NCBI GenBank assembly: GCA_017454745.1
Contig: JAFTCL010000001.1
Location: forward strand, 1-64,000
Direction of reading: 5' to 3'
Length of the DNA stretch: 64,000 nucleotides
Origin: Kiritimatiellia bacterium
GTDB lineage: Bacteria; Verrucomicrobiota; Kiritimatiellia; RFP12; UBA1067
The translations under genes and the position numbers were made by a program. The notes under the pieces were generated by a model. It was given only the letters and a program-made list of their open reading frames with translations. It was not told the origin of the DNA and ran no database searches. Of the stretch, positions 1-64,000 are shown one piece after another (positions within the stretch are counted from its first letter, which is position 1; every line of letters begins with the position of its first letter).

Positions 1-547
1 CAAAGGTTGCACCCCCGCAGGATGGATTACAGAATGCAGACGCACGACAAAAGCCCGGAAAGGCTGTCCGATACTGCGAATAGGAGAAAGACATACATCA
101 AGCAATCGGAAGAGGAATGCGGAAATCGCCAAAGCGATTTTGCCTATTGACTTTTGTTCTCATAGGAGAACGCAGAGAGACGCAAAGATGAAGATGTTTT
201 TAGACAAGATTTACAAGATTGGCAGGGTTCCCCGATATCTTGCCAACTCAGTCTTCGGCACTTTACTCTCCTTTGCGGCTAAAATATTTCATTGTCCACC
301 CCTCATTTTCCCTGTTTCTACACGATCTCCCTGTTTCCCACCTCTCGTCACTCTTATCTCGTCACTCTTCATTCTTCATTTCCCTCCCCTCATTCTACCC
401 GTTTCTACACGATCTCCACGGTTCAAATCCTTTAAATCCTGTCTGAAAAGAAACGCTTCCCATGCTGGGATCACGCAAGCGTGGGCGCCGCAGGAGCTTT
501 CCACTGAATTTTTTGAAGAGCCAAAAACTTTGAAGAGCCGAAATTTC
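1..547. other. Gene-free, repeat-rich left edge
   Basis: I see no convincing gene here. Short open frames exist on the plus strand from base 1 but lack start signals or recognisable residues. A small hairpin, aaatcgc-caaa-gcgattt, lies at 123-140, without a good T-run. From about 165 to 444 the DNA is a patchwork of short repeats, listed separately. The plus strand is strongly pyrimidine-rich between 245 and 420, which is unlike coding DNA elsewhere in the window. Confidence 0.6.
202..444. repeat. Degenerate palindromic element with internal direct repeats
   Basis: The segment is bracketed by an imperfect inverted pair. Positions 202-220 match the reverse complement of 426-444 at 16 of 19 bases, and each arm is itself an 8-9 bp near-tandem (acaagatt twice at 204-220). 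Inside lie two 32-base direct copies at 299-330 and 386-417 (29 of 32 identical, period 87), and a 13-base perfect tandem, tctcgtcactctt, at 343-355 and 357-369. Just upstream, at 169-186, is a purine-rich run, aacgcagagagacgcaaa. There is no open frame or transposase. It resembles a decayed miniature or intergenic repeat element; its mobility is unproven. Confidence 0.55.
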
Positions 548-760
548 TCACGCCATTTCCGCCTGGAGCTTCTTGACCTGCACGAGCAAAAGACCGGAAA
601 ACCTCGCGATGCCCTTCAATGCGAGCATCCCGCCCTCCAGCATCCGCTTCGCCGTTGCAAGCATGGTCTCGCGCTTACCCTTGCGCTCGCCCTCAACAAT
701 ACCCTCGGCCTTGGCCTAAGCCGCACGGCGTTCCGCGAATTCCTCTACTGCCTTGCACAT
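548..760 (-). pseudogene. Remnant of an Rpn/PD-(D/E)XK transposase-like nuclease, C-terminus with in-frame stop
   Basis: The minus strand from the ATG at 760 reads MCKAVEEFAERRAA, then an in-frame TAG, then continues AKAEGIVEGERKGKRE and on to a TGA at 548. The total is 70 residues counting the stop. This is the charged tail typical of Rpn-family recombination-promoting nuclease/putative transposase proteins (AEG-E-E-G pattern followed by an amphipathic helix). The roughly 200-residue N-terminal nuclease domain is missing. A ribosome-site-like gggagg sits 6 bases upstream of the ATG, but the product would stop after 14 residues. I read it as a decayed fragment, with no nearby intact copy. Confidence 0.6.
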
Positions 761-797
761 GATGCGCCTCCCTTCTTATGAATCCTTGAGCCGCGCG

Positions 798-2501
798 TCA
801 TCGTCCCGACTCGAAGATGCGGCGTACCTCTTCGTGCGTGAGCGCGCGCGTCCAGAGCGAGAACTCGTCGATGTCGCCGACGAACGGATGGCGGTACTTC
901 CCGGTTCCGTCCTGTCCAAGGAAAAACGGGAGGCCGGTGTTGAGGGCGATGTCGGAAAGGTCGTCCGCCACGCAGTGGAGATGGCCGTCCTGCCGCCCCT
1001 GGTAGAAGCGCACCACGCCGTCCGCGCCGCGCGTCATGGCGTAGAACGTCCACTTCCCGTATTCGGGGTTGTACTGACCAAGGTCCTCGCGCTTCCTGCC
1101 GGCGCGACCGCAGTTGAACATGACGCCCGGCTTGTCGCCGCGGATCCTGAGGAAGTCGTACTTGACGGGGACGCTTCTCCACGCGATCAGGGCAATGCCG
1201 GGGTTCGACCCCGCGTTCCAGTCCTTGTTCCCAAACACCACGGGGTCGCCGACCTGCGGGCTGGAAGTGCGCACCCAAACGGCGAAGCCGAACTCCGCCC
1301 CCCGCTCGAACTTAAGCCGTTCCGTCCCCTTCAGGAATACGCTTCCCGCGCTGTTCGTCGAGGCGGAAACGCGCAGCCCGCCGCCGATCGCGCCGTCCGC
1401 GACGGGCGTTGCCGCGCCGCGGATCTCCGCGACGACGTCCGCCGAGCCCCGGTTGGCCGTCGAGCCGTCCGTGAATGGCAGGTAGACGGCGCGGCCGTCC
1501 TCGATCGGACGCGGCGCTGGTTCCTGCGCGACCTCGCCGCCGCGCACCTTGCCGTCAAAGTCGATCTTCGCCACGTCGATCCCGAAATGCGCCAGCGCGG
1601 TCGGCGCGGCGTCGTAGTTGTGCGGGACGCCGGGAATCATCCCCTGCGCCACATGCAGGCCCGCGACGATCAGCGGGATGGTGTAGCACTGCGTGCTGCT
1701 CTGGCCGTGGTAGCGCTCCCAGCCGCCGTGGTCCGCCGTGACGACGACGAGCCAGTCCTCCTCCGCGAACGTCGGACGCGCCGCGATCGCGGCCAGTACC
1801 TCACCGACGTATCCGTCCGATTCGCGAACAACCTCCTTGTACTCCGCCGAATAGGGATAGAAGCCGTGGTTGTGCCCCCCATGGTCGGGGCTGTCGATGT
1901 ACCACATGATCGCGTCCGGCGCATCGGGAAACGAAAGCATCTTGGCGAGCGTCTTGGCGTTCGCGTCGTCCCTGTCGAAGATGAACTGCACCCCGTAGTC
2001 GGGACTGAGCCGGAGATCGGCATACCAGCGGAAGATGTGGAGGGCCTTCAGGTCCTTCCTCGCCTTTGTCAGCCGCACAAGCCAGGTGGGCAGGTGGTTG
2101 GCGCTCGTGCCGCGCGAGATCAGGTCGGGATTCCACATGATCTTCGTCTTCCCCGCCGTCATGCCCGTCGCGATGGCGACATGGTTGGGCGCACTTTCCG
2201 TTGTGCCGTCACGCACGGTGCTTGCCGAAAGCGACCACGCGCCTTTGTAGCCGGGCTGCCATTTGCCGTCCGCAAGCGCCTTGATGTTCGGGGTGAGGCC
2301 GTTCGACACCGTGTCCGCCCGCCAGCCGTCAAGCATGACCACCAGCGCCTTCGGGCGTTTCGCGCCGTCCGCGAACAACGGCGAAGGCGCCGTCGATACG
2401 CAAATTGCCGTCGCGACAAGCGCAACCATCCCGAAGGAGAAGGTTAAATGACCCCCACCCCGCCTGCTATTTCTCTTTTTCTGCAAGTTATGCATTTTCA
2501 T
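798..2501 (-). CDS. Secreted type I phosphodiesterase/alkaline phosphatase-superfamily protein with C-terminal LamG-like domain
   Basis: Predicted exported hydrolase of the alkaline phosphatase superfamily (phosphodiesterase/nucleotide pyrophosphatase type). After a hydrophobic signal segment (VALVATAICVSTAP) come the metal site LDGWRADTVSNG, the likely nucleophile region SAPNHVAIATG, and the two metal-binding blocks DSPDHGGHNHG and TADHGGWERYHGQ. The last 200 residues are beta-rich (FAVWVRTSS, FYQGRQDG, GDIDEFSLWTRAL), as in LamG/concanavalin-like carbohydrate-binding domains. The frame is open upstream to 2582. I chose the ATG at 2501 because gggag lies two bases before it, and the ATG at 2495 is equally possible. 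The substrate (phosphodiester, sugar nucleotide or phospholipid) cannot be read from sequence. It is monocistronic, with its own promoter about 270 bases upstream. Confidence 0.8.
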   Translation of the reverse strand: MKMHNLQKKRNSRRGGGHLTFSFGMVALVATAICVSTAPSPLFADGAKRPKALVVMLDGWRADTVSNGLTPNIKALADGKWQPGYKGAWSLSASTVRDGTTESAPNHVAIATGMTAGKTKIMWNPDLISRGTSANHLPTWLVRLTKARKDLKALHIFRWYADLRLSPDYGVQFIFDRDDANAKTLAKMLSFPDAPDAIMWYIDSPDHGGHNHGFYPYSAEYKEVVRESDGYVGEVLAAIAARPTFAEEDWLVVVTADHGGWERYHGQSSTQCYTIPLIVAGLHVAQGMIPGVPHNYDAAPTALAHFGIDVAKIDFDGKVRGGEVAQEPAPRPIEDGRAVYLPFTDGSTANRGSADVVAEIRGAATPVADGAIGGGLRVSASTNSAGSVFLKGTERLKFERGAEFGFAVWVRTSSPQVGDPVVFGNKDWNAGSNPGIALIAWRSVPVKYDFLRIRGDKPGVMFNCGRAGRKREDLGQYNPEYGKWTFYAMTRGADGVVRFYQGRQDGHLHCVADDLSDIALNTGLPFFLGQDGTGKYRHPFVGDIDEFSLWTRALTHEEVRRIFESGR

Positions 2502-2745
2502 TTCTCCCGTTTGGATTGGCTTTACGCCGACCGGCATCAACCCAAGTTCGTGCGCCACACAGGGACTGATAAATGCGGTCATCCTTATCCTCTGTTAAAA
2601 AAGACATAAAGGCTTCGGCGGGCGAAGTTGAACGTGTGCTCGATCCGTTGGGCATCGCGAACCGTAACTCCACAACGCCTTTCCTCGCTTCGCGCGCAAA
2701 ATGCCGTCCTAGAGCACAACACCCCTCAAAAACAAACACATTTCC

Positions 2746-2774
2746 ATTTTACCATGTTTAGCCCAAGATGTCAA
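2746..2774 (-). promoter_or_regulatory. Sigma70-type promoter of the phosphodiesterase gene
   Basis: Reading the minus strand, TTGACA (2774-2769) is followed after exactly 17 bases by TAAAAT (2751-2746). Transcription would start near 2739, leaving a leader of about 240 bases before the start codon at 2501. Confidence 0.6.
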
Positions 2775-2802
2775 TTGAGCGAAAGAGAGTTTGCAAGATG
2801 AA

Positions 2803-2838
2803 TAGCGGATTGCAATAATATCCTATTGCAATCCGCTA
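2803..2838. promoter_or_regulatory. 15-bp perfect inverted repeat, probable operator
   Basis: The left arm tagcggattgcaata (2803-2817) is the exact reverse complement of 2824-2838, with a 6-base spacer. It overlaps the -35 box of the plus-strand promoter and lies about 30 bases upstream of the divergent minus-strand -35 box. This is the geometry of a dimeric repressor or activator site. It is not followed by a T-run, so a terminator is unlikely. No regulator gene is adjacent. Confidence 0.6.
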
Positions 2839-2854
2839 CAGGATGGCGTATACT
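2826..2854 (+). promoter_or_regulatory. Sigma70-type promoter of the lipoprotein gene
   Basis: TTGCAA (2826-2831) and TATACT (2849-2854) are separated by 17 bases. The -35 hexamer is inside the right arm of the inverted repeat at 2803-2838, so binding of a protein there should directly affect polymerase. Confidence 0.6.
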
Positions 2855-2982
2855 GCCATTGTTGTTTGAGAGATTTGTTTCCATGGCAATGGGTCTGTTA
2901 CCCAAAACACCATCTCAATTACGACACTACGTGTTAGTTTCTGGAGACGAATAGGGATGCTATCGGGAAAAAGGAGTTTAAT

Positions 2983-3429
2983 ATGAGAAAATACCTACCA
3001 TTTTTTGTTGTGCTGTTTTTTGGAGCCGTAGGGTGCAATTCGTATAAGGTTCAAGCTTTGCCATTTGATGCAGGGCTGAAAGACGTTTTTGTTATAAACA
3101 ACCCAAAAGTCATTGTCAACGATTTCGTCTGAGTGATGACAGATGAGTTCAATGCACGAAGCATTAAGGTGCATATGGTTCCACAGTATTACGTAGCGAA
3201 TCCGAACGAATATGTTATTCAATATGACGCGCGGCAATCTTGGGATTTCTCGCCCTATTTGTCTGACGCGACTATACGTGTAATTCAAAACAATTTGACT
3301 ATGGCGAAAGGGAAATACCATCACGTCGGGAGGTCTTGTTCGTTAGACATCTTCACAAAGTGGAGAGGTACGGAATGGAAAATGAAAGACATCTATGACG
3401 AGTTGTTAAAGAACTATCCAAAGCAATGA
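2983..3429 (+). pseudogene. Sbal_3080-family-like lipoprotein with in-frame TGA at codon 50
   Basis: The ATG at 2983 has aaggag 6 bases upstream. The product begins MRKYLPFFVVLFFGAVGC, a lipoprotein signal peptide with the lipobox GAVG|C. It continues VFVINNPKVIVNDFV, meets TGA at 3130-3132, and resumes in the same frame with VMTDEFNARSIKVHM. It then has the block RQSWDFSPYLSDATIRV and ends after 148 codons. From memory, length and motifs fit the Sbal_3080 lipoprotein family, in which the region after NDFV is normally continuous. Apart from the TGA everything looks intact, including promoter and ribosome site. The simplest reading is a recent nonsense mutation, since TGA is a normal stop elsewhere here. 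Recoding is discussed in the findings. Base composition is more AT-rich than in the neighbours, suggesting transfer. Confidence 0.65.
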
Positions 3430-3486
3430 ATCGTAATTTAAATATGAAACGATAACCGCTAATGCTTTTTCTTAATCCGGCGGCGG

Positions 3487-3684
3487 CTAGGCGCTAGCCA
3501 TTTTACGATCAAGGTCGGCAAAGGCGTTCTCCAACGCTTCGGTATGGTAAAGCTCGTACATGCCGATTGCGTAATCGACCAGCCCGCGCTCCGCCAGCCG
3601 CCTGTATGCGACATCCGCCGTCACGTCAAGATGTTCGGCGTAACGTTCGAGCAGATAGATGAAGAATCGGAATCCCTTGCTCAT
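3487..3684 (-). CDS. Small DUF3791-like protein
   Basis: 65 residues, predicted all-helical and soluble, with the pattern FFIYLLERYAEHLDVTADVAYRRLAE followed by DYAIGMYELYHTEAL. This resembles DUF3791 proteins, which end in a Y-x-x-LHT-like motif and have no established biochemical role. The start is set by position: its ATG comes one base after the stop of the preceding 81-residue gene, so translation is likely coupled. The pair is the 3' end of the sugar operon. DUF3791 genes are often found in two- or three-gene units that look like toxin-antitoxin modules, but I see no toxin motif. Confidence 0.6.
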   Translation of the reverse strand: MSKGFRFFIYLLERYAEHLDVTADVAYRRLAERGLVDYAIGMYELYHTEALENAFADLDRKMASA

Positions 3685-3685
3685 G

Positions 3686-3931
3686 TCAATCCATCCTGAG
3701 ATACGCCGACCTCAGCGGCGAACCTGTTATCCTCTCGCTCTCACAAATGCTTAATATGCCTCCTGGGCCGAACTGCCACATCGCCATATCGGGATTCGTC
3801 ATCATCTGATATGTCTTGGATGACAAGAAAAGTTCAAGCGCCTCCCTCTCGCCGTAGCCATACTTCTCAACAATTCTGCGCACGACCTCCTCGTCATAAT
3901 AGTCGAGCACTTCTGGGGATGTGCGATTCAT
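3686..3931 (-). CDS. Small hypothetical protein paired with the DUF3791-like gene
   Basis: 81 residues (VVRRIVEKYGYGEREALELFLSS, then MAMWQFGPGGILSICESERITG). I do not recognise a named family. The N-terminal half looks like the helical part of DUF3791-type proteins, and the SICESERITG segment is probably a short conserved tail. Its ATG overlaps the araD stop codon as ATGA (3928-3931) and there is no strong ribosome site, so expression probably depends on translation of the upstream gene. It may work with the following 65-residue protein. Confidence 0.55.
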   Translation of the reverse strand: MNRTSPEVLDYYDEEVVRRIVEKYGYGEREALELFLSSKTYQMMTNPDMAMWQFGPGGILSICESERITGSPLRSAYLRMD

Positions 3932-4626
3932 TTTTTCTGGCCGTAGTAGGCGTTGGGGCCGTGCTTGCGCTGGTAGTGCTTCTCCAAGATATAATCCGGC
4001 AGCGGCGGGACGGGTTCGGACATCCGCACCGCCTCGGTCAACCTCGCCATGCGGGCCATCGCCTCCAGGGCGATGGCGTTTTCCACCGCCTTCATCGGGT
4101 TTTTCCCCCAGGTGAACGGGGCGTGGCCGGCCACCAGCACGCCGGGCTGCGCCAGCGGGTCCTTGTCCCGGAAAAGCTCCGCGATCACCCTACCGGTATT
4201 TAACTCATACGCCTCCGCGACTTCTGCCGCAGTGAGGTAGCGCGTCACCGGCACCGGGCCGTGGAACTGGTCGGCGTGGGTGGTGCCGTAGCACGGTATC
4301 TCGCGGCACGCCTGCGCCCAGGCGGTTGCCTCCACCGAATGGGTGTGCACCGCCCCGCGGACGCCTTGGAAATTGCGGTAGAACTCAAGGTGCGTGGGGG
4401 TGTCGCTCGACGGGTTGAGCGTCCCTTCCACCACCCTGCCGTCCAGATCCACCACCACCATGTCCCGCGGGGCCATCACATCGTAATCGACCCCGCTGGG
4501 CTTGATGGCGACCAAGCCGCTGCCGGGGTCGAACCCGGACGCGTTCCCCCAGGTGAGGACCACGAGACCGGACTCGACCAGACGGCGGTTGGCCCGCCAG
4601 ACCTCTTCTTTCAGCGTTTCCAGCAT
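3928..4626 (-). CDS. araD: L-ribulose-5-phosphate 4-epimerase (class II aldolase family)
   Basis: Zn-dependent cytosolic enzyme interconverting L-ribulose-5-phosphate and D-xylulose-5-phosphate, 232 residues as is usual. Family signatures run the full length: LTWGNASGFDP near residue 25, the phosphate loop IKPSGVDYDVM, PSSDTPTHLEFY, the metal histidines in AVHTHSVEATAW, TTHADQFHG, a third metal histidine in AGHAPFTWGKNP, and the C-terminal HYQRKHG-NAYYGQ typical of AraD/UlaF/SgbE. It starts 3 bases after the isomerase stop and overlaps the next gene by 4 bases. The isomerase upstream would provide a ketose, but no ribulokinase is present in the window, so the kinase must lie elsewhere. Confidence 0.9.
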   Translation of the reverse strand: MLETLKEEVWRANRRLVESGLVVLTWGNASGFDPGSGLVAIKPSGVDYDVMAPRDMVVVDLDGRVVEGTLNPSSDTPTHLEFYRNFQGVRGAVHTHSVEATAWAQACREIPCYGTTHADQFHGPVPVTRYLTAAEVAEAYELNTGRVIAELFRDKDPLAQPGVLVAGHAPFTWGKNPMKAVENAIALEAMARMARLTEAVRMSEPVPPLPDYILEKHYQRKHGPNAYYGQKK

Positions 4627-4629
4627 GGC

Positions 4630-6117
4630 TTACACCGCGAAGGGGTTTTCACCGGTGTAAAGTTCGCCGTTGAGCTTCGGGGCGTTGATGTCTTCCACGC
4701 CCAGGAGCTTAAGCGCCTCGAACATCTGCTTGCCGACGTGCGCGAAACCGAACGCGCCGTGGTGCGGGAAACGCTTGCCGATGAGGACATGGCGGTAGAA
4801 GCGGGCGAACCCGGGGATCGCCGCCACGCCGATGCCGCCGAAGGAGCGGGGGTTGACGTCGAGGAAATGGCCCTCCGCCACGTACGAGACGAGCTTGGAG
4901 TCGCTGTTCGACTGGAGGCGGAACATCGTGGTGGGCGAGGCTTTGATTTGCCCCTCCAGCGTGCCGCGGGTGATGACCGGGGTTTTGCCGCCCTCCAGGC
5001 CGCGGTTCATGATCAACTGGTACTTCATCGCGCACTGCTTGAGGCACGACGAGCAGGTGTTGCCACAGTGGAAGCCCATGTACAGGTCGCGCTTGGTTGC
5101 GCCCTTCAGGTTGATGCCCTTCGGGAGGATGTCATCCGGCACCGAGTTGTTGATGTCGAGCAGCGTGGCGGCTTTCTCGGTGGCGCACTCCAGCATGAAT
5201 TCCGAGACGGCGCCGTAAATGTCCACCTCGCAGGAGACGGGGATGCCGCGCCCGGTCAGGCGGGAGTTCACGTAGCAGGGCACAAAGCCGAAGCTGGTCT
5301 GGAACGCCGGCCAGCATTTGTCGGCAAACACCGCGTACCGGGAGGCGCCGAGGTTGTTGGAGTACCAGTCGAGCAGCGCGACCTCGAACTGCGCGAGCTG
5401 CGGCAACAGGTCGGGATACGGGCAGTGCTTGCCCAATTCCTTCTTCATGTCCGCCACCACCGCGTTGATCTCGCCGGTTTTGCTCTTGGCCTTCTGGAAA
5501 GCCTCCAGCAAATCCAGCTCGGAGTTTTCCTGCACGTTCATCCCCAAATCGAACAGCGGCTGGATCGGGGCGTTGCAGGCCAGGAAATCGTACGGACGCG
5601 GGCCGAACCCGAACACCTTGAGGTTGCGGATCCCGATCACCACGCGGGCGATGGCGATGAAGTCGCGAAGCTCGGCCGCGCCCTCTTTGGCGGTGACGTT
5701 GGGATATTCGGGGATGTAAACCTTAAGACGGCGCAACCCCACGTTGTACGAAAAGTTGAGCATTCCGCACAGCGCGTCGCCGCGGTCGGAGGCCAGAACC
5801 GCCCGGTTTTCCTCTTTCGCCGCGATGGCCATCGCGGGGCCGCCGAATTTCTGCACAAACATAGTGGTCGGCCCCTCGGGGCCGAAGTTGCCGAGAAACA
5901 CGCAGACCGCGTTGACGCCTTCGGCCTTCGCCCACTCCAGCGCCTTGAGCGAGTCCGCCTCGTTCTCAATGATTACCGGGCAATCGACCACTCCCCTGAG
6001 TTTTGCTTTTTTGACTTCCGCCATCAAAGCCGCCATGCGTTTTTTGGTCAACGACGCCGGGAAACAGTCGCGACTGACGCCCACGATGCCCAATTTAACT
6101 AACGGTTGATTTACCAT
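4630..6117 (-). CDS. L-fucose/L-arabinose isomerase family protein
   Basis: About 495 residues of the FucI/AraA-like fold, expected to isomerise an aldose to a ketose in the cytosol with a divalent metal. Likely metal ligands are the Glu in VSCEVDIYG (about residue 295) and the Asp in LLDINNS (about residue 320), by analogy with E. coli FucI. The segment GFHCGNTCSSCLKQC is cysteine-rich. I chose the ATG at 6117 because aagga lies about 9 bases before it; the upstream ATG at 6135 overlaps that site. The order symporter-isomerase-epimerase suggests a pentose or 6-deoxy sugar route, but which sugar is used cannot be fixed from sequence. Confidence 0.8.
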   Translation of the reverse strand: MVNQPLVKLGIVGVSRDCFPASLTKKRMAALMAEVKKAKLRGVVDCPVIIENEADSLKALEWAKAEGVNAVCVFLGNFGPEGPTTMFVQKFGGPAMAIAAKEENRAVLASDRGDALCGMLNFSYNVGLRRLKVYIPEYPNVTAKEGAAELRDFIAIARVVIGIRNLKVFGFGPRPYDFLACNAPIQPLFDLGMNVQENSELDLLEAFQKAKSKTGEINAVVADMKKELGKHCPYPDLLPQLAQFEVALLDWYSNNLGASRYAVFADKCWPAFQTSFGFVPCYVNSRLTGRGIPVSCEVDIYGAVSEFMLECATEKAATLLDINNSVPDDILPKGINLKGATKRDLYMGFHCGNTCSSCLKQCAMKYQLIMNRGLEGGKTPVITRGTLEGQIKASPTTMFRLQSNSDSKLVSYVAEGHFLDVNPRSFGGIGVAAIPGFARFYRHVLIGKRFPHHGAFGFAHVGKQMFEALKLLGVEDINAPKLNGELYTGENPFAV

Positions 6118-6178
6118 TGTCCAAATTCCTTTCACAATTTAACAACAAAACACTCGATAAAAAACACCGCGTCCGCAG

Positions 6179-7888
6179 CTATTTCAACCAAGTCCAGAAA
6201 TAGGCGTAGGCGGCGATCACCATGCCGATGACGAATGCGGACCCGACGACATCTACCCAATTCCAGCTGGCCCGGTTTTCGGCCTTGAACGACTCGTCCA
6301 GACAGCTGTAGTTAAGCCCTTCGAGCTGCTCGCGCGCGGGCGGGGGCGCACTGTAAGACGCGACCGCGATGATCACGAACGAGAGGGCCAGCAGCAGACC
6401 GGAGAAGTAGAAGTCCTGAAATTTGGCGATTGCCTGGAGGAAAGCCGGACCGCTCTTCGCGCAAGCCGAATTGACCGTCAGTTTCGCCATGCCTAGGATG
6501 AAGCCGAGGGAGAGTCCCCAAACCGCGCCGCGCAGGTTGCACCGCTTCCAGAAAAGGCCGGCGAGGAAGACCGCCACGATCGGCGGGGCGAGGAAGCCCT
6601 GCACGCTCTGGATGTATTGGTACAGGCCGCCGGAGGAGATCGCCTTCATGATCGGGACCCAGATGATGCCCAGCACCGTAATCGTGATAGTCGAGAGCCG
6701 CCCGACATGCACCAATTCGCGCTCCGAGGTTTCGGGTTTCAGTTTCTTGTACACGTCCACCGTGAAAAGGGTGGAAACGGAGTTGAAGAGGCTGGCGAGC
6801 GAGCTCATCAACGCGGCGATCATACCGGCCACAACCAGTCCGCGGAAACCGGACGGCAGAAGCGACTGCACGAGGGTCGGGAAGATCTTGTCGCCGGCAA
6901 GGGCACCGTTCTCCACCGGGATGTTGATCAGGCCGTGCTTATACAGCGCGTAGCCCAGCATACCCGGCACGAGGAAGATGAAAACGGGGAAGAGCTTCAG
7001 GGCACCGCCCCAGATGGTGCCCCGCCGCGCCTCGCGGAGATTCTTCGCGGAGAGCGACCGCTGCACGATGAACTGATCCGTGCACCAATACCAGACGCCG
7101 ATGGTGACGGAGGCGATCAGCACGCCCAGCCACGGCAACGTGGGGTGGGAGAGCGGATGCCACAGGGAAAACGCCTCAACGATCTGCGGATCGGCCTTCA
7201 GGGTTGACTTCAGCACGGCCCAGCCATTAAAGAGCGTACCGCCTTCCACCCCGCCGAGTTTGGATAACGAAAAGAGCGTCACGGCGATGGAACCGGCGAG
7301 GATGAGGCCGGTCTGCACCAGTTCGGTATAGACGACCGCCAGCAATCCGCCGAAGCAGGAGTAGATGCCAGCGAGGGTAACCGTGGTGAAGGCGCCGATC
7401 CAGAAGCTGGAGATCACCGTCCCGCCGATCGTGAGCTGGACTTCGGGCAGCATCACCTCAAAGAAGAGCGCACCGGCGAAGACCGTCACCGAAACCTTGG
7501 TCAGGACGTATGCCGCCAGCGAGACCAACGAGAGGATCCACCGCGCCCGAGCGCCAAAGCGGCGTTCCAGAAACTCCGGCATGGTGTAAACCCCGCTCTT
7601 GTAATAGAACGGCAGGAATACCCAACTCATCAGGATCAGGACCCAAGCGTGCAACTCCCAGTGGGCCATCGACAGACCACTGGAAGCCCCCTGCCCCGCC
7701 AGACCGATCAAGTGCTCCGACCCGACGTTCGACGCGAAGATGGAGGCACCGATCGCCAGCCAGCCCACCGTACGTCCGCCAAGGAAGAAGTCCTGGCTCG
7801 TCTCCTGCTTCCGGTGCGTGAAGAAAACCACCGCAGCCAAAAGCCCGAAATACCCGAGAATCATCAACCAATCCAACAGCGTTAACAT
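6179..7888 (-). CDS. Sodium/solute symporter (SSS family, SGLT-like)
   Basis: 569-residue integral membrane protein, predicted to have about 13-14 helices. Family signatures include DFFLGGRTVGWLAIGASIFASN near residue 33, SEHLIGLAGQGASSGL, and helices matching the vSGLT/SGLT core (RRGTIWGGALKLFPVFIFLVPG, GLVVAGMIAALMSSLASLFNS). It should import a sugar with Na+ for the isomerase and epimerase encoded next. A strong ribosome site, aaaggaggt, sits 7 bases before the ATG. It is the first gene of the operon and has its own promoter. The gap to the isomerase gene is about 60 bases with no terminator. Confidence 0.88.
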   Translation of the reverse strand: MLTLLDWLMILGYFGLLAAVVFFTHRKQETSQDFFLGGRTVGWLAIGASIFASNVGSEHLIGLAGQGASSGLSMAHWELHAWVLILMSWVFLPFYYKSGVYTMPEFLERRFGARARWILSLVSLAAYVLTKVSVTVFAGALFFEVMLPEVQLTIGGTVISSFWIGAFTTVTLAGIYSCFGGLLAVVYTELVQTGLILAGSIAVTLFSLSKLGGVEGGTLFNGWAVLKSTLKADPQIVEAFSLWHPLSHPTLPWLGVLIASVTIGVWYWCTDQFIVQRSLSAKNLREARRGTIWGGALKLFPVFIFLVPGMLGYALYKHGLINIPVENGALAGDKIFPTLVQSLLPSGFRGLVVAGMIAALMSSLASLFNSVSTLFTVDVYKKLKPETSERELVHVGRLSTITITVLGIIWVPIMKAISSGGLYQYIQSVQGFLAPPIVAVFLAGLFWKRCNLRGAVWGLSLGFILGMAKLTVNSACAKSGPAFLQAIAKFQDFYFSGLLLALSFVIIAVASYSAPPPAREQLEGLNYSCLDESFKAENRASWNWVDVVGSAFVIGMVIAAYAYFWTWLK

Positions 7889-7922
7889 TAAACAAACCTC
7901 CTTTAATAATCAACCGTTTAAT

Positions 7923-7951
7923 ATTTTATTAAAAAAAACGCTGTGGTTCAA
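7923..7951 (-). promoter_or_regulatory. Promoter of the sugar operon
   Basis: On the minus strand TTGAAC (7951-7946), 17 bases, then TAAAAT (7928-7923). The spacer contains a run of eight T that also forms the tail of the adjacent terminator-like hairpin, so the two elements overlap. Confidence 0.5.
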
Positions 7952-7991
7952 ACACAAAAAACAATATGGCACTATTTTCCGCCAACAGCGT
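7931..7991 (-). terminator. Terminator-like hairpin after gluQ, overlapping the symporter promoter
   Basis: On the minus strand ACGCTGTTGG pairs with CCACAGCGT (nine pairs, one bulge), around a 36-base loop, and is followed directly by eight T. The loop is long for an intrinsic terminator, but the T-run is good. It would end the gluQ transcript about 55-115 bases past its stop codon. Confidence 0.4.
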
Positions 7992-8044
7992 CCGGTCCGA
8001 TTGATCTTAACGCGGAAACGCAAGAACGATGCCGGTTTTGAAGA

Positions 8045-9031
8045 TTACAGCAGGATTTCGTCGGGACGGGCTATGACGGTTTGGCGGTTAAGGGTATCCC
8101 AGCCGAAGCGCGGCAACAGGTCGTGCAGCGACAGTTCCTCGCCAAGTTTTGCCCAACCGCACCAGCGGGCGAGCAGGCCGATTACCCGTTGGGGCGGTAC
8201 CCCGGCTTTGCGATAGGCGCTAATCCGGGTGTCGCCGTGCCGCTTGGCCAATCTCCGGCCGTCAGGCCCCACCACCAGCGGAACATGGAAAAACCGGGGC
8301 GGGGTCAACCCCAACGCCCGGTAAACAAGTAATTGCCGGGGGGTGGTGGGCAACAGATCGTCGCCGCGCACCACTTCGGTGATGCCCATCGCGGCATCGT
8401 CCACCACCACGGCCAGCATATATCCGGCACCTAACGGATGGCGGGCAAGAACAAAATCGCCGCAGGACTCGCTAACCACAGCAGAATAGCATCCGGCGAA
8501 ACCGTCGGAGAAACTGATCCGCTCGCCGTCGGGGACTTTAAACCGCCAAGCGGGGATACGTCCGGGCGGAAGTGCCGATTGGGCGGTTGCATAATCGGGA
8601 AACCGCCCGCGACAAATCCCTGGGTAGAACATACCGTCCTCGGCGTGGGGGGCGGATTGGCCGGCCTCGACGTCGCGCCGGGAACAGACGCACGGGTAAA
8701 CCAACCCCTGGGCGCGGAGCCGCTCCAGCGCGGCGGCATACAGTCCAATCCGTTCGGTTTGGGTGTAGGGGGCGAACGGTCCGCCACAATCCGGCCCCTC
8801 ATCCCAATCGAACCCCAGCCAGCGCAAATCTTCCAACGCCTGACGCGCCGCGCCCGGTTTGTTCTTGGGGTGGTCAAGGTCCTCCATGCGCACTACCAGC
8901 GTGCCGCCCTGGCTCCGCGCACTGAGCCATGCAATCAGAAATGTGCGGGCGTTGCCAAGATGCAGCGCGCCGGTGGGGCTGGGCGCAAGCCTTGATCGGC
9001 AGACGTTTTGGCCTGGGCTTGAATTTTCCAT
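8045..9031 (-). CDS. gluQ: Glutamyl-Q tRNA(Asp) synthetase
   Basis: Truncated GluRS paralogue that loads glutamate onto queuosine of tRNA-Asp. 328 residues, close to the family length, with only the catalytic half and no anticodon-binding domain. Visible features: RLAPSPTGALHLGNARTFL (HIGH-type motif), a zinc-binding set CVCSRRD...MFYPGIC, TEVVRGDDLL, and RLAKRHGDTRIS in place of KMSKS. The next gene upstream on the strand ends 8 bases away. It sits at the 3' end of a run of co-directional genes. Its presence implies queuosine in tRNA-Asp of this organism. Confidence 0.9.
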   Translation of the reverse strand: MENSSPGQNVCRSRLAPSPTGALHLGNARTFLIAWLSARSQGGTLVVRMEDLDHPKNKPGAARQALEDLRWLGFDWDEGPDCGGPFAPYTQTERIGLYAAALERLRAQGLVYPCVCSRRDVEAGQSAPHAEDGMFYPGICRGRFPDYATAQSALPPGRIPAWRFKVPDGERISFSDGFAGCYSAVVSESCGDFVLARHPLGAGYMLAVVVDDAAMGITEVVRGDDLLPTTPRQLLVYRALGLTPPRFFHVPLVVGPDGRRLAKRHGDTRISAYRKAGVPPQRVIGLLARWCGWAKLGEELSLHDLLPRFGWDTLNRQTVIARPDEILL

Positions 9032-9039
9032 CGCGGCGG

Positions 9040-9735
9040 TTATTCGGCGGCTTTAGGGGCAAGGTCGGGGCGATGGGCCTTAATCTCATCCACAATGCCG
9101 GTTATCCCGGAAAAGTGCCATGCGTCCAACCGAATCCTACGGGCGGGTTTGACCGTCAAATCCACGATCCCCTTGTCATCCCATTTCGCCCATTCGATGC
9201 CGATGATGTCGGCATAGGCAACGTCACCACCGAAACCGCTGCCGTGCAGGCCGGATTCATCGGCGGAAAATTTCTTGCCGACTTTCAGGGCGACCGCCGC
9301 GACGGCGAGCAAACCCAACAGAAAGGTGGCAACCGCCTGGATGTCCTGTCCGCCGAGATCATGCGAGGAGTAAACCGGTGATTTAAAAACCTCCTGAAGC
9401 TGCTGATTCAACTCCACGCGCCGCTGTTCGCGGTTTTCCGTTACCTGATCGGAAAGTACCAGCCCGCTGACTTTCTTGACCAGCTTGGCGGGAACACGGT
9501 GTTTTTTGAATGCAAACGCGCGGGTCAGCATCGAAGGCCCGTTCTCGGTGGAGAGCCAAGCCTCGGCGGTCATATTGGTCGAGAGCAGAATTGGGCGGGT
9601 GTCATCCATGACTAGGTTTTCGCGGGGCCACGCCACGTGGCCGTCATAAATCGACCAAGCGCAGATCGCCCACATCAGCACGCCAACGCCGATCAGCCGC
9701 AGCGCGTATTCTTTGTTCAGTTTTGCTTCGGACAT
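9040..9735 (-). CDS. Two-helix membrane protein of unknown function
   Basis: 231 residues. Hydrophobic segments lie at about residues 13-29 (LIGVGVLMWAICAWSIY) and 132-150 (ATFLLGLLAVAAVALKV), separated by a hydrophilic loop rich in Gln/Arg/Glu. The C-terminal 75 residues (HGSGFGGDVAYADIIGIEWAKW, then LTVKPARRIRLDAWHF) look like a small PH-like beta domain facing the cytosol, as in YcxB/PH-domain membrane proteins. That is a fold impression, not a firm match. The start overlaps the end of the MEMO-like gene by 19 bases, so translation is probably coupled. Confidence 0.6.
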   Translation of the reverse strand: MSEAKLNKEYALRLIGVGVLMWAICAWSIYDGHVAWPRENLVMDDTRPILLSTNMTAEAWLSTENGPSMLTRAFAFKKHRVPAKLVKKVSGLVLSDQVTENREQRRVELNQQLQEVFKSPVYSSHDLGGQDIQAVATFLLGLLAVAAVALKVGKKFSADESGLHGSGFGGDVAYADIIGIEWAKWDDKGIVDLTVKPARRIRLDAWHFSGITGIVDEIKAHRPDLAPKAAE

Positions 9736-10628
9736 GGATTGGTTCCTTTCGGGTTAACAATGGAGATCGGACGGGCGGGTACATAGGGCGGGACTGGCCA
9801 TTGGCCCTCCACCCAAGCTCCGGCGTACTGGGTGCCTTCGGGTGCGCTGTCCCCGATCCGTGACACTCTGGCCCCATGCGGCATCAGCGCCATCAGCAGC
9901 GGAAGCGGGTCACGCGAACAGAGCCGGTGTCCCAGATACTTTAGGTAGCGCATGAAATATTTGAGATTTCCGGAGGCGAAAAGTTCAAACATATTGCCGG
10001 TGTCGCCGCCCTCGTGGCCCAAAGTGGCGGCGGACGGCAAAGATGGCAAATCTCCGAAATTCGCGCCGAAATGGGTAAAATCGGAACTCACCACCAAAAG
10101 GGTGCGGGAATCGACCAGCGGCCGCAAAGCCTCGGCGGTCTCCAAAAGCGTATGGGCGTCGAACTGGCCGCAAATCAGGCACGCCACCGGGAGCCGGCGC
10201 GATACGTATGACTGGATCATAGGAAGCTGAATCTGGTCGCTGTGTTCGCGGGTGTGGGCCGACGGCAGATGGGTAACGAACGGCAATTCCCGCAACCGGC
10301 GCAACCAGACCAGATCCATGCGGAGTTCCCCCAGCGGGGTAATCACATGGGTGGCGTCTGGCACGCTGATCTGGTTGCGAAACTCCTCAAAATGGCTGGG
10401 CGCGAGAATGACGATACGGTCGTACTGGCGGGCGTCAAGCCGCAAAAACACCCGGGCCGCGGTTTTACCGGAGAAACGGTAAGCCGCATGCGGCACCACC
10501 ACCGCGCAAATGTTGCGCTTGCGCAGAACGGAAATTTCCCGCTTGAAATGTTCCATGTCGTATTCAAGCGTCATGCGGCTGTTTTGGTACCACGCTCCGG
10601 CGGCCGGCGAAATCCACGCTTTTCTCAT
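9717..10628 (-). CDS. AmmeMemoRadiSam system protein B (MEMO family)
   Basis: 303-residue MEMO1-type protein related in fold to extradiol dioxygenases. Motifs: VVVPHAAYRFSGKTAARVF near residue 45, ILAPSHFEEF, SAHTREHSDQIQLPMIQ (metal-ligand His and the following Glu/His), and VVSSDFTHFG. In many prokaryotes it is encoded with an AMMECR1 protein and a radical SAM enzyme. Neither is in this window, so here it is an orphan. It starts inside the last bases of thiN and runs into the next gene by 19 bases, as a compact operon. Its enzymatic function in bacteria is not established. Confidence 0.8.
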   Translation of the reverse strand: MRKAWISPAAGAWYQNSRMTLEYDMEHFKREISVLRKRNICAVVVPHAAYRFSGKTAARVFLRLDARQYDRIVILAPSHFEEFRNQISVPDATHVITPLGELRMDLVWLRRLRELPFVTHLPSAHTREHSDQIQLPMIQSYVSRRLPVACLICGQFDAHTLLETAEALRPLVDSRTLLVVSSDFTHFGANFGDLPSLPSAATLGHEGGDTGNMFELFASGNLKYFMRYLKYLGHRLCSRDPLPLLMALMPHGARVSRIGDSAPEGTQYAGAWVEGQWPVPPYVPARPISIVNPKGTNPCPKQN

Positions 10629-11275
10629 TGTTTCCCCGCATACGTTTGGAACACCAGCAACGGTCCGCCCTCAAAAGTCAGCCGGAAACTGTCTCCCAGC
10701 GATTCGTTCAACGCCGCCTGCCACCAGCGGGTGAATGGCACTTGGTCCAAAGGCCATTTCAAGCCTTCGGCGTAAACCCGCAATCCCGGCTCGAATGAGA
10801 AGATCGAGACCTGCTGGCCGGGGAAGGAAACGAAATGTGCCGAACTGAGCAACGGGGTGAAAATACCGTGGTCGGTTAACGCCGTAATCCGCGCCGCCCG
10901 CGCGAAATCCACCAGCAGCGAAAGGTTGCCCAGCGTGTGGTCTTCGCGTTTGCCGGAAATACCGAGAAAAACCACGTCCAGCCAACGGCGGGAAAGACAA
11001 AAGGCAAAAGTCTTGGCAAGGTCGTTGGTCTCCTGGTCCGAGACCTTGCGCAGCCTCGGGGCGTATTTGGCGCGGGTTTCGGGCGACAGGCTGTCAAGAT
11101 CGCCCACCACCCACGCGGCGGACAAATCCGGCGCTTGCGCCGCCAGGACATCCGCCGCGCCATCGCAGCACACGATTCTCCGCGCCTTCCGCAAAGCGGT
11201 CAACGGCTCCGGCGCTTGAGGGAAATCGCCGTTGGCTAGAATCGCGGTGTACGGAACGGTCGGCAAGAAACCCAC
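10625..11275 (-). CDS. thiN: Thiamine diphosphokinase
   Basis: 216 residues. Transfers pyrophosphate from ATP to thiamine to make the cofactor thiamine diphosphate. Signatures: ILANGDFP at the N-terminus, CCDGAADVL, WVVGDLDSLSPE, DQETNDLAKTFAF, and LGISGKREDHTLGNLSLL, which together form the active site. It lies 14 bases after the Mrp gene and overlaps the MEMO-like gene by 4 bases. The product would serve IlvB, encoded elsewhere in this window, which needs thiamine diphosphate. Confidence 0.85.
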   Translation of the reverse strand: MGFLPTVPYTAILANGDFPQAPEPLTALRKARRIVCCDGAADVLAAQAPDLSAAWVVGDLDSLSPETRAKYAPRLRKVSDQETNDLAKTFAFCLSRRWLDVVFLGISGKREDHTLGNLSLLVDFARAARITALTDHGIFTPLLSSAHFVSFPGQQVSIFSFEPGLRVYAEGLKWPLDQVPFTRWWQAALNESLGDSFRLTFEGGPLLVFQTYAGKQ

Positions 11276-11289
11276 GTCGGCCTCGCTGG

Positions 11290-12165
11290 TTAGAAATTGA
11301 GTTTCGCCAGAATGTCGCGAAACGCCTGTGCGGCGGGAGTGACGTCGGTCGATTCAACAAACGCCCGGCCGGAATCGCCGGAAGCCGTAATGGCGGGGTC
11401 GATCGGAACCGCGCCCAAAAACGGCACGCCCATCGATTCCGCCAATTTCTGGCCGCCGCCGCGGCTCATAATGTCAACCACTTGGCCGCAATGCGGGCAG
11501 ACGAACCCGCTCATGTTTTCCACCACCCCCAATACCGGAAGGTTGAGTTCCCGGCAGAAGGAGACCGATTTGCGGACGTCCACGGCGGCAACCTTTTGCG
11601 GCGTGGTCACAATCACCGCGCCGTCAAGGTCGGGAATCAGTTGGCACACCGTCAGCGGCTCATCTCCGGTACCGGGCGGAGCGTCAATCACCAGCAAATC
11701 CAAGTCTCCCCAGTTTACCTCTTCGAGGAACTGGCGGATCACGCCGATTTTCACCGGGCCGCGCCAAACCACCGGCGCGTCGGGATCGCTCAACAGAAAA
11801 CCGGTGGAAATAACCGACAACCCGCCCAAGCTGATCGGGATGATACCCTGGTCATCGGCCTCCAGCCGACGGCCTTCCAGCCCCAACATGGTCGGGACGC
11901 TTGGCCCGTGCAGATCGACGTCAAGCAAACCCACGCGCTGGCCGGCCAACATGGCGGACATCGCCAGATTCACCGCGATGGTGCTTTTGCCCACGCCGCC
12001 CTTGCCGGACATCACCACCACCTTGCGGCGAATTTTTGAAAGACGCGATTTGAGTTTGGCGTCCGGGTCACCGGCCGACGCTTTGGCGGAAGGACAGCCC
12101 GAAGCATGCGAACACGTACTGCATGCGGAAGGGGAACACTCCCCGTGGTCATTGTTTTGGCTCAT
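11290..12165 (-). CDS. Mrp/NBP35-type iron-sulfur carrier ATPase
   Basis: 291-residue P-loop ATPase of the Mrp/ApbC group, thought to carry and deliver Fe-S clusters in the cytosol. Features: a short Cys-rich N-terminal tail (CSPSACSTCSHASGC), the deviant Walker A VMSGKGGVGKSTIAVNLA near residue 55, LLDVDLHGPS, VIDAPPGTGDEP, and a CPHCG pair that binds the bridging cluster. The N-terminal cysteines resemble NBP35-type proteins more than enterobacterial ApbC. I chose the ATG at 12165, preceded by agaggag 5 bases away, over the frame's upstream TTG. Confidence 0.88.
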   Translation of the reverse strand: MSQNNDHGECSPSACSTCSHASGCPSAKASAGDPDAKLKSRLSKIRRKVVVMSGKGGVGKSTIAVNLAMSAMLAGQRVGLLDVDLHGPSVPTMLGLEGRRLEADDQGIIPISLGGLSVISTGFLLSDPDAPVVWRGPVKIGVIRQFLEEVNWGDLDLLVIDAPPGTGDEPLTVCQLIPDLDGAVIVTTPQKVAAVDVRKSVSFCRELNLPVLGVVENMSGFVCPHCGQVVDIMSRGGGQKLAESMGVPFLGAVPIDPAITASGDSGRAFVESTDVTPAAQAFRDILAKLNF

Positions 12166-12217
12166 ATCATCTCCTCTATCCAACAACTCCGACTCTCATG
12201 CTGCTTGCCGGTTAAGA

Positions 12218-12251
12218 CAAACCCCGTCCACGCGGGCGCGGGCGGGGTTTG
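12218..12251 (-). terminator. Intrinsic terminator after tsf
   Basis: caaaccccg (12218-12226) pairs perfectly with cggggtttg (12243-12251) around a 16-base GC-rich loop. It is 27 bases past the tsf stop on the minus strand. The T-stretch after it is weak (TCTTAA), so read-through into the Mrp gene is possible. Confidence 0.55.
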
Positions 12252-12277
12252 GATAATCGCATCAAACCGTGGGATGC

Positions 12278-13138
12278 CTATTTCGCGCCCAACTGGAAGC
12301 GGGTGAAACGGGCGATCTTGATCTCGTCTCCGATTTCCTTGGAGACCTTCTCAAGCAACTGTTTGATGGTGGTCTTCTCGCCGGGGGCGTTTTTGATGAA
12401 CGGCTGGTCAAGCAAGCAGATTTCGGAATAGAACTTGTTCACCATGCCCATCTTGATGCCGGGAAGCGCGCTCTCCGGAGGAAGCTTGCCCTTCTGTTCC
12501 TTCATCGCGTTGAGCTTGATTTCCAACTCGGCGTCGATGTCGGCCTGGGGAACTTCGCTGGAGCAGATGAAACGCGGGGCCGCAGCGGCAATCTGCAACG
12601 CCACGTCGTGGACGAACTCGGAGAACAGCGCATTCGCCGCCGTTTCCGGCTTGCCGCAGGTCACCTCGGCCAGAACGCCGACCTTACCGCCCATGTGGAT
12701 GTAAGAGGTGACGATACCGGTGCCGCTCTGGATATAACGCGCGGCGCGGTGGATCTTCACGTTCTCCCCGGTCTGGGAGCAAATGGTCATGTGCTCTTCC
12801 TTCATGGAATCGCCCAAATCCTCGCCGATCTCCAGCACCTTGGCAGTAACCGCCGCGGCGAAGTTCTGGAAGTTGTCGGTCTTGGCAACGAAGTCGGTTT
12901 CGCAGTTGACTTCAGCCATCGCGATGGTCTTACCGTCGGCGGCGGAAAGCGCCTTGATCACGCCCTCTTTGGACTCTTTGTCAGCGCGTTTAACCTGAAT
13001 TGCCAAGCCCTTCTCGCGAAGAATCTTGATTGCAGCCTCGACATCGCCGTTGGTTTCCGTGAGGGCTTTCTTACAGTCCATAATGCCGGAGTTGGTCAAC
13101 TGACGGAGATCGTTAATCATTTTAGCAGTGATAGCCAT
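12278..13138 (-). CDS. tsf: Translation elongation factor Ts
   Basis: Guanine-nucleotide exchange factor for EF-Tu, 286 residues. Starts MAITAKMINDLRQLTNSGIMDCKKAL (UBA-like domain), followed by ALSAADGKTIAMAEVNCETDFVAKT, the EF-Tu-contact region, and two core subdomains ending IARFTRFQLG. The frame is open for 43 more codons upstream, but that part overlaps the low-complexity tail of rpsB. The ATG at 13138 has aaagga 8 bases before it. It is the second gene of the classic rpsB-tsf operon, with a terminator downstream. Confidence 0.95.
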   Translation of the reverse strand: MAITAKMINDLRQLTNSGIMDCKKALTETNGDVEAAIKILREKGLAIQVKRADKESKEGVIKALSAADGKTIAMAEVNCETDFVAKTDNFQNFAAAVTAKVLEIGEDLGDSMKEEHMTICSQTGENVKIHRAARYIQSGTGIVTSYIHMGGKVGVLAEVTCGKPETAANALFSEFVHDVALQIAAAAPRFICSSEVPQADIDAELEIKLNAMKEQKGKLPPESALPGIKMGMVNKFYSEICLLDQPFIKNAPGEKTTIKQLLEKVSKEIGDEIKIARFTRFQLGAK

Positions 13139-13175
13139 GTCAAAAATCCTTTCTAGGGGTTGTTCCGATTCGGTT

Positions 13176-14111
13176 TTATTCAGCGGCGGGCGCCGGCGCT
13201 TCAGGAGCGGCTTCTGCGGTTTCAGCAGCGGCTTCGCTGGCCTTGGCGGCGCGTTTGCGGCTTTCACGCAGTTTGTCCTGGGCCATCTTCATGCCCTCGG
13301 CCTTGGCCGCGTCCTTGCGCTGCTTGCGGGCGGCGCGCTCCTGGGCTTCCTGGGCGGCCTGCTCGGCCTCGCGCTGACGCAGCTTCTCGGCGGCGACACG
13401 GGAATACTCCTCGTCCGCAGTCTTGACCACTTTCGCCAAAGCGTCAACAATAAGCTTGATGCCGCGCACGGCGTCATCATTGCCGGGAATCACGTAATCG
13501 ATCGGATCCGGATTGGCGTTGGTATCGACCAGCGCGACCACCGGAATCTTAAGGCGAAGCGCCTCGCGGACGGCGTTCTGCTCGCGGCAGATGTCCACAA
13601 TGAACAACGCTCCGGGCATACGCTCCATATCGGCCACGCCGCTGAGGTTGCGCTGAAGCTTGTCGAGTTCGCGGCGGAGGCAGGAGGCCTCTTTCTTGTG
13701 AACCGACAGGACACCGTTGTTGTTGCGGCCCATCGTCTCAATCTGGCGCATGCGCTTCACGCTCTTGCGAATGGTCTCGTTGTTGGTGAGGGTACCGCCG
13801 AGCCAACGCTCGGTCATGTAATACTGGCCACACTCAAGCGCGGCGGCCTTGACCACCTCTTGAGACTGCTTCTTGGTGGCCACAAAGAGAATCTTCTTGC
13901 CTTCCAGCACGGTGTCCCGCAGGAACTTGGCGGCAGTTTCAAGCATCGGCACGGTCTGGGTCAAATCGATGATGTGGATCCCGTTGCGCTTGTCAAAAAT
14001 GTAGGGTTTCATCTTGGGGTTCCAGCGCTTAGTCTGGTGTCCGAAGTGCAAACCCGCGTCCAGCAGGTCCTTAAGAGTGAGCCCAGTGGTGCTCGAAACA
14101 GGCATTTCCAT
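13176..14111 (-). CDS. rpsB: 30S ribosomal protein S2
   Basis: 311 residues. The core contains LLDAGLHFGHQTKRWNPKMKPYIF near residue 15, HIIDLTQT, VATKKQSQEVV, RWLGGTLTN, ALFIVDICREQNAVREA and DTNANPDPIDYVIPGNDDA, all diagnostic for S2. The last 60 residues are an Ala/Glu/Pro-rich low-complexity extension beyond the usual S2 end, perhaps disordered. agga lies 8 bases before the ATG at 14111; an ATG two codons later is also possible. A leader of about 145 bases precedes it. Confidence 0.95.
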   Translation of the reverse strand: MEMPVSSTTGLTLKDLLDAGLHFGHQTKRWNPKMKPYIFDKRNGIHIIDLTQTVPMLETAAKFLRDTVLEGKKILFVATKKQSQEVVKAAALECGQYYMTERWLGGTLTNNETIRKSVKRMRQIETMGRNNNGVLSVHKKEASCLRRELDKLQRNLSGVADMERMPGALFIVDICREQNAVREALRLKIPVVALVDTNANPDPIDYVIPGNDDAVRGIKLIVDALAKVVKTADEEYSRVAAEKLRQREAEQAAQEAQERAARKQRKDAAKAEGMKMAQDKLRESRKRAAKASEAAAETAEAAPEAPAPAAE

Positions 14112-14259
14112 TACTGTAATCCTAACTTTTTGGGAGACCGGCGCCTCTTGCGCCTGCCGCCCGGGTTAATCCGCTTTGGCGAGCGCCCTGTTGCGCATCG
14201 CCTTCGCTTCCGCATGGCACACTGCCACTCGACAGCCCATGCCGGTTGAGAAAGTGCGT

Positions 14260-14288
14260 AATTTACTATAAGCGCTTGGGAAAAGCAA
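14260..14288 (-). promoter_or_regulatory. Promoter of rpsB-tsf
   Basis: On the minus strand TTGCTT (14288-14283), 17 bases, TAAATT (14265-14260). The interval 14112-14259 would be a leader with several GC-rich inverted repeats, a plausible place for autogenous control by S2, but I recognise no known motif. Confidence 0.5.
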
Positions 14289-14327
14289 GCCCAAACGGAG
14301 AAAAATCGAAAATTCGCGCCGTTTCGC

Positions 14328-17300
14328 CTACCGACGAGTCACCCCTGCCCCGGACAAACTGCTGACGCCGCCGCCGATTTTTTCGGCGGTAATCTGAACC
14401 GGTATCCGCCGTTCGAGCTCCGAAACGTGGGAAATAATCCCGATGAGTTTCCCTCCCTGCTGGATGCCTTCCAGAGTTTGGATGGCAGTGTCCAGGGTTT
14501 GATCGTCCAAAGTTCCGAAACCTTCGTCCAAAAACAGCGAATCCACTTCCAGCCGCTGACCCGACAACTCCGACAGCCCCAATGCCAACGACAGGGAAAC
14601 CTGAAACCGCTCGCCGCCGGACAGGTTGTCCACCGAACGTATTTGCGACAACGCCCGGTCGTCAATCGACGGCAGCAGTTTTTCGCCGTCGCCACCGTTA
14701 CCCGACCATACCATCTGATACCGCCCCCAGGTCATTTTATCCAAATGGCGGTTGGCATATTTGATCAGCCTGGCCAAGGTCAGCCCCTGCGCGTACGACT
14801 TGAACTGTTTCCCGTCCTGACCGCCCAGATATTTGTTTAACGTATCCCAATCCATTTGGACTTTATCAAGATCTTCACATTCCTTTTGCTTTCGCGCGAT
14901 ATCGCTATCCAAGCTCGCGTTAACGCGTAACGCCTCGCTTATTTTCCCGCGTTCGGAAGATTTGGCTTGCAGGTTTTGCGACAGCGCGACAAATTCCTTT
15001 TCCGCCTCGGCGGTAACCCGTTCCGCCGTTTCACGGTCAGCCGGCGCGGCAAGCGCGTTTTGATTGGATGCCGCCGCCAAAGTCTCCCGGCGGCCGGACA
15101 GCGCCGAATCGCGATTGGACAAAGCCTGTTTTACCGCATCGGCACGTTTTATTTCCGGTTCGCTCCAGCAGGCTTCCCGCCATTCGGCTTCGTCCGCGAA
15201 TCCCGCCTTTTGAATCGCTTCCAAAAATTCTGCCGCCGCGCTTTTGGCAATGTTTTTTGCAGTGGCCAATCCGGCGGTGGCAGCAGCCAACTCGTTCTCC
15301 CCGCTGTTTTTCGCCTGTTCCGCCTGCGCCAACTGCCGCTGCGCCAGTTGGAGTTTTTCCCGGGCTAACTCCAACTCGTTGGACAAATTCTTCTCGGCGG
15401 TCGCGACATCCCCGTTTACCCCGCAATCCCGCCGCCGTTTCTCCAGCGCCTTACACTCCGCTTCTGCATCAGCCAATGCCGCCAGTTTTTCTTCCCGGCG
15501 GGTCCTCAGTTCCAGCAACCGCAACTCCTGCGCACTACAGTCGCGCAGTAACTCGTCAGACGATTTTTCCAAATAGTCCTGCAGCGTCAACAACTGCCGG
15601 CCTTTACGCTCAATCGATTTTTCGATGGCATCAAGCTTCTGACGCTGGTTGTCGCACTGATTACGGGCAGAATTCTCGTCGGCCTCGGCTTGATTTTTGC
15701 GCAGCATCAAATCGTCGCGTAGTTTTTCCGCTTCACGCAGATCCCGTTCCTGTTGCGATAACTCGGGAACATTCCCCCGGCAGTAGGGATGGTCAAGCGA
15801 ACCGCACAAAGGACAGGGACAACCATCCCGCAACCGTCCGCGCTTTTCCTCCAGCCCTTCGATCTCTTTTGCGAAATCGCGCGCTTCCCGTGCTTTTTTA
15901 ACCAGCGCTTCCAAGTCTTGAAAACGCACGGAAAACTCGGCGCGGACCTCTTCCGCCGCAGCTTTGGCTTTGCTGAACAAATCATTGACCTCATTCAACT
16001 TAAGCTCCGCTTGGGCCTTTCTCTCCCGTTCGCGCTCAAACTCCCGGCATAGGGATATCTCTGTCCCGCTTATTTCGCCGGCAGGCATTTCCTCATGGCG
16101 AAGAGTGGCGGCTATCCATTTCCGGATCTCCGCATTTTTAGTAAAAGCTTCCCTTGACTTGCTGATCATTTCGGAAACTTTGCTTTCCTCCCCGTCGCCG
16201 TCGGAGACATCCTTGCGGGCGGCATTCCGTCGCTTCAGCGCCTCGGCGAGGTTTGCGTCCAACTCTCTGGCGAGGTTAAACCTAGGACGCAACATCTGTT
16301 CACGACTCTGGCAGTCGTTGAACGCTTGTTGCATTTTTTCAAGGTCAGCTTCCGCCTTGGCCTTGCGTTGCCGAATCTGTATCAACGCCTCTTCGCGTTT
16401 TTCCCGCTCTGTTTCAAGGCCACCCGCATTATCGCGCAAATGTGACAAATCGCGATACGCGCGGTCAAACTTCAACGCCCGGTTTGCCGTCGCCAACCGC
16501 AACAGCTGCGGCTGCGCCGCGAGCTTGTCCCGTTCCAAATCCGCCGCGTCCGCGTCCAAAAGCCGCCTTTCCGCCGATATCCGATCGCGCTCCCGCAACC
16601 ACTTCAACAATCCCGAAAGTTGTCCCGACCGTTCGTTGCCGCTTTTCATCTCCGCGTCCAATGCCGCCATCCGCGCTTCATGAGCCAGACGCTGCTCGTC
16701 GGTCAGCCGTCGCGATTTTAACTGCTCCAATGCTTTTTTTGCCGAGTCTGCAGTATTTTTGCACGCGGCCCTTCGATTGAAAATTTCCTTGCCGATTTCC
16801 GCGTAAATGTCCGTACCGGTGGTTTGCTCCAAAATCAGCGATCGGGTTTCCTTGTTGGCGGAGGACAAGAAACTGTCGAACTGGCCCTGCGCCAGCATAA
16901 TGGTTCGCAGAAACTGATCCCGATCCAACCCGACTTTCTCTTTGATTATATCTTTTACCGCATCCAGCCCGTGTACCGGAAGATCCCGACCGTCTTTTTC
17001 ATCGCGGATGCTCATCGATACCGGCTGCAAGTTTGCTCCGGGACGATTATGGGCGCGATGCTGTTCCCAACAGGCGGTGAACATACCCGCATGGCAAGAA
17101 AAAGTCAGCTCGCTGAAACTATCGCCCGTTCCGTAGGACATAACCGCGTTTTCGTTCTCGGTTACTTTTACCCGCGCCGTGCTTCCGTAAAGCGCAAGCG
17201 TGATTGCGTCCAAAATGGTAGTTTTCCCGGCACCGGTCGCACCGTTGATCAAAAAAAGCCCGTCGGCAAATTCCGGTGACGTGAAATCGATTGACCACTC

Positions 17301-17348
17301 GCCCGCCAGCGAGTTGAGATTTTTAAACCGCAATTTTAAAATTTTCAA
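14328..17348 (-). CDS. sbcC: Exonuclease SbcCD subunit C (SMC/Rad50-like ATPase)
   Basis: 1006-residue ATPase of the Mre11-Rad50-like nuclease that opens hairpins and processes DNA ends. Order of features: FKNLNSLAGEWSIDF at the N-terminus, Walker A NGATGAGKTTILDAI near residue 35, Q-loop LAQGQFDSFL near 160, a long coiled coil, the zinc hook CPCPLCGSLDHPYC near 515, a second coiled coil, then the ABC signature DNLSGGERFQVSLSLALGLS and Walker B SLFLDEGFGTLDDQTL. The length is typical. It begins 12 bases after sbcD. It is the last gene of the run that starts with the SEC-C gene, with the rpsB promoter right after it. Confidence 0.93.
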   Translation of the reverse strand: MKILKLRFKNLNSLAGEWSIDFTSPEFADGLFLINGATGAGKTTILDAITLALYGSTARVKVTENENAVMSYGTGDSFSELTFSCHAGMFTACWEQHRAHNRPGANLQPVSMSIRDEKDGRDLPVHGLDAVKDIIKEKVGLDRDQFLRTIMLAQGQFDSFLSSANKETRSLILEQTTGTDIYAEIGKEIFNRRAACKNTADSAKKALEQLKSRRLTDEQRLAHEARMAALDAEMKSGNERSGQLSGLLKWLRERDRISAERRLLDADAADLERDKLAAQPQLLRLATANRALKFDRAYRDLSHLRDNAGGLETEREKREEALIQIRQRKAKAEADLEKMQQAFNDCQSREQMLRPRFNLARELDANLAEALKRRNAARKDVSDGDGEESKVSEMISKSREAFTKNAEIRKWIAATLRHEEMPAGEISGTEISLCREFERERERKAQAELKLNEVNDLFSKAKAAAEEVRAEFSVRFQDLEALVKKAREARDFAKEIEGLEEKRGRLRDGCPCPLCGSLDHPYCRGNVPELSQQERDLREAEKLRDDLMLRKNQAEADENSARNQCDNQRQKLDAIEKSIERKGRQLLTLQDYLEKSSDELLRDCSAQELRLLELRTRREEKLAALADAEAECKALEKRRRDCGVNGDVATAEKNLSNELELAREKLQLAQRQLAQAEQAKNSGENELAAATAGLATAKNIAKSAAAEFLEAIQKAGFADEAEWREACWSEPEIKRADAVKQALSNRDSALSGRRETLAAASNQNALAAPADRETAERVTAEAEKEFVALSQNLQAKSSERGKISEALRVNASLDSDIARKQKECEDLDKVQMDWDTLNKYLGGQDGKQFKSYAQGLTLARLIKYANRHLDKMTWGRYQMVWSGNGGDGEKLLPSIDDRALSQIRSVDNLSGGERFQVSLSLALGLSELSGQRLEVDSLFLDEGFGTLDDQTLDTAIQTLEGIQQGGKLIGIISHVSELERRIPVQITAEKIGGGVSSLSGAGVTRR

Positions 17349-17360
17349 AACGCGCCTCCA

Positions 17361-18590
17361 TTAATTATTAACATATTCTATAACATCGTTGACCAAGAGA
17401 AGCAGCCGATCCAACTCCTGATTTGCTATCCCGGCATCCTGAAGCCGCATCCGAGCCATTTCCAGTTCCGTCATCGACTCCAATTCAACCCCCTGCTCCA
17501 CCAAACCGTTCAGCCCCGCAGTTTGGCGAGGACGAACGTCCTCCGGGAACAGCAGCAATACATTACGTCCCGCCAGTATCGTCCGGAATTCGTTTACCAA
17601 CGCGCTGAAATCGCCGTCCAATTCCGTCACCTGTACCGAAAGATAGGTCTTGCGGTTTTCCTCGCCACGCTCCGCACTCACCGCGTCCCGCAACTCGTCG
17701 GCAGTGCCGCGAAGTTGCTTTAACAGCGCCCATTGCGGAATCTCACGTTTTTCCACAGTGACCGGATCGCCGGCCCTAGTCCCGAAGGTTACCACATTCA
17801 CGTATTTCCGCTGCCCGGCCTCGGCGAAACTCATCGCCAAAGGCGCCCCGGAATAGGCGATCGTCTCCTTTCCGCCCACACACTGCGGTTGGTGCAAATG
17901 TCCCAACGCTACGTAATCCGCTGTACCCATCGCGGCCGCGTCAAATCCGCCCAGCCCGCCGACATTCGCCATCGCCCGTTCGCTCTTTGAGTCGGAGAGT
18001 CGGCTGCCCGCCAAATAGCAATGTCCGGTTAACACCACCGGCGCGGTGGCGGCTACCGCCTTTGCCGACTGCAACGCCAGCGCATAACTCCGTTCAAACC
18101 CGCGCCGGACGCGCACCTCGCGCTCCTCTTCGGGATTTCCTTCGTTACCAAGGTTTGCCAGTTCGGCGTTGTTCATAAACGGAATCGCGCCGATAACCAA
18201 ACCAACCGAGCCATCGGCATTTTTCACCGGCACCGCCAACAATGCGGGGTTGTTGGCGTCAAACGACGCGGACACTACCACTCTTATGCAGGCCAACGGC
18301 TCTTTGGCGGATTCCAGCAACGCTTGGGAATCATGGTTGCCAGCGATTACCACCACCCGTTGGCAAAGCCCGCCGCCGCCAACCCGCGCCAAAAAATCGC
18401 AGTACAGTTTCTGAGCCGCCGCCGACGGTTGCCGGGTGTCGAAGATGTCACCAGAAATAACCAGCGCATCCGGATGTTCCGCCTCGACCAACGTAACCAG
18501 CCATTCCAAAAAATTGCGATGCTCCTCTTCGCGGGACACATCGTGCAACCGCGCCCCCAAATGCCAATCGCTGGTGTGGATAATTTTCAT
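17361..18590 (-). CDS. sbcD: Exonuclease SbcCD subunit D (Mre11-like nuclease)
   Basis: 409-residue metallophosphoesterase partner of SbcC. Catalytic metal motifs are in order: HTSDWHLGARLHD, SGDIFDTRQP, VVIAGNHDS, LTGHCYL, and ALGHLHQPQ. The C-terminal third would be the capping and SbcC-binding region. The start is the ATG at 18590; the frame also has a TTG just before it. It lies 11 bases after the cupin gene and 12 bases before sbcC, so the three are probably co-transcribed, although their functions differ. Confidence 0.93.
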   Translation of the reverse strand: MKIIHTSDWHLGARLHDVSREEEHRNFLEWLVTLVEAEHPDALVISGDIFDTRQPSAAAQKLYCDFLARVGGGGLCQRVVVIAGNHDSQALLESAKEPLACIRVVVSASFDANNPALLAVPVKNADGSVGLVIGAIPFMNNAELANLGNEGNPEEEREVRVRRGFERSYALALQSAKAVAATAPVVLTGHCYLAGSRLSDSKSERAMANVGGLGGFDAAAMGTADYVALGHLHQPQCVGGKETIAYSGAPLAMSFAEAGQRKYVNVVTFGTRAGDPVTVEKREIPQWALLKQLRGTADELRDAVSAERGEENRKTYLSVQVTELDGDFSALVNEFRTILAGRNVLLLFPEDVRPRQTAGLNGLVEQGVELESMTELEMARMRLQDAGIANQELDRLLLLVNDVIEYVNN

Positions 18591-18604
18591 CAAGATTCTA
18601 TCCT

Positions 18605-18961
18605 TTATTGGACAACGTCAACTGGACGGTATTCGGTGTTGGCTTTCGAGGTGTCGGAATTCTCGGCAAGCAACACCTGCGCTTCACGGGAGACAAAAAT
18701 ATGGTGCCATACGCCGGCCTTGACATTATAAACCCTGAACGGAACCATCGGCACCCGTTCGGCTTTCTCCCCGATGACCAGCGTTGCCTCTCCGGTCAGA
18801 AGCACAAAGGCTTCGTCCGTCAGCAGATGCCTTTCCAGCCGCTCGAAGTTTTCTGGATTGAAACGCGGCGCGTAGTTGATCACGGCTAACGTCCATTTCG
18901 GACCGTCCACGAGCCGACTGTACCCCTCGCCCTCATAATTGATAATTTCCAAGCCGTCCAT
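18605..18961 (-). CDS. Small cupin-like protein
   Basis: 118 residues forming one predicted cupin barrel: ERHLLTDEAFVLLTGEATLVIGE, then VYNVKAGVWHHIFVSREAQVLLAEN. The HHIF and E-x-H-type positions could bind a metal. Such stand-alone cupins can be sugar isomerases, ureidoglycolate-lyase-like enzymes or binding proteins, and I cannot choose between these. It starts 12 bases after the GH28/DUF6259 gene, which hints at a role with a product of that enzyme, and ends 11 bases before sbcD. Confidence 0.6.
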   Translation of the reverse strand: MDGLEIINYEGEGYSRLVDGPKWTLAVINYAPRFNPENFERLERHLLTDEAFVLLTGEATLVIGEKAERVPMVPFRVYNVKAGVWHHIFVSREAQVLLAENSDTSKANTEYRPVDVVQ

Positions 18962-18973
18962 AGCTCAACTCCG

Positions 18974-21900
18974 TCAGTACATATACAGCAGTATTGAATC
19001 AGGGGCGAGTACGCTGCCTTTCCCCTTCTCGACATCAGGAGCGAAAACGCCCTTAAGCGGTCCTAAACCATCGATCTTAACGGACAGCGTCCTGTCCGAG
19101 ATGTTCCACACGCAGACGGCACTTGTGCCATCGTCCGCCACAAACCGCTTCGCGACAACATCGCCGGAAGAACGGGCATCCCCTCCGTTCGCATCATTCA
19201 GACGAACCGTGAAGCCTTCCTCGTCCGCGAATCTTCCGCGCAGCAAATACTTCGAGTATTTCTTCTGGAAGTCGCAAACGGACTTAAGGTAGGCGTTCGC
19301 CTCGGATTGCGGAGTCCGCTGCATCTCTCCGATATTCGGCAAGCTAACCACCTCGCCGTAGTCCTCGCGCGTCGGTACCTTGCCGTCGAGCACATACACC
19401 CGGTCCTGCATATAGCGGATCTCAATCTCGTGACGGAGACCGAACGCGGCGACATAGTTCGCAAGCGTGCGCGGTGCCATGGGAGTGGAAAACCGCGTGG
19501 TCAAGGGGATTTCGGGGAAGGTGTAGCGGAACATCTCCGGGAAAGGATCGGCCTTGGCAGGCGTTTCGGCGGCGCGTCCGCGCACGGCCAGTGCGTCGCC
19601 TAAAAATGCTCCCGGAGTCCAAGAGTGGAAGAATCCGATCGTGTCGATAATCGAATCATGCAGCCCTTCGGTGAAGACCGAGAATTCGGGGTTCGTCTTC
19701 CGGACTCCGTCTGCGATGCCGCGCAAAAATACCGGCCGCTCATCGGCGTATGCGTACCACGGCACCGGATGGCCATGGCCCTCGCCCCAGCACTCGAACG
19801 GATGCATCACGCCCTGCTGGTCATAGAGGATCGCGTCCGCCCCGAACCCCGCCGCCTGACGTGCGAGCGCGGACATGCGGTCGGACCACGCGCCGCCGTA
19901 AAGGCAGCCCAGCGCGAATTGGTAAACCGGGATGTCTTTATACTTGTGGTAGGTTTGGATGAGCAACGAACCATCGCGTTTCGTAAGCGCAATGTGCTTA
20001 CCATGCTCATCCCAAAACTTCGTCGCGCCAATTTGCTGGAGTTGCCCGTTCGCGTAAATGCAAACTCGGATTCCGCGCCGGTGCGCCTCGGCAATCCCAG
20101 CCTTGAGAGCCTCCACGCCGCCCATCTTCGGGTCGGGATCGTAGTCGGGATATAGATGGTCGTGTCCGCCGACAGTCCAACCAAAAAGACCGATACAGTC
20201 CAGTCCGTTTCGCTCCGCGACATCGCACAGTTTTGGGATGTCGGTATATGACCACATCAGTTCCTCGTTCTGCTGCTTCATGATAACGAGCAGCCATCCG
20301 GTGAGATCGCGGGTCCATGCAGGGGCGGCGGACAACACCGCCGAGCGGGTCGAATCGTACCAGGTGCGGTAGCGTTTCGCCGCACCGTGCCAATCGCCCG
20401 GCATCCGCGCGAAAACGGTTTCCGGCAACTCCCACCGCTCACCAGTCCGAATAGAGACCGGATGGCGAAAACGCACATCCGCGTGTTTGTCGTTCGGTGT
20501 CCACCTGATACCGATCGTCTTGGCGCGCGCCTTTGGATCGTGCACTGCGGCGTAAAAGGTGCCGTTACCAGTGTCAAGCGCGACCCACGGCATTGTGAGA
20601 TCACGGGATGGATAGGGGCCAGTCTCCAGTGCCATGTGTGCGTTGCCGACTTTTGTCCACGGAGCGGCATCCTTCGCGTCGAGCGGAAAATACCGCAAAC
20701 GGCGGCCGAATCCGCCCGGAATGTAAAGTGCCGCCTTCGCCGGATTGACCGCCATGCTGTCAAGTTTCGGCCCGTTGAACTTAACCACTCGCACACCCTT
20801 GGCGTTGTTTTCAACGAACCCCGTGTACGTCTTCCCATCCGGCGTGGTCTGAATATCAAGTGTCACCCGAATGTCAAACGTACGTTCCCCGCGCTTGAGC
20901 GGGCCATAGACGAGATGCCCATCCTGCGCATCTAATGTTTGCTCCACGCTTTCAATGGGAATCGGTTTTTCCTCGCCATCCACTTCGAGTTCCATATTCC
21001 AAAACACCTTACCGGGATAATAGACGCACTTCACGTTGTTGAGTTCCACATCCTTGATGTCCTTGAAGAGTTCCTGCGGCGAAGACTTGTCATTGAACTC
21101 GAACACCACGTCACTAAAGTTCCAGTGCATCACATTGTCTTGCGGATGGAACTTGATGGCAGGAACAGCAGGCGACCTAAATCTGCAGTGCGAGAAGGAG
21201 ACATCCTTTATAAACGCAATCGGTGTCGTCGTACCGAAGGCTATCAGGTTGAGACGGTTATCGCAAACGATAGACATATTGGAAAAACGGACATTCTCGG
21301 CCGAGAACGGCAGAAGCGTCTCGGGCGGCGGCGGCACAAGACCGCGCCCGCGCGGAGGGTCCATATCCTCGCCTTTCGGCGCGGTGGGGACGGTGAAACC
21401 GATCCCCCAGCGCGAATGGGTCGAGGTGATGTTGTCGAACGAAACATCCTTCACCGGTCCATCGCCGCGCCAGCCCACGCGGATGGCGAACGCCCCGTAG
21501 GAGTTGAGTATACAGTTACTTACGACAACGCGCTCGCAGGGGCGCGGCACCTTCATTTGTTCCTGGTGCGTGCGCACAATGAAAGCATCGTCCTGCGAAT
21601 TGATGACGCAATCGGAGACGACGACATCGCGGCATCCTCCGAAGTGGAGACCATCGCCGTTGGGGAAACGCCGGTCTGCCTCGACGCGCACTCCCCGCAC
21701 GCCCACCCGGTCGCAATCGAGGAACCACGTACTCCATCCGGACGGGTGAAGAATCAGCACGTCATCGAGGCGCACATCCTTGCAACCCACAAAGAAGACG
21801 CAGCGCCCGGTGATGTTCGTGTCGCTGTTGCGAAACCAGCGGTAACCAGTCCAGTTGGTCTTAGCCTCCTCATGGTGGAATTTCTCGGCGTTGCCGTCAA

Positions 21901-22306
21901 TCGTGCCAGCACCGGTAATGGCAACATTCGTTTGCCCGACGGTGTAGAACATCGCGCGTCGGTTGAAGCGTGGCGAACGTTCCGCGTTCCACACACTATT
22001 CGTCTCGAACAACGGGTACTTGAACGGATCCTCGCCGCCTTTGAGTGTCGCGCCGCGTTCGATGTGAAGTTCAACATTGTTCCGCAGATTGAGCGTATAT
22101 GTCATGTATACGCCACCGGAAACCGTGACCCGTCCCCCACCCTTCGCGGAACATTCGTCAATCGCCCGCTGGATGGCAGCGGTGTTATCGGTCGAGCCAT
22201 CGGGTTTTGCGCCGTACTGCGACACATCAAACGTCGCCGCGCTCACTGATAATGCGGTCGCCATCGCGGCCGCCATCGCCGACAGATTCAGCATTGATTT
22301 CTTCAT
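18974..22306 (-). CDS. Secreted two-domain glycosidase: GH28-like (polygalacturonase fold) plus DUF6259-like
   Basis: 1110 residues with a signal peptide (LNLSAMAAAMATALSVSAA). The first 440 residues are a right-handed beta helix of the GH28 type: FDVSQYGAKPDGSTDNTAAIQ, repeated NV-F-N-I-type rungs, and catalytic-looking acids in FPNGDGLHFGG and NSQDDAFIVRT. The second half (from about residue 560) resembles DUF6259 and GH27/GH36-like barrels: AVHDPKARAKTIGI, DWHGAAKRYRTWYDS, CIGLFGWTVGGHD, GADAILYDQQGV, and VFTEGLHDSIID as a possible acid. Likely action is cleavage of pectin-like or host glycans outside the cell. I chose the ATG at 22306. The frame also opens with a GTG overlapping the end of the peptidase gene by 8 bases. 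Confidence 0.75.
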   Translation of the reverse strand: MKKSMLNLSAMAAAMATALSVSAATFDVSQYGAKPDGSTDNTAAIQRAIDECSAKGGGRVTVSGGVYMTYTLNLRNNVELHIERGATLKGGEDPFKYPLFETNSVWNAERSPRFNRRAMFYTVGQTNVAITGAGTIDGNAEKFHHEEAKTNWTGYRWFRNSDTNITGRCVFFVGCKDVRLDDVLILHPSGWSTWFLDCDRVGVRGVRVEADRRFPNGDGLHFGGCRDVVVSDCVINSQDDAFIVRTHQEQMKVPRPCERVVVSNCILNSYGAFAIRVGWRGDGPVKDVSFDNITSTHSRWGIGFTVPTAPKGEDMDPPRGRGLVPPPPETLLPFSAENVRFSNMSIVCDNRLNLIAFGTTTPIAFIKDVSFSHCRFRSPAVPAIKFHPQDNVMHWNFSDVVFEFNDKSSPQELFKDIKDVELNNVKCVYYPGKVFWNMELEVDGEEKPIPIESVEQTLDAQDGHLVYGPLKRGERTFDIRVTLDIQTTPDGKTYTGFVENNAKGVRVVKFNGPKLDSMAVNPAKAALYIPGGFGRRLRYFPLDAKDAAPWTKVGNAHMALETGPYPSRDLTMPWVALDTGNGTFYAAVHDPKARAKTIGIRWTPNDKHADVRFRHPVSIRTGERWELPETVFARMPGDWHGAAKRYRTWYDSTRSAVLSAAPAWTRDLTGWLLVIMKQQNEELMWSYTDIPKLCDVAERNGLDCIGLFGWTVGGHDHLYPDYDPDPKMGGVEALKAGIAEAHRRGIRVCIYANGQLQQIGATKFWDEHGKHIALTKRDGSLLIQTYHKYKDIPVYQFALGCLYGGAWSDRMSALARQAAGFGADAILYDQQGVMHPFECWGEGHGHPVPWYAYADERPVFLRGIADGVRKTNPEFSVFTEGLHDSIIDTIGFFHSWTPGAFLGDALAVRGRAAETPAKADPFPEMFRYTFPEIPLTTRFSTPMAPRTLANYVAAFGLRHEIEIRYMQDRVYVLDGKVPTREDYGEVVSLPNIGEMQRTPQSEANAYLKSVCDFQKKYSKYLLRGRFADEEGFTVRLNDANGGDARSSGDVVAKRFVADDGTSAVCVWNISDRTLSVKIDGLGPLKGVFAPDVEKGKGSVLAPDSILLYMY

Positions 22307-22319
22307 TCTTATGTTTCTT

Positions 22320-23546
22320 TCAATCACTATAAACGCGATCGTCCCCGCGTACGAGAAACGGCTGTTCCAATCCGTCCGCCAGATACTCGCGGAGCGAGAT
22401 GAACACGGGTTCCATCAGCTCATCGAAAGTGTAGGTGCGTGTGGGTTTGACCGAGGGCGGCTTGATGGGTTTGTCAAACGACACTGAACATTCAAGCGTA
22501 AGAGTTAACGCGCCGGAGGCGAGAGCCAGAACGGTGTTGAGGTTTATTATGCCACGCGGTGCGCGTTTTTCCCTGGGCTTGACCGGATTTAGACCCGCCG
22601 CATGGATGGCCGCGTTTATGCGATCAGAAATCGCGTTCACCCGCGCCGTCTTTTCCGGTGCGTCGATTGCGCTGGGGGTAATGGCCGTAGGGGCGTATTC
22701 GTAGGAGTGTCCGTTCAAAACGGCATCCACCCGCCAGCGTTCCGCCAACTTCAACAGGGCGCGAGCTTCCGCCGTGCGGATGTTGCCCGGCGCGGCATCG
22801 TGCATGATGTTGAAGCCATCGGCGTTCGGATAACCGCCGGGGTAGGACACTTTGTCAAGCGGAAGCGGGAACCACGATTTGCTGCCGCGCCAGCCGATCA
22901 GCGAACCGTCCTTCCATGTGCCCTGCGAGGCGGCGCGAAAGTCATGCCACGCGAGACCGCGCAGGTGGTCGGGCGAAATGGCGCGTCCGTCCATGTTCGC
23001 GCACGGCACGATAATAAAGCGGTACTTACCGATCAAATCGACCAGTTCTGGATAGTTACGGCCCCGGAAGTCCGCGCCCGTCTCAAGCAACCGAATCAGA
23101 TTCATCGCGCCCGCTACGCACTCCGGTTCCGCACCGTGGATACCCGCCACGAAGAGAAACGTCTGCTTCGCGGGCGGCGGGTTGCCCATGTAGTTTTTCC
23201 AAGTGGTGGATGACGATCCGGCGGACCAGTTAGTCTGCGGCGGTGAGTCGTTGAAATCGCCGTAGAAGAGCGCATATACGGGGTACCGCAGCGGCGTGTG
23301 CACGATCACCTCTTTGCGCGAACACTTTGTCGCGCCGGCACAAAGCTCCATAATCTCCAACGGACGCACCTTCCAGAAATCGGGGCGCGGTTCGAGTCCG
23401 GGGATCTCAATCGGTTTGAAGCGTGGCGGATTGATATCTGAATGCGTGGCGGATGAAAGCCTTGTGGCCTCCGTCGCGACAAGCTGCGTCGCCGTCCCCG
23501 CCGTAATCCCGGCCATAAACGTTCGCCTATTCATCTTCGGCATCAT
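22320..23546 (-). CDS. M14-like zinc carboxypeptidase with twin-arginine signal
   Basis: 408 residues. The N-terminus NRRTFMAGITAGTATQL is a twin-arginine export signal. The M14 metal set is visible: FVAGIHGAEPECVAG (His and Glu ligands), the binding region VPCANMDGRAISPDHL, the third ligand in VLNGHSYEYAPT, and a catalytic Glu candidate in LTLECSVSF. Related proteins include DUF2817-like and succinylglutamate-desuccinylase-like enzymes, so the bond cut could be a peptide or an amide of a small molecule. aaggag is 8 bases before the ATG. It is encoded just ahead of the GH28/DUF6259 enzyme and may process glycopeptides with it (inference). Confidence 0.7.
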   Translation of the reverse strand: MMPKMNRRTFMAGITAGTATQLVATEATRLSSATHSDINPPRFKPIEIPGLEPRPDFWKVRPLEIMELCAGATKCSRKEVIVHTPLRYPVYALFYGDFNDSPPQTNWSAGSSSTTWKNYMGNPPPAKQTFLFVAGIHGAEPECVAGAMNLIRLLETGADFRGRNYPELVDLIGKYRFIIVPCANMDGRAISPDHLRGLAWHDFRAASQGTWKDGSLIGWRGSKSWFPLPLDKVSYPGGYPNADGFNIMHDAAPGNIRTAEARALLKLAERWRVDAVLNGHSYEYAPTAITPSAIDAPEKTARVNAISDRINAAIHAAGLNPVKPREKRAPRGIINLNTVLALASGALTLTLECSVSFDKPIKPPSVKPTRTYTFDELMEPVFISLREYLADGLEQPFLVRGDDRVYSD

Positions 23547-23561
23547 AGTCCGTTCTCCTTT

Positions 23562-24197
23562 TCAATCATCTTCGCCGAAGCGATCGGGAATTGCGACCGT
23601 GAACATTTCGATGTCGCCTTTCACGTCTTTAATAGACAAAATCGGGCCCCCGAACATCTGGTCGTACCAAACCTCGCACACAAGCGTCGTTGCATCCTGC
23701 CATTCGAAGACCTCCTCAAGCCCGTGGTGTAGGATGTCCCACTGTTCAGAGTATTTCCCCATCATCACCGATGGACAGTCTTGCGGTAGCTTCCCTTCTC
23801 GGAGACGGATCCGTTGAATGGCGATATCCAAAGTGTCCTCTTCATCATACCTGGCAATGGAGCAATGCCTTTGAACATACGGACGGAGCAGTTTATCAAT
23901 CACCGCTTTGACGTCATCTTCAATTTCACCTAATTCCGGCGGTGTGTATTCCATTATCCATTTCGGCATTGGCCGGAGAATGGGCAACCTGTTTTCATCC
24001 TTGACAGCCGTCACACCGTCAGGCGCCCAGTAAAAGTCATTGACTCCGGCCTCCTCGCAACGAATGGTCTGAGCTATCTCCTCGTACGTCATGTCATAAT
24101 CTAACCTGTCGCGATACTTCGGCCAGCAGCAAAACTTGAACTTATTCCCGCTTCCGCACGGACACAATCCGTAAAGAATTTCATTTCCGATCTTCAT
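23562..24197 (-). CDS. SEC-C motif protein
   Basis: 211 residues. The N-terminus LCPCGSGNKFKFCC is a SEC-C zinc-binding motif (C-x-C-x8-C-C), as at the SecA tail and in many small proteins. The rest (EYTPPELGEIEDDVKAVIDKL, then LVCEVWYDQMFGG) is acidic and unassigned. It has its own promoter overlapping the 3' end of the restriction endonuclease gene and ends 15 bases before the M14 gene. Composition is less GC-rich than in the following genes, so it may belong to the accessory island next door. Confidence 0.65.
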   Translation of the reverse strand: MKIGNEILYGLCPCGSGNKFKFCCWPKYRDRLDYDMTYEEIAQTIRCEEAGVNDFYWAPDGVTAVKDENRLPILRPMPKWIMEYTPPELGEIEDDVKAVIDKLLRPYVQRHCSIARYDEEDTLDIAIQRIRLREGKLPQDCPSVMMGKYSEQWDILHHGLEEVFEWQDATTLVCEVWYDQMFGGPILSIKDVKGDIEMFTVAIPDRFGEDD

Positions 24198-24287
24198 CTT
24201 CTCCTCTCTTCCTTGTATGCTATGGGGTCAGCATTTTTCACTATGATGAGAATCACATACGGTCCGATGCATGTGAAGGCGGAAGTG

Positions 24288-24315
24288 ATCATAAATCATA
24301 GGGTATATTTGTCAA
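24288..24315 (-). promoter_or_regulatory. Promoter of the SEC-C gene
   Basis: On the minus strand TTGACA (24315-24310), 16 bases, TATGAT (24293-24288). The -35 box overlaps the stop codon of the restriction endonuclease gene. Confidence 0.55.
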
Positions 24316-25196
24316 CACGAAAGATCTAACGGCAAATCGGAGATGTCTCTAAGTCTTTTGCCGTTAATCATGGCGTCTAACAGCTCAATGATATCGTCAC
24401 GCTTGTCTTTGCCATACTGTTTCACAGCCTCGACAAGTTCATCTAATGCAAAATGATACACACAATCTATATCCCCTGTTCCCAGCGCTAAGGATACGAG
24501 ACGGGCAGGCAGCGGCTCCCCTGTCACAACGACAACATGTGGAAGATGTCCTTTACGATTTCTTATTAGGTTCAAAGCTTCGGTACGACTGTTTTGCGCG
24601 CGATCACTACGCATCGTCCATTTCGCAGATATGGAAGCATGCAGGATATGAAGCTGGTTGTTCTTCTTGCGGATATCCGTCTTAAGGCATACTGCATCAT
24701 TTACGATGTTTGCGCCTTTGTTTATCTCATCGTCCGTACATGGAGCCCGCGACACCATAATGTCAGGAGCGACGATATAATCATTACCAAGCATTGTTGC
24801 TAGCTGGCGGTCAGCCTTTACAACTTTTGACAAATGCGCCAAGTGTTCATATTGGGCAAAGCTTGCTGTTTTATCTCCTTTGTTGTTTCCTAAATTCTCG
24901 ATGGTCCATTTTCCGGGGCGCAGATGCTGTAACTTGGGAAATGTCGTCTCAACGAATTCACAGACTAACTCCTCAAAAATTCTGCCTGCCGTTTGACCAG
25001 GAAGTTTCTTCCCTTCCTTTGCACGCAAGTCATGTGCTATTAACTTTCCTATCTCACATGAAGGATCACTATCCTTATCACTGTTGGACGGGATCCCTTT
25101 CGAGTCCAAGACAAGAACCCGCTTAGCAACTAGTTGTTCATGAAACCTCTTCCTAGCTACGGCTATGAGAGCTGAATCGTTTTTGAGCCTAGTCAT
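24312..25196 (-). CDS. NgoMIV-family type II restriction endonuclease, predicted target GCCGGC
   Basis: 294 residues, matching NgoMIV over nearly the full length. Conserved active-site positions, shifted by 5 from NgoMIV, are Glu75 (GRIFEE), Asp145 (VAPDIMVSR), Lys192 (HASISAKWTMRSDRAQNSR) and Glu206 (RTEALNLIRNRKG). The recognition segment RSDRAQ, used by NgoMIV to read CCGG, is unchanged. The C-terminal NGKRLRDISDLPLDL is also family-typical. I therefore predict cleavage at GCCGGC as a tetramer. It overlaps the methyltransferase gene by 8 bases. The coding DNA is clearly more AT-rich than the host genes, fitting recent transfer. All catalytic residues are intact. Confidence 0.9.
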   Translation of the reverse strand: MTRLKNDSALIAVARKRFHEQLVAKRVLVLDSKGIPSNSDKDSDPSCEIGKLIAHDLRAKEGKKLPGQTAGRIFEELVCEFVETTFPKLQHLRPGKWTIENLGNNKGDKTASFAQYEHLAHLSKVVKADRQLATMLGNDYIVAPDIMVSRAPCTDDEINKGANIVNDAVCLKTDIRKKNNQLHILHASISAKWTMRSDRAQNSRTEALNLIRNRKGHLPHVVVVTGEPLPARLVSLALGTGDIDCVYHFALDELVEAVKQYGKDKRDDIIELLDAMINGKRLRDISDLPLDLSC

Positions 25197-26769
25197 TGTT
25201 CAGTGCCTTTCTAATACATCTGCCAACGGCATTCGCCACTGGCGGAGGAAACGCATTTCCGATCATCCTGCACGCCAAGGTCTTCTTCTTTCCGAAATCC
25301 CAACTCGGCGGGAAACCCTGAATCGCAGCTATCATTTCCTTCGTTAACTTGGGCATGCCTTCAAAGTCTTTGCTCGGCGCTTCGTTGGCCACACCCAACC
25401 CATCGACGCCAAGTTCCGCCCATGCACGACGGGCTCGCGTCGGGCCGAGATCCGGCCCGCCATGTTTCTTGCTTCCACCAACAATCGTTGGCGCGACTTT
25501 GTTTGCCCGTTCAACCCACCTATTCAGACCTCGCCAGCCATTTGCTCCCATCAGGTCACGTAACGACTCTCCGACAGATGGAGCCCGTCTCTTCTCTGGC
25601 GGAGGATAGGAGAATGTACCATGTTCCCCCGATCGTATACCAACGATTACAACACGCGGTCTGATTTGCGGGACACCGTAATCACATGCCTGAAGTAGTT
25701 TTATCTGAACGGCATAACCAAGCGCTCGAATCCGCTCAAGAATAGCATTACGATACACATCAAATTTGGGATCAAGAAGGCCTCTTACGTTCTCAAGCAT
25801 CACCGCGCGAGGCTTTATTTCGGATATAAGACGTATCGCCTCAGGGAAGAGATCGCGCTCATCATTCTCCCCAAGTTGCTTTGACGCAACAGAAAAAGGC
25901 GGACATGGTACTCCACCGGCCAGCAAATCCACACCTACATATGGTGAACCGTCGAACTTATGAACATCTGCACATATCACATTCCAATTTGGCTTATTGT
26001 TCCGTAGAACAGCACAATAATCGCTCTCATACTCGACAAGCGCAACATGTTCAAAGCCAGCATTTTCCAGTCCGATTGCCTGACCGCCAGCACCAGCGCA
26101 AATCTCAACACAGGTCAACTTTCCCTTTCTCCTGGCATCGGCAATCACTTTCTGAATCTCGTTCTTATCCACACACGAATAGAGTGAATATGGTCCAAGG
26201 AGAAAGTCTAACTGTACCGCCGCTTCGCAGACGCGGAGGCGGTTGCGCGGAATCTGGGCAAGGTCGGAGGGAAGATAATGCTCAAGCGGCGCGAACTCGC
26301 CGTCGGCCTTGAACTGCCCGATGGCCTTCTTCACCTTCGCCGAGCGTCCGCCGAAGTCGGCCGTGCGCGCGATCACGACGGGATCGTCGAGGCGAGGTCC
26401 GTAGTCGAGGAAAGCTGTTTTAAATACATAGTACGCCTTGTTCTTCGACGGACCAAGTTTCGCATACGTCGGATTCGCCGCACGAAACTCCGCTCGGGTC
26501 ATCTTACCTACAAACTCGGCCTCAAACACATGCCGCGTGCCCTTCACGTCTGCGTAGAGCCACAGTTCCTTGATGGATGCGAACGCTTTTTCGTCGAACT
26601 CGTCCCCCTCCTTCACGGGGTAGTTGTAGATGCCGTGGCGCTTGATCCAGGCGAGCTGGCGCGCCTTGTATGTGCCAACAAGGACGGCGGCAGATTGCAA
26701 CGGTCGAGGGGTGTCCGCCTTATCCGGCGTGACCTTGCGCGCTTTTTTCTTCAAAAGTTTCTCTGCCAT
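25189..26769 (-). CDS. DNA (cytosine-5) methyltransferase with a compositionally distinct N-terminal domain
   Basis: 526 residues. The C-terminal 310 residues hold the m5C set: motif I VEICAGAGGQAIGLENAG (about 221), motif IV GGVPCPPFS with the catalytic Cys, motif VI MLENVRG, motif VIII QIRPRVVIVG, a recognition region after VAPTIVGGSKKHGG, and motif X MIGNAFPPPVANAVG. It should protect GCCGGC from the overlapping endonuclease. The first 185 residues (VLVGTYKARQLAWIKRHGIYNYP, VFEAEFVGKMTRAEFRAANP) have no methyltransferase motif and look like a PUA/EVE-like module, a low-certainty impression. This part is GC-rich like the host and the remainder AT-rich, with a sharp switch near 26217, so the gene may be a fusion. 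Confidence 0.85.
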   Translation of the reverse strand: MAEKLLKKKARKVTPDKADTPRPLQSAAVLVGTYKARQLAWIKRHGIYNYPVKEGDEFDEKAFASIKELWLYADVKGTRHVFEAEFVGKMTRAEFRAANPTYAKLGPSKNKAYYVFKTAFLDYGPRLDDPVVIARTADFGGRSAKVKKAIGQFKADGEFAPLEHYLPSDLAQIPRNRLRVCEAAVQLDFLLGPYSLYSCVDKNEIQKVIADARRKGKLTCVEICAGAGGQAIGLENAGFEHVALVEYESDYCAVLRNNKPNWNVICADVHKFDGSPYVGVDLLAGGVPCPPFSVASKQLGENDERDLFPEAIRLISEIKPRAVMLENVRGLLDPKFDVYRNAILERIRALGYAVQIKLLQACDYGVPQIRPRVVIVGIRSGEHGTFSYPPPEKRRAPSVGESLRDLMGANGWRGLNRWVERANKVAPTIVGGSKKHGGPDLGPTRARRAWAELGVDGLGVANEAPSKDFEGMPKLTKEMIAAIQGFPPSWDFGKKKTLACRMIGNAFPPPVANAVGRCIRKALNND

Positions 26770-26817
26770 GAAATTCCCTATTCTTATAATTTCATTCTCC
26801 TTTTGCCAGACTCAATG

Positions 26818-27015
26818 TCAAGCGGAAGCAAAATTCCAGACGAAGCCCAACTTGTCAAAAGACCGTCTAGCCCTCTTCACCCGCGCCCGCACAGTCGAAA
26901 CTGCGTGTGCCGACATCAAGGTCATGCCCTGCCGCCATCCATAGCGCCGGCGAAACGCATCCGGCACGACAAGCTGACCCTTAGATGACTTTTTTGCTGT
27001 CTCTATTGCGTACAT
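26818..27015 (-). pseudogene. AbrB/SpoVT-type antitoxin-like fragment, frameshifted
   Basis: The first 32 residues (YAIETAKKSSKGQLVVPDAFRRRYGWRQGMTL, with the ATG at 27015 and aaggag 4 bases upstream) match the swapped-hairpin DNA-binding domain of AbrB-like antitoxins. After GMTL the frame becomes a meaningless Arg-rich stretch. In the alternative frame the DNA reads LDVGTRSFD, which fits the family better, so a frameshift at about 26920 is likely. That frame also soon stops. No toxin gene follows. It lies just upstream of the methyltransferase gene. Confidence 0.5.
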
Positions 27016-27068
27016 CACTCTCCTTTAAGTAAGACAAGTAAGATTATACCACCGTTCACATCGCCATG

Positions 27069-27365
27069 TCAATCCCCTCGACCCGACGCGTCGAGTTTCA
27101 CCAGTTCCATCAGTTCGTCGTCGGACATCTCCGTGACGAGCTTTGAGACGGGAGTTCCGCCGTGGAGGATAAGGCCCTCACGCCCGAACACGCCCGCAAG
27201 GTAATCGGCGAGCGGCCCGATCATTTCGCGGTACTGCGTAAACACGAGCATCTTCTCCTGACGCGACGCCACCTCCGCCGCACGCTCGCCCAGCACGACG
27301 AACTTGCCTGAGGAGCGTTTCACGGGCGCGTCCCAGTCGTCCTTCTTGAAATGTCCATCGGTTTG
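27069..27365 (-). pseudogene. Remnant of a SNF2-family helicase with N-terminal loss and internal deletion
   Basis: The frame reads DGHFKKDDWDAPVKRSSGK, then RQEKMLVFTQYREMIGPLADYL and GLILHGGTPVSK. These match the start of the C-terminal helicase lobe of bacterial SNF2 proteins. It then jumps straight to LVTEMSDDELMELVKLD, the very C-terminus of the same family. About 130 residues containing motifs V and VI are missing at the join, as is the whole N-terminal lobe. It lies just after the heparinase-like gene, and the helicase frame begins at that gene's stop codon. Host-like GC content suggests an old resident gene destroyed by deletions. Confidence 0.7.
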
Positions 27366-27374
27366 TCTCCTTTG

Positions 27375-29678
27375 TCAGAAAATGCCGCTTTGCGGCTGGA
27401 TGGTTGTGGCGAACGGACGCAAGGGCGCGTTCTTGCCGATGGCGATCATGCCGCCGACGGGCCCCTCGCGGTTGAAAAGAACAGTGACCTCGACAGTGTC
27501 GCTTGAGGAGGCAGGCAGCGTTACAATCACGCCGTCCATGCCGCCCTTAACGACCTTCCGCGTCTGTGGGGCGGACGAAACGGAAGTGTCTGCCGCCGTT
27601 ATGACGTGCAGGAACCGGTCGGCGTCACGCGGCGCACCGGGCGACACCTCCAATCGCCACGCGCCAAAGTACGGACCACGCCCCGTCCGCTTCGCCCCCC
27701 GTTCGGCCGAGGCGAGAAACGCGGAATCCGGCTCCCAGTTCTTGCCGTTCGCCCAGTACTCCTTGCCGGGACCGCCGATTGTCACAAGTGCCGCATCCTC
27801 CGGCAGGACGGTCTCGCAAAAAAGCCGACCTTTCCCGCTGTCAGCCGTTAACAGCCGCCCCTCGATACGCGGCTCGTCCTTCGTATGCAGAAGCCAAGCC
27901 TTACGGTCGGTCGGCACGACGGCAGTCACGCGGTCATAGACAACAAACACATCGGGAAGCAGATGGACAAACTGCCGCACCGCCTCTTTGCATTTCTCGC
28001 CGTATATGGCCGTCGCATCGGATGCAATGTAGGTGTAGGCATCGTTCGTCTCGAAGGCAAGTACCTTAGCGGAGCCGTCGTACATACCGCCGTCATTCGT
28101 CTTGCCTTCCGGGCCGGGATAGACAGGTCCCCAATATCTGGGCAACGGTTCATCCGGGCGACGGATCAGGATGCAGTTGTGGGCAATTGTCTGCGCGTAA
28201 TAGTACTTTAGGTTCCAATCCGTCTCCACACCGCGCGTTCCGGAATCAAGCGAGAGAAAGTCATGTTTGTAAATGGTGAAGTTGTTCTCATCGTGGTGCT
28301 TGTGCTGGGTTAGGGATGCCCCTGCGGTGAATGTGCAGTAGGTGGAATCGGGCTTCCAGCCGGAGCGCATAAGGAACTGTCCGAGATTCTCAAAGTGCCG
28401 GGCGTGGAGCGGTAAGTTCTCTAGCTCATCAGCGGAATACGGTTTCACGCCGTCGTCCCCGCCGCCGAAAAGGAACGGATACATTGGCCAATCATTGGCG
28501 AACGATTGGTTGGACACACGGTCGCGCAACGATGCGGCGAGACGGGCGGCAGCGGGATTCGCGTCGCGGAAGAAATGGATATACTGCGTCATGTGTTCGT
28601 AAAGCCGCCCCACCGTCAAGGCGTTTTGCGTGTGCGGATCGTCACCGAATCCGGAGTATAGCGGTACAGATGGATTCTGTTCGTTCGGAATCCATGTCCA
28701 GTAGATCCAGTTGGGGAATAGCGCCAAACCGGGATAGGATGCGGCGAGGTTCTCTCCCGTCGCAGAGAGCCAGGTATGGAAAAAATTGAAGTGCGCCCAC
28801 GGATACGCGCCCATGCAGTAACCTGGCACGGCGGAGGAAAGTGCGCCGTCATCCCCCGCGCCGTCATTGCGGAATTTCAACATCTGCGTACAAAGGTCGT
28901 GACCTCGGCGCAAGTGGTTGCGCGCGAGATCGTCGCAAAAGCCATCGCCGAACGACGCAAGACCCGAATACCACAATAGACTCGGCACACTGTAGAATCC
29001 GGTCTGGATACCGCCCGTGTTGCGGCGGATGATGGACGGCTTGCCCTTGCCGGGCTGCACGTCCTCAACGTGCTTCACGAGCGGCACAATGATTGCCTTG
29101 CGTTCATCGGGCGTAAGACCCTCCCAGATCCAGTCGTAGGCGCAGAGCGCGAGAATGCGTGAGGTGGAGTACCAGTTGACGGCCCGCCCGTTACGATAGG
29201 CGGCATGGTAAGCGGCCACACTCGCCTCCAGCATCTTACGCGCTTTCTCCAAATACTTCCGTTCTCCGGTAAAACGCCAAGCAAGCGCGCACTCCGCCGC
29301 CTGCGGACCCCATTCCTTCACGGAAGGGATCGGTGTCGCCGCCGTTGTAGTGTGCGTACCGCTCGCGGTCTTCACCTCGCGGAATGTCACGGGGTCAAAA
29401 CCGGAACAGACCGGATCGTCAGGATAGTCGTCCGCCCGCTTCAGGAGGTTGTCGCGCGCCGCCCTTGCCGGACCTTCCGCCCGTGCCTTGACCGCCGGCC
29501 AGGTCTCCGCGTTGAAAAACATCCGTGGATGATCCGTGCGAATTCGCGCAATCCACGCATCCCCGTTGTTTGGCGCCGAAAAGGCAACGTTTACCGCCAG
29601 CGGAATAACCGCCCACATGGCGGCCATCGAGAAGAGGCCGACCGACTTACCGCTCATAAAGCTGTTCAAATTCTTCAC
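27375..29678 (-). CDS. Secreted heparinase II/III-like polysaccharide lyase
   Basis: 767 residues with a signal segment (GLFSMAAMWAVIPLAVNVAFSA). The N-terminal 400 residues form an alpha/alpha toroid as in alginate/heparin lyases (FFNAETWPAVKARAEGPARAARDN, VNWYSTSRILALCAYDWIWEG, ASFGDGF, WAHFNFFHTW). The C-terminal half is a beta-sandwich of Hep_II_III type with the diagnostic HKHHDENNFTIYKHDFLSLDSGTRG. Expected to act in the periplasm or outside on uronate-containing glycans by beta-elimination. I chose the GTG at 29678 because aaggag sits 7 bases before it; an ATG at residue 8 also exists. It follows mfd by 41 bases with no visible terminator. Confidence 0.75.
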   Translation of the reverse strand: MKNLNSFMSGKSVGLFSMAAMWAVIPLAVNVAFSAPNNGDAWIARIRTDHPRMFFNAETWPAVKARAEGPARAARDNLLKRADDYPDDPVCSGFDPVTFREVKTASGTHTTTAATPIPSVKEWGPQAAECALAWRFTGERKYLEKARKMLEASVAAYHAAYRNGRAVNWYSTSRILALCAYDWIWEGLTPDERKAIIVPLVKHVEDVQPGKGKPSIIRRNTGGIQTGFYSVPSLLWYSGLASFGDGFCDDLARNHLRRGHDLCTQMLKFRNDGAGDDGALSSAVPGYCMGAYPWAHFNFFHTWLSATGENLAASYPGLALFPNWIYWTWIPNEQNPSVPLYSGFGDDPHTQNALTVGRLYEHMTQYIHFFRDANPAAARLAASLRDRVSNQSFANDWPMYPFLFGGGDDGVKPYSADELENLPLHARHFENLGQFLMRSGWKPDSTYCTFTAGASLTQHKHHDENNFTIYKHDFLSLDSGTRGVETDWNLKYYYAQTIAHNCILIRRPDEPLPRYWGPVYPGPEGKTNDGGMYDGSAKVLAFETNDAYTYIASDATAIYGEKCKEAVRQFVHLLPDVFVVYDRVTAVVPTDRKAWLLHTKDEPRIEGRLLTADSGKGRLFCETVLPEDAALVTIGGPGKEYWANGKNWEPDSAFLASAERGAKRTGRGPYFGAWRLEVSPGAPRDADRFLHVITAADTSVSSAPQTRKVVKGGMDGVIVTLPASSSDTVEVTVLFNREGPVGGMIAIGKNAPLRPFATTIQPQSGIF

Positions 29679-29719
29679 TTGTATTCTCCTTACCCAGTCT
29701 ATCGCAAAACCGCACATGG

Positions 29720-32700
29720 TCATTTCACCTGCTCGATGGTTTTTATGATTGATGTCAGTTTGGCATCGGCGTTTTTGCCGGACAGCAACGGAATGTTTCC
29801 TGCGATTGTGACGGGAGCGACCCGGTCTTTCCGTCTGAACATGTATATTTTACCGTCGCGAACCGTAATCCGCGAAATCCGGCGTTCTGCGGCGGTGATC
29901 CGCAGCAGCGCCAATTTCAGCGCCCGATCCACCGGCTTGGGCGGCGTACCGTAACGGTCGGACATCTCGCGCCGGATGGATTTGATATCCTTGGCGGAAT
30001 TGGCTTCCGCGATTTTACGGTGAAACAGCATCCGGTGTCCATCGTCCTCAATGTACCCGTATGGAATGCAAGCGGAGCGGTCGGGATCGATCACGCCAGG
30101 CGAATAGTCCATAAAGTCGAACTGGGTCTCTACGTCCACCAGTAACGGCGGCTTCTCGCCCTTGAGCCGGGCTATGGTACGCTTGAGCAGCTGGCAATAC
30201 AGACCGAATCCGATCGCGGCGATATGCCCGCTCTGCTGAATGCCGAGCAAATTGCCGGAACCGCGAATCTCCAGGTCGCGCATCGCCAAACCGAATCCCG
30301 CACCCAATCCGCCGTGTTTGCGGAGCGCGTCCAACCGTTCGCGGGCGATTGCGTCAATCTGGCCGTGATCGGGCAACAGCAGCCAAGCATAACCTTTTAA
30401 CGACGAACGCCCCACCCTTCCGCGCAACTGGTAAAGACTGGCAAGACCGAAACGATCGGCACGATGGACGATTATGGTGTTGGCGCGGGGAATGTCCAAC
30501 CCGCTCTCCACAATCGTGGTGCAAAGCAGCACATCAATTTCGCCCGCCTCAAACGCCTCCATCTTGCGCGACAGCTCCCCGCTCGGCAACTGCCCATGCG
30601 CGACCTCGATCCGCAATTCCGGCAACAGTGACTCCAGCCGCTGGCGCATCATATCGATGGTCTTAACCCGGTTGTATAGGAAGTAAACCTGTCCGCCCCG
30701 GCAAACTTCCTGCATCACCGCTTGGCGCAGCGTTTGGTCGGAATCTTTTGCCACCCGCGTCTCGACCGCCAGGCGTTCCTGCGGCGGGGTTTGCAGCAAA
30801 CTCATGTCGCGGGCGCCGACCATGCTCAAGTACAGGGTACGTGGTATCGGGGTGGCAGTGAGGGTCAACACATCGACAATCTGCCGAGCGGTTTTCAATT
30901 TCTCTTTGTGTACGACCCCGAACCGCTGTTCCTCGTCGATAATCAGCAAACCCAAATCCTTGAACGACACCCCGTCCGCCAGCAGCGCGTGGGTACCGAT
31001 CAAAATATCGACGCGCCCGGTCGCGGCGGCGGCTAAGGCTTGCTCGCAAGCGGCCGGAGAGTGGAAACGGCTCACCACCCCGATATTCACCGGGAACGCC
31101 GCCATCCGTTCTTTAAACGTTTCGTAATGCTGCTCCGCCAGCACCGTGGTCGGCACCAGCACCGCGACCTGTCTGCCGTTCATCACCGCCAGAAACGCGG
31201 CCCGCATCGCCACCTCGGTTTTACCGTACCCGGCGTCACCGCAAATCAACCGGTCCATCGGCTTGGGCAACGACATATCGCGCTTGACATCTTCCACCGC
31301 TTTGTGCTGATCGGGCGTTTCCGTGTACGGAAAGGCGGCTTCGAATTCCTGCATGTACATCGGGGACGGATCGAACGCCACTCCCGGCACCACGGACCGC
31401 CGGGCCTGGGTTTCCAACAGCGATGCCGCCAAATCCTGCACCGCGCGCTCCGCGTCGGCCTTCTCTGACAACCACCGCTTGCCGGACAAATTGTGGAGCT
31501 TGGCATCCTCACGCCCCGCCACCCCGACGTAGCGGCTCAACAAATGCGCTTGGGATACAGGCACGTGGATCTTCACCCCGCCCGCGTACTCTATGGAAAA
31601 CACCTCGTATCGGCGGCCCTCGACAATTATCTCTGTGGAACCCAAAAACCGGCCGATGCCGTGGTTAAGGTGCACAACCAAATCACCCGGTTCCAATTCC
31701 GAAACCTGTTCGATTCTCGCTCCAGCCACGCTCGTCCCGGATACCGCGCGGCGCACATTTTTACGGCGCGAAGAAAACAGGTCGGTCTGTCCCACCACCA
31801 ACAGACCCGGAAGCGAAAAACCGCCTGAAATTGCGAACTTCTGAATCTCGATGCCGCTGTCATCGCCGATTTCCCGGGCCAGCATCTCGCAGGTTCCCGC
31901 AGTATCGGCGCATACGAAAACGCGTTCCCCTTCGGCGGCTTGGCCGGAGAAAAACTCCAAGAGATTGCGACGGTGCCGGGCCAGCAGATCGGAATAAAGT
32001 TCGCCGTCGTCGGCCGCATCGGCCAACCCCGGAACCGACGCCACCGGCAATTCCAGCGTCGGGGTACGGGGCGGCGGCGGATCACCGGTGAAAAACTGGA
32101 AATGCGGTTTGCTCGCCGCCACCGCCTCCTGCAACCGATCCCATTCCGTTGCGGACGGCGTATCAAGACGCATGGCCTCGAAATTCTGCCAAAGCAACGC
32201 AACGCCCTCCGGCAGAACCTCCGGCACCTGCACGGTTTTAATCGCCTCTCCGAAACACGGCGGCAGCCACGCCGATTTTCCGGATTCCACGGACAACTGG
32301 GTGGAGGGATCGAACATCCGCAGCGACTCCAGCTCGGTGCCGAAAAATTCCGCCCGCCACGGGGCCTTGGCTTGCGGCGGCCAGATGTCCAGCACCCCGC
32401 CACGAACCGCAAGTTCTCCGGGATCGAACACATCGGTCACCCTGCGGTATCCGGCATCGCAAAGCCGCCGAACCAGCTCATCGAATTCAAAGCATCCGCC
32501 CACTTTCAGGGTAATTGTGCCGCGGTTAAGCAAATCTGGATCCGGCGCGGGTTGCGTAAACGCCGCCATGGTGGCTACCACCACCCGTGGTACCTCTCCG
32601 TCCGAACGATCTTCCTCCGGCGACTGGTCCGCGATGCCGCGCATCGTGCGGATTACCCGCGCCCGGTTTCCGGCGGCCACGGCATCGCCCTCCGTCAGTT

Positions 32701-32950
32701 GCGGAAAGAGCATGGGCGAAATTTCCGCCGTGCGGCTTAGCGAACACAAATCGGCGTAAACGCGATCCTGGTCAACCACGCTCGGAACCAGCACCCATGC
32801 GCACCGTACAGGCGAGCGGCGTGCCAAAACGATTCCGGCCAGCGCGGCGGAAACCCCGGGCAAGAAAGAGCCGGCCAGCCGATCGACTCCCTTTGGAATC
32901 GCCGACGAAAAAGCTTTGGCAAAAATTTCCGGCCAACCCGTCCGCGCCAT
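29720..32950 (-). CDS. mfd: Transcription-repair coupling factor
   Basis: About 1076-residue ATPase that removes RNA polymerase stalled at lesions and recruits UvrA. Order: a UvrB-like N-terminal region with reduced helicase motifs, the RNA polymerase interaction domain LEPGDLVVHLNHGIGRFLGS near residue 440, Walker A ICGDAGYGKTEVAMRAAF near 570, LLIIDEEQRFGVVHKEKLK, LTATPIPRTLYLSM, TTIVESGLDIPRANTIIVHRADRFG, QLRGRVGRSSLKGYAWLL, and the C-terminal TRCF domain (YSPGVIDPDRSACIPYGYI). It is slightly shorter than E. coli Mfd. aagga sits six bases before the ATG at 32950; an ATG two codons upstream would touch that site. Confidence 0.95.
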   Translation of the reverse strand: MARTGWPEIFAKAFSSAIPKGVDRLAGSFLPGVSAALAGIVLARRSPVRCAWVLVPSVVDQDRVYADLCSLSRTAEISPMLFPQLTEGDAVAAGNRARVIRTMRGIADQSPEEDRSDGEVPRVVVATMAAFTQPAPDPDLLNRGTITLKVGGCFEFDELVRRLCDAGYRRVTDVFDPGELAVRGGVLDIWPPQAKAPWRAEFFGTELESLRMFDPSTQLSVESGKSAWLPPCFGEAIKTVQVPEVLPEGVALLWQNFEAMRLDTPSATEWDRLQEAVAASKPHFQFFTGDPPPPRTPTLELPVASVPGLADAADDGELYSDLLARHRRNLLEFFSGQAAEGERVFVCADTAGTCEMLAREIGDDSGIEIQKFAISGGFSLPGLLVVGQTDLFSSRRKNVRRAVSGTSVAGARIEQVSELEPGDLVVHLNHGIGRFLGSTEIIVEGRRYEVFSIEYAGGVKIHVPVSQAHLLSRYVGVAGREDAKLHNLSGKRWLSEKADAERAVQDLAASLLETQARRSVVPGVAFDPSPMYMQEFEAAFPYTETPDQHKAVEDVKRDMSLPKPMDRLICGDAGYGKTEVAMRAAFLAVMNGRQVAVLVPTTVLAEQHYETFKERMAAFPVNIGVVSRFHSPAACEQALAAAATGRVDILIGTHALLADGVSFKDLGLLIIDEEQRFGVVHKEKLKTARQIVDVLTLTATPIPRTLYLSMVGARDMSLLQTPPQERLAVETRVAKDSDQTLRQAVMQEVCRGGQVYFLYNRVKTIDMMRQRLESLLPELRIEVAHGQLPSGELSRKMEAFEAGEIDVLLCTTIVESGLDIPRANTIIVHRADRFGLASLYQLRGRVGRSSLKGYAWLLLPDHGQIDAIARERLDALRKHGGLGAGFGLAMRDLEIRGSGNLLGIQQSGHIAAIGFGLYCQLLKRTIARLKGEKPPLLVDVETQFDFMDYSPGVIDPDRSACIPYGYIEDDGHRMLFHRKIAEANSAKDIKSIRREMSDRYGTPPKPVDRALKLALLRITAAERRISRITVRDGKIYMFRRKDRVAPVTIAGNIPLLSGKNADAKLTSIIKTIEQVK

Positions 32951-32962
32951 CGGCATTCCTTT

Positions 32963-34402
32963 TTATTCCGGCAACACTTCCGCCAGCGATTTTGGCAATC
33001 CGCTCGCCAAAACCCCCTCAATCGCCGATCCTTCCGCCAACACCGCCGCGTCCAGATTCTGCAAACCCAACGTCTCAGGCGGGTTCCCTTCATCCAACAG
33101 CCCGTTCAGCAACTCGCCCACCGTCAGGCTGCCGCCGCACCGGTAAAGCAGGAAATTTCCCGGACGGTCCGCCACCTCGGCCAGAATCTTGTTGCGGGTA
33201 AGGTCTTCGAGTATATCCTGCACCAACCGATGGGGAAGTCCGCGCTGGTTGGCGAATTCGGAGGCCGAAAACGGTCCGCCCTCCTTGCCGCGGGCGCGGC
33301 GGGCGGTTTCGGCGCAAAAGGCCAGCGCCAGAAGAAACCGCGCGCGCATACTGGCCCGGGCGGCTTGTCCCTCCAGAGAATAGGTGCGGTAATTCTGCAC
33401 CGCGAACGAAATCTCGCAGCCGAGCAGCACAATTTGCCAGCTGGTGTAAACCCACATCAGCAAAATCGGCAACACCGCAAAACCGCCGTACAGGGTGCTG
33501 TACTTCCCAATGCCGATCTGGAGCATTGTGCACAGTTTCAGCCAGATGCCGAACAGCACGGCGGTAACCACGCCGCCGACCAGCGCGGGAACGGTCTTGA
33601 CCTTGGTGTTAGGCATGAAACCCAGCAGGAACGCAAAGGTCAGCGAAGCGAGCAACAGCGTAATTCCGGTTTTGAAAAACCCGCTGTCGATCAGCGAGTT
33701 AACCGCCACTGTGGCATTGCCGCCCACGGTTTTTTCCATGATTTTCTTAATATGCGCCACCACCGGAATTGTAGATGCCGCGATCATCAAAAACGGCAAC
33801 ACCAAAATGGTACACAGGTAGTCCGGTATCCGCCGTTGTATCGGTCGCCCCTTCTCCACTCCCCAAACTTCATTGAAACTCGACTCGACCTTGCCCAGCA
33901 CCCCGATTACCATCCACAGCAGCATCACCGCGCCGATCCCGCCCAAAGTTCCGAAGCCGATGTTATCCAGCTGCTCCAGCAGTTTGTCGGCAATCTCACG
34001 CATCTGGCTCGAGAATGCTTTGGTGGCAGCAGCCTTGTCCAGCGATTCTGTTGCATCCGCCGGCGCGGCGGCAGGGGTCGCCACGGCGGCGGACTGTTCC
34101 ATTTGCGTCAGCCAATTGTCCAGCTGGCGGTTAATCTGGCGCTTTGCCAAATCCGCTCCGCCGAACGCCCGGGCCATCGCAAGGGTCAACGCCAAAACCG
34201 GTACCAGCGCCATCATCGAAAAAAAGGTCAACGACGCCGCGTGGAGCGAACAGCGGGTTTGCCGGAACCCCCGCACCACCAGCGCCACCAGTTTGAGCGT
34301 GCCCCACAGCATTCGTTTGGATTTCGGCAAATCCACCGGCTGCACGTTCCACAAATCATGTTTGACAAATTCCAACGCCCGAGCCAATTTTTTATTACCC
34401 AT
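32963..34402 (-). CDS. YihY/BrkB-family membrane protein with C-terminal winged-helix region
   Basis: 479 residues. Six or so transmembrane helices lie between about residues 40 and 330, with family motifs LHAASLTFFSMMALVPVLALTLA, LGGIGAVMLLWMVIGVLGKVESSFNEVWGV, and YGGFAVLPILLMWVYTSWQIVLLGCEISFA. The cytosolic tail (GPFSASEFANQRGLPHRLVQDILEDLTRNKILAEV) looks like a winged helix and has a divergent end. Members were once annotated as ribonuclease BN, and the transport role is still unclear. It has a large inserted hydrophilic loop after helix 1 (AAVATPAAAPADATES). It overlaps the ferredoxin gene by 8 bases and precedes mfd by 12. Confidence 0.82.
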   Translation of the reverse strand: MGNKKLARALEFVKHDLWNVQPVDLPKSKRMLWGTLKLVALVVRGFRQTRCSLHAASLTFFSMMALVPVLALTLAMARAFGGADLAKRQINRQLDNWLTQMEQSAAVATPAAAPADATESLDKAAATKAFSSQMREIADKLLEQLDNIGFGTLGGIGAVMLLWMVIGVLGKVESSFNEVWGVEKGRPIQRRIPDYLCTILVLPFLMIAASTIPVVAHIKKIMEKTVGGNATVAVNSLIDSGFFKTGITLLLASLTFAFLLGFMPNTKVKTVPALVGGVVTAVLFGIWLKLCTMLQIGIGKYSTLYGGFAVLPILLMWVYTSWQIVLLGCEISFAVQNYRTYSLEGQAARASMRARFLLALAFCAETARRARGKEGGPFSASEFANQRGLPHRLVQDILEDLTRNKILAEVADRPGNFLLYRCGGSLTVGELLNGLLDEGNPPETLGLQNLDAAVLAEGSAIEGVLASGLPKSLAEVLPE

Positions 34403-35642
34403 TACTCTTCTCCCGTATTGCGATTACCGGCACCACCGTGATGGCTTTCGGCATTACCGGGCACAAGTATTCGCAGCATCCGCATCCGGTGCAGACTTCA
34501 GGCTTCACCTTAACGCGGCTGGACATTTCTCTGGCGTTCCATGAAAAATCCAGCGCCCCGTGGGGACAGCCGTTGACGCAGAACCCGCACTCGACCGACT
34601 CGGCGATGCGGCACAAATCGTGGTTTACCTGCGCGACGCCTATCGGCCGCCGGTATTTGCCGGATAGCGAAAACCGCGGAATCGCCCCGGTTGGGCAGAC
34701 CTGTCCGCATTTTACGCATTCGGGATGGCAGTAATCGTTACCGAACACCACCGATGGCGCGGCCGCGTTCCACCCGTGGCTTCCCGGCCCGTACAGTTTT
34801 ATTATGCCGGCCGGACAAGCCGCCGCGCACGCGCCGCACCGAACGCAGTCCACCGCCAAAAATCTGGCTTCGTCATCCACCATCGGAGGACGCAACTGTT
34901 TTTTCTCCGGACTGTGTTTGGCCAGCGCGACGCGGGCCAGGTTTCCCAACACCAGTCCCGCCAAAAACTTCCGCCTTGGGGTAGCCGGCGGCGGCGCCCG
35001 TTTCTCCGGCGGGGGCGGCGGACTCTTGGAAGCGCGTCCTTTCAAACGCCGAAACACCCAACCCAAATTCTGGCGCAAACTGGTTAACGCGTCCTGAATT
35101 CCGCCCAGCGGGCATAATTTATGGCACCACAATCCCGGAAAGACCGCCAGCAAAACCAGCATCGCCGCCGCCGCGGCACCCGCCAGCAGCAAAACCCTTT
35201 CCGAAGACGGCGAATATACAACTTTCCCCCCGGAAAACAGAAGCACAAATTCATGCAACAGCACCAACGGGTCCAACCAAAGCGCCAACGGCCAAGCAAA
35301 AGCCGCCACCAGAATACCCAGCGCGGGAAGCTTCGCCTGCCAACGGAAAGGTTTGCGTTTAATGGTCAAAACATCGCGAGCCAACCCCAGCGGACACAGC
35401 CACCGGCAAAAACCGCGGGGAACCAGCAACGCCAACAACGACACCGCAGCGGACCACAGCAGCACGGCGGATACCGCCCCGGCGACCACCGCCTTCAACG
35501 CCACCAAAGGGCTGAACGCGGGCAACACCCCGGGACGGGAAAGCGGCCAGGCAAAATAAAATAACATCCCCGCCGGCACCGCCCGCAGTGCCAGCCGGAT
35601 CGCACTAGACCATCGCCACGAAATCCGCGAAAACAAAGCCAT
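34395..35642 (-). CDS. Membrane-bound NapH/NapG-like 4Fe-4S ferredoxin
   Basis: 415 residues. The N-terminal 200 residues have about four membrane helices with two C-x3-CPLG signatures (CRWLCPLG, CHKLCPLG), as in NapH/MauN/NosR electron-transfer proteins. A proline-rich linker (PPPPPEKRAPPPATPRRKF) leads to a NapG-like domain with four cluster motifs: CVRCGACAAACPAG, CVKCGQVCPTG, CGFCVNGCPHG and CTGCGCCEYLCPV. It likely passes electrons from quinol to an unknown periplasmic or membrane partner. No nitrate, nitrous oxide or methylamine genes are nearby. It has its own strong promoter. Confidence 0.8.
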   Translation of the reverse strand: MALFSRISWRWSSAIRLALRAVPAGMLFYFAWPLSRPGVLPAFSPLVALKAVVAGAVSAVLLWSAAVSLLALLVPRGFCRWLCPLGLARDVLTIKRKPFRWQAKLPALGILVAAFAWPLALWLDPLVLLHEFVLLFSGGKVVYSPSSERVLLLAGAAAAAMLVLLAVFPGLWCHKLCPLGGIQDALTSLRQNLGWVFRRLKGRASKSPPPPPEKRAPPPATPRRKFLAGLVLGNLARVALAKHSPEKKQLRPPMVDDEARFLAVDCVRCGACAAACPAGIIKLYGPGSHGWNAAAPSVVFGNDYCHPECVKCGQVCPTGAIPRFSLSGKYRRPIGVAQVNHDLCRIAESVECGFCVNGCPHGALDFSWNAREMSSRVKVKPEVCTGCGCCEYLCPVMPKAITVVPVIAIREKSNG

Positions 35643-35692
35643 TAAACTATTCCCGGCGCCAACCGCCGGTATCCTTTTTTCAAACGGCGATT

Positions 35693-35721
35693 ATTCTAAC
35701 AGATTCACCCCCGCGCTTCAA
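35693..35721 (-). promoter_or_regulatory. Promoter of the NapH-like gene
   Basis: On the minus strand TTGAAG (35721-35716), 17 bases, TAGAAT (35698-35693). Start codon at 35642, giving a leader of about 45 bases. Confidence 0.6.
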
Positions 35722-35793
35722 GGGCAAAAAGAGTTTGAAAGGCAGTATCATTCCCGCTTACGGAAGAGTGGGGAAAACACCGGGCTAAAAAAC

Positions 35794-35819
35794 AAAAAAG
35801 CCCCAATTTCTTGGGGTTT
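35794..35819 (-). terminator. Intrinsic terminator after tRNA-Ala
   Basis: On the minus strand CCCCAA-GAAA-TTGGGG with a tight 4-base loop is followed by C and six T. It is about 55 bases past the 3' end of tRNA-Ala, and so ends the tRNA transcript. Confidence 0.75.
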
Positions 35820-35870
35820 CTTCGTAAAAAAACCGTAGGTCTATTCAGACTCGCGGCCGCATCTTAACTA

Positions 35871-35946
<76 letters not shown>

Positions 35947-35978
35947 ATAAGGCCTTCATCGGGCCAAAACACGCCGGT

Positions 35979-36007
35979 ATTAAAACATACCTAGGTCCAG
36001 AAGTCAA
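35979..36007 (-). promoter_or_regulatory. Promoter of tRNA-Ala
   Basis: On the minus strand TTGACT (36007-36002), 17 bases, TTTAAT (35984-35979). It lies between the two tRNA genes, so they have separate promoters, though both could share the terminator at 35794-35819. Confidence 0.55.
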
Positions 36008-36032
36008 TACCAAAGCGCACTTTTATCGAAAA

Positions 36033-36126
36033 TGGCGGAGAAGGGGGGATTCGAACCCCCGGTACAGAGTTTAGTCCATACGGCGGTTTAGCAAACCACT
36101 GCCTTCAGCCACTCGGCCACCTCTCC
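36033..36126 (-). tRNA. tRNA-Ser (anticodon GCT)
   Basis: 94 bases including an encoded CCA, class II with a long variable arm. Acceptor GGAGAGG/CTTCTCC, discriminator G73, anticodon stem GTGGT/ACCGC with loop TTGCTAA, T arm GGGGG-TTCGAAT-CCCCC. The GCT anticodon reads AGC/AGU serine codons. Confidence 0.95.
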
Positions 36127-36155
36127 GTTACCTGATTCCGAACAAAGTGGAGAGT

Positions 36156-36184
36156 AATATACACTATAGCGGTACGGTTTGCAA
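36156..36184 (-). promoter_or_regulatory. Promoter of tRNA-Ser
   Basis: On the minus strand TTGCAA (36184-36179), 17 bases, TATATT (36161-36156). Predicted start is about 25 bases before the mature tRNA. Confidence 0.6.
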
Positions 36185-36225
36185 GTAGAATCTGCCGTTT
36201 TTTTGGAAATTTTGGCCATGCTGTT

Positions 36226-36654
36226 TTACGGGCTATAGGCGCTCAATATCGCAGAAGCGACTACCGCCCCCGAAGCGTCGAGAATCCCACAGTCAAACGA
36301 GGCGAACCCGTCGTCGAAAAAAAGCAGTGTGCAACGAATGCGGTAGGTGGCACCGCAACGGAAATAAGGGGTGGACAGCGCTAGGTTACGGGATCCCAGC
36401 ACATAACCGATCCTCGGCTTGCGACCTTCCGAACGCGCCTTCAACCCGGCGTAACAGGCCACGGTCTGCGCCATATACTCCAACGCCGCCACGTTCGGCA
36501 CACCGCCAAAAGCGTGGTCGAAAAACACGTCGCCGGAACCAACGGTAACCTCGGCGACCACACCTTCGGGAGTGAACGAATCCGCGTCATAATCTGTGAG
36601 CAAAATCATCGGGGGGCGGTGCGGTAAGATTTGATCCAACGGATATTTATCCAC
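36226..36654 (-). CDS. Hot-dog 3-hydroxyacyl-ACP dehydratase-like protein (ApeP/FabZ-like)
   Basis: 142 residues, a single hot-dog domain: DQILPHRPPMILLTDYD, VFFDHAFGGVPNVAALEYMAQTVACYAGL, RIGYVLGSRNLALSTPYF. The H-R-P-P-M and EYMAQ blocks match the FabZ-like dehydratases of aryl-polyene and related clusters. It overlaps the ketosynthase gene by 8 bases, so the two are probably made together and act on the same acyl carrier protein. No carrier protein, ketoreductase or acyltransferase is nearby, so a full pathway cannot be claimed. Confidence 0.75.
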   Translation of the reverse strand: MDKYPLDQILPHRPPMILLTDYDADSFTPEGVVAEVTVGSGDVFFDHAFGGVPNVAALEYMAQTVACYAGLKARSEGRKPRIGYVLGSRNLALSTPYFRCGATYRIRCTLLFFDDGFASFDCGILDASGAVVASAILSAYSP

Positions 36655-37768
36655 AGCGGGGCCTCCCGATGATCACGCTGGCGTTGCTGCCGCCAAACGC
36701 AAAAGAGTTGGAAATCGCCGCGTCAACGCGGCAAACATCCCCAATCCGCGCCAAGCGCAACGGCGGCAATTGCGGGTCAACCGGCGACCGGTTCAGGTGC
36801 GGCAGCAACCGGCCGTCCGACTTGAGCATCAGCCAACAAAGCCCGACTTCAATCGCCCCGGCCGCGCCAAGAGTGTGCCCGGTCATGGGTTTGGTGGAGG
36901 AGCAATACGGGCCGGCGCCGAACACCTCATAAACCGCCGCACTCTCCATCCGGTCGTTGTAAACCGTTCCTGTGCCGTGGAGATTGACGTAACCGACCGC
37001 AGCGGGCTCCAAACCGGCGTCGGCCAGTGCCGAACGCATCGCGGCCACCGCTCCGGAGCCGTCGGGCTTAGGCGCGGTAAGATGATAGGCGTCCGAACTC
37101 TCCCCCACCCCAAGCAGAGCCACGTCGCCGCCATCGCGTTCCATAACAAACACCGCCGCACCTTCCCCCAGATTAATCCCCCCGCGCTCAACGCCGAGCG
37201 GATCGCAAGCCGCATGGCTCAACGCCTCCAAGGAGTTAAAGCCGCAAAACACCAGACGGGTGTAGCTGTCAACCCCGCCGACCAAGACCGCATCGCAAAC
37301 GCCGGTCGCTATCAACCGGCGGGCGGTGGCAAAAACTTTGGCGCTGGAGGAACAGGCGGTGGAGACGGTCAACGCGGGCCCGGACAGGCCGCACCAGCGG
37401 CGCAAAAAACGCGCGGGTATTGACATATCGATCCGGCTGCGGTTCTGCGTGAACTCTTCCATCGTGGAGTTGCTGGTACCAAGCGCCACGCCGATGCGCT
37501 CCGCCGGATAACGGGACTTTAACGCGTCCAACGGAGTGCGCAACTGTTCCGCGCAAGCCGCCAGCAGGGCTTGGCAACGGCAGTCGAAACGCGCCGCAAA
37601 ATCATCGGCCAACGGCGCCATGCCGAACGGGGAGGCCGCTCCTTCCGGCAACACGCCGTGCCATTCGGACATTCCCCCGGAGTCACCCGCCAGAGCGCGG
37701 CGGATGATTTCACCGTTCGCCCCGCCCAAGGCGCACACCATTCCCAACGCCGACAAGCTTACCGTCAT
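36647..37768 (-). CDS. Beta-ketoacyl-ACP synthase (FabF-like)
   Basis: 373-residue decarboxylating ketosynthase. The thiolase-fold active site is complete: Cys in VSTACSSSAKVF (about residue 138), His in NLHGTGTVYND (about 265) and His in MTGHTLGAAGAIEVGLC (about 300), with the C-terminal NSFAFGGSNASVII. It is shorter than FabF (about 410), as is common for ketosynthases of aryl-polyene-type gene sets. It follows ilvN by 5 bases and overlaps the dehydratase gene, so it appears to ride on the ilvBN transcript. Confidence 0.8.
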   Translation of the reverse strand: MTVSLSALGMVCALGGANGEIIRRALAGDSGGMSEWHGVLPEGAASPFGMAPLADDFAARFDCRCQALLAACAEQLRTPLDALKSRYPAERIGVALGTSNSTMEEFTQNRSRIDMSIPARFLRRWCGLSGPALTVSTACSSSAKVFATARRLIATGVCDAVLVGGVDSYTRLVFCGFNSLEALSHAACDPLGVERGGINLGEGAAVFVMERDGGDVALLGVGESSDAYHLTAPKPDGSGAVAAMRSALADAGLEPAAVGYVNLHGTGTVYNDRMESAAVYEVFGAGPYCSSTKPMTGHTLGAAGAIEVGLCWLMLKSDGRLLPHLNRSPVDPQLPPLRLARIGDVCRVDAAISNSFAFGGSNASVIIGRPRCG

Positions 37769-37773
37769 GACGG

Positions 37774-38256
37774 CTACTCACGGTTAACCGCGATCACGCC
37801 CGACCGCGAGATATCCACCACCTCATACGAACTCAACAGCCGCAGAAAATCAGAGACATCATCCTGGTTGCCAACCATTTGGATGGTCACGGAATCTTCC
37901 CGCACCGCAACAATCCGGGCGCTGAACAACGCCGCCAGATCCACCAACTCGGCCCGCACATGATGGTCATCGGTGGCGACCCGCACCAAAATCAGCTCGC
38001 GGTTCAAATGGCGCCGGTTGGTCATATTCATCACCTTTATCACGTCAACCTGCTTGGCAAGCTGGCGCGTAACCTGGGTGATGACCAGGGCGTCGCCCGG
38101 CACCACAATGGTCATATTGGAGACCGTGGGATCGGCAGTAGGGCCGACATTCAAAGTTTCTATGTTGTAACCGCGACCCGAAATCAGACCGACGATCCTG
38201 GCCAGCACGCCGGGACGGTTCTCAACCAGACAATTGATGATGTGGTTGTTGCTCAT
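37774..38256 (-). CDS. ilvN: Acetolactate synthase small (regulatory) subunit
   Basis: 160 residues with an N-terminal ACT domain (NCLVENRPGVLARIVGLISGRGYNIETLNVGPTADPT), which binds valine for feedback control, then the second conserved domain (LILVRVATDDHHVRAELVDLAALF, and IVAVREDSVTIQMVG). It follows ilvB by 13 bases and forms the holoenzyme with it. Confidence 0.93.
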   Translation of the reverse strand: MSNNHIINCLVENRPGVLARIVGLISGRGYNIETLNVGPTADPTVSNMTIVVPGDALVITQVTRQLAKQVDVIKVMNMTNRRHLNRELILVRVATDDHHVRAELVDLAALFSARIVAVREDSVTIQMVGNQDDVSDFLRLLSSYEVVDISRSGVIAVNRE

Positions 38257-38269
38257 CGGGTTCCTCCTG

Positions 38270-40045
38270 TCACACCGTACGGTTAATGATGTCGGCGACC
38301 GTTCCGCCCGGCGGAATCATCGGGTAAACGTTGGCGGTGGGCGACACTATGCACTCCACCACCTGCACCCCGCCAGACGAGAAAGCCCGTTCCAGCGCGG
38401 GAACCAACTCGGCTTCGCTGGAGACCCGGCAAGCGGTTGCCCCGTGCGCCTCGGCCAGTTTCACGAAGTCCGGCAGGAATCCCGGACGGTCCGGCACCCC
38501 TTCGTTGGAGGTGCGCCCGGTTTGGGAGATACTGACCCCGCTGTAGCGTTTTCCGTAGAACAGTTCCTGCCACTGGCGGACCATCCCAAGATAACCGTTG
38601 TTAAGAATCACCATCACCAGCGGCAACCGGTGTTCAACCGCCACCACCAGCTCCTGAAAATTCATCTGCGCCCCGCCGTCGCCGGAAATGCACACCACGG
38701 TGTCGCGGCGGTTTCCGAACTTTGCGCCAATCGCGGCGGGCAGGCCGAATCCCATCGTACCCAAACCACCGGAACTTATGAAATGGCGGGGTTTGGCGCA
38801 GGGGTAATACTGCGCCGCCCACATCTGATTCTGGCCGACGTCGGTAACCACCACAGCACGGCCTTTGGTCAGCTCGCAAATCCGTTCCACAACCGTTTGC
38901 GGCATCAGTTCGCCTTCACGGCGCGGGTAGGTGAAGGGGTAGCGGCTTCTCCAGCGGTTGATCTGCTCCAGCCACTCCCGGTGTCTGGCGGGTTTAATTT
39001 CCGACGCCAACGCCTCAAGCACCTCGCGCAAATCGCCGTGGATCGCCAAATCCGGCTGAACAGTCTTTCCAAGCGAGGAGATGTCGATGTCGATGTGCAC
39101 AATCTTGGCTTTCGGGGCAAAATTGTCGGCCTTACCGATCACGCGATCGTCGAAACGCGCCCCGGCGGAAATCAGCAAATCGCAACGGGCGGCGGCGTAA
39201 TTGGCGGCCACGCTACCGTGCATACCCACCATGCGCAGGGAAAGCGGGTCGTTGTCAGGAAACACGCCCAGCGCCATCAAAGTGGCGCACACCGGAATAT
39301 CCGCCTTGCGGGCAACGGCCGCCACCGCTTCGGAGGCATTGGCGGCAACCGCCCCGCCGCCGACGTAAAGCAGTGGCGATTCGGAGCGGTTGACCATGTC
39401 GGCCAGATCGCGGATCTGCGCCGGGTCAACCTTGTAAACAGGATTGTAGGAACGCATCTTCACGCGGTGCGGCGTCTTGGCTGCGGTCTTCGCCCGCTGA
39501 AGATCGTCCGGAATGTCTATCACCACCGGGCCCGGTTTGCCGGTGGTGGCAATGTAGAAAGCCTTGGCAATGGTTTCAGGGATCTCGTCCACGCTGCGGA
39601 TCAAGAAATTGTGTTTGGTGACCGAACGGGTGATGCCTGAGACGTCAGCCTCCTGGAACGAATCGTTGCCGATCTGGCCCAAAGCGACCTGGCCGCAGAT
39701 GCAGATCAGCGGCACACCGTCCATAAAAGCGGTGGCCAACCCAGTAACAGTATTGGTCGCCCCTGGGCCGGAAGTGACCAGACAGCACCCCGGACGGCCC
39801 GTGGCCCGCGCATAACCGTCCGCCATGTGCGCCGCCCCCTGCTCGTGTCGGCAAAGGACAAATTTCAGGGGGGCGTCCGTAAGGCAATCGAAAATTTCCA
39901 ACACCTTGCCGCCGGGATAACCGAACAGCACCTCGCATCCGGCGTCCACCAAACCGTCAACCACGCACTGCGCCCCGCTTCTCAACTGCGGAATACGCTT
40001 TCTTGCGGCCGCGCCGGGCCGCCCGGACCGTTTTTCGCTTTTCAT
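38270..40045 (-). CDS. ilvB: Acetolactate synthase large (catalytic) subunit
   Basis: About 591 residues. Thiamine diphosphate enzyme making acetolactate or acetohydroxybutyrate, the first common step to valine, leucine and isoleucine. Motifs: VLFGYPGGKVLEIFD with the catalytic Glu in the following RHEQGAAHMADGYARATG, LVTSGPGATNTVTGLATAFMDG, SAGARFDDRVIGK, and the cofactor-binding GDGGAQMNFQELV...ILNNGYLGMVRQW. Start chosen at 40045, with gggga 8 bases upstream; an ATG five codons earlier is an alternative. No promoter is evident in the 80 bases between rpsU and ilvB, and a strong terminator hairpin lies there. Confidence 0.94.
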   Translation of the reverse strand: MKSEKRSGRPGAAARKRIPQLRSGAQCVVDGLVDAGCEVLFGYPGGKVLEIFDCLTDAPLKFVLCRHEQGAAHMADGYARATGRPGCCLVTSGPGATNTVTGLATAFMDGVPLICICGQVALGQIGNDSFQEADVSGITRSVTKHNFLIRSVDEIPETIAKAFYIATTGKPGPVVIDIPDDLQRAKTAAKTPHRVKMRSYNPVYKVDPAQIRDLADMVNRSESPLLYVGGGAVAANASEAVAAVARKADIPVCATLMALGVFPDNDPLSLRMVGMHGSVAANYAAARCDLLISAGARFDDRVIGKADNFAPKAKIVHIDIDISSLGKTVQPDLAIHGDLREVLEALASEIKPARHREWLEQINRWRSRYPFTYPRREGELMPQTVVERICELTKGRAVVVTDVGQNQMWAAQYYPCAKPRHFISSGGLGTMGFGLPAAIGAKFGNRRDTVVCISGDGGAQMNFQELVVAVEHRLPLVMVILNNGYLGMVRQWQELFYGKRYSGVSISQTGRTSNEGVPDRPGFLPDFVKLAEAHGATACRVSSEAELVPALERAFSSGGVQVVECIVSPTANVYPMIPPGGTVADIINRTV

Positions 40046-40080
40046 CACACCATTCCCCAAAAGCTTCCTGAAAAAACCTT

Positions 40081-40112
40081 AAAGCCCACCCGGAACGTTC
40101 CGGATGGGCTTT
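40081..40112 (-). terminator. Strong terminator hairpin between rpsU and ilvB
   Basis: The 16-bp arms pair with a single c/a mismatch and almost no loop (centre at aacgtt). On the minus strand the hairpin is followed by AAGG and six T. It ends the rpsU transcript; the reverse direction lacks a T-run. Because no ilvB promoter is visible after it, it may also limit read-through into ilvB. Confidence 0.7.
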
Positions 40113-40126
40113 CTAGCGCAACTCAA

Positions 40127-40327
40127 TTACGCCATCTCGCGCATCAAACGACGGGAGTTGTTGCGGATGCGGGCACGGGCTGATTTCTTACGGGCCTTCT
40201 CGCACGGCTTCTCGTAATAGCGGTTGTTACGCAACTGCTTAATCAGGCCTTCCTTGTCCATAATCTTCTTGAGCCGCTTCAGCGCGCGCTCAACAGATTC
40301 GCCCTTTTTCAATCGAATCAGAATCAC
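40127..40327 (-). CDS. rpsU: 30S ribosomal protein S21
   Basis: About 66 residues: LIRLKKGESVERALKRLKKIMDKEG, then NNRYYEKPCEKARKKSARARI and a basic tail, the standard S21 profile. I prefer the GTG at 40327, because aagggg lies about 9 bases before it. A GTG three codons earlier (40336) and the ATG at 40351 are in frame but badly placed for that ribosome site. A promoter and a terminator flank the gene. Confidence 0.88.
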   Translation of the reverse strand: MILIRLKKGESVERALKRLKKIMDKEGLIKQLRNNRYYEKPCEKARKKSARARIRNNSRRLMREMA

Positions 40328-40414
40328 GCTTTTCACCCCCTTCCAAACCACCTCCGGCTTCCTGGGACACCATGTCAGGCAAAAAAGAAGCCTTCTCCGG
40401 TAAAGAGAAGTAAA

Positions 40415-40444
40415 ATGATATCAAATTTCCCGATGCAAAGTCAA
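40415..40444 (-). promoter_or_regulatory. Promoter of rpsU
   Basis: On the minus strand TTGACT (40444-40439), 18 bases, TATCAT (40420-40415). The -10 box lies in the sequence TGATATCATTT, which also forms the -10 region of the ilvC promoter. Confidence 0.55.
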
Positions 40445-40517
40445 ACCCAAAATCCAATAAATCGGATTTAATCGATAATGAAACCAATTTCTGCACGGTT
40501 CCGTGCCCAACGCAACT

Positions 40518-40602
40518 CTTTTTAGCCGCAAAGGGCGCAAAGTAACGTCGTTAGCGTTAAACCGTCAAACTGTCAAACTGCCTAACCGTCAAACGATCCA
40601 AC
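40518..40602. repeat. Composite intergenic repeat, copy 1
   Basis: Module A (40518-40543) contains tttagccgcaaagggcgca. Module B (40556-40602) is a run of loose octamers of the type ccgtcaaa, including accgtcaaactgtcaaa, which occurs identically in copy 2 at 48067-48083. The block ends a few bases before the stop codon of the Nif3-like gene. No coding potential. Confidence 0.65.
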
Positions 40603-40605
40603 GTA

Positions 40606-41364
40606 TCAATACTTTATTCCGAAATCTAACACTTCGGTCTCCACCCCAAATCCCTGTTTTTGCACCAGACGGCACAACGCCTTTACGCCCCAGGTTTCCG
40701 TGGCGTAATGTCCGGCGAAAACCACGTTCACGCCCCAGTTCTCGGCCTGGGTGTAACCCAACAACCCCGGTTCGCCGGTAAAGTACGCGTCAAGGCCCAT
40801 TTCCGCCGCCTGTTCGACCATGTCTCCGGCACCGCCGGAAACCACCCCGATGCGGCGGATTTTTTTCGGGCCGAAATCCAAACACTGGATGTCCGGCGTG
40901 ATATTATGGCGGACCAGATCGCAGAACGCGCTAAACTCCATCGCCCGGCGCAACTCGCCCGCGAAACCGATCAACTGCCCATGGTATTCAAACGCGAGCC
41001 GCTTTCGCGTCACCCCCAGAATCCGGCACAGTTCGGCGTTGTTCCCGTACACCGGGTGGGCGTCCAAAGGCAAATGCGCGGCGTAAACCGCCAGATCGTG
41101 TTGAACCGCCAACGACACCAACCGGTAATTCATTCCGGTGATGCGCTTGAGCGAATCTCCCCAGCTCAAACCGTGGTGGCATACCAGACAGTCTGCCCCG
41201 CAATCGACCGCCGCCTGTATGCCGCGCAAACTCGCGTCCACCCCGAAACAGATCTTCCGCACCTCGCCATGGTTTTCAATTTGCAGCCCGTTGTTCGACA
41301 CGTCATGGAAATTCTCCAGTTTCAAAACCGAGTCCAAAAATCCCGCCAGCTCTCTTGTCCGCAT
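40606..41364 (-). CDS. Nif3-like dinuclear metal centre protein
   Basis: 252 residues of the NIF3/YbgI family, a hexameric ring protein with two bound metals; some members act as GTP cyclohydrolase-like or cofactor-linked enzymes. Metal-binding blocks: CLVCHHGLSWGD near residue 62, VYAAHLPLDAHPVYGNN near 95, and the C-terminal VVFAGHYATETWGVKAL. GVVSGGAGDMVEQAAEMGLDAYFTGEP is the family's central signature. It lies 16 bases after comEC. The composite repeat follows its stop codon directly. Confidence 0.85.
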   Translation of the reverse strand: MRTRELAGFLDSVLKLENFHDVSNNGLQIENHGEVRKICFGVDASLRGIQAAVDCGADCLVCHHGLSWGDSLKRITGMNYRLVSLAVQHDLAVYAAHLPLDAHPVYGNNAELCRILGVTRKRLAFEYHGQLIGFAGELRRAMEFSAFCDLVRHNITPDIQCLDFGPKKIRRIGVVSGGAGDMVEQAAEMGLDAYFTGEPGLLGYTQAENWGVNVVFAGHYATETWGVKALCRLVQKQGFGVETEVLDFGIKY

Positions 41365-41380
41365 TTTCCGTTCTCCAGTT

Positions 41381-43015
41381 TTACAGTTCCAGCCACTCCT
41401 CCGACTGCGGCGAATGGGCGCGCAGCCAGAAACCGAAATAAATCAGACCGGCATACCAAGCGGTCACCATCCAGTCGTCCCAGCGCGCGACCCGCATGGT
41501 TCCGCCGGGAATTGCCGCTGCTAACGCTGAGGCCTTAATCATAATCCACGTGCAAAGTCCGGCCGCATGGTTGAAAACCGTGGCGATCGACTTGATTTTA
41601 GCGAACGCCATGCCCAGACAACCGTTGCAAACCACGCCGACCGAACACGGCGCGATGGCCAGATTCGCCAAAAGCCCGCACGGAGCGAAACGCCCGAAAT
41701 ACGCCGCCGTCAACGGAATCGAGGCCAGCCATGCCGACAGCGACACCGAGAAGGAGCCCACCACGAAATATGCGACCGCCCTGACGCGCCGCCAGACCCG
41801 CCGCACGCTTTTCGGGGCGTTGGCAGCCTTGAGCAGGTTAATGTGACGGTCCAGCCAGCCTAAACGCAGAACGCGCACCAACCAACCGTAAATCGGCGAC
41901 GTGAACAGCAACAACCCGCCCATCACCACGAATGACAGCCTGCATCCGGCGTCAAACAGCAATGACGGATGCCACAGGTAAACCGCGATCACCGTGGCGG
42001 ACAGCACCGATATCCCGTCCGGGCGACGGCAAAACAGCGGGGCGGAGAGAAACATCAGCGCCATCGCGCAAGCCCGCACCGCGCTCGGCCGCGCACCGGT
42101 TACCGCCGTGTACAGGATCAGCACCGGGGCGACGAAAAAAAACTGGTAACGGCGCTGTACGCCACAAACCGTTACCGCCGACACCAGAATCAGCGCCATC
42201 ATACCGATGTGCAACCCGGAAATTGCAAACACGTGGATGGTGCCGGAATTCGCGAAAACCTTGCGCATCGCTGGGGGAATCTCATTGCGCTCGCCCAGCA
42301 GCATCGCCTGGATCAAATTCGGTATGCTGCCCCAATCTTCAATTCCGGCGGTAACCCGGCGTACCGCGTCCGCGCGCAAGCGGTCGGCGCGGTTTTTCCA
42401 AGTGGTGGCCTCCACGGCGGTCTGCAAACGCTTTGCCCCTTCCCAGCGGGTGTTTAACCGAATGGCCGGCAAACCGTGGCGGTCTTCCGCGCGGTGGACG
42501 CTGCCTTTCACCGACCAGACCTCGCCCGGTTTCGGGCGGTGGCCGCCGTAAGCGGGATGACTGTCAAACCATTGCACCGACACTTGGGAACGTTTTACCG
42601 CCACCACGCCGTTCTCCGCTGACAAGGTCTCCGCATTGAAAAGATACCGCACCCCGAGACCTCGGGTTCGCCGAACCTTTACCGGGTTACCGATACGGCA
42701 AACGAAGGCTTCTTTTTTCTGAACCGAATGCAACAGGTCAAACTCGCTCTCACGGAGACGCAAATCGATGTCTGCGCTGGCGAACCCCGCCAGCATCCCG
42801 CAAAAACATAACCGGATAACCAACCTCAAGGTCGATTTTCTGAACTCGGCGACCAGCCAGACCAGCATGCTTACGGCCAACAGCCAAGGTGACAGGTCCG
42901 GCGGCTCATAACCGCAGGCAAGTCCCAGCAGCACCCCGGCCGCCACCGCAACCAACGGTCGACAGGACGCGGTATCCGGAAGCATCGCACTCAAATTAAA
43001 GGCGGCAAAACGCAT
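41381..43015 (-). CDS. ComEC/Rec2-family membrane protein without the beta-lactamase domain
   Basis: 544 residues with about ten membrane helices. The N-terminal soluble OB-like region (DUF4131: FVCRIGNPVKVRRTRGLGVRYLF, PKPGEVWSVKGSVHR) is followed by the competence domain with QAMLLGERNEIPPAMRKVFANSGTIHVFAISGLHIGMMA and TGARPSAVRACAMALM. It stops after the membrane domain, so the C-terminal metallo-beta-lactamase nuclease domain of full ComEC is absent. It should form the DNA-uptake channel of the inner membrane. No other competence gene is in the window. Confidence 0.83.
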   Translation of the reverse strand: MRFAAFNLSAMLPDTASCRPLVAVAAGVLLGLACGYEPPDLSPWLLAVSMLVWLVAEFRKSTLRLVIRLCFCGMLAGFASADIDLRLRESEFDLLHSVQKKEAFVCRIGNPVKVRRTRGLGVRYLFNAETLSAENGVVAVKRSQVSVQWFDSHPAYGGHRPKPGEVWSVKGSVHRAEDRHGLPAIRLNTRWEGAKRLQTAVEATTWKNRADRLRADAVRRVTAGIEDWGSIPNLIQAMLLGERNEIPPAMRKVFANSGTIHVFAISGLHIGMMALILVSAVTVCGVQRRYQFFFVAPVLILYTAVTGARPSAVRACAMALMFLSAPLFCRRPDGISVLSATVIAVYLWHPSLLFDAGCRLSFVVMGGLLLFTSPIYGWLVRVLRLGWLDRHINLLKAANAPKSVRRVWRRVRAVAYFVVGSFSVSLSAWLASIPLTAAYFGRFAPCGLLANLAIAPCSVGVVCNGCLGMAFAKIKSIATVFNHAAGLCTWIMIKASALAAAIPGGTMRVARWDDWMVTAWYAGLIYFGFWLRAHSPQSEEWLEL

Positions 43016-43047
43016 CCTTACCGATCTCCCCGCCGCTTACGCCGCGA

Positions 43048-43932
43048 CTAAGTCCGAACGAAATCCACAATCCCGATCGCTTTCGGAACCACCTCGACCT
43101 GAATGGAACCGCGGCCGATAATGTCACCGTCCGCCTGCGCCACCACCGGCTTGCGGCATTTAACCAAGACGCTCTTCTGCGCGGACATCCTTTTGACAAT
43201 GCGGTTGGCGCGCTCCGGGAAAAGCCAACGTTTAAGATAGTACCAAGGATACTCCAACGGTGATTTCATGCTCGCCACGCAAATGTCCAGCCGCCCGTCA
43301 TCGGGCCGGATGTCAGGCGCGTTCGGATGCAGCACCCGCGCCAATCCGCCGCAATTGGAAATCAGCACATCGGTCGCCATAAAGCCGACCGGCGACTCGC
43401 CGTCCACCGAAATCTGCAACGGAACGCGGCGCGATTCCAAAATTTTCCACAGCGCCGTACCGGCGTAAGCGGTGCGGCCAAACAGGGTTTTACCCAACCG
43501 CGAGGTTTCATCAATAGTGTCAGCGTTAACCCCCACCCCGGCGTTGAGCAAAAACAGCCGCCCGTTGATGCGCATCGCGTCTATCCGCGTGACCACCGCC
43601 GAAGGATCTATCGCCAAATCAAAGGCTTCCGGCAAATCCAACGGCAGCCCTAACTCCCGCGCCACCAGATTGCCGGTGCCGGCCGGGAAAATCGCCACCG
43701 GCACACCGCAACCCTCCAAAGCCTGACTTACCGCCGCGACAGTGCCGTCACCACCCATTGCCACGGCGCGTTCGCAGCCGGAACGGCACGCCTTGGCCAC
43801 CTCGGAAATATCACCGTCGCCGGGAACTTCGATTATATCGCACTCGGTATCCGGATGCCCGGAAACCAGCTCGTGCAAGCGGCGGCGCTTTAACGGATGG
43901 ACTGTTGGAGAAACCACGATTTTAAGTTTCAC
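43048..43932 (-). CDS. Diacylglycerol kinase-like lipid/sphingosine kinase
   Basis: 294 residues of the YegS/DgkB family: ERAVAMGGDGTVAAVSQALEG with the nucleotide-binding GGDGT, VAIFPAGTGNLVARELGLP, and LLNAGVGVNADTIDETSRLGKTLFGRTAYAGTAL. The C-terminal part has DGRLDICVASMKSP and ADGDIIG, typical of the lid domain. It phosphorylates a lipid at the inner membrane. It overlaps the HD gene by 4 bases and fits with the lpxC-like gene in an envelope-related run. Confidence 0.85.
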   Translation of the reverse strand: MKLKIVVSPTVHPLKRRRLHELVSGHPDTECDIIEVPGDGDISEVAKACRSGCERAVAMGGDGTVAAVSQALEGCGVPVAIFPAGTGNLVARELGLPLDLPEAFDLAIDPSAVVTRIDAMRINGRLFLLNAGVGVNADTIDETSRLGKTLFGRTAYAGTALWKILESRRVPLQISVDGESPVGFMATDVLISNCGGLARVLHPNAPDIRPDDGRLDICVASMKSPLEYPWYYLKRWLFPERANRIVKRMSAQKSVLVKCRKPVVAQADGDIIGRGSIQVEVVPKAIGIVDFVRT

Positions 43933-44720
43933 CGGTCATTCCTCCCCAACACGCGATCCATTTCGTCCGAGACCAAGTCACACACCCGGTCCACCTCCGG
44001 GGAATCGCTCAACGACTTCATGAATCCGCGCCGGAACTCCAGCGCCCCGCGCTCGCGGGCAATCTCCAATGCGGTGCGGTAATGCAACCCGCCGTAAAGC
44101 CACCCCACCTGAATCAGCACAAAATCCGACAGACTCTTTATCCAGCTGTATTCCACCGGACGGCCGGCACAAACCGCCTCCACCACTTCGCTTGAAGGCG
44201 CGGCGTTAACCGGCAGCCCCCACGCGATTTCAGGATGCGACTCCAATTCGCCGCCGGCCACGGCGTTTTCCAGCACCCTGAATATGTCCAGCTTGTCGGC
44301 GTCGCGAACCAGATGCGCCACCCGCTCAACCCGCGGCGGCAACCCAGCCGGCAGGGTCTTTCGGTTGTGACAGCGAACTGCGGTCAAAACGCACTCACGA
44401 TCCTCGGCAGGGAAACCATCCAGCCAACGCAACCGCTCCACCACCTCGGCGCTGTATGCGGCATGATCCACCGACACCGCATCGCGGAAAGTCCGGTATT
44501 TTTTGAATTGGGCGTAACGCCCGGTATCGTGCAAAAGCGCCGCAATCTCGCCCAGGCGGAATTCGTCCTTGGCGAAACCCTCGCCGGACATAATGCGCCG
44601 TGCGCAGTCCACCACCGCCATGGTGTGGCCAAGCTTAAGCCGCAGCATCTCCTCCAGCTCTCCGGAACTGTCCCGGAAAGTGTCAACGTAAGCCTGATAT
44701 TCGCGAAGCAGGTCGGTCAT
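43929..44720 (-). CDS. HD-domain hydrolase
   Basis: 263 residues. HD metal motifs: H in GHTMAVVDCARRIM, the HD pair in IAALLHDTGRYAQF, then VDHAAYSAEVVERLRW and VRCHNRKTLP, and the final Asp in VRDADKLDIFRVLE. Probably a metal-dependent phosphohydrolase of unknown substrate. The start is 3 bases after the lpxC-like stop, and the end overlaps the kinase gene. Confidence 0.78.
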   Translation of the reverse strand: MTDLLREYQAYVDTFRDSSGELEEMLRLKLGHTMAVVDCARRIMSGEGFAKDEFRLGEIAALLHDTGRYAQFKKYRTFRDAVSVDHAAYSAEVVERLRWLDGFPAEDRECVLTAVRCHNRKTLPAGLPPRVERVAHLVRDADKLDIFRVLENAVAGGELESHPEIAWGLPVNAAPSSEVVEAVCAGRPVEYSWIKSLSDFVLIQVGWLYGGLHYRTALEIARERGALEFRRGFMKSLSDSPEVDRVCDLVSDEMDRVLGRNDR

Positions 44721-44723
44721 GCG

Positions 44724-45758
44724 CTATTCCAACGGAACCAGCAGATGATGCTTCTCCATCAACCCGACCGCGCGCACGTCAAGGGTGTGTCCGGCGCGAT
44801 AAGAGACCACACGGCCAACGAACCGTCCGCGGTCGATCAGCGCGATCGCTGCCAGCAAATCCAACGTGGCGCGGTGCCATACCGGTTCCAGCGCTTTTCC
44901 GCCGCCCGGCATCACGAAACGCGGTTCCCCGTGGAATTTGCGCTTGCCGTGGATAAGAATATTGTCCCGGGTATAGCCGAGGTTGCGCATATCCGCCATC
45001 AACCACCCCACCGTCTTGACCGTCAGCATTTGCGAGAACGAAGCGTTGGTGCGCGCAAACGCCCCGTGCTTGAAGTTTTTTGGGGTCAGGTCAAACACAA
45101 TGCGCTGCTTGCCGATTACCGACGGGAAATCGATCGCGCAGTCCATCCGCAGTCTCTTCTCACCATTTTCCGGCGGCAGAAAAGTTAGAAAATCCCCGCG
45201 GTCGCCGCCGAATGTCACCGGCTCGCTTACCGTCACATAACTCGCCGGCTCGTCCCGTTCCACAATACCGGCGGACTCCACAGCCTCCACCAAATCCAAA
45301 CTGCTGCGGTTGAACAGCGGCGGATCCCCGGAGTTGGTACTGATCACCAAATCGTCCACGCCCATCCCCAACCGCAACGCGATGATGTGTTCCGCCATGC
45401 GCAGATAGTTGTGGGGATTACCGCTGCGCAACACAATGTTGCGCGCCGAAGTCCAGACGTTACGGATGGAAACCCGGGTCATCAACTGCTCATCGAGATC
45501 GGTGCGGTCGATCCACCAGCCCGGATCGTCGGACGGGCAAAAGGTCAGCGTGCGCTGCGCCCGCCCGTAGAAAGTGCCCGGGCCGGTAACCGAACGGGAA
45601 CCGCCCAACGTGGTGCGGCGCGGGGAGTAACCGGCGTCGCCATCGCAAAGGTCGACCTCGTCAACCGGTTGCGCCGCAAAGCGGTCGTAAGCCGACCGCA
45701 CCGCGTCAACCGTACCCAACAACACTCGCCCCACCGGATAGGTGAACTCTTTTTCCAT
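44724..45758 (-). CDS. lpxC: LpxC-like UDP-3-O-acyl-GlcNAc deacetylase
   Basis: 344 residues with the two repeated LpxC domains. TTLGGSRSVTGPGTFYGRAQRTLTF replaces the usual substrate loop. The zinc ligands correspond to His in NYLRMAEHIIALRLGMGVDDL, and to His and Asp in VWHRATLDLLAAIALID. The catalytic His is in YRAGHTLDVRAV. LpxC makes the committed step of lipid A synthesis in the cytosol, so this supports a Gram-negative envelope. The sequence is divergent and longer than E. coli LpxC (305), and no other lpx gene is adjacent, so a specialised relative cannot be excluded. Confidence 0.75.
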   Translation of the reverse strand: MEKEFTYPVGRVLLGTVDAVRSAYDRFAAQPVDEVDLCDGDAGYSPRRTTLGGSRSVTGPGTFYGRAQRTLTFCPSDDPGWWIDRTDLDEQLMTRVSIRNVWTSARNIVLRSGNPHNYLRMAEHIIALRLGMGVDDLVISTNSGDPPLFNRSSLDLVEAVESAGIVERDEPASYVTVSEPVTFGGDRGDFLTFLPPENGEKRLRMDCAIDFPSVIGKQRIVFDLTPKNFKHGAFARTNASFSQMLTVKTVGWLMADMRNLGYTRDNILIHGKRKFHGEPRFVMPGGGKALEPVWHRATLDLLAAIALIDRGRFVGRVVSYRAGHTLDVRAVGLMEKHHLLVPLE

Positions 45759-45779
45759 AACTCCGGGCGTCTCCAGCGG

Positions 45780-46652
45780 TTACTTCTTTACTTCGTAACC
45801 GGCCTTGGTTAAAGCTTCCTCGCAGAATTTGACATACGAAGCCGCATCGCCGGGCCGATAACCGATTTTGGTTTTTACCTGACCGTCCGCGTTAAGGATC
45901 ACCGCCGTCGGATAGCTCATCACGCCGAACTTGTTGCGCAGCGCGGTGTTGGTTTTCTTTTGGGCTGGATCCAGCTTTACGGTGCGCGGGAAATCCACCT
46001 TGAACAGCACCAGATTCTTCTCCGCGAAATCTTTGAACTCTTGGGAGGATAAAATCTCGCTATCCAGCTTCTTGCACGTCATCCCGCCGTCCGATTCGGT
46101 GAAAAGCGCAAAAATCGGCAATTTGCTGTCTTTCGCCTCGGACTGGGCATCCTCATAACTATCCAGCCAGCCGGAACTTTTTGCAGCCGACTCCTTCGGT
46201 TGATATCCGGCCCGCTTCACCAGATCCTCGCAGTTTTTGACGTATGCGGCACCGCCGCCTTTTTGATAGCCGGTCTTGCCCTTGACCGCGCCTTCGCCGT
46301 CAAGGATTAGCACCGTGGGATAGCCGGAAACCTTGTACTGGTCTCGCAGTGCCTCGTTGCGGCGGCGGACTTTGTCAGACTGCTTCGAGCTGTGGGGAAA
46401 ATCCGCCTTGAAAAGGATGAAGTTGGATGCGGCGAAATTGGAAAACTCCTTGGTTGAGAGAATCTCCTTCTCCAATTTAATGCACCACGGACACCAGTCG
46501 GAACCCGTGAAAAGCGCGAAAATCGGAATGTTCTTCTCCTTTGACTCGGCCAAAGCCTTGTCCATATCTTCCAACCAAGCCGTCTTTGCGGACGCGCCCA
46601 AAACGAACGCCAGCATTAACGCGCAACCGACAAAACTTGTCTTTCTCACCAT
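45780..46652 (-). CDS. Exported protein with two thioredoxin-like domains
   Basis: 290 residues with a signal peptide (FVGCALMLAFVLGASAK). Domain 1 (about 20-145) has the redox motif GSDWCPWCIKLEKEIL and the cis-Pro loop SGYPTVLILDGEG. Domain 2 (about 165-290) is a clear internal duplicate (LPIFALFTESDGGMTCKKLDSEIL, VMSYPTAVILNADG) in which the first Cys of the pair is lost (GGMTC), so it is unlikely to be redox active. I chose the ATG at 46652, with a ribosome site (aaaggtgagg) upstream; the frame opens further, into ilvC. Likely periplasmic disulphide or stress function. Confidence 0.8.
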   Translation of the reverse strand: MVRKTSFVGCALMLAFVLGASAKTAWLEDMDKALAESKEKNIPIFALFTGSDWCPWCIKLEKEILSTKEFSNFAASNFILFKADFPHSSKQSDKVRRRNEALRDQYKVSGYPTVLILDGEGAVKGKTGYQKGGGAAYVKNCEDLVKRAGYQPKESAAKSSGWLDSYEDAQSEAKDSKLPIFALFTESDGGMTCKKLDSEILSSQEFKDFAEKNLVLFKVDFPRTVKLDPAQKKTNTALRNKFGVMSYPTAVILNADGQVKTKIGYRPGDAASYVKFCEEALTKAGYEVKK

Positions 46653-46686
46653 AACCAACCTCACCTTTCTGCGGTTTATTCCGTTT

Positions 46687-47793
46687 TTAGTTTTTGGCGC
46701 GGCCGCCGGTACCAGCCGCACTGCCAGCACCCTCTTTGGCCTTTTCGTGCGGACGTAGCGAACGAACCGCCGCGCCGGCGCGCCAAAGCTCGGACTCGCG
46801 CATTTCCTTGAGTTCCGCGTCCAGCTTCTCCTTGTAATCGGGAGCTCCGCAAACGCGGATTACGCGGCGGGCCTCTTTCTGGGATTTCACCGCATCGTAA
46901 AGCTTCTTGAACACCGGCAGGGTCGCTTTCTTAAACTGCCCCTTCCAATCCAACGCACCGCGCTGGGCGGTGGTGGAGCAGTTGGAATACATCCAATCCA
47001 TGCCGTTCTCGTCCACCAAGCGGATCAGGCTCTGCGTCAACTCTTCCACGGTCTCATTGAAAGCCTCGGAAGGGCTGTGCCCGTTACTGCGGAGCACCTG
47101 GTACTGGGCTTCGATGATTCCCGCCAAAGCACCCATCAGCACGCCGCGCTCGCCGGTAAGATCGGAGGTAACTTCGAACTCGAACGTGGTCGGGAATAGG
47201 TAACCGGAACCCACGCCAATGCCAATGGCCAGCGTACGGTCCAACGCACGCCCCGTGGCATCGTGCGCCACCGCGAAACTGGAGTTAATCCCCGCGCCGT
47301 TGAGGAAGTTGCGGCGCACGTTAAGTCCGGACCCCTTGGGAGCCACCATGATCACATCCACATCGTCAGCGGGCTGAACCTTGGTGAGCTTGTTGTAAAC
47401 GTAACCGAACCCGTGGGAAAAATACAGCGCCTTGCCGGCGGTCATGAAGGGTTTCACACGCTGCCAGACTTCCCGGACCGACGCGTCGCTGGTCAGCATC
47501 ATCACAATCGTGCCGCGTTTTGCCGCCTCTTCAATCTCAAACAGCGTCTTGCCGGGCACCCACCCGTCCTTGATCGCGCGCTTCCAGTTGCTGTTGGGGG
47601 CGGAAGATTTGCGCTGCCCGATGATGACGTTAAAACCGTTGTCGCGAAGGTTCAACGACTGTGCCGGCCCCTGGACTCCGTAGCCGATAACCGCAATCGT
47701 CTCGTCTTTTAGAGTCTTCAACGCCTTTTTCAAGGGGTACTCTTTACGAGTGACGATGTTCTCAATAACGCCGCCAAAGTCAATCTTAGCCAT
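46687..47793 (-). CDS. ilvC: Ketol-acid reductoisomerase
   Basis: 368 residues. Second step of branched-chain amino acid synthesis, Mg2+ and NADPH dependent. Rossmann motif IAVIGYGVQGPAQSLNLRDNG, the cofactor loop IIGQRKSSAPNSNW, MVAPKGSGLNVRRNF, and the knotted C-terminal domain with TSDLTGERGVLMGALAGIIEAQY and NGMDWMYSNCSTTAQRGALDW. The final 20 residues are a Gly/Ala/Lys-rich tail. The ATG at 47793 has aggag 8 bases upstream; earlier in-frame codons are in the leader. Confidence 0.93.
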   Translation of the reverse strand: MAKIDFGGVIENIVTRKEYPLKKALKTLKDETIAVIGYGVQGPAQSLNLRDNGFNVIIGQRKSSAPNSNWKRAIKDGWVPGKTLFEIEEAAKRGTIVMMLTSDASVREVWQRVKPFMTAGKALYFSHGFGYVYNKLTKVQPADDVDVIMVAPKGSGLNVRRNFLNGAGINSSFAVAHDATGRALDRTLAIGIGVGSGYLFPTTFEFEVTSDLTGERGVLMGALAGIIEAQYQVLRSNGHSPSEAFNETVEELTQSLIRLVDENGMDWMYSNCSTTAQRGALDWKGQFKKATLPVFKKLYDAVKSQKEARRVIRVCGAPDYKEKLDAELKEMRESELWRAGAAVRSLRPHEKAKEGAGSAAGTGGRAKN

Positions 47794-47818
47794 TTTGCAA
47801 TCTCCTAGTTTTGCGCCT

Positions 47819-47862
47819 TTTCCGCAATCCCGATTCCGGCACAAGCCGAAACCCTGCGGAAA
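47819..47862 (-). promoter_or_regulatory. Two-tier hairpin in the ilvC leader
   Basis: The outer stem tttccgca/tgcggaaa (47819-47826 with 47855-47862) is perfect. It encloses an inner hairpin at 47834-47850 (ttccggc/gccgaaa with one mismatch that is a G-U pair in the RNA). It sits between the promoter and the ribosome site at 47803-47807, where it could affect translation or mRNA stability. Confidence 0.4.
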
Positions 47863-47869
47863 TCAATTT

Positions 47870-47901
47870 GAAATGATATCATTTCCAAAAGCAAAAGCCA
47901 A
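47870..47901 (-). promoter_or_regulatory. ilvC promoter with palindromic -10 region
   Basis: On the minus strand TTGGCT (47901-47896), 17 bases, TATCAT (47878-47873). The -10 box lies inside a perfect 16-base palindrome, gaaatgatatcatttc (47870-47885), a possible operator. Confidence 0.55.
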
Positions 47902-47997
47902 CACCAAATTTTCCAATCATTTTCGCCAACGAATGACGAGTGAATACCAGCGACTAATCAACGGCCAAACCGTAAAACCAATTTGATCAACGTACCT

Positions 47998-48090
47998 CTT
48001 TTTTAGCCGCAAAGGGCGCAGAGGACGCAAAAAAGAATAATTAACGGTAAACCACCAAACCGCAAAACCGTCAAACTGTCAAACCGTCTC
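47998..48090. repeat. Composite intergenic repeat, copy 2
   Basis: Module A (47998-48030) contains tttagccgcaaagggcgca followed by gaggacgcaaaa. Module B (48043-48090) has ccgtcaaa-type octamers, including accgtcaaactgtcaaa at 48067-48083. The order and orientation are the same as copy 1, and the block again ends just before the stop codon of a minus-strand gene (at 48098). Confidence 0.65.
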
Positions 48091-48097
48091 ACTACCT

Positions 48098-50881
48098 CTA
48101 GAATCCGATTGTCAATTCGCCTTTTGCGCGGCTGGGAAGGCCGATAACCAAGACGCGACGGTCTGGAAGGTATTCAAAGGCCAAGACCTGGCCATCCAGC
48201 GTTACGGCGATCGGACGGTCGAGTCGCGTGACTACCGCCTTTGCCGGCGATTCGGGCCAAACCGCGATGCGGCAGCGCAAAACCCCGCTCTTTACCGGCA
48301 ACGCTTCGGAGTTGCCCGGAAGGTGGAGCAGCGACGGTACGCGGCCGGTTCCGTAAAAAAGCGCGCGGAGAGAATAGAACGGCATCCCGACCAATTCGGC
48401 CAGGTTTTCCTGCACCGTTCCGGGGTTAATCGGAATGGGAAAGCGTTCCTGACGCATCAGGTTCCACGAATCGGGGAGAAGCCCGACGAAACCGGGTTCC
48501 TCCGCCGTATGGTTCTGCCGCACCCCCGAAGCCGTGATTCCGGCGGCTATCGTGCGCCAATATCCGGACTCTTCCGCCTCCGGCACTATCCTGGCCAAAT
48601 CCCAAAGCGCCGACGAATAAACCAATCCGCACCATTGTACGGGGCGCCCGATCCAATTCGGCGCCACCCAATGCGTGGCCCCCATAACTCCGCACGTCGC
48701 ATAGCGGCCGACCGGATCCCCGGATTGCCCCGGTTCCAGCGGCGGCGGGACCAGATAGACCATCGAAAGTCCAGTATATGCCCAGTAACGCGCCTCGCGA
48801 AGATAGGCTGGGTCAGGTTTCAGCAGATATGCTAGCGTATAGGAACGGACAAGGTTTGCGGATGCCATTATGTCGGGAGTGTGCAGCGGCATCTCCCAAG
48901 GTTGCGCCCCGCGCGGCACCGTGCCGCTATAAAGCGCGGTGACCTTATCAACTATCGCCAGAGTTTTCGAAATCTCCGCCTCGTCGCCGCTCCAAACCGC
49001 GTTGCGCAGCAATCCGCTAAGCACCATCGAGGAGTAGCCGTTGCAATGGTCGGCTCCTAGAGTAGAGCCGAGATCAGACTTCCCCTCCGGAGCTTTCCAA
49101 ATCCGCTTGCCGCCGGAGAACCAGCCGTTGGCGCTCTTCATATCCCGACTTCTCCGCTCCAACGCCGCCGGTATATCGCCCGCGACCAGCTCGGGGGCAG
49201 GACAACGGACATGAGAAACACCCGAAACGCCCACCTCCGACTTGGGAATGGCGGCAAGCATTTTGTTGGCGGTATCGCGAAGCCGGGCAACCAGCGTGGC
49301 AGAGTTCGGGATGCCGACGCGGTTTGACAAAAAGCCTACAGCCGGATCAAGCGCCGACGCAAGATACAGCATCAGTACCGGGGCATCCGAAACGAGATTA
49401 GAATTGAAGTGCCCGCCAATCGCGTGCTTGACCTTCAAACCCTCGCGGATTTCCGAATCGAGCCACCCGCTGGCAAGCTGCGCAAGCGAAGCTGCTTGGT
49501 CTATACGGTCCGGCGGGGGAAGCACATCCTTGGTGATACAAACCTTAATCGCGTCCGCGACGTTATTCCCTTCCCCGGTACTGAGCGTCACGGTATGCGA
49601 AGCTCCGGAAAACGGCATCGGCGTGTAAAGGCTTAATTCCGACTCCGGACGCGCCAGTCCCACTGCCGGCGCCCAAAACGCGAGCAGGTGCCCGCCGCTT
49701 TTGAAAACCCGATCCGGGGTGTCGAAAACCGTCGCGAAAGGATGGGGACGGCCAGGTCGCGCGCAAGTGTTATCGACCAGCTGATTCCACTCCGCCGCCA
49801 ACCAGTTTTTTTCATCGGTGAAAACCGCTAGCGGAGCGCTAAAACGGTATTCCGCCGTAATAAGACGGTTGTACTCTTCCGTAAAAATCTCTTTCTTGTT
49901 GGACGAGGGTTCGTCCTCCAGATACTCCACCCCCGCCAGCATCGCCTGGCGTTTGTGTCCGCCGGAACCGCGGTCGATAAAAAGCGTGAGCGCCGGCACG
50001 TGCAGTATCGACGCCTTCGCGCCCGCGATCGCGGGATTGAATTTGACTTGGGTAGATATCTCCAAAGCGCGGCGGTTCTTAACCGGGGTAAACATCCGGT
50101 TAAGTTCCCACTCGTTTTCGTCCGCGTCTTTCATCCGAGCGACAGTTCTTAATCCCATGCCGTAACGGACAACTTGCGCTTTGGCGGTTGACCAATCTAA
50201 AGAGCGGACATTTTTGGACCGGTCAACATAAACAAACTGATCATCGGGATTGCCTTCGACCGTCTTGCCGCGAGACGAAAACCGGAACGCGCCGATACGG
50301 CTGGGATCGTGGCGCAAATCCCAGCAGTCGCCATCGAGAATAGCCGCGGACTCGGGCAGCTCCAACGGCGGCGGCGTTGCCGGGGAACAAGTCCACAGCG
50401 GGACGTGGAATTCCACCGCCAACCCCTTGACCGTAAACGAACCGGATAACCCGGGCGGGTCAAGGCGCAGTCTGCACTGGCCGCTACCGCAAAACGGAAC
50501 CGGCACTTCGGTCTCGAAGCGCGAGTACGGCGGTTTGCCGACGGCATGGAGATGGCAGGAATCGGCCTGGTTGAAAGGCTTCTTCCCGAATGAATAAAAA
50601 AGCTGCCAAGAGTTCGCGCATTCGGTCGGCTCACAAGTCATAATCACGGTCATGTGCTTGGTATTATCCGGCGCGGCGGGGAACTGCACGTCGGAGTTGA
50701 TGAACCAAGGGTCTTCGTCGGTAACCGTAAACGAAAGCCCGCGTTCTGAAGATGCCACATCCTTTACATGATGCGGACTGCCCCACGTATGCGGACGGGT
50801 AAAATCCGCTACCGGGATTTCAGCGCCGCGCACCGCAGATAAAAACGCCAAACTGCAAACCAAGCAAGCCAAAAACTTCAT
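48098..50881 (-). CDS. Large secreted protein of unknown function with a toroid-like C-terminal half
   Basis: 927 residues with a signal peptide (MKFLACLVCSLAFLSAVRGAE). Residues 20-170 look like a beta-sandwich carbohydrate-binding type module. The middle is beta-rich (ALEISTQVKFNPAIAGAKASIL). The C-terminal 450 residues are helical with repeating hairpins (LGADHCNGYSSMVLSGLLRNAVW, NLVRSYTLAYLLKPDPAYLREARYWAYTGLSMVYLV, GLVYSSALWDLARIVPEA), as in alpha/alpha-toroid glycosidases or lyases. I do not recognise a named family, and no catalytic residue can be assigned safely. A secreted glycan-active enzyme is the best guess. It follows the giant repeat protein gene after a terminator. Confidence 0.65.
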   Translation of the reverse strand: MKFLACLVCSLAFLSAVRGAEIPVADFTRPHTWGSPHHVKDVASSERGLSFTVTDEDPWFINSDVQFPAAPDNTKHMTVIMTCEPTECANSWQLFYSFGKKPFNQADSCHLHAVGKPPYSRFETEVPVPFCGSGQCRLRLDPPGLSGSFTVKGLAVEFHVPLWTCSPATPPPLELPESAAILDGDCWDLRHDPSRIGAFRFSSRGKTVEGNPDDQFVYVDRSKNVRSLDWSTAKAQVVRYGMGLRTVARMKDADENEWELNRMFTPVKNRRALEISTQVKFNPAIAGAKASILHVPALTLFIDRGSGGHKRQAMLAGVEYLEDEPSSNKKEIFTEEYNRLITAEYRFSAPLAVFTDEKNWLAAEWNQLVDNTCARPGRPHPFATVFDTPDRVFKSGGHLLAFWAPAVGLARPESELSLYTPMPFSGASHTVTLSTGEGNNVADAIKVCITKDVLPPPDRIDQAASLAQLASGWLDSEIREGLKVKHAIGGHFNSNLVSDAPVLMLYLASALDPAVGFLSNRVGIPNSATLVARLRDTANKMLAAIPKSEVGVSGVSHVRCPAPELVAGDIPAALERRSRDMKSANGWFSGGKRIWKAPEGKSDLGSTLGADHCNGYSSMVLSGLLRNAVWSGDEAEISKTLAIVDKVTALYSGTVPRGAQPWEMPLHTPDIMASANLVRSYTLAYLLKPDPAYLREARYWAYTGLSMVYLVPPPLEPGQSGDPVGRYATCGVMGATHWVAPNWIGRPVQWCGLVYSSALWDLARIVPEAEESGYWRTIAAGITASGVRQNHTAEEPGFVGLLPDSWNLMRQERFPIPINPGTVQENLAELVGMPFYSLRALFYGTGRVPSLLHLPGNSEALPVKSGVLRCRIAVWPESPAKAVVTRLDRPIAVTLDGQVLAFEYLPDRRVLVIGLPSRAKGELTIGF

Positions 50882-50898
50882 ACCGGATCCCTCTTGTT

Positions 50899-50940
50899 AA
50901 AAAACAAAGCGGGGCGCTCAACCGCGCCCTGCCTTGTTTT
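50899..50940 (-). terminator. Intrinsic terminator after the giant repeat protein gene
   Basis: The stem on the minus strand AAACAAGGCAGGGCGC pairs with GCGCCCCGCTTTGTTT (two non-Watson-Crick positions) around a 6-base loop, and it runs into TTTTTT AAC. It is 10 bases past the stop codon at 50950. Confidence 0.7.
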
Positions 50941-50949
50941 GCGAAACCA

Positions 50950-53900
50950 TTAACGCAACAGCATGATCGTCCCGCCGGTGTTTTCGACCACCACGTCCAT
51001 ACCAGCGTTCTGGATGGAAACCGTAGTGCTGCTGTTAATCGGCGCACCGTCAACGGTAATCGTCCAGCCGGACAAATCAAGTTCTCCAAAGCCGGCGTCG
51101 GAATGGAACACCGTCGCCCGGGCGGGAAGCGCAGAGCCGTTTACGGTCTCGAAATCCAGCGACAAGTTGGCAGGGAGAGACAAATCGGCGGCGTAGATTC
51201 CTCCGCAGTTTCCGGACGATACTATTGCCTTCGCTTTCGCCCCGGCGGCGATCACCGCCTTTTTGGTGACAGTCAACCGTCCGTCACTGCCCGCCGCGCC
51301 AAGCACCAGCGTACCGTTGGCCGCCACGCCGAGGCTGTCCAACACCTGGCCGATGCCGCCGAACACCGCACCGCCCGCCACCGCGACTTTGCCGACGGTC
51401 GACGAGTCGTTACCGAACACCAAACCGCCGGCGTTAATCGCCCACGGGCCGGTGGCCATTACGGAACCGTTAACCGTCAGGGTACCGCCGCCGAGTTTCT
51501 TGACCTCGCCAAGACCGGTAATCATGCCGTCGAAGGTCTGGTCTTCCGCAATATCGAAATGTCGGCTGTAGTCGCGCGCCTCTTCAACGCTGACAGCGTA
51601 GCAGTGGAATCTGTCAGAGGTATTTGAATCAACCTCCACGATATGCCCGTTTCCACTAGCTTTGAAACGGCACACTATGTAACGCGGCAGATAACTTTCC
51701 AAATCATCCTCGTTGAGAGACATCGTCTGAGTACGCTCGCCGGTTCCGGAAGTGGGATTGTAAGACACCGTGATGGCCCGGTTTTTGCCCACTTCCCAAA
51801 CACGGGTGTAGATGCGCATCTCGTAAGTCTTGCCGGAGATCAAACCGCGAACCGTCAACGCATTGGTTGCGGTGTTGTAACACATCCCGGTCAGAATCTG
51901 GTAGAATCCCTGGTCGGAACCCATCGCGACATTCCCCATATTGCCGCCGCCATGCGAAGAGGTCGGCAATCCAGATAAGCTGCCACCGGTTCGGCTGTCG
52001 CGGTAGTAGGTGTTGGCGTTGTTCGGGCTGTAGCAGCGGAAGAAGGATTCGTTCACCGGAATCACATCCTTAGTAGTGTCCGCGCCTGAGGCGAACGTCT
52101 CGGCAACAATGTATTTCTTGCTGCTGCCGAAACCGCTGTCGGCATCGGAATTGAAGTAAACCAGCCGCTGAATGTCGGCATCGGCGAACGTGCCGTCGGC
52201 CTGTAACTCGCCCCACAAGCCGTTTTCGCCGTGGGTCAGCTCCACCATGCCGGAACCGCTCAACCCGCCCACGGAAGATTCGTTGCGAAGCTCCAGCACG
52301 GCGGCGGTACCGAGGGTGGCGGTACCGAACACGCTGCCGCCCGCCTCCAACACCGCGCGTCCGGCATTGACCGTAATACCGCCGGTCAGCGCATTGGCAC
52401 CGCGGTAGTACTGGGTTCCGTAGCCGTCCTGCACCAGCGAACCTTCGCCGTTAAGCGTGCCGTCGAAGTATCCCTTAGTCCCTTCGGTGGTGGAGAGCGT
52501 CAGCTCCTGCGACGTTTCCGGACCCGCCCCAGCCAACAACTCGTTTGAAAATGCGTAACTGTGTGGGTTGTCAAAAAGCAACGACCGGAAGTTGACGCTC
52601 ATCTCGCCCGAATCGTCGGCGGTGTAACGGAACACCATCGCGCCGAACTGGTCTCTCGCGCCCCAGCAGTGGTCGAAATCGAGCGTGTTGGAGGCGATCG
52701 GCTTACCGCCCACATAGAAGATACTCCGCACCAACCGTTTGTTGTTGTCCCAGTTTCGGAAGTAAATGCGGAACTCGTACCGGCTGCCGGGGGTGAGTCC
52801 CTTGAGGGTCATCGTCTCGTTGGCGCTTCCGTAAACGAAACCGTCCACAAGGCTTGCGAAAGTTTGGTCGCCGCCGACCGGACGGGTCGTGTGCGCCGTG
52901 GTCGACCAATTCTGCAGCTCGAACTCGCCGAACTCGCCGAACTCCACGCCGTTGCAAGTGGCGGTAGTGCCGAGCGGGAAGTTGATCAAATGGGTGTACT
53001 GCTTGTCGGGCGAGATGCCGCTGTCCGCGTCGCCGCCGATGTTCACCAGATACAGCCCGGTGTCGCCAAGATTGACCGCACCGTTGCCGGAAAGCGAAGT
53101 CACCGTTCCGCCGTTGGAGAACAGACTCCCGCGCTCTTCCACCGCCACAATGGCGGAATCCAGCTCGCCACTGCTGATGAAGATGCCGCCCGACCCCGCC
53201 AGCAAATTGCCGCTGCCGTAAACGAAGGACTGCAACCCCACCCCCAGCGTGGCCAGCAAACCGTTGCCTTTCCCGTAAAGGGTGCCGTTGAACAGCGAGT
53301 CCGTGAATCCGCGGTTAAAGTTGGCAATCGCCACATTGGAGCCGTTTTCCGGTTCGAGATTTCCGTCGCCGGTAAGGTTTTGCATCCCGAAGTACGGCGT
53401 GAACCACTCGATCGGAATCAGGTGTTTCCCGGTCTCGCCGGGCGCGGTCACAAACAGGTTGGCGTAGGCGTTACCGGTGTACTCAAATATGCCGAGATAG
53501 AACCTGTGCGGACCGGCGTTAAGGTAGCACACGTCCAAAGCCTCAAAACAGTTGGTGTGGGCAAGCTTGACCGAACCGTCAATTGCCATTATCATGCTGT
53601 CATCGAGGGTGGCGTAGAATTTGTATTCGCCGGTAGCGGGAATCGTGATCACACCTTCCCAAGCAGCCGCCCAATGGTCAGCGTTCGCGTGCAACGAGCC
53701 ATTGCAGTATTGCTCCGGCAGACTGACCGCCGCATCGGTGGCACGGTCGGAGAAGCAGCTGCCTTCCGCGCAGTCGAAGAAGTAGTTGCCGAGAACGTTA
53801 AGCGTGTCCAGATATGCCCGGAACGCATCATAGTCGTAAACCTTACCGCACAACGCCATAAACTGCGCGGTATTGGCGACCGGCATATCGTAGAAAGTGC

Positions 53901-56900
53901 CGACCAAACCGTGAACTCCGGTAGAACCGGTGGCGCGGGCGCTGCCGTTCAGCGCAACGCTGCCGGGCTTTACCCCGGCTCCCAAGGCAAGTGTGCCGTT
54001 GTCAACCTGCAACGTCCCGTCAAAGCTGCCGTTCAAGTCGGTCGGGGCGTATGTAATCGTACCGGTACCGGTCTTGACCAACGTTCCGGAACCGGAAAGG
54101 GCCCCCTCCACCATAATATCGCCGCCGACAAGTGTCACGGTGTTGTCCAAAGCTAGCGACGCGCCATCCTGCACCGCAATATCACCCGCCAACTTGGCGT
54201 TTGGACCGAACCCAACGGCACCCGCTTTCACGTCCAAATCGGAAACCACATCGCCGTCAAAGGTGACTTTTCCCACCCCGGCGCTGATTTCAATGGCTTT
54301 GGAGCTAAGATTGGTCACACCGCTGGCAATCACGTGCGAACCGTAATCCACGCTCACCGTCGGAACGCCGCCCGACACCACATCGAACAGAATCGAACCG
54401 CCGGTCAAAGTGTAGGTGTTGTTGTTCACGAAAGACAACCCGCTGAGCGTGTAGGCATCCTGCAACGTCACCGTAGCGGGGGCACTGACGGCGGTGCCGA
54501 ACACCGCCGAGACGCCAAGCCCGTCAGGAGCGTTGGAATGATCCCAATTGTTGTCCGGCCACTTGCCGCTACCGTCGTGAATCCAAGTGTACACCGCATT
54601 GTCGCCGCCCGGCACGATGCTCAGCGTGATGGCGTCGCCGGTGTCTGAAAAGATGTAGTCATATCCCTCGACCTGTGAAGAATAATCGACCGTCAGGTTG
54701 TTGACATTGCCCTCGAACGTTCCGGAGTATTTGAAGAGCGTGTAAACGCCGGACTGCCCGTAATAATCCGCGCCGGTGATTTCGTTGCGGAGTTTGAAAA
54801 TCACCGCGCCCAACTTCAGGTTGGACACCTCCAGCTGGTCATATCCGTTGGAGTCGAAAGATATTAATCCGTGGCCGGTAAAATCGAGCGAGGCCAGCCG
54901 GGACTGCAACGCCCGCTTGTATCCGACCTCAAAATTTCCGGACACCGCCACCGAAACCGCGTCAGGAACCGAACCGTCCAAAATCAGCGCCGTGCCGTTG
55001 TTTACGTTGATGGCGGCAGCCTCCACCGAATCCCCGAGCGTGATGTCGCCCAGCACCACGGTGCCGCCGGAAACGCCGCCAACCGTCAAATCGGGACGGT
55101 TGAGGGTGATTCCGCCCAAAAATCCCGCCACGCCGGAATTAGACCCCAGCGTAACCGAAGCCGCTTCGGGCCCAATCGCAATCGGTCGCCGGGAGATAAA
55201 TCCGTCCAAATTACCGTAAAGGGCGGGTGTCGCATCGGCGGCGGTCTCGGCATCCGAAATCGCAACCACGTGGTTGATGTCACGGGCCAAAGACGGCTGG
55301 GTGGCGACTGGATCCCCGCTCCAGGGATGAATTTCGCCATTGTAAAGTTCCGAATGATCCAGAACGACGGCACCGTCGCGAATGGTGGTCCAACCGTTGA
55401 ACACATTGGCGTTGACATTCACGAACTGCAGAGTGCCTTTGCCGGACTTAATCACCTTGGCATCATCATAGACATCCTCGTTGTTGCTGTGGGCAGAGCT
55501 TTTGACAAAACCGACCGTGGTCAACAAGTCATTCCCGCCAATGTCAAACTCGCACACTGGCGACAACAATCCGAAAGTGGAGGTTGCCTCGTAAGTGAAC
55601 CCGTTGCCGGTGGTGCCGCAAACCGCCACCCCGTCACCGGCCATGTTGATACCGTATCCGGAATAATTCTGCCTAAGGTCGAAATAAAGCGCCGCGCGGG
55701 TGTTATTGCAGCGGATCTGGGGGTTCTGGTTCTCTTCGTACTGCGCCATTATAACCGCACCCTCGCAGACCACCACATTGGAACATTTGGTGGTACCGCC
55801 CTCCAGTTTCAGCGTGCCGCGCCCCAACTTGTGGATTCGGGTCTCCCGGCCTTCAATACCGATAATCGGATTGGAGATGGAAAGGTCGCCGTCTTCCACC
55901 TGCACCCACACCTTGGACGCAGCCTCGATCGAGGAGGAGATTTTCGCCGAACCGGCACCGTTTTTTTCGACCTTAGACCAATAGCCCGAATTGTCATGGT
56001 CGGTGATGTAAAGCCCGGTACCGGACAGCTCGGTCACGTTACCGTAGCCGACCGCGCTCAAAGCCAGATAGTTCATCGTGGTTTTTAACACGTCGTTCAC
56101 CAGCGACACCCCGTCCATACCCGGAAAATCCATCAGCAGCGTCGGCGCTCCGCCAGCCGCCACCAGAGACCACCCGTTGGCCCACAGCGCGGCGGTTGAC
56201 CAGCTGCCACCCTGCCCCGCCACTGCGGCGGCGGTGAGAACGTTCACGGCGATGGTTCCGCCGCCGGACAGGTTCGCGTTCGCGTTGATGTCCATCGCCG
56301 CCAGCTCCAATGAAGAAGCGAGCGCGTGTCCCAGATAAGCGCCGGTGAAAGACCGCTCCACGTTCGCCCCGGCCTCGGCGGTCAGCGTGGAGCCTTCAAC
56401 CATCGCCAACGTCGGCTCGGTGGCGGAAGGAACCGACAACCGCACGTCATCCACAAACGAGGTGTTGTCGAACGACCGGTTGTTGCCCGCCAGTTCGATC
56501 TTGTGGCTGCCGGCGGCAAAATAAAGCGGGCCGGTTGAAACGCGGCGCCAATCCTTGGAGAAATAGGGGTCGAACACGAACACCGCCGGGATATCGTCCA
56601 CCAGCACCGTAAAGCCGTGTTCATTCAAGGAATCACCGCTACAGCGCCGGAAGATCACGCAGGACAAATCGTAAACCCCGGCCTCGGCGACCGTAAAGGT
56701 CTGCGCCACCGCGCCGTAAATCTGCAACCCCACCATCATGCTGCCGTCGGGACAATCGGAGGTTCCTTCGAAACCTTCGTTACCCCACGATCTGGAGCCG
56801 GAGTTGTTCACATGCACCACTCGGTGATGGGTTGAATACTGCGGCAAATCCCATCCCGTCGGGATTTGGTCAGCGGCGGACGGATAACGGTATCCGTCGT

Positions 56901-57450
56901 AAAAAGGTTCTTCGAAGGAACCGTTCGTCAGCAGACTGGCCGACTGCGAGGGCATTCCGAGGATGGTGAAGGTCGCGCCGGAAACGACATGGACGTCGGC
57001 ATTCTGGAACCGGGAGCCGCCCGCCTGCAAAACGCCCTCCGCCACGTTCACCCGCCCGTGCAGCGAGGCGGCGGCCACAGTGCCGGCGCCCGATTTGGTG
57101 ATGGCGGTACCGGTGACGGTATCCACGTTAATCACGTTGATAGTGCCGGATGCGGCGTTGATCGCGCCGTTCAGGCGGATCATCCCTCGGCCGATCAGCA
57201 TCGCGCCGTTATATTGGAACACCAGGCCCGAGGCATCCACCGTTGCGGTGACATTCACCGTCGCCCCGTTGGGAAAGACAGCGGTGGCACCGTTTTGCCA
57301 GACGGTTTCCGAGTTATCTTCGGCCAGCCAGTTTGAGGTGGCGAGATCCCAGACTCCGGCCGCGCCGCCGTTCCAAACCAAATTCTCCGCGCACAATGAA
57401 AGTGCCGAAAATCCTATCGCAAGCGTTAAAACTATTTTTTTGCTATTCAT
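50950..57450 (-). CDS. Giant secreted protein with autotransporter-associated beta-strand repeats and a PA14-like domain
   Basis: 2166 residues. After a signal peptide (KKIVLTLAIGFSALSLCA) come many beta-helix segments of the PATR type, recognisable by K-G-GTL and V-GTL-G patterns: LGRGTLKLEGGT, KSGKGTLQFVNV, KTGTGTITYAP, KLGGGTLTVNGS. A DUF642-like jelly-roll module starts near residue 175 (LLTNGSFEEPFYDG, ending FVDDVRLSVP). A PA14-like module is near residue 1190 (GLVGTFYDMPVA, YKFYATLDDSMIMAIDGS), usually glycan-binding. Other modules repeat the pattern MTLKGLTPGSRYEFRIYFRNW. There is no C-terminal autotransporter barrel; the protein ends in a short strand, TGGTIMLLR. Likely a cell-surface or secreted adhesin or glycan-binding protein. 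Confidence 0.78.
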   Translation of the reverse strand: MNSKKIVLTLAIGFSALSLCAENLVWNGGAAGVWDLATSNWLAEDNSETVWQNGATAVFPNGATVNVTATVDASGLVFQYNGAMLIGRGMIRLNGAINAASGTINVINVDTVTGTAITKSGAGTVAAASLHGRVNVAEGVLQAGGSRFQNADVHVVSGATFTILGMPSQSASLLTNGSFEEPFYDGYRYPSAADQIPTGWDLPQYSTHHRVVHVNNSGSRSWGNEGFEGTSDCPDGSMMVGLQIYGAVAQTFTVAEAGVYDLSCVIFRRCSGDSLNEHGFTVLVDDIPAVFVFDPYFSKDWRRVSTGPLYFAAGSHKIELAGNNRSFDNTSFVDDVRLSVPSATEPTLAMVEGSTLTAEAGANVERSFTGAYLGHALASSLELAAMDINANANLSGGGTIAVNVLTAAAVAGQGGSWSTAALWANGWSLVAAGGAPTLLMDFPGMDGVSLVNDVLKTTMNYLALSAVGYGNVTELSGTGLYITDHDNSGYWSKVEKNGAGSAKISSSIEAASKVWVQVEDGDLSISNPIIGIEGRETRIHKLGRGTLKLEGGTTKCSNVVVCEGAVIMAQYEENQNPQIRCNNTRAALYFDLRQNYSGYGINMAGDGVAVCGTTGNGFTYEATSTFGLLSPVCEFDIGGNDLLTTVGFVKSSAHSNNEDVYDDAKVIKSGKGTLQFVNVNANVFNGWTTIRDGAVVLDHSELYNGEIHPWSGDPVATQPSLARDINHVVAISDAETAADATPALYGNLDGFISRRPIAIGPEAASVTLGSNSGVAGFLGGITLNRPDLTVGGVSGGTVVLGDITLGDSVEAAAINVNNGTALILDGSVPDAVSVAVSGNFEVGYKRALQSRLASLDFTGHGLISFDSNGYDQLEVSNLKLGAVIFKLRNEITGADYYGQSGVYTLFKYSGTFEGNVNNLTVDYSSQVEGYDYIFSDTGDAITLSIVPGGDNAVYTWIHDGSGKWPDNNWDHSNAPDGLGVSAVFGTAVSAPATVTLQDAYTLSGLSFVNNNTYTLTGGSILFDVVSGGVPTVSVDYGSHVIASGVTNLSSKAIEISAGVGKVTFDGDVVSDLDVKAGAVGFGPNAKLAGDIAVQDGASLALDNTVTLVGGDIMVEGALSGSGTLVKTGTGTITYAPTDLNGSFDGTLQVDNGTLALGAGVKPGSVALNGSARATGSTGVHGLVGTFYDMPVANTAQFMALCGKVYDYDAFRAYLDTLNVLGNYFFDCAEGSCFSDRATDAAVSLPEQYCNGSLHANADHWAAAWEGVITIPATGEYKFYATLDDSMIMAIDGSVKLAHTNCFEALDVCYLNAGPHRFYLGIFEYTGNAYANLFVTAPGETGKHLIPIEWFTPYFGMQNLTGDGNLEPENGSNVAIANFNRGFTDSLFNGTLYGKGNGLLATLGVGLQSFVYGSGNLLAGSGGIFISSGELDSAIVAVEERGSLFSNGGTVTSLSGNGAVNLGDTGLYLVNIGGDADSGISPDKQYTHLINFPLGTTATCNGVEFGEFGEFELQNWSTTAHTTRPVGGDQTFASLVDGFVYGSANETMTLKGLTPGSRYEFRIYFRNWDNNKRLVRSIFYVGGKPIASNTLDFDHCWGARDQFGAMVFRYTADDSGEMSVNFRSLLFDNPHSYAFSNELLAGAGPETSQELTLSTTEGTKGYFDGTLNGEGSLVQDGYGTQYYRGANALTGGITVNAGRAVLEAGGSVFGTATLGTAAVLELRNESSVGGLSGSGMVELTHGENGLWGELQADGTFADADIQRLVYFNSDADSGFGSSKKYIVAETFASGADTTKDVIPVNESFFRCYSPNNANTYYRDSRTGGSLSGLPTSSHGGGNMGNVAMGSDQGFYQILTGMCYNTATNALTVRGLISGKTYEMRIYTRVWEVGKNRAITVSYNPTSGTGERTQTMSLNEDDLESYLPRYIVCRFKASGNGHIVEVDSNTSDRFHCYAVSVEEARDYSRHFDIAEDQTFDGMITGLGEVKKLGGGTLTVNGSVMATGPWAINAGGLVFGNDSSTVGKVAVAGGAVFGGIGQVLDSLGVAANGTLVLGAAGSDGRLTVTKKAVIAAGAKAKAIVSSGNCGGIYAADLSLPANLSLDFETVNGSALPARATVFHSDAGFGELDLSGWTITVDGAPINSSTTVSIQNAGMDVVVENTGGTIMLLR

Positions 57451-57533
57451 GTTCTACCTCACTGCCTTGCCGCCAATGGAAACAATCCCCATTGACATGA
57501 TAATAGATTAACAAATATTTTAAACCCTAGCAA

Positions 57534-57549
57534 GGACAAAAATTTGTCC
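57534..57549. promoter_or_regulatory. Inverted repeat upstream of the giant repeat protein gene
   Basis: ggacaaa and tttgtcc are perfect complements separated by 2 bases. The site is about 85 bases before the start codon at 57450, in AT-rich DNA, and could be an operator. I cannot assign a regulator. Confidence 0.4.
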
Positions 57550-57618
57550 GCTCGGCGCGTTTTTGCCTCACGGAAATGCAGAGACGAAAAAAGCGGCAAT
57601 GCTTCGTTTTAATCAAAC

Positions 57619-57652
57619 TTTTCAGCCGCGAAGGGCGCATCTGGCGCAAAGG
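57619..57652. repeat. Composite repeat module A, divergent third copy
   Basis: agccgcgaagggcgca is followed by tctggcgcaaagg. It differs from modules A at 40518 and 47998 by one base over the core, and it lacks module B. It lies in the divergent region upstream of leuA rather than at a gene end. Confidence 0.55.
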
Positions 57653-57764
57653 TGATCACAAGCATTGCGGAACTTGCACCCTCAAAAAAGAAAAATTGGA
57701 TTTTTCTGTTGTATTGTGGACCGGGATTTTGATAACATACGCGGCGTTTGAGGTAATAAGCGTC

Positions 57765-57848
57765 ATGAGCAGCCATTCAATTTCGTTTTTCGCGCTCCTT
57801 ATTAACGCCGCCCTCCTTACGGGGACGGAGCGGGCGCGTTTACCCTGA
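57765..57848 (+). CDS. leuL: Leucine operon leader peptide
   Basis: 27-codon open frame whose translation is expected to sense charged tRNA-Leu. It begins MSSHSISFFALLINAALL and ends TGTERARLP. Control codons are two Leu-Leu pairs (codons 11-12 and 17-18, each CTC CTT) and a TTA at codon 26. FALLINAALL recalls the E. coli leu leader segment TGLLLLNAF, perhaps by convergence. No strong ribosome site is seen, only gaggtaa about 10 bases upstream. The stop codon is about 30 bases before the terminator and 89 bases before leuA. Confidence 0.75.
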   Translation: MSSHSISFFALLINAALLTGTERARLP

Positions 57849-57917
57849 ATGGATGCAATCCGTGACAGAGGATAAAGGCGGCCCCGCTCCGAAAGAGCGA
57901 GGCCGTTTTTGTTTTTT
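57826..57917 (+). promoter_or_regulatory. leu attenuator: antiterminator and intrinsic terminator
   Basis: The terminator pairs ggccccgctc (57880-57889) with gagcgaggcc (57895-57904), nine pairs with one mismatch and loop cgaaa, followed by G, five T, G, six T. The competing pairing is perfect over 9 bp: cggagcggg (57826-57834, codons 21-24 of the leader) with cccgctccg (57883-57891, the left arm and loop of the terminator). A ribosome stalled at the Leu codons would leave 57826-57834 free to form the antiterminator. A ribosome that reaches the stop would cover it and allow termination. This matches the classical amino acid attenuation logic. Confidence 0.8.
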
Positions 57918-57937
57918 AGCAGGCAAAGGAATAACCA

Positions 57938-59557
57938 ATGAGCGATAACAGGGTTAGGTTTTTTGACACGACATTGCGCGACGGCGAACAGGCGCCGGGC
58001 TATTCGATGACCCTAGACGAAAAATTGCGGATGGCACGCGAACTGGAAAACCTCGGCGTGGATGTGATCGAGGCCGGGTTCGCCATCGCCTCGCCAGGGG
58101 ATTTTGAAAGTGTACGACAAATCTCCAAGTCAATCCGCAACACCACGGTTTGCTCGCTGTCGCGGGCGCTGGCCAAGGACATCGATGCGGCAGCGGAATC
58201 GCTGGAAGGGGCCGCACACCCGCGCATCCACACTTTTTTGGCGACCAGCGACCTGCACTTGCAGTATAAACTGAAGATGTCGCGGGAAGACGCGCTGCAG
58301 CAGGTCAAGGCGATGGTGGCTTACGCCCGCAACAAATGCGCCGAAGTTGAATTCTCCGCCGAAGACGCCTCGCGCACCGACCCGGATTTCTTGTGCCGCG
58401 TTATCGAGGCTGCCATCGCCAACGGTGCCTCGGTGGTCAACCTGCCGGACACCGTGGGTTACGCCACGCCAAGCGAAATCGCGCAGATGGTAAACAATGT
58501 CCGCTCCAGAGTGCCGAACATCGACCGCGCCACCATCTCCATGCACGTGCACGACGATCTGGGGCTGGCGGTGGCGAACTCGCTCGCCGGAGTTATGGCA
58601 GGCGCAAGACAGGTGGAATGCACGGTCTGCGGAATCGGCGAACGCGCGGGAAACGCCGCGCTGGAAGAGGTGGTGATGGGACTTAGGACGCGCAAGGATT
58701 TCTACGGGCTGGAATACGGCATCCGCACCGAGGAAATCGGCAAGGCCGCGCGATTGCTCACCTCCATCACCGGTGTCAAGCCTTTCCCATCCAAATCCAT
58801 TGTCGGGGCGAACGCTTTCGCCCACGAATCGGGAATCCACCAGCACGGGCTGTTGAACAACCTGCAAACCTATGAGATCATGACGCCGGAATCGGTAGGG
58901 GTAAAAAAGACCGAACTGGTGCTGGGCAAGCATTCCGGACGACACGCTTTCGAAGAACGGCTGAAAACCCTGGGCTACAACTTCCCGAAAGACCGGATAG
59001 AAAAACTGTTTGAGGCGTTCAAGAAGACCGCCGACCGCAAAAAAACGGTTTCCGACCGCGACATCGTGGCTTTGGCGGAGACGGCGGTGCCTTTGGCGGG
59101 CAACCCCGAAAAAATGTACTTTCTGGAGTCGTTCGTGGTCAACAGCGGCAACCGCATGAGTTCCACCGCCAACGTGGTGCTGAAACGCGGCGGAAAAAAC
59201 TACCAGGAGGTTGCGCTCGGTACCGGACCGATCTACGCTTCGATCCGCGCGGTGGAAAAGATCATCCACCACCCGTTCAGTCTGGAGGATTACAGCATTC
59301 AGGCCGTCACCGAACACCGGGACGCGCTCGGCGAGGCCTCGGTCAAAATCCGCGACGAAACTGGGATTTACCGCGGACGCGGGGTTTCCACGGACATTAT
59401 CGAGGCGTCAATCCTGGCCTGCCTCTCCGCCGTCAACAAAATGCTGGACGAGAACCAGTCCGCCATCGGCACCGGAGCCGCGTCAAACACGCAGCGGACC
59501 TTCGAGCAGGATATGCTCGGTTGCGGCCACACCGACAAACAGCTTCCGCAATCTTAA
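57938..59557 (+). CDS. leuA: 2-isopropylmalate synthase
   Basis: 539 residues. Condenses acetyl-CoA with 2-oxoisovalerate, the committed step to leucine. Motifs: RFFDTTLRDGEQAPGYSM at the N-terminus, the metal-binding HVHDDLGLAVANSLAGVMAGA with CTVCGIGERAGNAALEEVVM, and the catalytic HESGIHQHGLL. The C-terminal 120 residues form the leucine-binding regulatory domain (ALGTGPIYASIRAVEKI). aaagga is about 6 bases before the ATG. First structural gene of leuACDB, directly after the attenuator, so it is controlled by both feedback and attenuation. Confidence 0.95.
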   Translation: MSDNRVRFFDTTLRDGEQAPGYSMTLDEKLRMARELENLGVDVIEAGFAIASPGDFESVRQISKSIRNTTVCSLSRALAKDIDAAAESLEGAAHPRIHTFLATSDLHLQYKLKMSREDALQQVKAMVAYARNKCAEVEFSAEDASRTDPDFLCRVIEAAIANGASVVNLPDTVGYATPSEIAQMVNNVRSRVPNIDRATISMHVHDDLGLAVANSLAGVMAGARQVECTVCGIGERAGNAALEEVVMGLRTRKDFYGLEYGIRTEEIGKAARLLTSITGVKPFPSKSIVGANAFAHESGIHQHGLLNNLQTYEIMTPESVGVKKTELVLGKHSGRHAFEERLKTLGYNFPKDRIEKLFEAFKKTADRKKTVSDRDIVALAETAVPLAGNPEKMYFLESFVVNSGNRMSSTANVVLKRGGKNYQEVALGTGPIYASIRAVEKIIHHPFSLEDYSIQAVTEHRDALGEASVKIRDETGIYRGRGVSTDIIEASILACLSAVNKMLDENQSAIGTGAASNTQRTFEQDMLGCGHTDKQLPQS

Positions 59558-59572
59558 CCGGGGGGGTGAAAC

Positions 59573-60835
59573 ATGGGTATGACAATGAGCCAAAAGATCT
59601 TGGCCGCGCACGCCGGGAAATCCGAAGTCCACGCCGGCGAACTGGTGATGGCCAACTTGGACTTGGTGTTGGGTAATGACATCACGGCGCCGATCGCGAT
59701 CACGGAGTTTGAAAAATTCGGCGCGGCGCAAGTGTTCGATCCGGGAAAAATCGCGCTGGTTCCGGACCATTTCACGCCAAACAAAGACATCAAGGCCGCC
59801 ACGCAGTGCGCCTGTATGCGGTCGTTCGCCCAACTCCACCACCTCCGGCACTATTTTGAGGTCGGCCACGATTGCGGCGTGGAACACGCGCTGCTGCCGG
59901 AAAAGGGTCTGATCTCCGGCGGCGATCTGGTGATCGGCGCGGACAGCCACACCTGCACCTACGGGGCGCTAGGCGCGTTTTCAACCGGCATCGGTTCCAC
60001 CGACATGGCCTGCGGGATGGCGACCGGAAAAACCTGGTTCAGGGTTCCCGAAGCGATTAAAGTCGAGCTTACGGGACGGTTGCCGCCTTATGTCAGCGGC
60101 AAAGACCTGATTCTGCACTTGATCGGGATGATCGGCGTGGACGGGGCGCGGTACATGTCGCTTGAATTTTGCGGTGCGGGGGTGGCGGAGCTTACGATGG
60201 ACGACCGTTTCACCGTCGCCAACATGGCCATCGAGGCGGGCGCGAAGAACGGTATCTTTCCCTGCGACCAAGCATGCTGCGACTACCTGCGCGACCATAA
60301 TGCGAAACCGCCGACCGAGTATCAACCCGACCCCGACGCAGTTTACGTACGGACGATTGCGATTTGCCTGTCCGATCTGGAACCGACGGTCGCTTTTCCC
60401 CATCTGCCGGAAAACGCGCACCCCGTTGGCGAAGCGGAGGGAATTGAGATTGACCAGGCGGTGATCGGCAGCTGCACCAACGGGCGGCTAAGCGACCTTG
60501 AGGCGGCGGCGGAAATCATGCGGGGACGCAAAGTCCCCGATTCCGTGCGGTGCATCGTCATCCCCGCCACCCAGCGCGTCTGGCTGGAAGCGATGGAGCG
60601 CGGTTACTTGAAAATCTTCGCCGAAGCCGGTTGCGTAGTGTCCGCCCCCACCTGCGGGCCTTGCCTGGGCGGGCACATGGGCATATTGGCCAAGGGCGAA
60701 CGGGCGGTAGCCACCACCAACCGGAATTTTGTCGGACGGATGGGACACGTGGAAAGCGAGGTCTATCTGGCATCCCCCGCCGTAGCGGCGGCCAGCGCGA
60801 TAACCGGGCACATAACAGATCCAAGGAGGTTGTAA
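59573..60835 (+). CDS. leuC: 3-isopropylmalate dehydratase large subunit
   Basis: 420 residues, aconitase family, binds a 4Fe-4S cluster and isomerises 2- to 3-isopropylmalate with LeuD. Motifs: the substrate loop [40 protein letters not shown] (first cluster Cys in HTCTYG), [19 protein letters not shown], and [16 protein letters not shown] with the other two cluster Cys. The order and length fit the bacterial/archaeal LeuC2-type. Its stop codon overlaps the leuD start (TAATG). Confidence 0.94.
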
Positions 60836-61323
60836 TGAATATTCAAGGAAAATGCTGGAAATACGGGGACAACGTGGACACCGACGTGATAATCCCCGCC
60901 CGTTACCTTAACACCGCGGACGCGAAAGAGTTGGCGCGGCATTGCATGGAAGACCTTGATCCCGCGTTCGCCGGAAAAGTGCAGCCGGGCGAAATCATGG
61001 TTGCCGGGAAAAATTTCGGTTGCGGAAGTTCCAGGGAACACGCCCCGCTCGCGATAAAAACCTGCGGGATCACCTGCGTGGTCGCCGCCAGCTTTGCCCG
61101 CATTTTTTACCGTAACGCGATCAACATCGGTCTGCCGATTCTGGAATGCGCCGAGGCGGCTGCCGCCATCGACGGCGGCGACGAACTGGAGATTGACCTC
61201 AACGCCGGGACTATTGAGGACAAAACGCGCGGCACGGTTTTCCGAGCCGAACCTTTTCCGTCTTTTATGCAGGAACTGATAGCCGCCGGAGGGTTGGCGC
61301 AATACATGAGGGGACAAAAATGA
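60835..61323 (+). CDS. leuD: 3-isopropylmalate dehydratase small subunit
   Basis: 162 residues, the swivelling small domain partner of LeuC. Motifs: [37 protein letters not shown], and [18 protein letters not shown]. The frame is open far upstream inside leuC; the ATG at 60835 is chosen because aaggaggt lies 5 bases before it, and because the N-terminus then matches the family. The last codon overlaps leuB by 4 bases. Confidence 0.94.
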
Positions 61324-62387
61324 ACCGAAAAATCACCATAGTGGCCGGCGACGGCATCGGCCCGGAAATAATTGACGAGGCGATTAAAACGTTGAGGGCG
61401 GTCGGCGACAGCTTCGGCCACCAATTCCAGCTGGATCAGCAGCCAGTGGGCGGGACCGCATACGACCGCTTCGGGGATTGCCTTCCCGAAGCCACGCTGG
61501 AAAGCTGCAAAAACGCGGACGCGGTTTTGCTAGGCGCGGTGGGCGGCCCGAAATGGGACTCGCTGCCCGGCACGAAACGGCCGGAGCAAGCGCTGCTGGG
61601 ACTGCGCTCGAATTTGGGGCTGTTTTGTAACCTGCGCCCCGCCAAAGTGTGGGGGCCGTTGAAAGATGCCTCGCCGCTGCGGCCGGAAATAATTGGGGAC
61701 AATCTCGATCTGCTGGTGGTCCGGGAACTTACCGGAGGAATATACTTCGGCGGCCATCGGCGGAACGCCGATGGCAACCTAGCCGAGGACGTAATGGCCT
61801 ACTCGGCGGCGGAAGTGGAACGGATCGCGCGGATGGCGTTCGAATTGGCGCAAAAACGCCGACGGCACGTGACCAGCATCGACAAAGCCAACATACTTGA
61901 GGTTTCAAGGCTTTGGCGTGAAACCGTCATCCGAGTGGCAACCGAATATCCGGAAGTCAAGTTGGACCATTTGTACGTGGACAATGCGGCGATGCAGCTG
62001 GTACGGAACCCGAAACAGTTTGACGTGATACTCACCGGAAATATGTTCGGCGACATCCTTTCGGACGAGGCATCGCAAATCACCGGGTCGATCGGTATGC
62101 TGCCATCCGCGTCATTGCGGTCTGACGGGTTCGGGATGTACGAGCCAATTCACGGCAGCGCCCCGGACATCGCGGGCAAAGGCATTGCCAACCCGCTGGC
62201 GACCATTCTGTCGGTAGCGATGATGCTCCGCATGAGTTTCGGTTTGATCCAAGAGGCCGACGCGGTTGAACGCGCGGTCGCGAAGGCCCTGGAGAGCGGA
62301 ATACGCACGGCGGACATCGCGCGTCCTGGAGAAACCCCGGCCACCACCGCCGAGATGGGCTCGGCGGTAGCGGCACGAATTGCCTGA
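61320..62387 (+). CDS. leuB: 3-isopropylmalate dehydrogenase
   Basis: 355 residues, NAD-dependent oxidative decarboxylation giving 2-oxoisocaproate. Motifs: [117 protein letters not shown] and [23 protein letters not shown]. It overlaps leuD by ATGA. A short palindrome, acaact-ca-agttgt, at 62389-62402 after the stop has no T-run, so the operon end is not clearly marked. Confidence 0.95.
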
Positions 62388-62407
62388 CAACTCAAGTTGT
62401 GCGCCGG

Positions 62408-64000
62408 TTAGTGGATGATAAACAACGTCGCGCCGGTGTACAACAGTTTCAATCCTTCCTCTTCAACGATTAGCCGGTATCCCGCCACATCATTGGCTTC
62501 ATCGGCCACGAAGGACACATTTGTCGGGGCCGTTGTCCAAGTTATCACGTAAGGTTTTTCCGCCTTGGACAACTCGATGAGATCAGCGCGGCCACGGAGA
62601 TCCACCGTAATGGTAGCTCCTTCAGCGAACGTAACAGTCTTCGAACCATTCGCGACCGTGGAAGTGCTATCCCAGGACCCAATATTCCCAGAGAGATTGA
62701 CAACCGAACCGTTCTGCATTTCGCAGCCGTAGAAATAGTCCGTCATCGGAGTAAACGTGCCGAAAACCTTAAGAACCCCCGTTCCCTCGTTATGGTTAGA
62801 AGAAGCGCGGTACGCCGTATAATCGCGCAGGTCGACTGGCGCGTTCACCCTCATGGCCGCCGCAACGCGGAAGGACGCATCCGTCGCAATCACCCCGGCG
62901 TTGCCGATTTCCAGCCAACCGCCGTCCATGACATCCAGAATACCATTCCTAACCTCGGTGTTGTAGAGGTAGAAAAGCTTTCCTCCGCTATTCAGCGCCA
63001 CCGATAGCGTGTACCCGCCGAGATCTAGGATGGCACGCGTATAACCGTTGCCGATGAAACCACAATGATTCTGGAAGTTAAACGCGGAATCTGCGGTAAG
63101 GAACACGTATTTTAACTGAGAAGTGCCGTTTCCGATATCGGCCGTCGTGTTCTGGAGCGTACCTCCGTTGAGCACGAAAGCGTTGTACCAGAAGTCGTAC
63201 TTACCGTTTGTCTCGAATACCGCGCCTTCATTCACCGTGACGGCACCCTGCGTCACCCCGGCATCGCAACGTGCGAAAATGATATTGTCAAACGTATTCG
63301 CCTTGTCGCCGGAAGTCGTGGGCTGATAGAATTGGAAGATGTAGGATCCGGCGTTGTTGAGCGTCACCTCCCCTTCGCAGACGGAGTAAGTGTCTGCCGT
63401 CGTCGTGACCGAAGCGATCTTGGTCACAACACCGTTATAGATCAACCGCAATTCCGTCGTCGCGCCAAGATATTTCGGCCGTCCCGCATAGTAGAAGGCG
63501 TAACGGTAGGTGCCGGGTTCGGAAACGACAATCGTCTGCGATGCCTCTGAAGTCGAACTTGCGTCAGTCTGAAGGAAGAGCGCGTACTTGCCGATCCCGC
63601 GCCCACTCGCGACCCACGTTCCGCTTGCCTTTGACAATCCGATCTTGTTGGGGGTGGACGTATCCCAATAGGGGTTGACGAACCCGTTACCACCGTTTGC
63701 GTAAGACCAGTTGCCGGAGTTGTTGCCCACAACGGTTCCGTCATCAAAGCTTCCGTTCTTCAAAAGGTTTATCGATCCCAACGGGAATTTCGTACCGATT
63801 AGCCCAGGTTTTAGCGTACCGGCTTCTACCACCGTGCCGCCGGAGAACGTCTGACCCGCTGTCACCATGGCCAGTGTTCCGGCACCGATCTTGACCACTC
63901 TCACGTTGTCTTTGATCGTGATGCCGGCAAGCGAGAACGTCTCGCCCTCCCCTACCTCGATCTGCAATTCGCCAATGGTGTTTGCCGAGTTAATCACACT
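62408..64000 (-). CDS. C-terminal part of a second large repeat protein (runs off the window)
   Basis: The frame is open to the window edge, so the start is missing; 531 residues are visible. It contains PATR-like pieces (VVKIGAGTLAMVTAGQTFSGGTVVEAGTL) and a DUF642-like jelly-roll module (LLKNGSFDDGTVVGNNSGNW, ending FDNIIFARCD). Beta-helix repeats follow (VTVNEGAVFETNGKYDFW, YNTEVRNGILDVMDGGWLEIGN). It has the same module order as the giant protein at 50950-57450 and ends similarly in YTGATLFIIH. No barrel domain. Convergent with leuB, 20 bases away. Confidence 0.75.
   Translation of the reverse strand, partial: SVINSANTIGELQIEVGEGETFSLAGITIKDNVRVVKIGAGTLAMVTAGQTFSGGTVVEAGTLKPGLIGTKFPLGSINLLKNGSFDDGTVVGNNSGNWSYANGGNGFVNPYWDTSTPNKIGLSKASGTWVASGRGIGKYALFLQTDASSTSEASQTIVVSEPGTYRYAFYYAGRPKYLGATTELRLIYNGVVTKIASVTTTADTYSVCEGEVTLNNAGSYIFQFYQPTTSGDKANTFDNIIFARCDAGVTQGAVTVNEGAVFETNGKYDFWYNAFVLNGGTLQNTTADIGNGTSQLKYVFLTADSAFNFQNHCGFIGNGYTRAILDLGGYTLSVALNSGGKLFYLYNTEVRNGILDVMDGGWLEIGNAGVIATDASFRVAAAMRVNAPVDLRDYTAYRASSNHNEGTGVLKVFGTFTPMTDYFYGCEMQNGSVVNLSGNIGSWDSTSTVANGSKTVTFAEGATITVDLRGRADLIELSKAEKPYVITWTTAPTNVSFVADEANDVAGYRLIVEEEGLKLLYTGATLFIIH

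Follow-up and report, generated by a model that had tools for sequence, protein, structure and literature searches.

How might a leucine operon be controlled in the Kiritimatiellae, an uncultured-rich class of the Verrucomicrobiota? Ribosome-mediated leader attenuation is a textbook mechanism, and leader-peptide attenuation is known mainly from Proteobacteria, with mixed evidence in Actinobacteria. The stretch of DNA analyzed here (64,000 nt of contig JAFTCL010000001.1 from a Kiritimatiellia bacterium; hereafter, the window) carries a leuACDB operon, and the region upstream of this operon is very probably a classical ribosome-mediated transcription attenuator.

Architecture of the leu operon and its leader

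The four operon genes were named by NCBIfam models:

57938-59557, + strand: leuA, 2-isopropylmalate synthase (TIGR00973, 692.5 bits against a cut-off of 598.7)
59573-60835, + strand: leuC, isopropylmalate dehydratase large subunit (TIGR02083, 685.6 bits against a cut-off of 610.65)
60835-61323, + strand: leuD, isopropylmalate dehydratase small subunit (TIGR02084, 245.3 bits against a cut-off of 245.85; above the TIGR02087 cut-off)
61320-62387, + strand: leuB, 3-isopropylmalate dehydrogenase (TIGR00169, 504 bits against a cut-off of 353)

The operon is flanked by two surface-type proteins, both encoded on the minus strand, one upstream (50950-57450, PA14 match) and one downstream (62408-63997, match to PATR, the passenger-associated transport repeat). 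Ahead of leuA lie the following elements:

57709-57736, + strand: candidate promoter (TTGTAT at 57709-57714, a 16-nt spacer and GATAAC at 57731-57736), picked by eye, a weak sigma-70 match
57750-57753, + strand: candidate Shine-Dalgarno sequence GAGG of the leader peptide
57765-57848, + strand: putative leader peptide ORF, MSSHSISFFALLINAALLTGTERARLP followed by a stop codon, 27 sense codons, read from the sequence and identical in a congener
57795-57800, + strand: control codons 11-12, CTC CTT (Leu-Leu), for which a stall at codon 11 was modelled
57813-57818, + strand: control codons 17-18, CTC CTT (Leu-Leu)
57791-57838, + strand: protector hairpin, predicted only (57791-57799 with 57829-57838; inner stem 57808-57814 with 57821-57828)
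57826-57834, + strand: 5' strand of the antiterminator, CGGAGCGGG
57883-57891, + strand: 3' strand of the antiterminator, CCCGCTCCG, which also belongs to the terminator's left arm and loop
57867-57917, + strand: intrinsic terminator hairpin with U-tract at 57906-57917 (RNAfold, -30.1 kcal/mol)

For these parts, the initial annotation proved accurate: the 27-codon leader with its two CTC CTT pairs has the coordinates that it had assigned, the 9-base segments at 57826-57834 and 57883-57891 are perfect reverse complements, and the T-rich terminator that it had placed 20 bases before leuA does end there, its T-tract closing at 57917 and leuA starting at 57938. The 9 perfect pairs would form an alternative antiterminator that uses the left arm of the terminator, so that the two structures are mutually exclusive. 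The terminator hairpin has one internal C/A mismatch, and a simple terminator scan did not list it on the + strand. The short, putatively translated leader ORF places two Leu-Leu pairs within 27 codons upstream of leuACDB, and Leu-rich leaders occupy the equivalent position upstream of leuA in relatives. Just four tandem Leu codons is low for the family; across 81 distinct leaders of relatives, Leu makes up 25.5% of residues.

Signals for expression of the leader are less distinct. Both the promoter and the Shine-Dalgarno sequence of the window's leader are weak, the GAGG motif lies 11 nt from the leader ATG, a long spacing, and a Shine-Dalgarno-like motif is present in only 20 of 83 leaders. 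The element at 57709-57736 is a candidate for the leader promoter, with the -10 the same and the -35 changed at one position in the congener; a promoter scan listed no leader promoter, this candidate included.

Predicted switching between antiterminator and terminator

The arrangement suggests the following sequence of events. RNA polymerase would transcribe the leader while a ribosome behind it translates the 27-codon peptide. When Leu-tRNA is plentiful, the ribosome would reach the stop codon (57846-57848) and cover 57826-57834, whereupon the terminator (57867-57917) would form and transcription would end. When Leu-tRNA is short, chiefly the isoacceptor that reads CUC and CUU, the ribosome would stall at Leu 11-12 or 17-18, the stall would break the protector hairpin, and 57826-57834 would pair with 57883-57891, leaving no terminator, so that leuACDB is transcribed. 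If the leader remains untranslated, the protector and terminator would prevail; the protector segment (minimum free energy (MFE) -21.1 kcal/mol), whose hairpin also appears in the MFE fold of the leader, is predicted to sequester the antiterminator strand in this state. Translation of the leader, stalling, termination in vivo and a response to leucine are what we infer from these parts.

Folding with ribosome-covered stretches masked, an equilibrium calculation with an assumed footprint and hence illustrative, gave values in keeping with this scheme: with the ribosome at the stop codon, the probability of the terminator in the full leader was 1.00 and that of the antiterminator 0.00, and with no ribosome, the protector hairpin together with the terminator reached 0.93. 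When codon 11 occupied the A site of the stalled ribosome, the antiterminator had a probability of 0.76 in the full-length leader. For a ribosome halted at Leu 17, this probability was 0.92 as long as the terminator's right arm had yet to be transcribed; the full-length equilibrium favoured the terminator (0.74 versus 0.24 for the antiterminator), and at codon 17 the switch must therefore act by timing. At Leu 18, the corresponding antiterminator values were 0.57 without the right arm and 0 once the leader was complete. In the model, then, the antiterminator strand is freed by stalling and masked when the ribosome has moved on to the stop codon, the effect being strongest at codon 11, dependent on timing at codon 17 and weak at codon 18. 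The earlier proposal that stalling at codons 17-18 frees this strand stands, with a small correction: the spacing fits, with the antiterminator strand beginning 7 nt after codon 18, inside the commonest range in relatives (5-7 nt), but codons 11-12 are predicted to release the strand too, codon 11 more effectively.

Leu leaders and their stems across the class

To place the locus among its relatives, with order, class and phylum denoting kinship ranks assigned by genome search, 162 genomes from the order were searched for leuA, which 105 of them yielded, and upstream DNA was analyzed at 104 loci, together with 40 leuA loci from the rest of the class and 26 from the rest of the phylum. Under one uniform criterion (a short ORF containing a dense Leu run, then a terminator of -12 kcal/mol or stronger, ahead of leuA), a Leu leader with terminator was found at 68 of the 104 loci in the order, 17 of 40 elsewhere in the class and 2 of 26 elsewhere in the phylum. 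The window itself scores just below this criterion, which is therefore strict. Examples of these leaders are MNTNLLLNGLLLLALTGRGAGLLV, MRRESYAFDLRLTGLWLLGCHGGEVV, MNANLMLLALLGLLLLGSGTGAVC and MKSALNLLALLLLLNEG; outside the Leu run, the leader peptides differ widely between genera.

Complementarity between the segment after the Leu run and the terminator arm is retained while the letters change by clade: CGGAGCGGG:CCCGCTCCG in the window corresponds in other clades to GCGCGGGGC:GCTCCGCGC, CCACGGGA:TCCCGTGG, ATCTGCGG:CCGCAGAT and GATCCGC:GCGGATC. In a permutation test over 83 loci from 35 genera, pairing of this segment with its own terminator arm outscored pairing with the arms of other genera (mean score 21.3 versus 16.9, s.d. 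0.6; p = 5e-5, the permutation limit), and at 30 of these 83 loci the final Leu codon of the run is followed after 5-7 nt by the antiterminator strand. Within one clade alignment, the terminator helix displayed double-sided changes (7 cells; 1 in 500 shuffles). The antiterminator helix gave no significant signal when covariation was tested column by column on a single clade alignment (A1), a result probably explained by sliding of the pairing register between genera, that of the window included; the within-locus versus between-genus permutation took the place of this column-wise test. The check that had been proposed at the outset, namely whether relatives keep the Leu codons and both competing stems, thus gave a positive outcome across the class, and the parts of the leu attenuator, their conservation and their co-evolution are established at the level of sequence comparison.

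Leu and Trp leaders separate cleanly between the two operons. Ahead of trpE, Leu leaders were found at 0 of 30 loci and Trp leaders at 18 of 30, the window's own genome included; conversely, Trp leaders ahead of leuA were found at 0 of 104 loci. The trpE element of the same genome is:

1239-1383 of locus L120 (G000:C67, trpE at 67373): Trp-Trp attenuator ahead of trpE, with leader peptide, antiterminator and terminator

Its leader, MKNAFNQFYWWRNFGFSVGAGLFSPISR, is followed by GAGCGGGGTTGTT, which is complementary to AACGGCCCCGCTC within a terminator that folds at -27.8 kcal/mol. The architecture is that of the leu leader, and the antiterminator and terminator letters are nearly the same (GAGCGGGG:CCCCGCTC); the differences are the Trp-Trp control codons and a gap of 22 nt between control codons and antiterminator, versus 7 nt in the leu leader. 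As an independent case with a different amino acid, this putative trp attenuator strongly supports the use of leader attenuation in the lineage. These data place classical leader-peptide attenuation, for both leucine and tryptophan, in the class; leader peptides become annotatable in Kiritimatiellae, and many examples are available for studying antiterminator-terminator co-evolution.

Comparison with known leucine leaders

The leuL-leuABCD system of Escherichia coli and Salmonella shares with this locus a Leu-rich leader, terminator, antiterminator and protector before leuA, and the same mode of action. It differs in gene order (leuACDB here), in control codons (CUC and CUU here, not CUA) and in phylum. 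Rfam matched only two tRNAs in the window and no T-box, riboswitch or leader family; the leader matched no leader family at the gathering score or at E-values up to 10 and so does not group with the enterobacterial leu leaders. The likeness that had been noted between the peptide core FALLINAALL and the enterobacterial leu leader is accordingly a resemblance and nothing beyond, the peptides varying as they do between genera of the order. In Staphylococcus aureus, a Leu-rich ilv-leu leader peptide with genetic support likewise combines leucine dependence and a terminator over branched-chain synthesis, but this system belongs to the Firmicutes, is located before ilvD and acts jointly with CodY (PMC5794164).

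In the actinobacterial LEU element, too, leuA is preceded by a leader ORF that contains a stretch of Leu codons; the element differs in its pseudoknot and in the pairing of its Leu codons with the leuA Shine-Dalgarno sequence, with no terminator, and classical attenuation was deemed unlikely there (PMC1262725). Identity with the LEU element was rejected, given the strong terminator that separates leader from leuA here and the lack of pairing between the Leu codons and the leuA ribosome-binding site in the fold predicted from nested pairs. A related possibility is that leader and hairpins are real and conserved but that control is non-classical, exerted for example by a leader-binding protein or at the level of translation, along the lines suggested for the LEU element. 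Streptomyces coelicolor provides the precedent, its leuA and ilvB leaders resembling attenuators while mutants proved inconsistent with classical attenuation (PMC1262725). Unlike the terminator-less LEU element, however, the Kiritimatiellae loci combine a strong terminator with an alternative antiterminator, at a spacing suited to ribosome stalling, all co-evolving, and we regard non-classical control as quite improbable.

Classical attenuation is a known mechanism; what is new is its taxonomic range, in a lineage for which no description was found. The initial annotation knew of no leu attenuator described there, and a full-text literature search likewise returned none for Verrucomicrobiota or Kiritimatiellae, with the surveys Vitreschak 2004 and Lopatovskaya 2010, which could contain predictions, lying outside that search.

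Invariance between congeners

From the ribosome-binding region to the U-tract (57748-57914), the window and its congener (G001) differ at none of 167 nt, a block that includes the GAGG motif. Between the same genomes, leuA has changed at 58 of 274 fourfold sites (21%), and its codons differ synonymously in 94 cases and non-synonymously in 8; at the fourfold rate, ~35 changes would be expected in the 167-nt block. The DNA upstream of the promoter has diverged past easy alignment.

Since the invariant block includes codons that stalling would not need, the leader peptide after its release, or else the small RNA left by termination, might also act in trans, as the leader peptide peTrpL does in Sinorhizobium (PMC7298713). 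The competing RNA structures span the same stretch and explain its invariance equally well, and the wide variation of the peptide outside the Leu run between genera argues against such a role, which we consider very improbable indeed. Classical attenuation in cis remains the preferred reading.

The window by itself, without its relatives, is a moderate case and only suggestive: the MFE of the whole leader has a z-score of -3.6 (as good in 1 of 200 shuffles), and the complementarity of antiterminator and terminator has p ~0.04 (dinucleotide shuffle of the leader). The order-wide sequence comparison puts the attenuator far beyond chance. That a random ORF came to lie next to an unrelated terminator is scarcely credible, even if complementarity alone reaches only p ~0.04, because conservation, class-wide recurrence, reciprocal leu and trp control and co-evolution refute it and because the upstream neighbour (50950-57450) lies on the minus strand, which leaves the terminator no adjacent + strand gene upstream whose transcript it could end.

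Control codons and tRNA-Leu

Among CTN Leu codons, CTT accounts for 282 of 466 (61%) in the leaders versus 129 of 1126 (11%) in the corresponding leuA genes; the codons of other amino acids show a much smaller shift in T-ending forms between leaders and leuA. CTT is most strongly favoured in the window's family (f1), where it makes up 63% of all Leu codons, versus 30-47% in other groups. The genome (~92% complete) yielded five tRNA-Leu genes, with anticodons TAA, TAG, CAA, GAG and CAG, one each, and the four control codons of the window are all either CTC or CTT, which belong to the GAG isoacceptor.

The Salmonella leu leader uses CUA, and theory explains the choice of control codons by selective charging (PMC1183508). 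CTT in Kiritimatiellae leaders may serve selective charging as CUA does in enterobacteria; alternatively, it may reflect pairing of the Leu codons within the protector hairpin. The leaders offer a test of why given synonymous codons become control codons. We tentatively propose, as a possibility that falls somewhat short of an even chance, that class-wide leader attenuation is a main control of amino-acid operons in Kiritimatiellae, leu and trp at least, with leu leaders tuned to one tRNA-Leu isoacceptor. If so, these leaders would constitute a natural, many-member test of the selective-charging theory of control-codon choice.

Leader-like elements at other loci

No leader attenuator was seen upstream of ilvB (38282-39979, minus strand) or hisG in the window's own genome. 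In the region at ~39900-40600 (minus strand), ilvB is preceded by a small ORF resembling ribosomal protein S21 and by a terminator-like hairpin (-27.8 kcal/mol), and a branched-chain leader peptide was not seen there. In the phylum outside the class, two loci (L196 and L197), from two other families, have isolated Leu/Ile-rich leaders with terminators before leuA; 24 other loci have none. Finally, in Bacteroidales loci (L038-L043), the DNA ~185 to 127 bases upstream of leuA holds the short leader MKNIGTTYIQLIGLLLIG together with a terminator that is conserved, GAGCTTTCTCACTTC...GATGTGAAAAGGCTC, and these elements look like attenuators as well.
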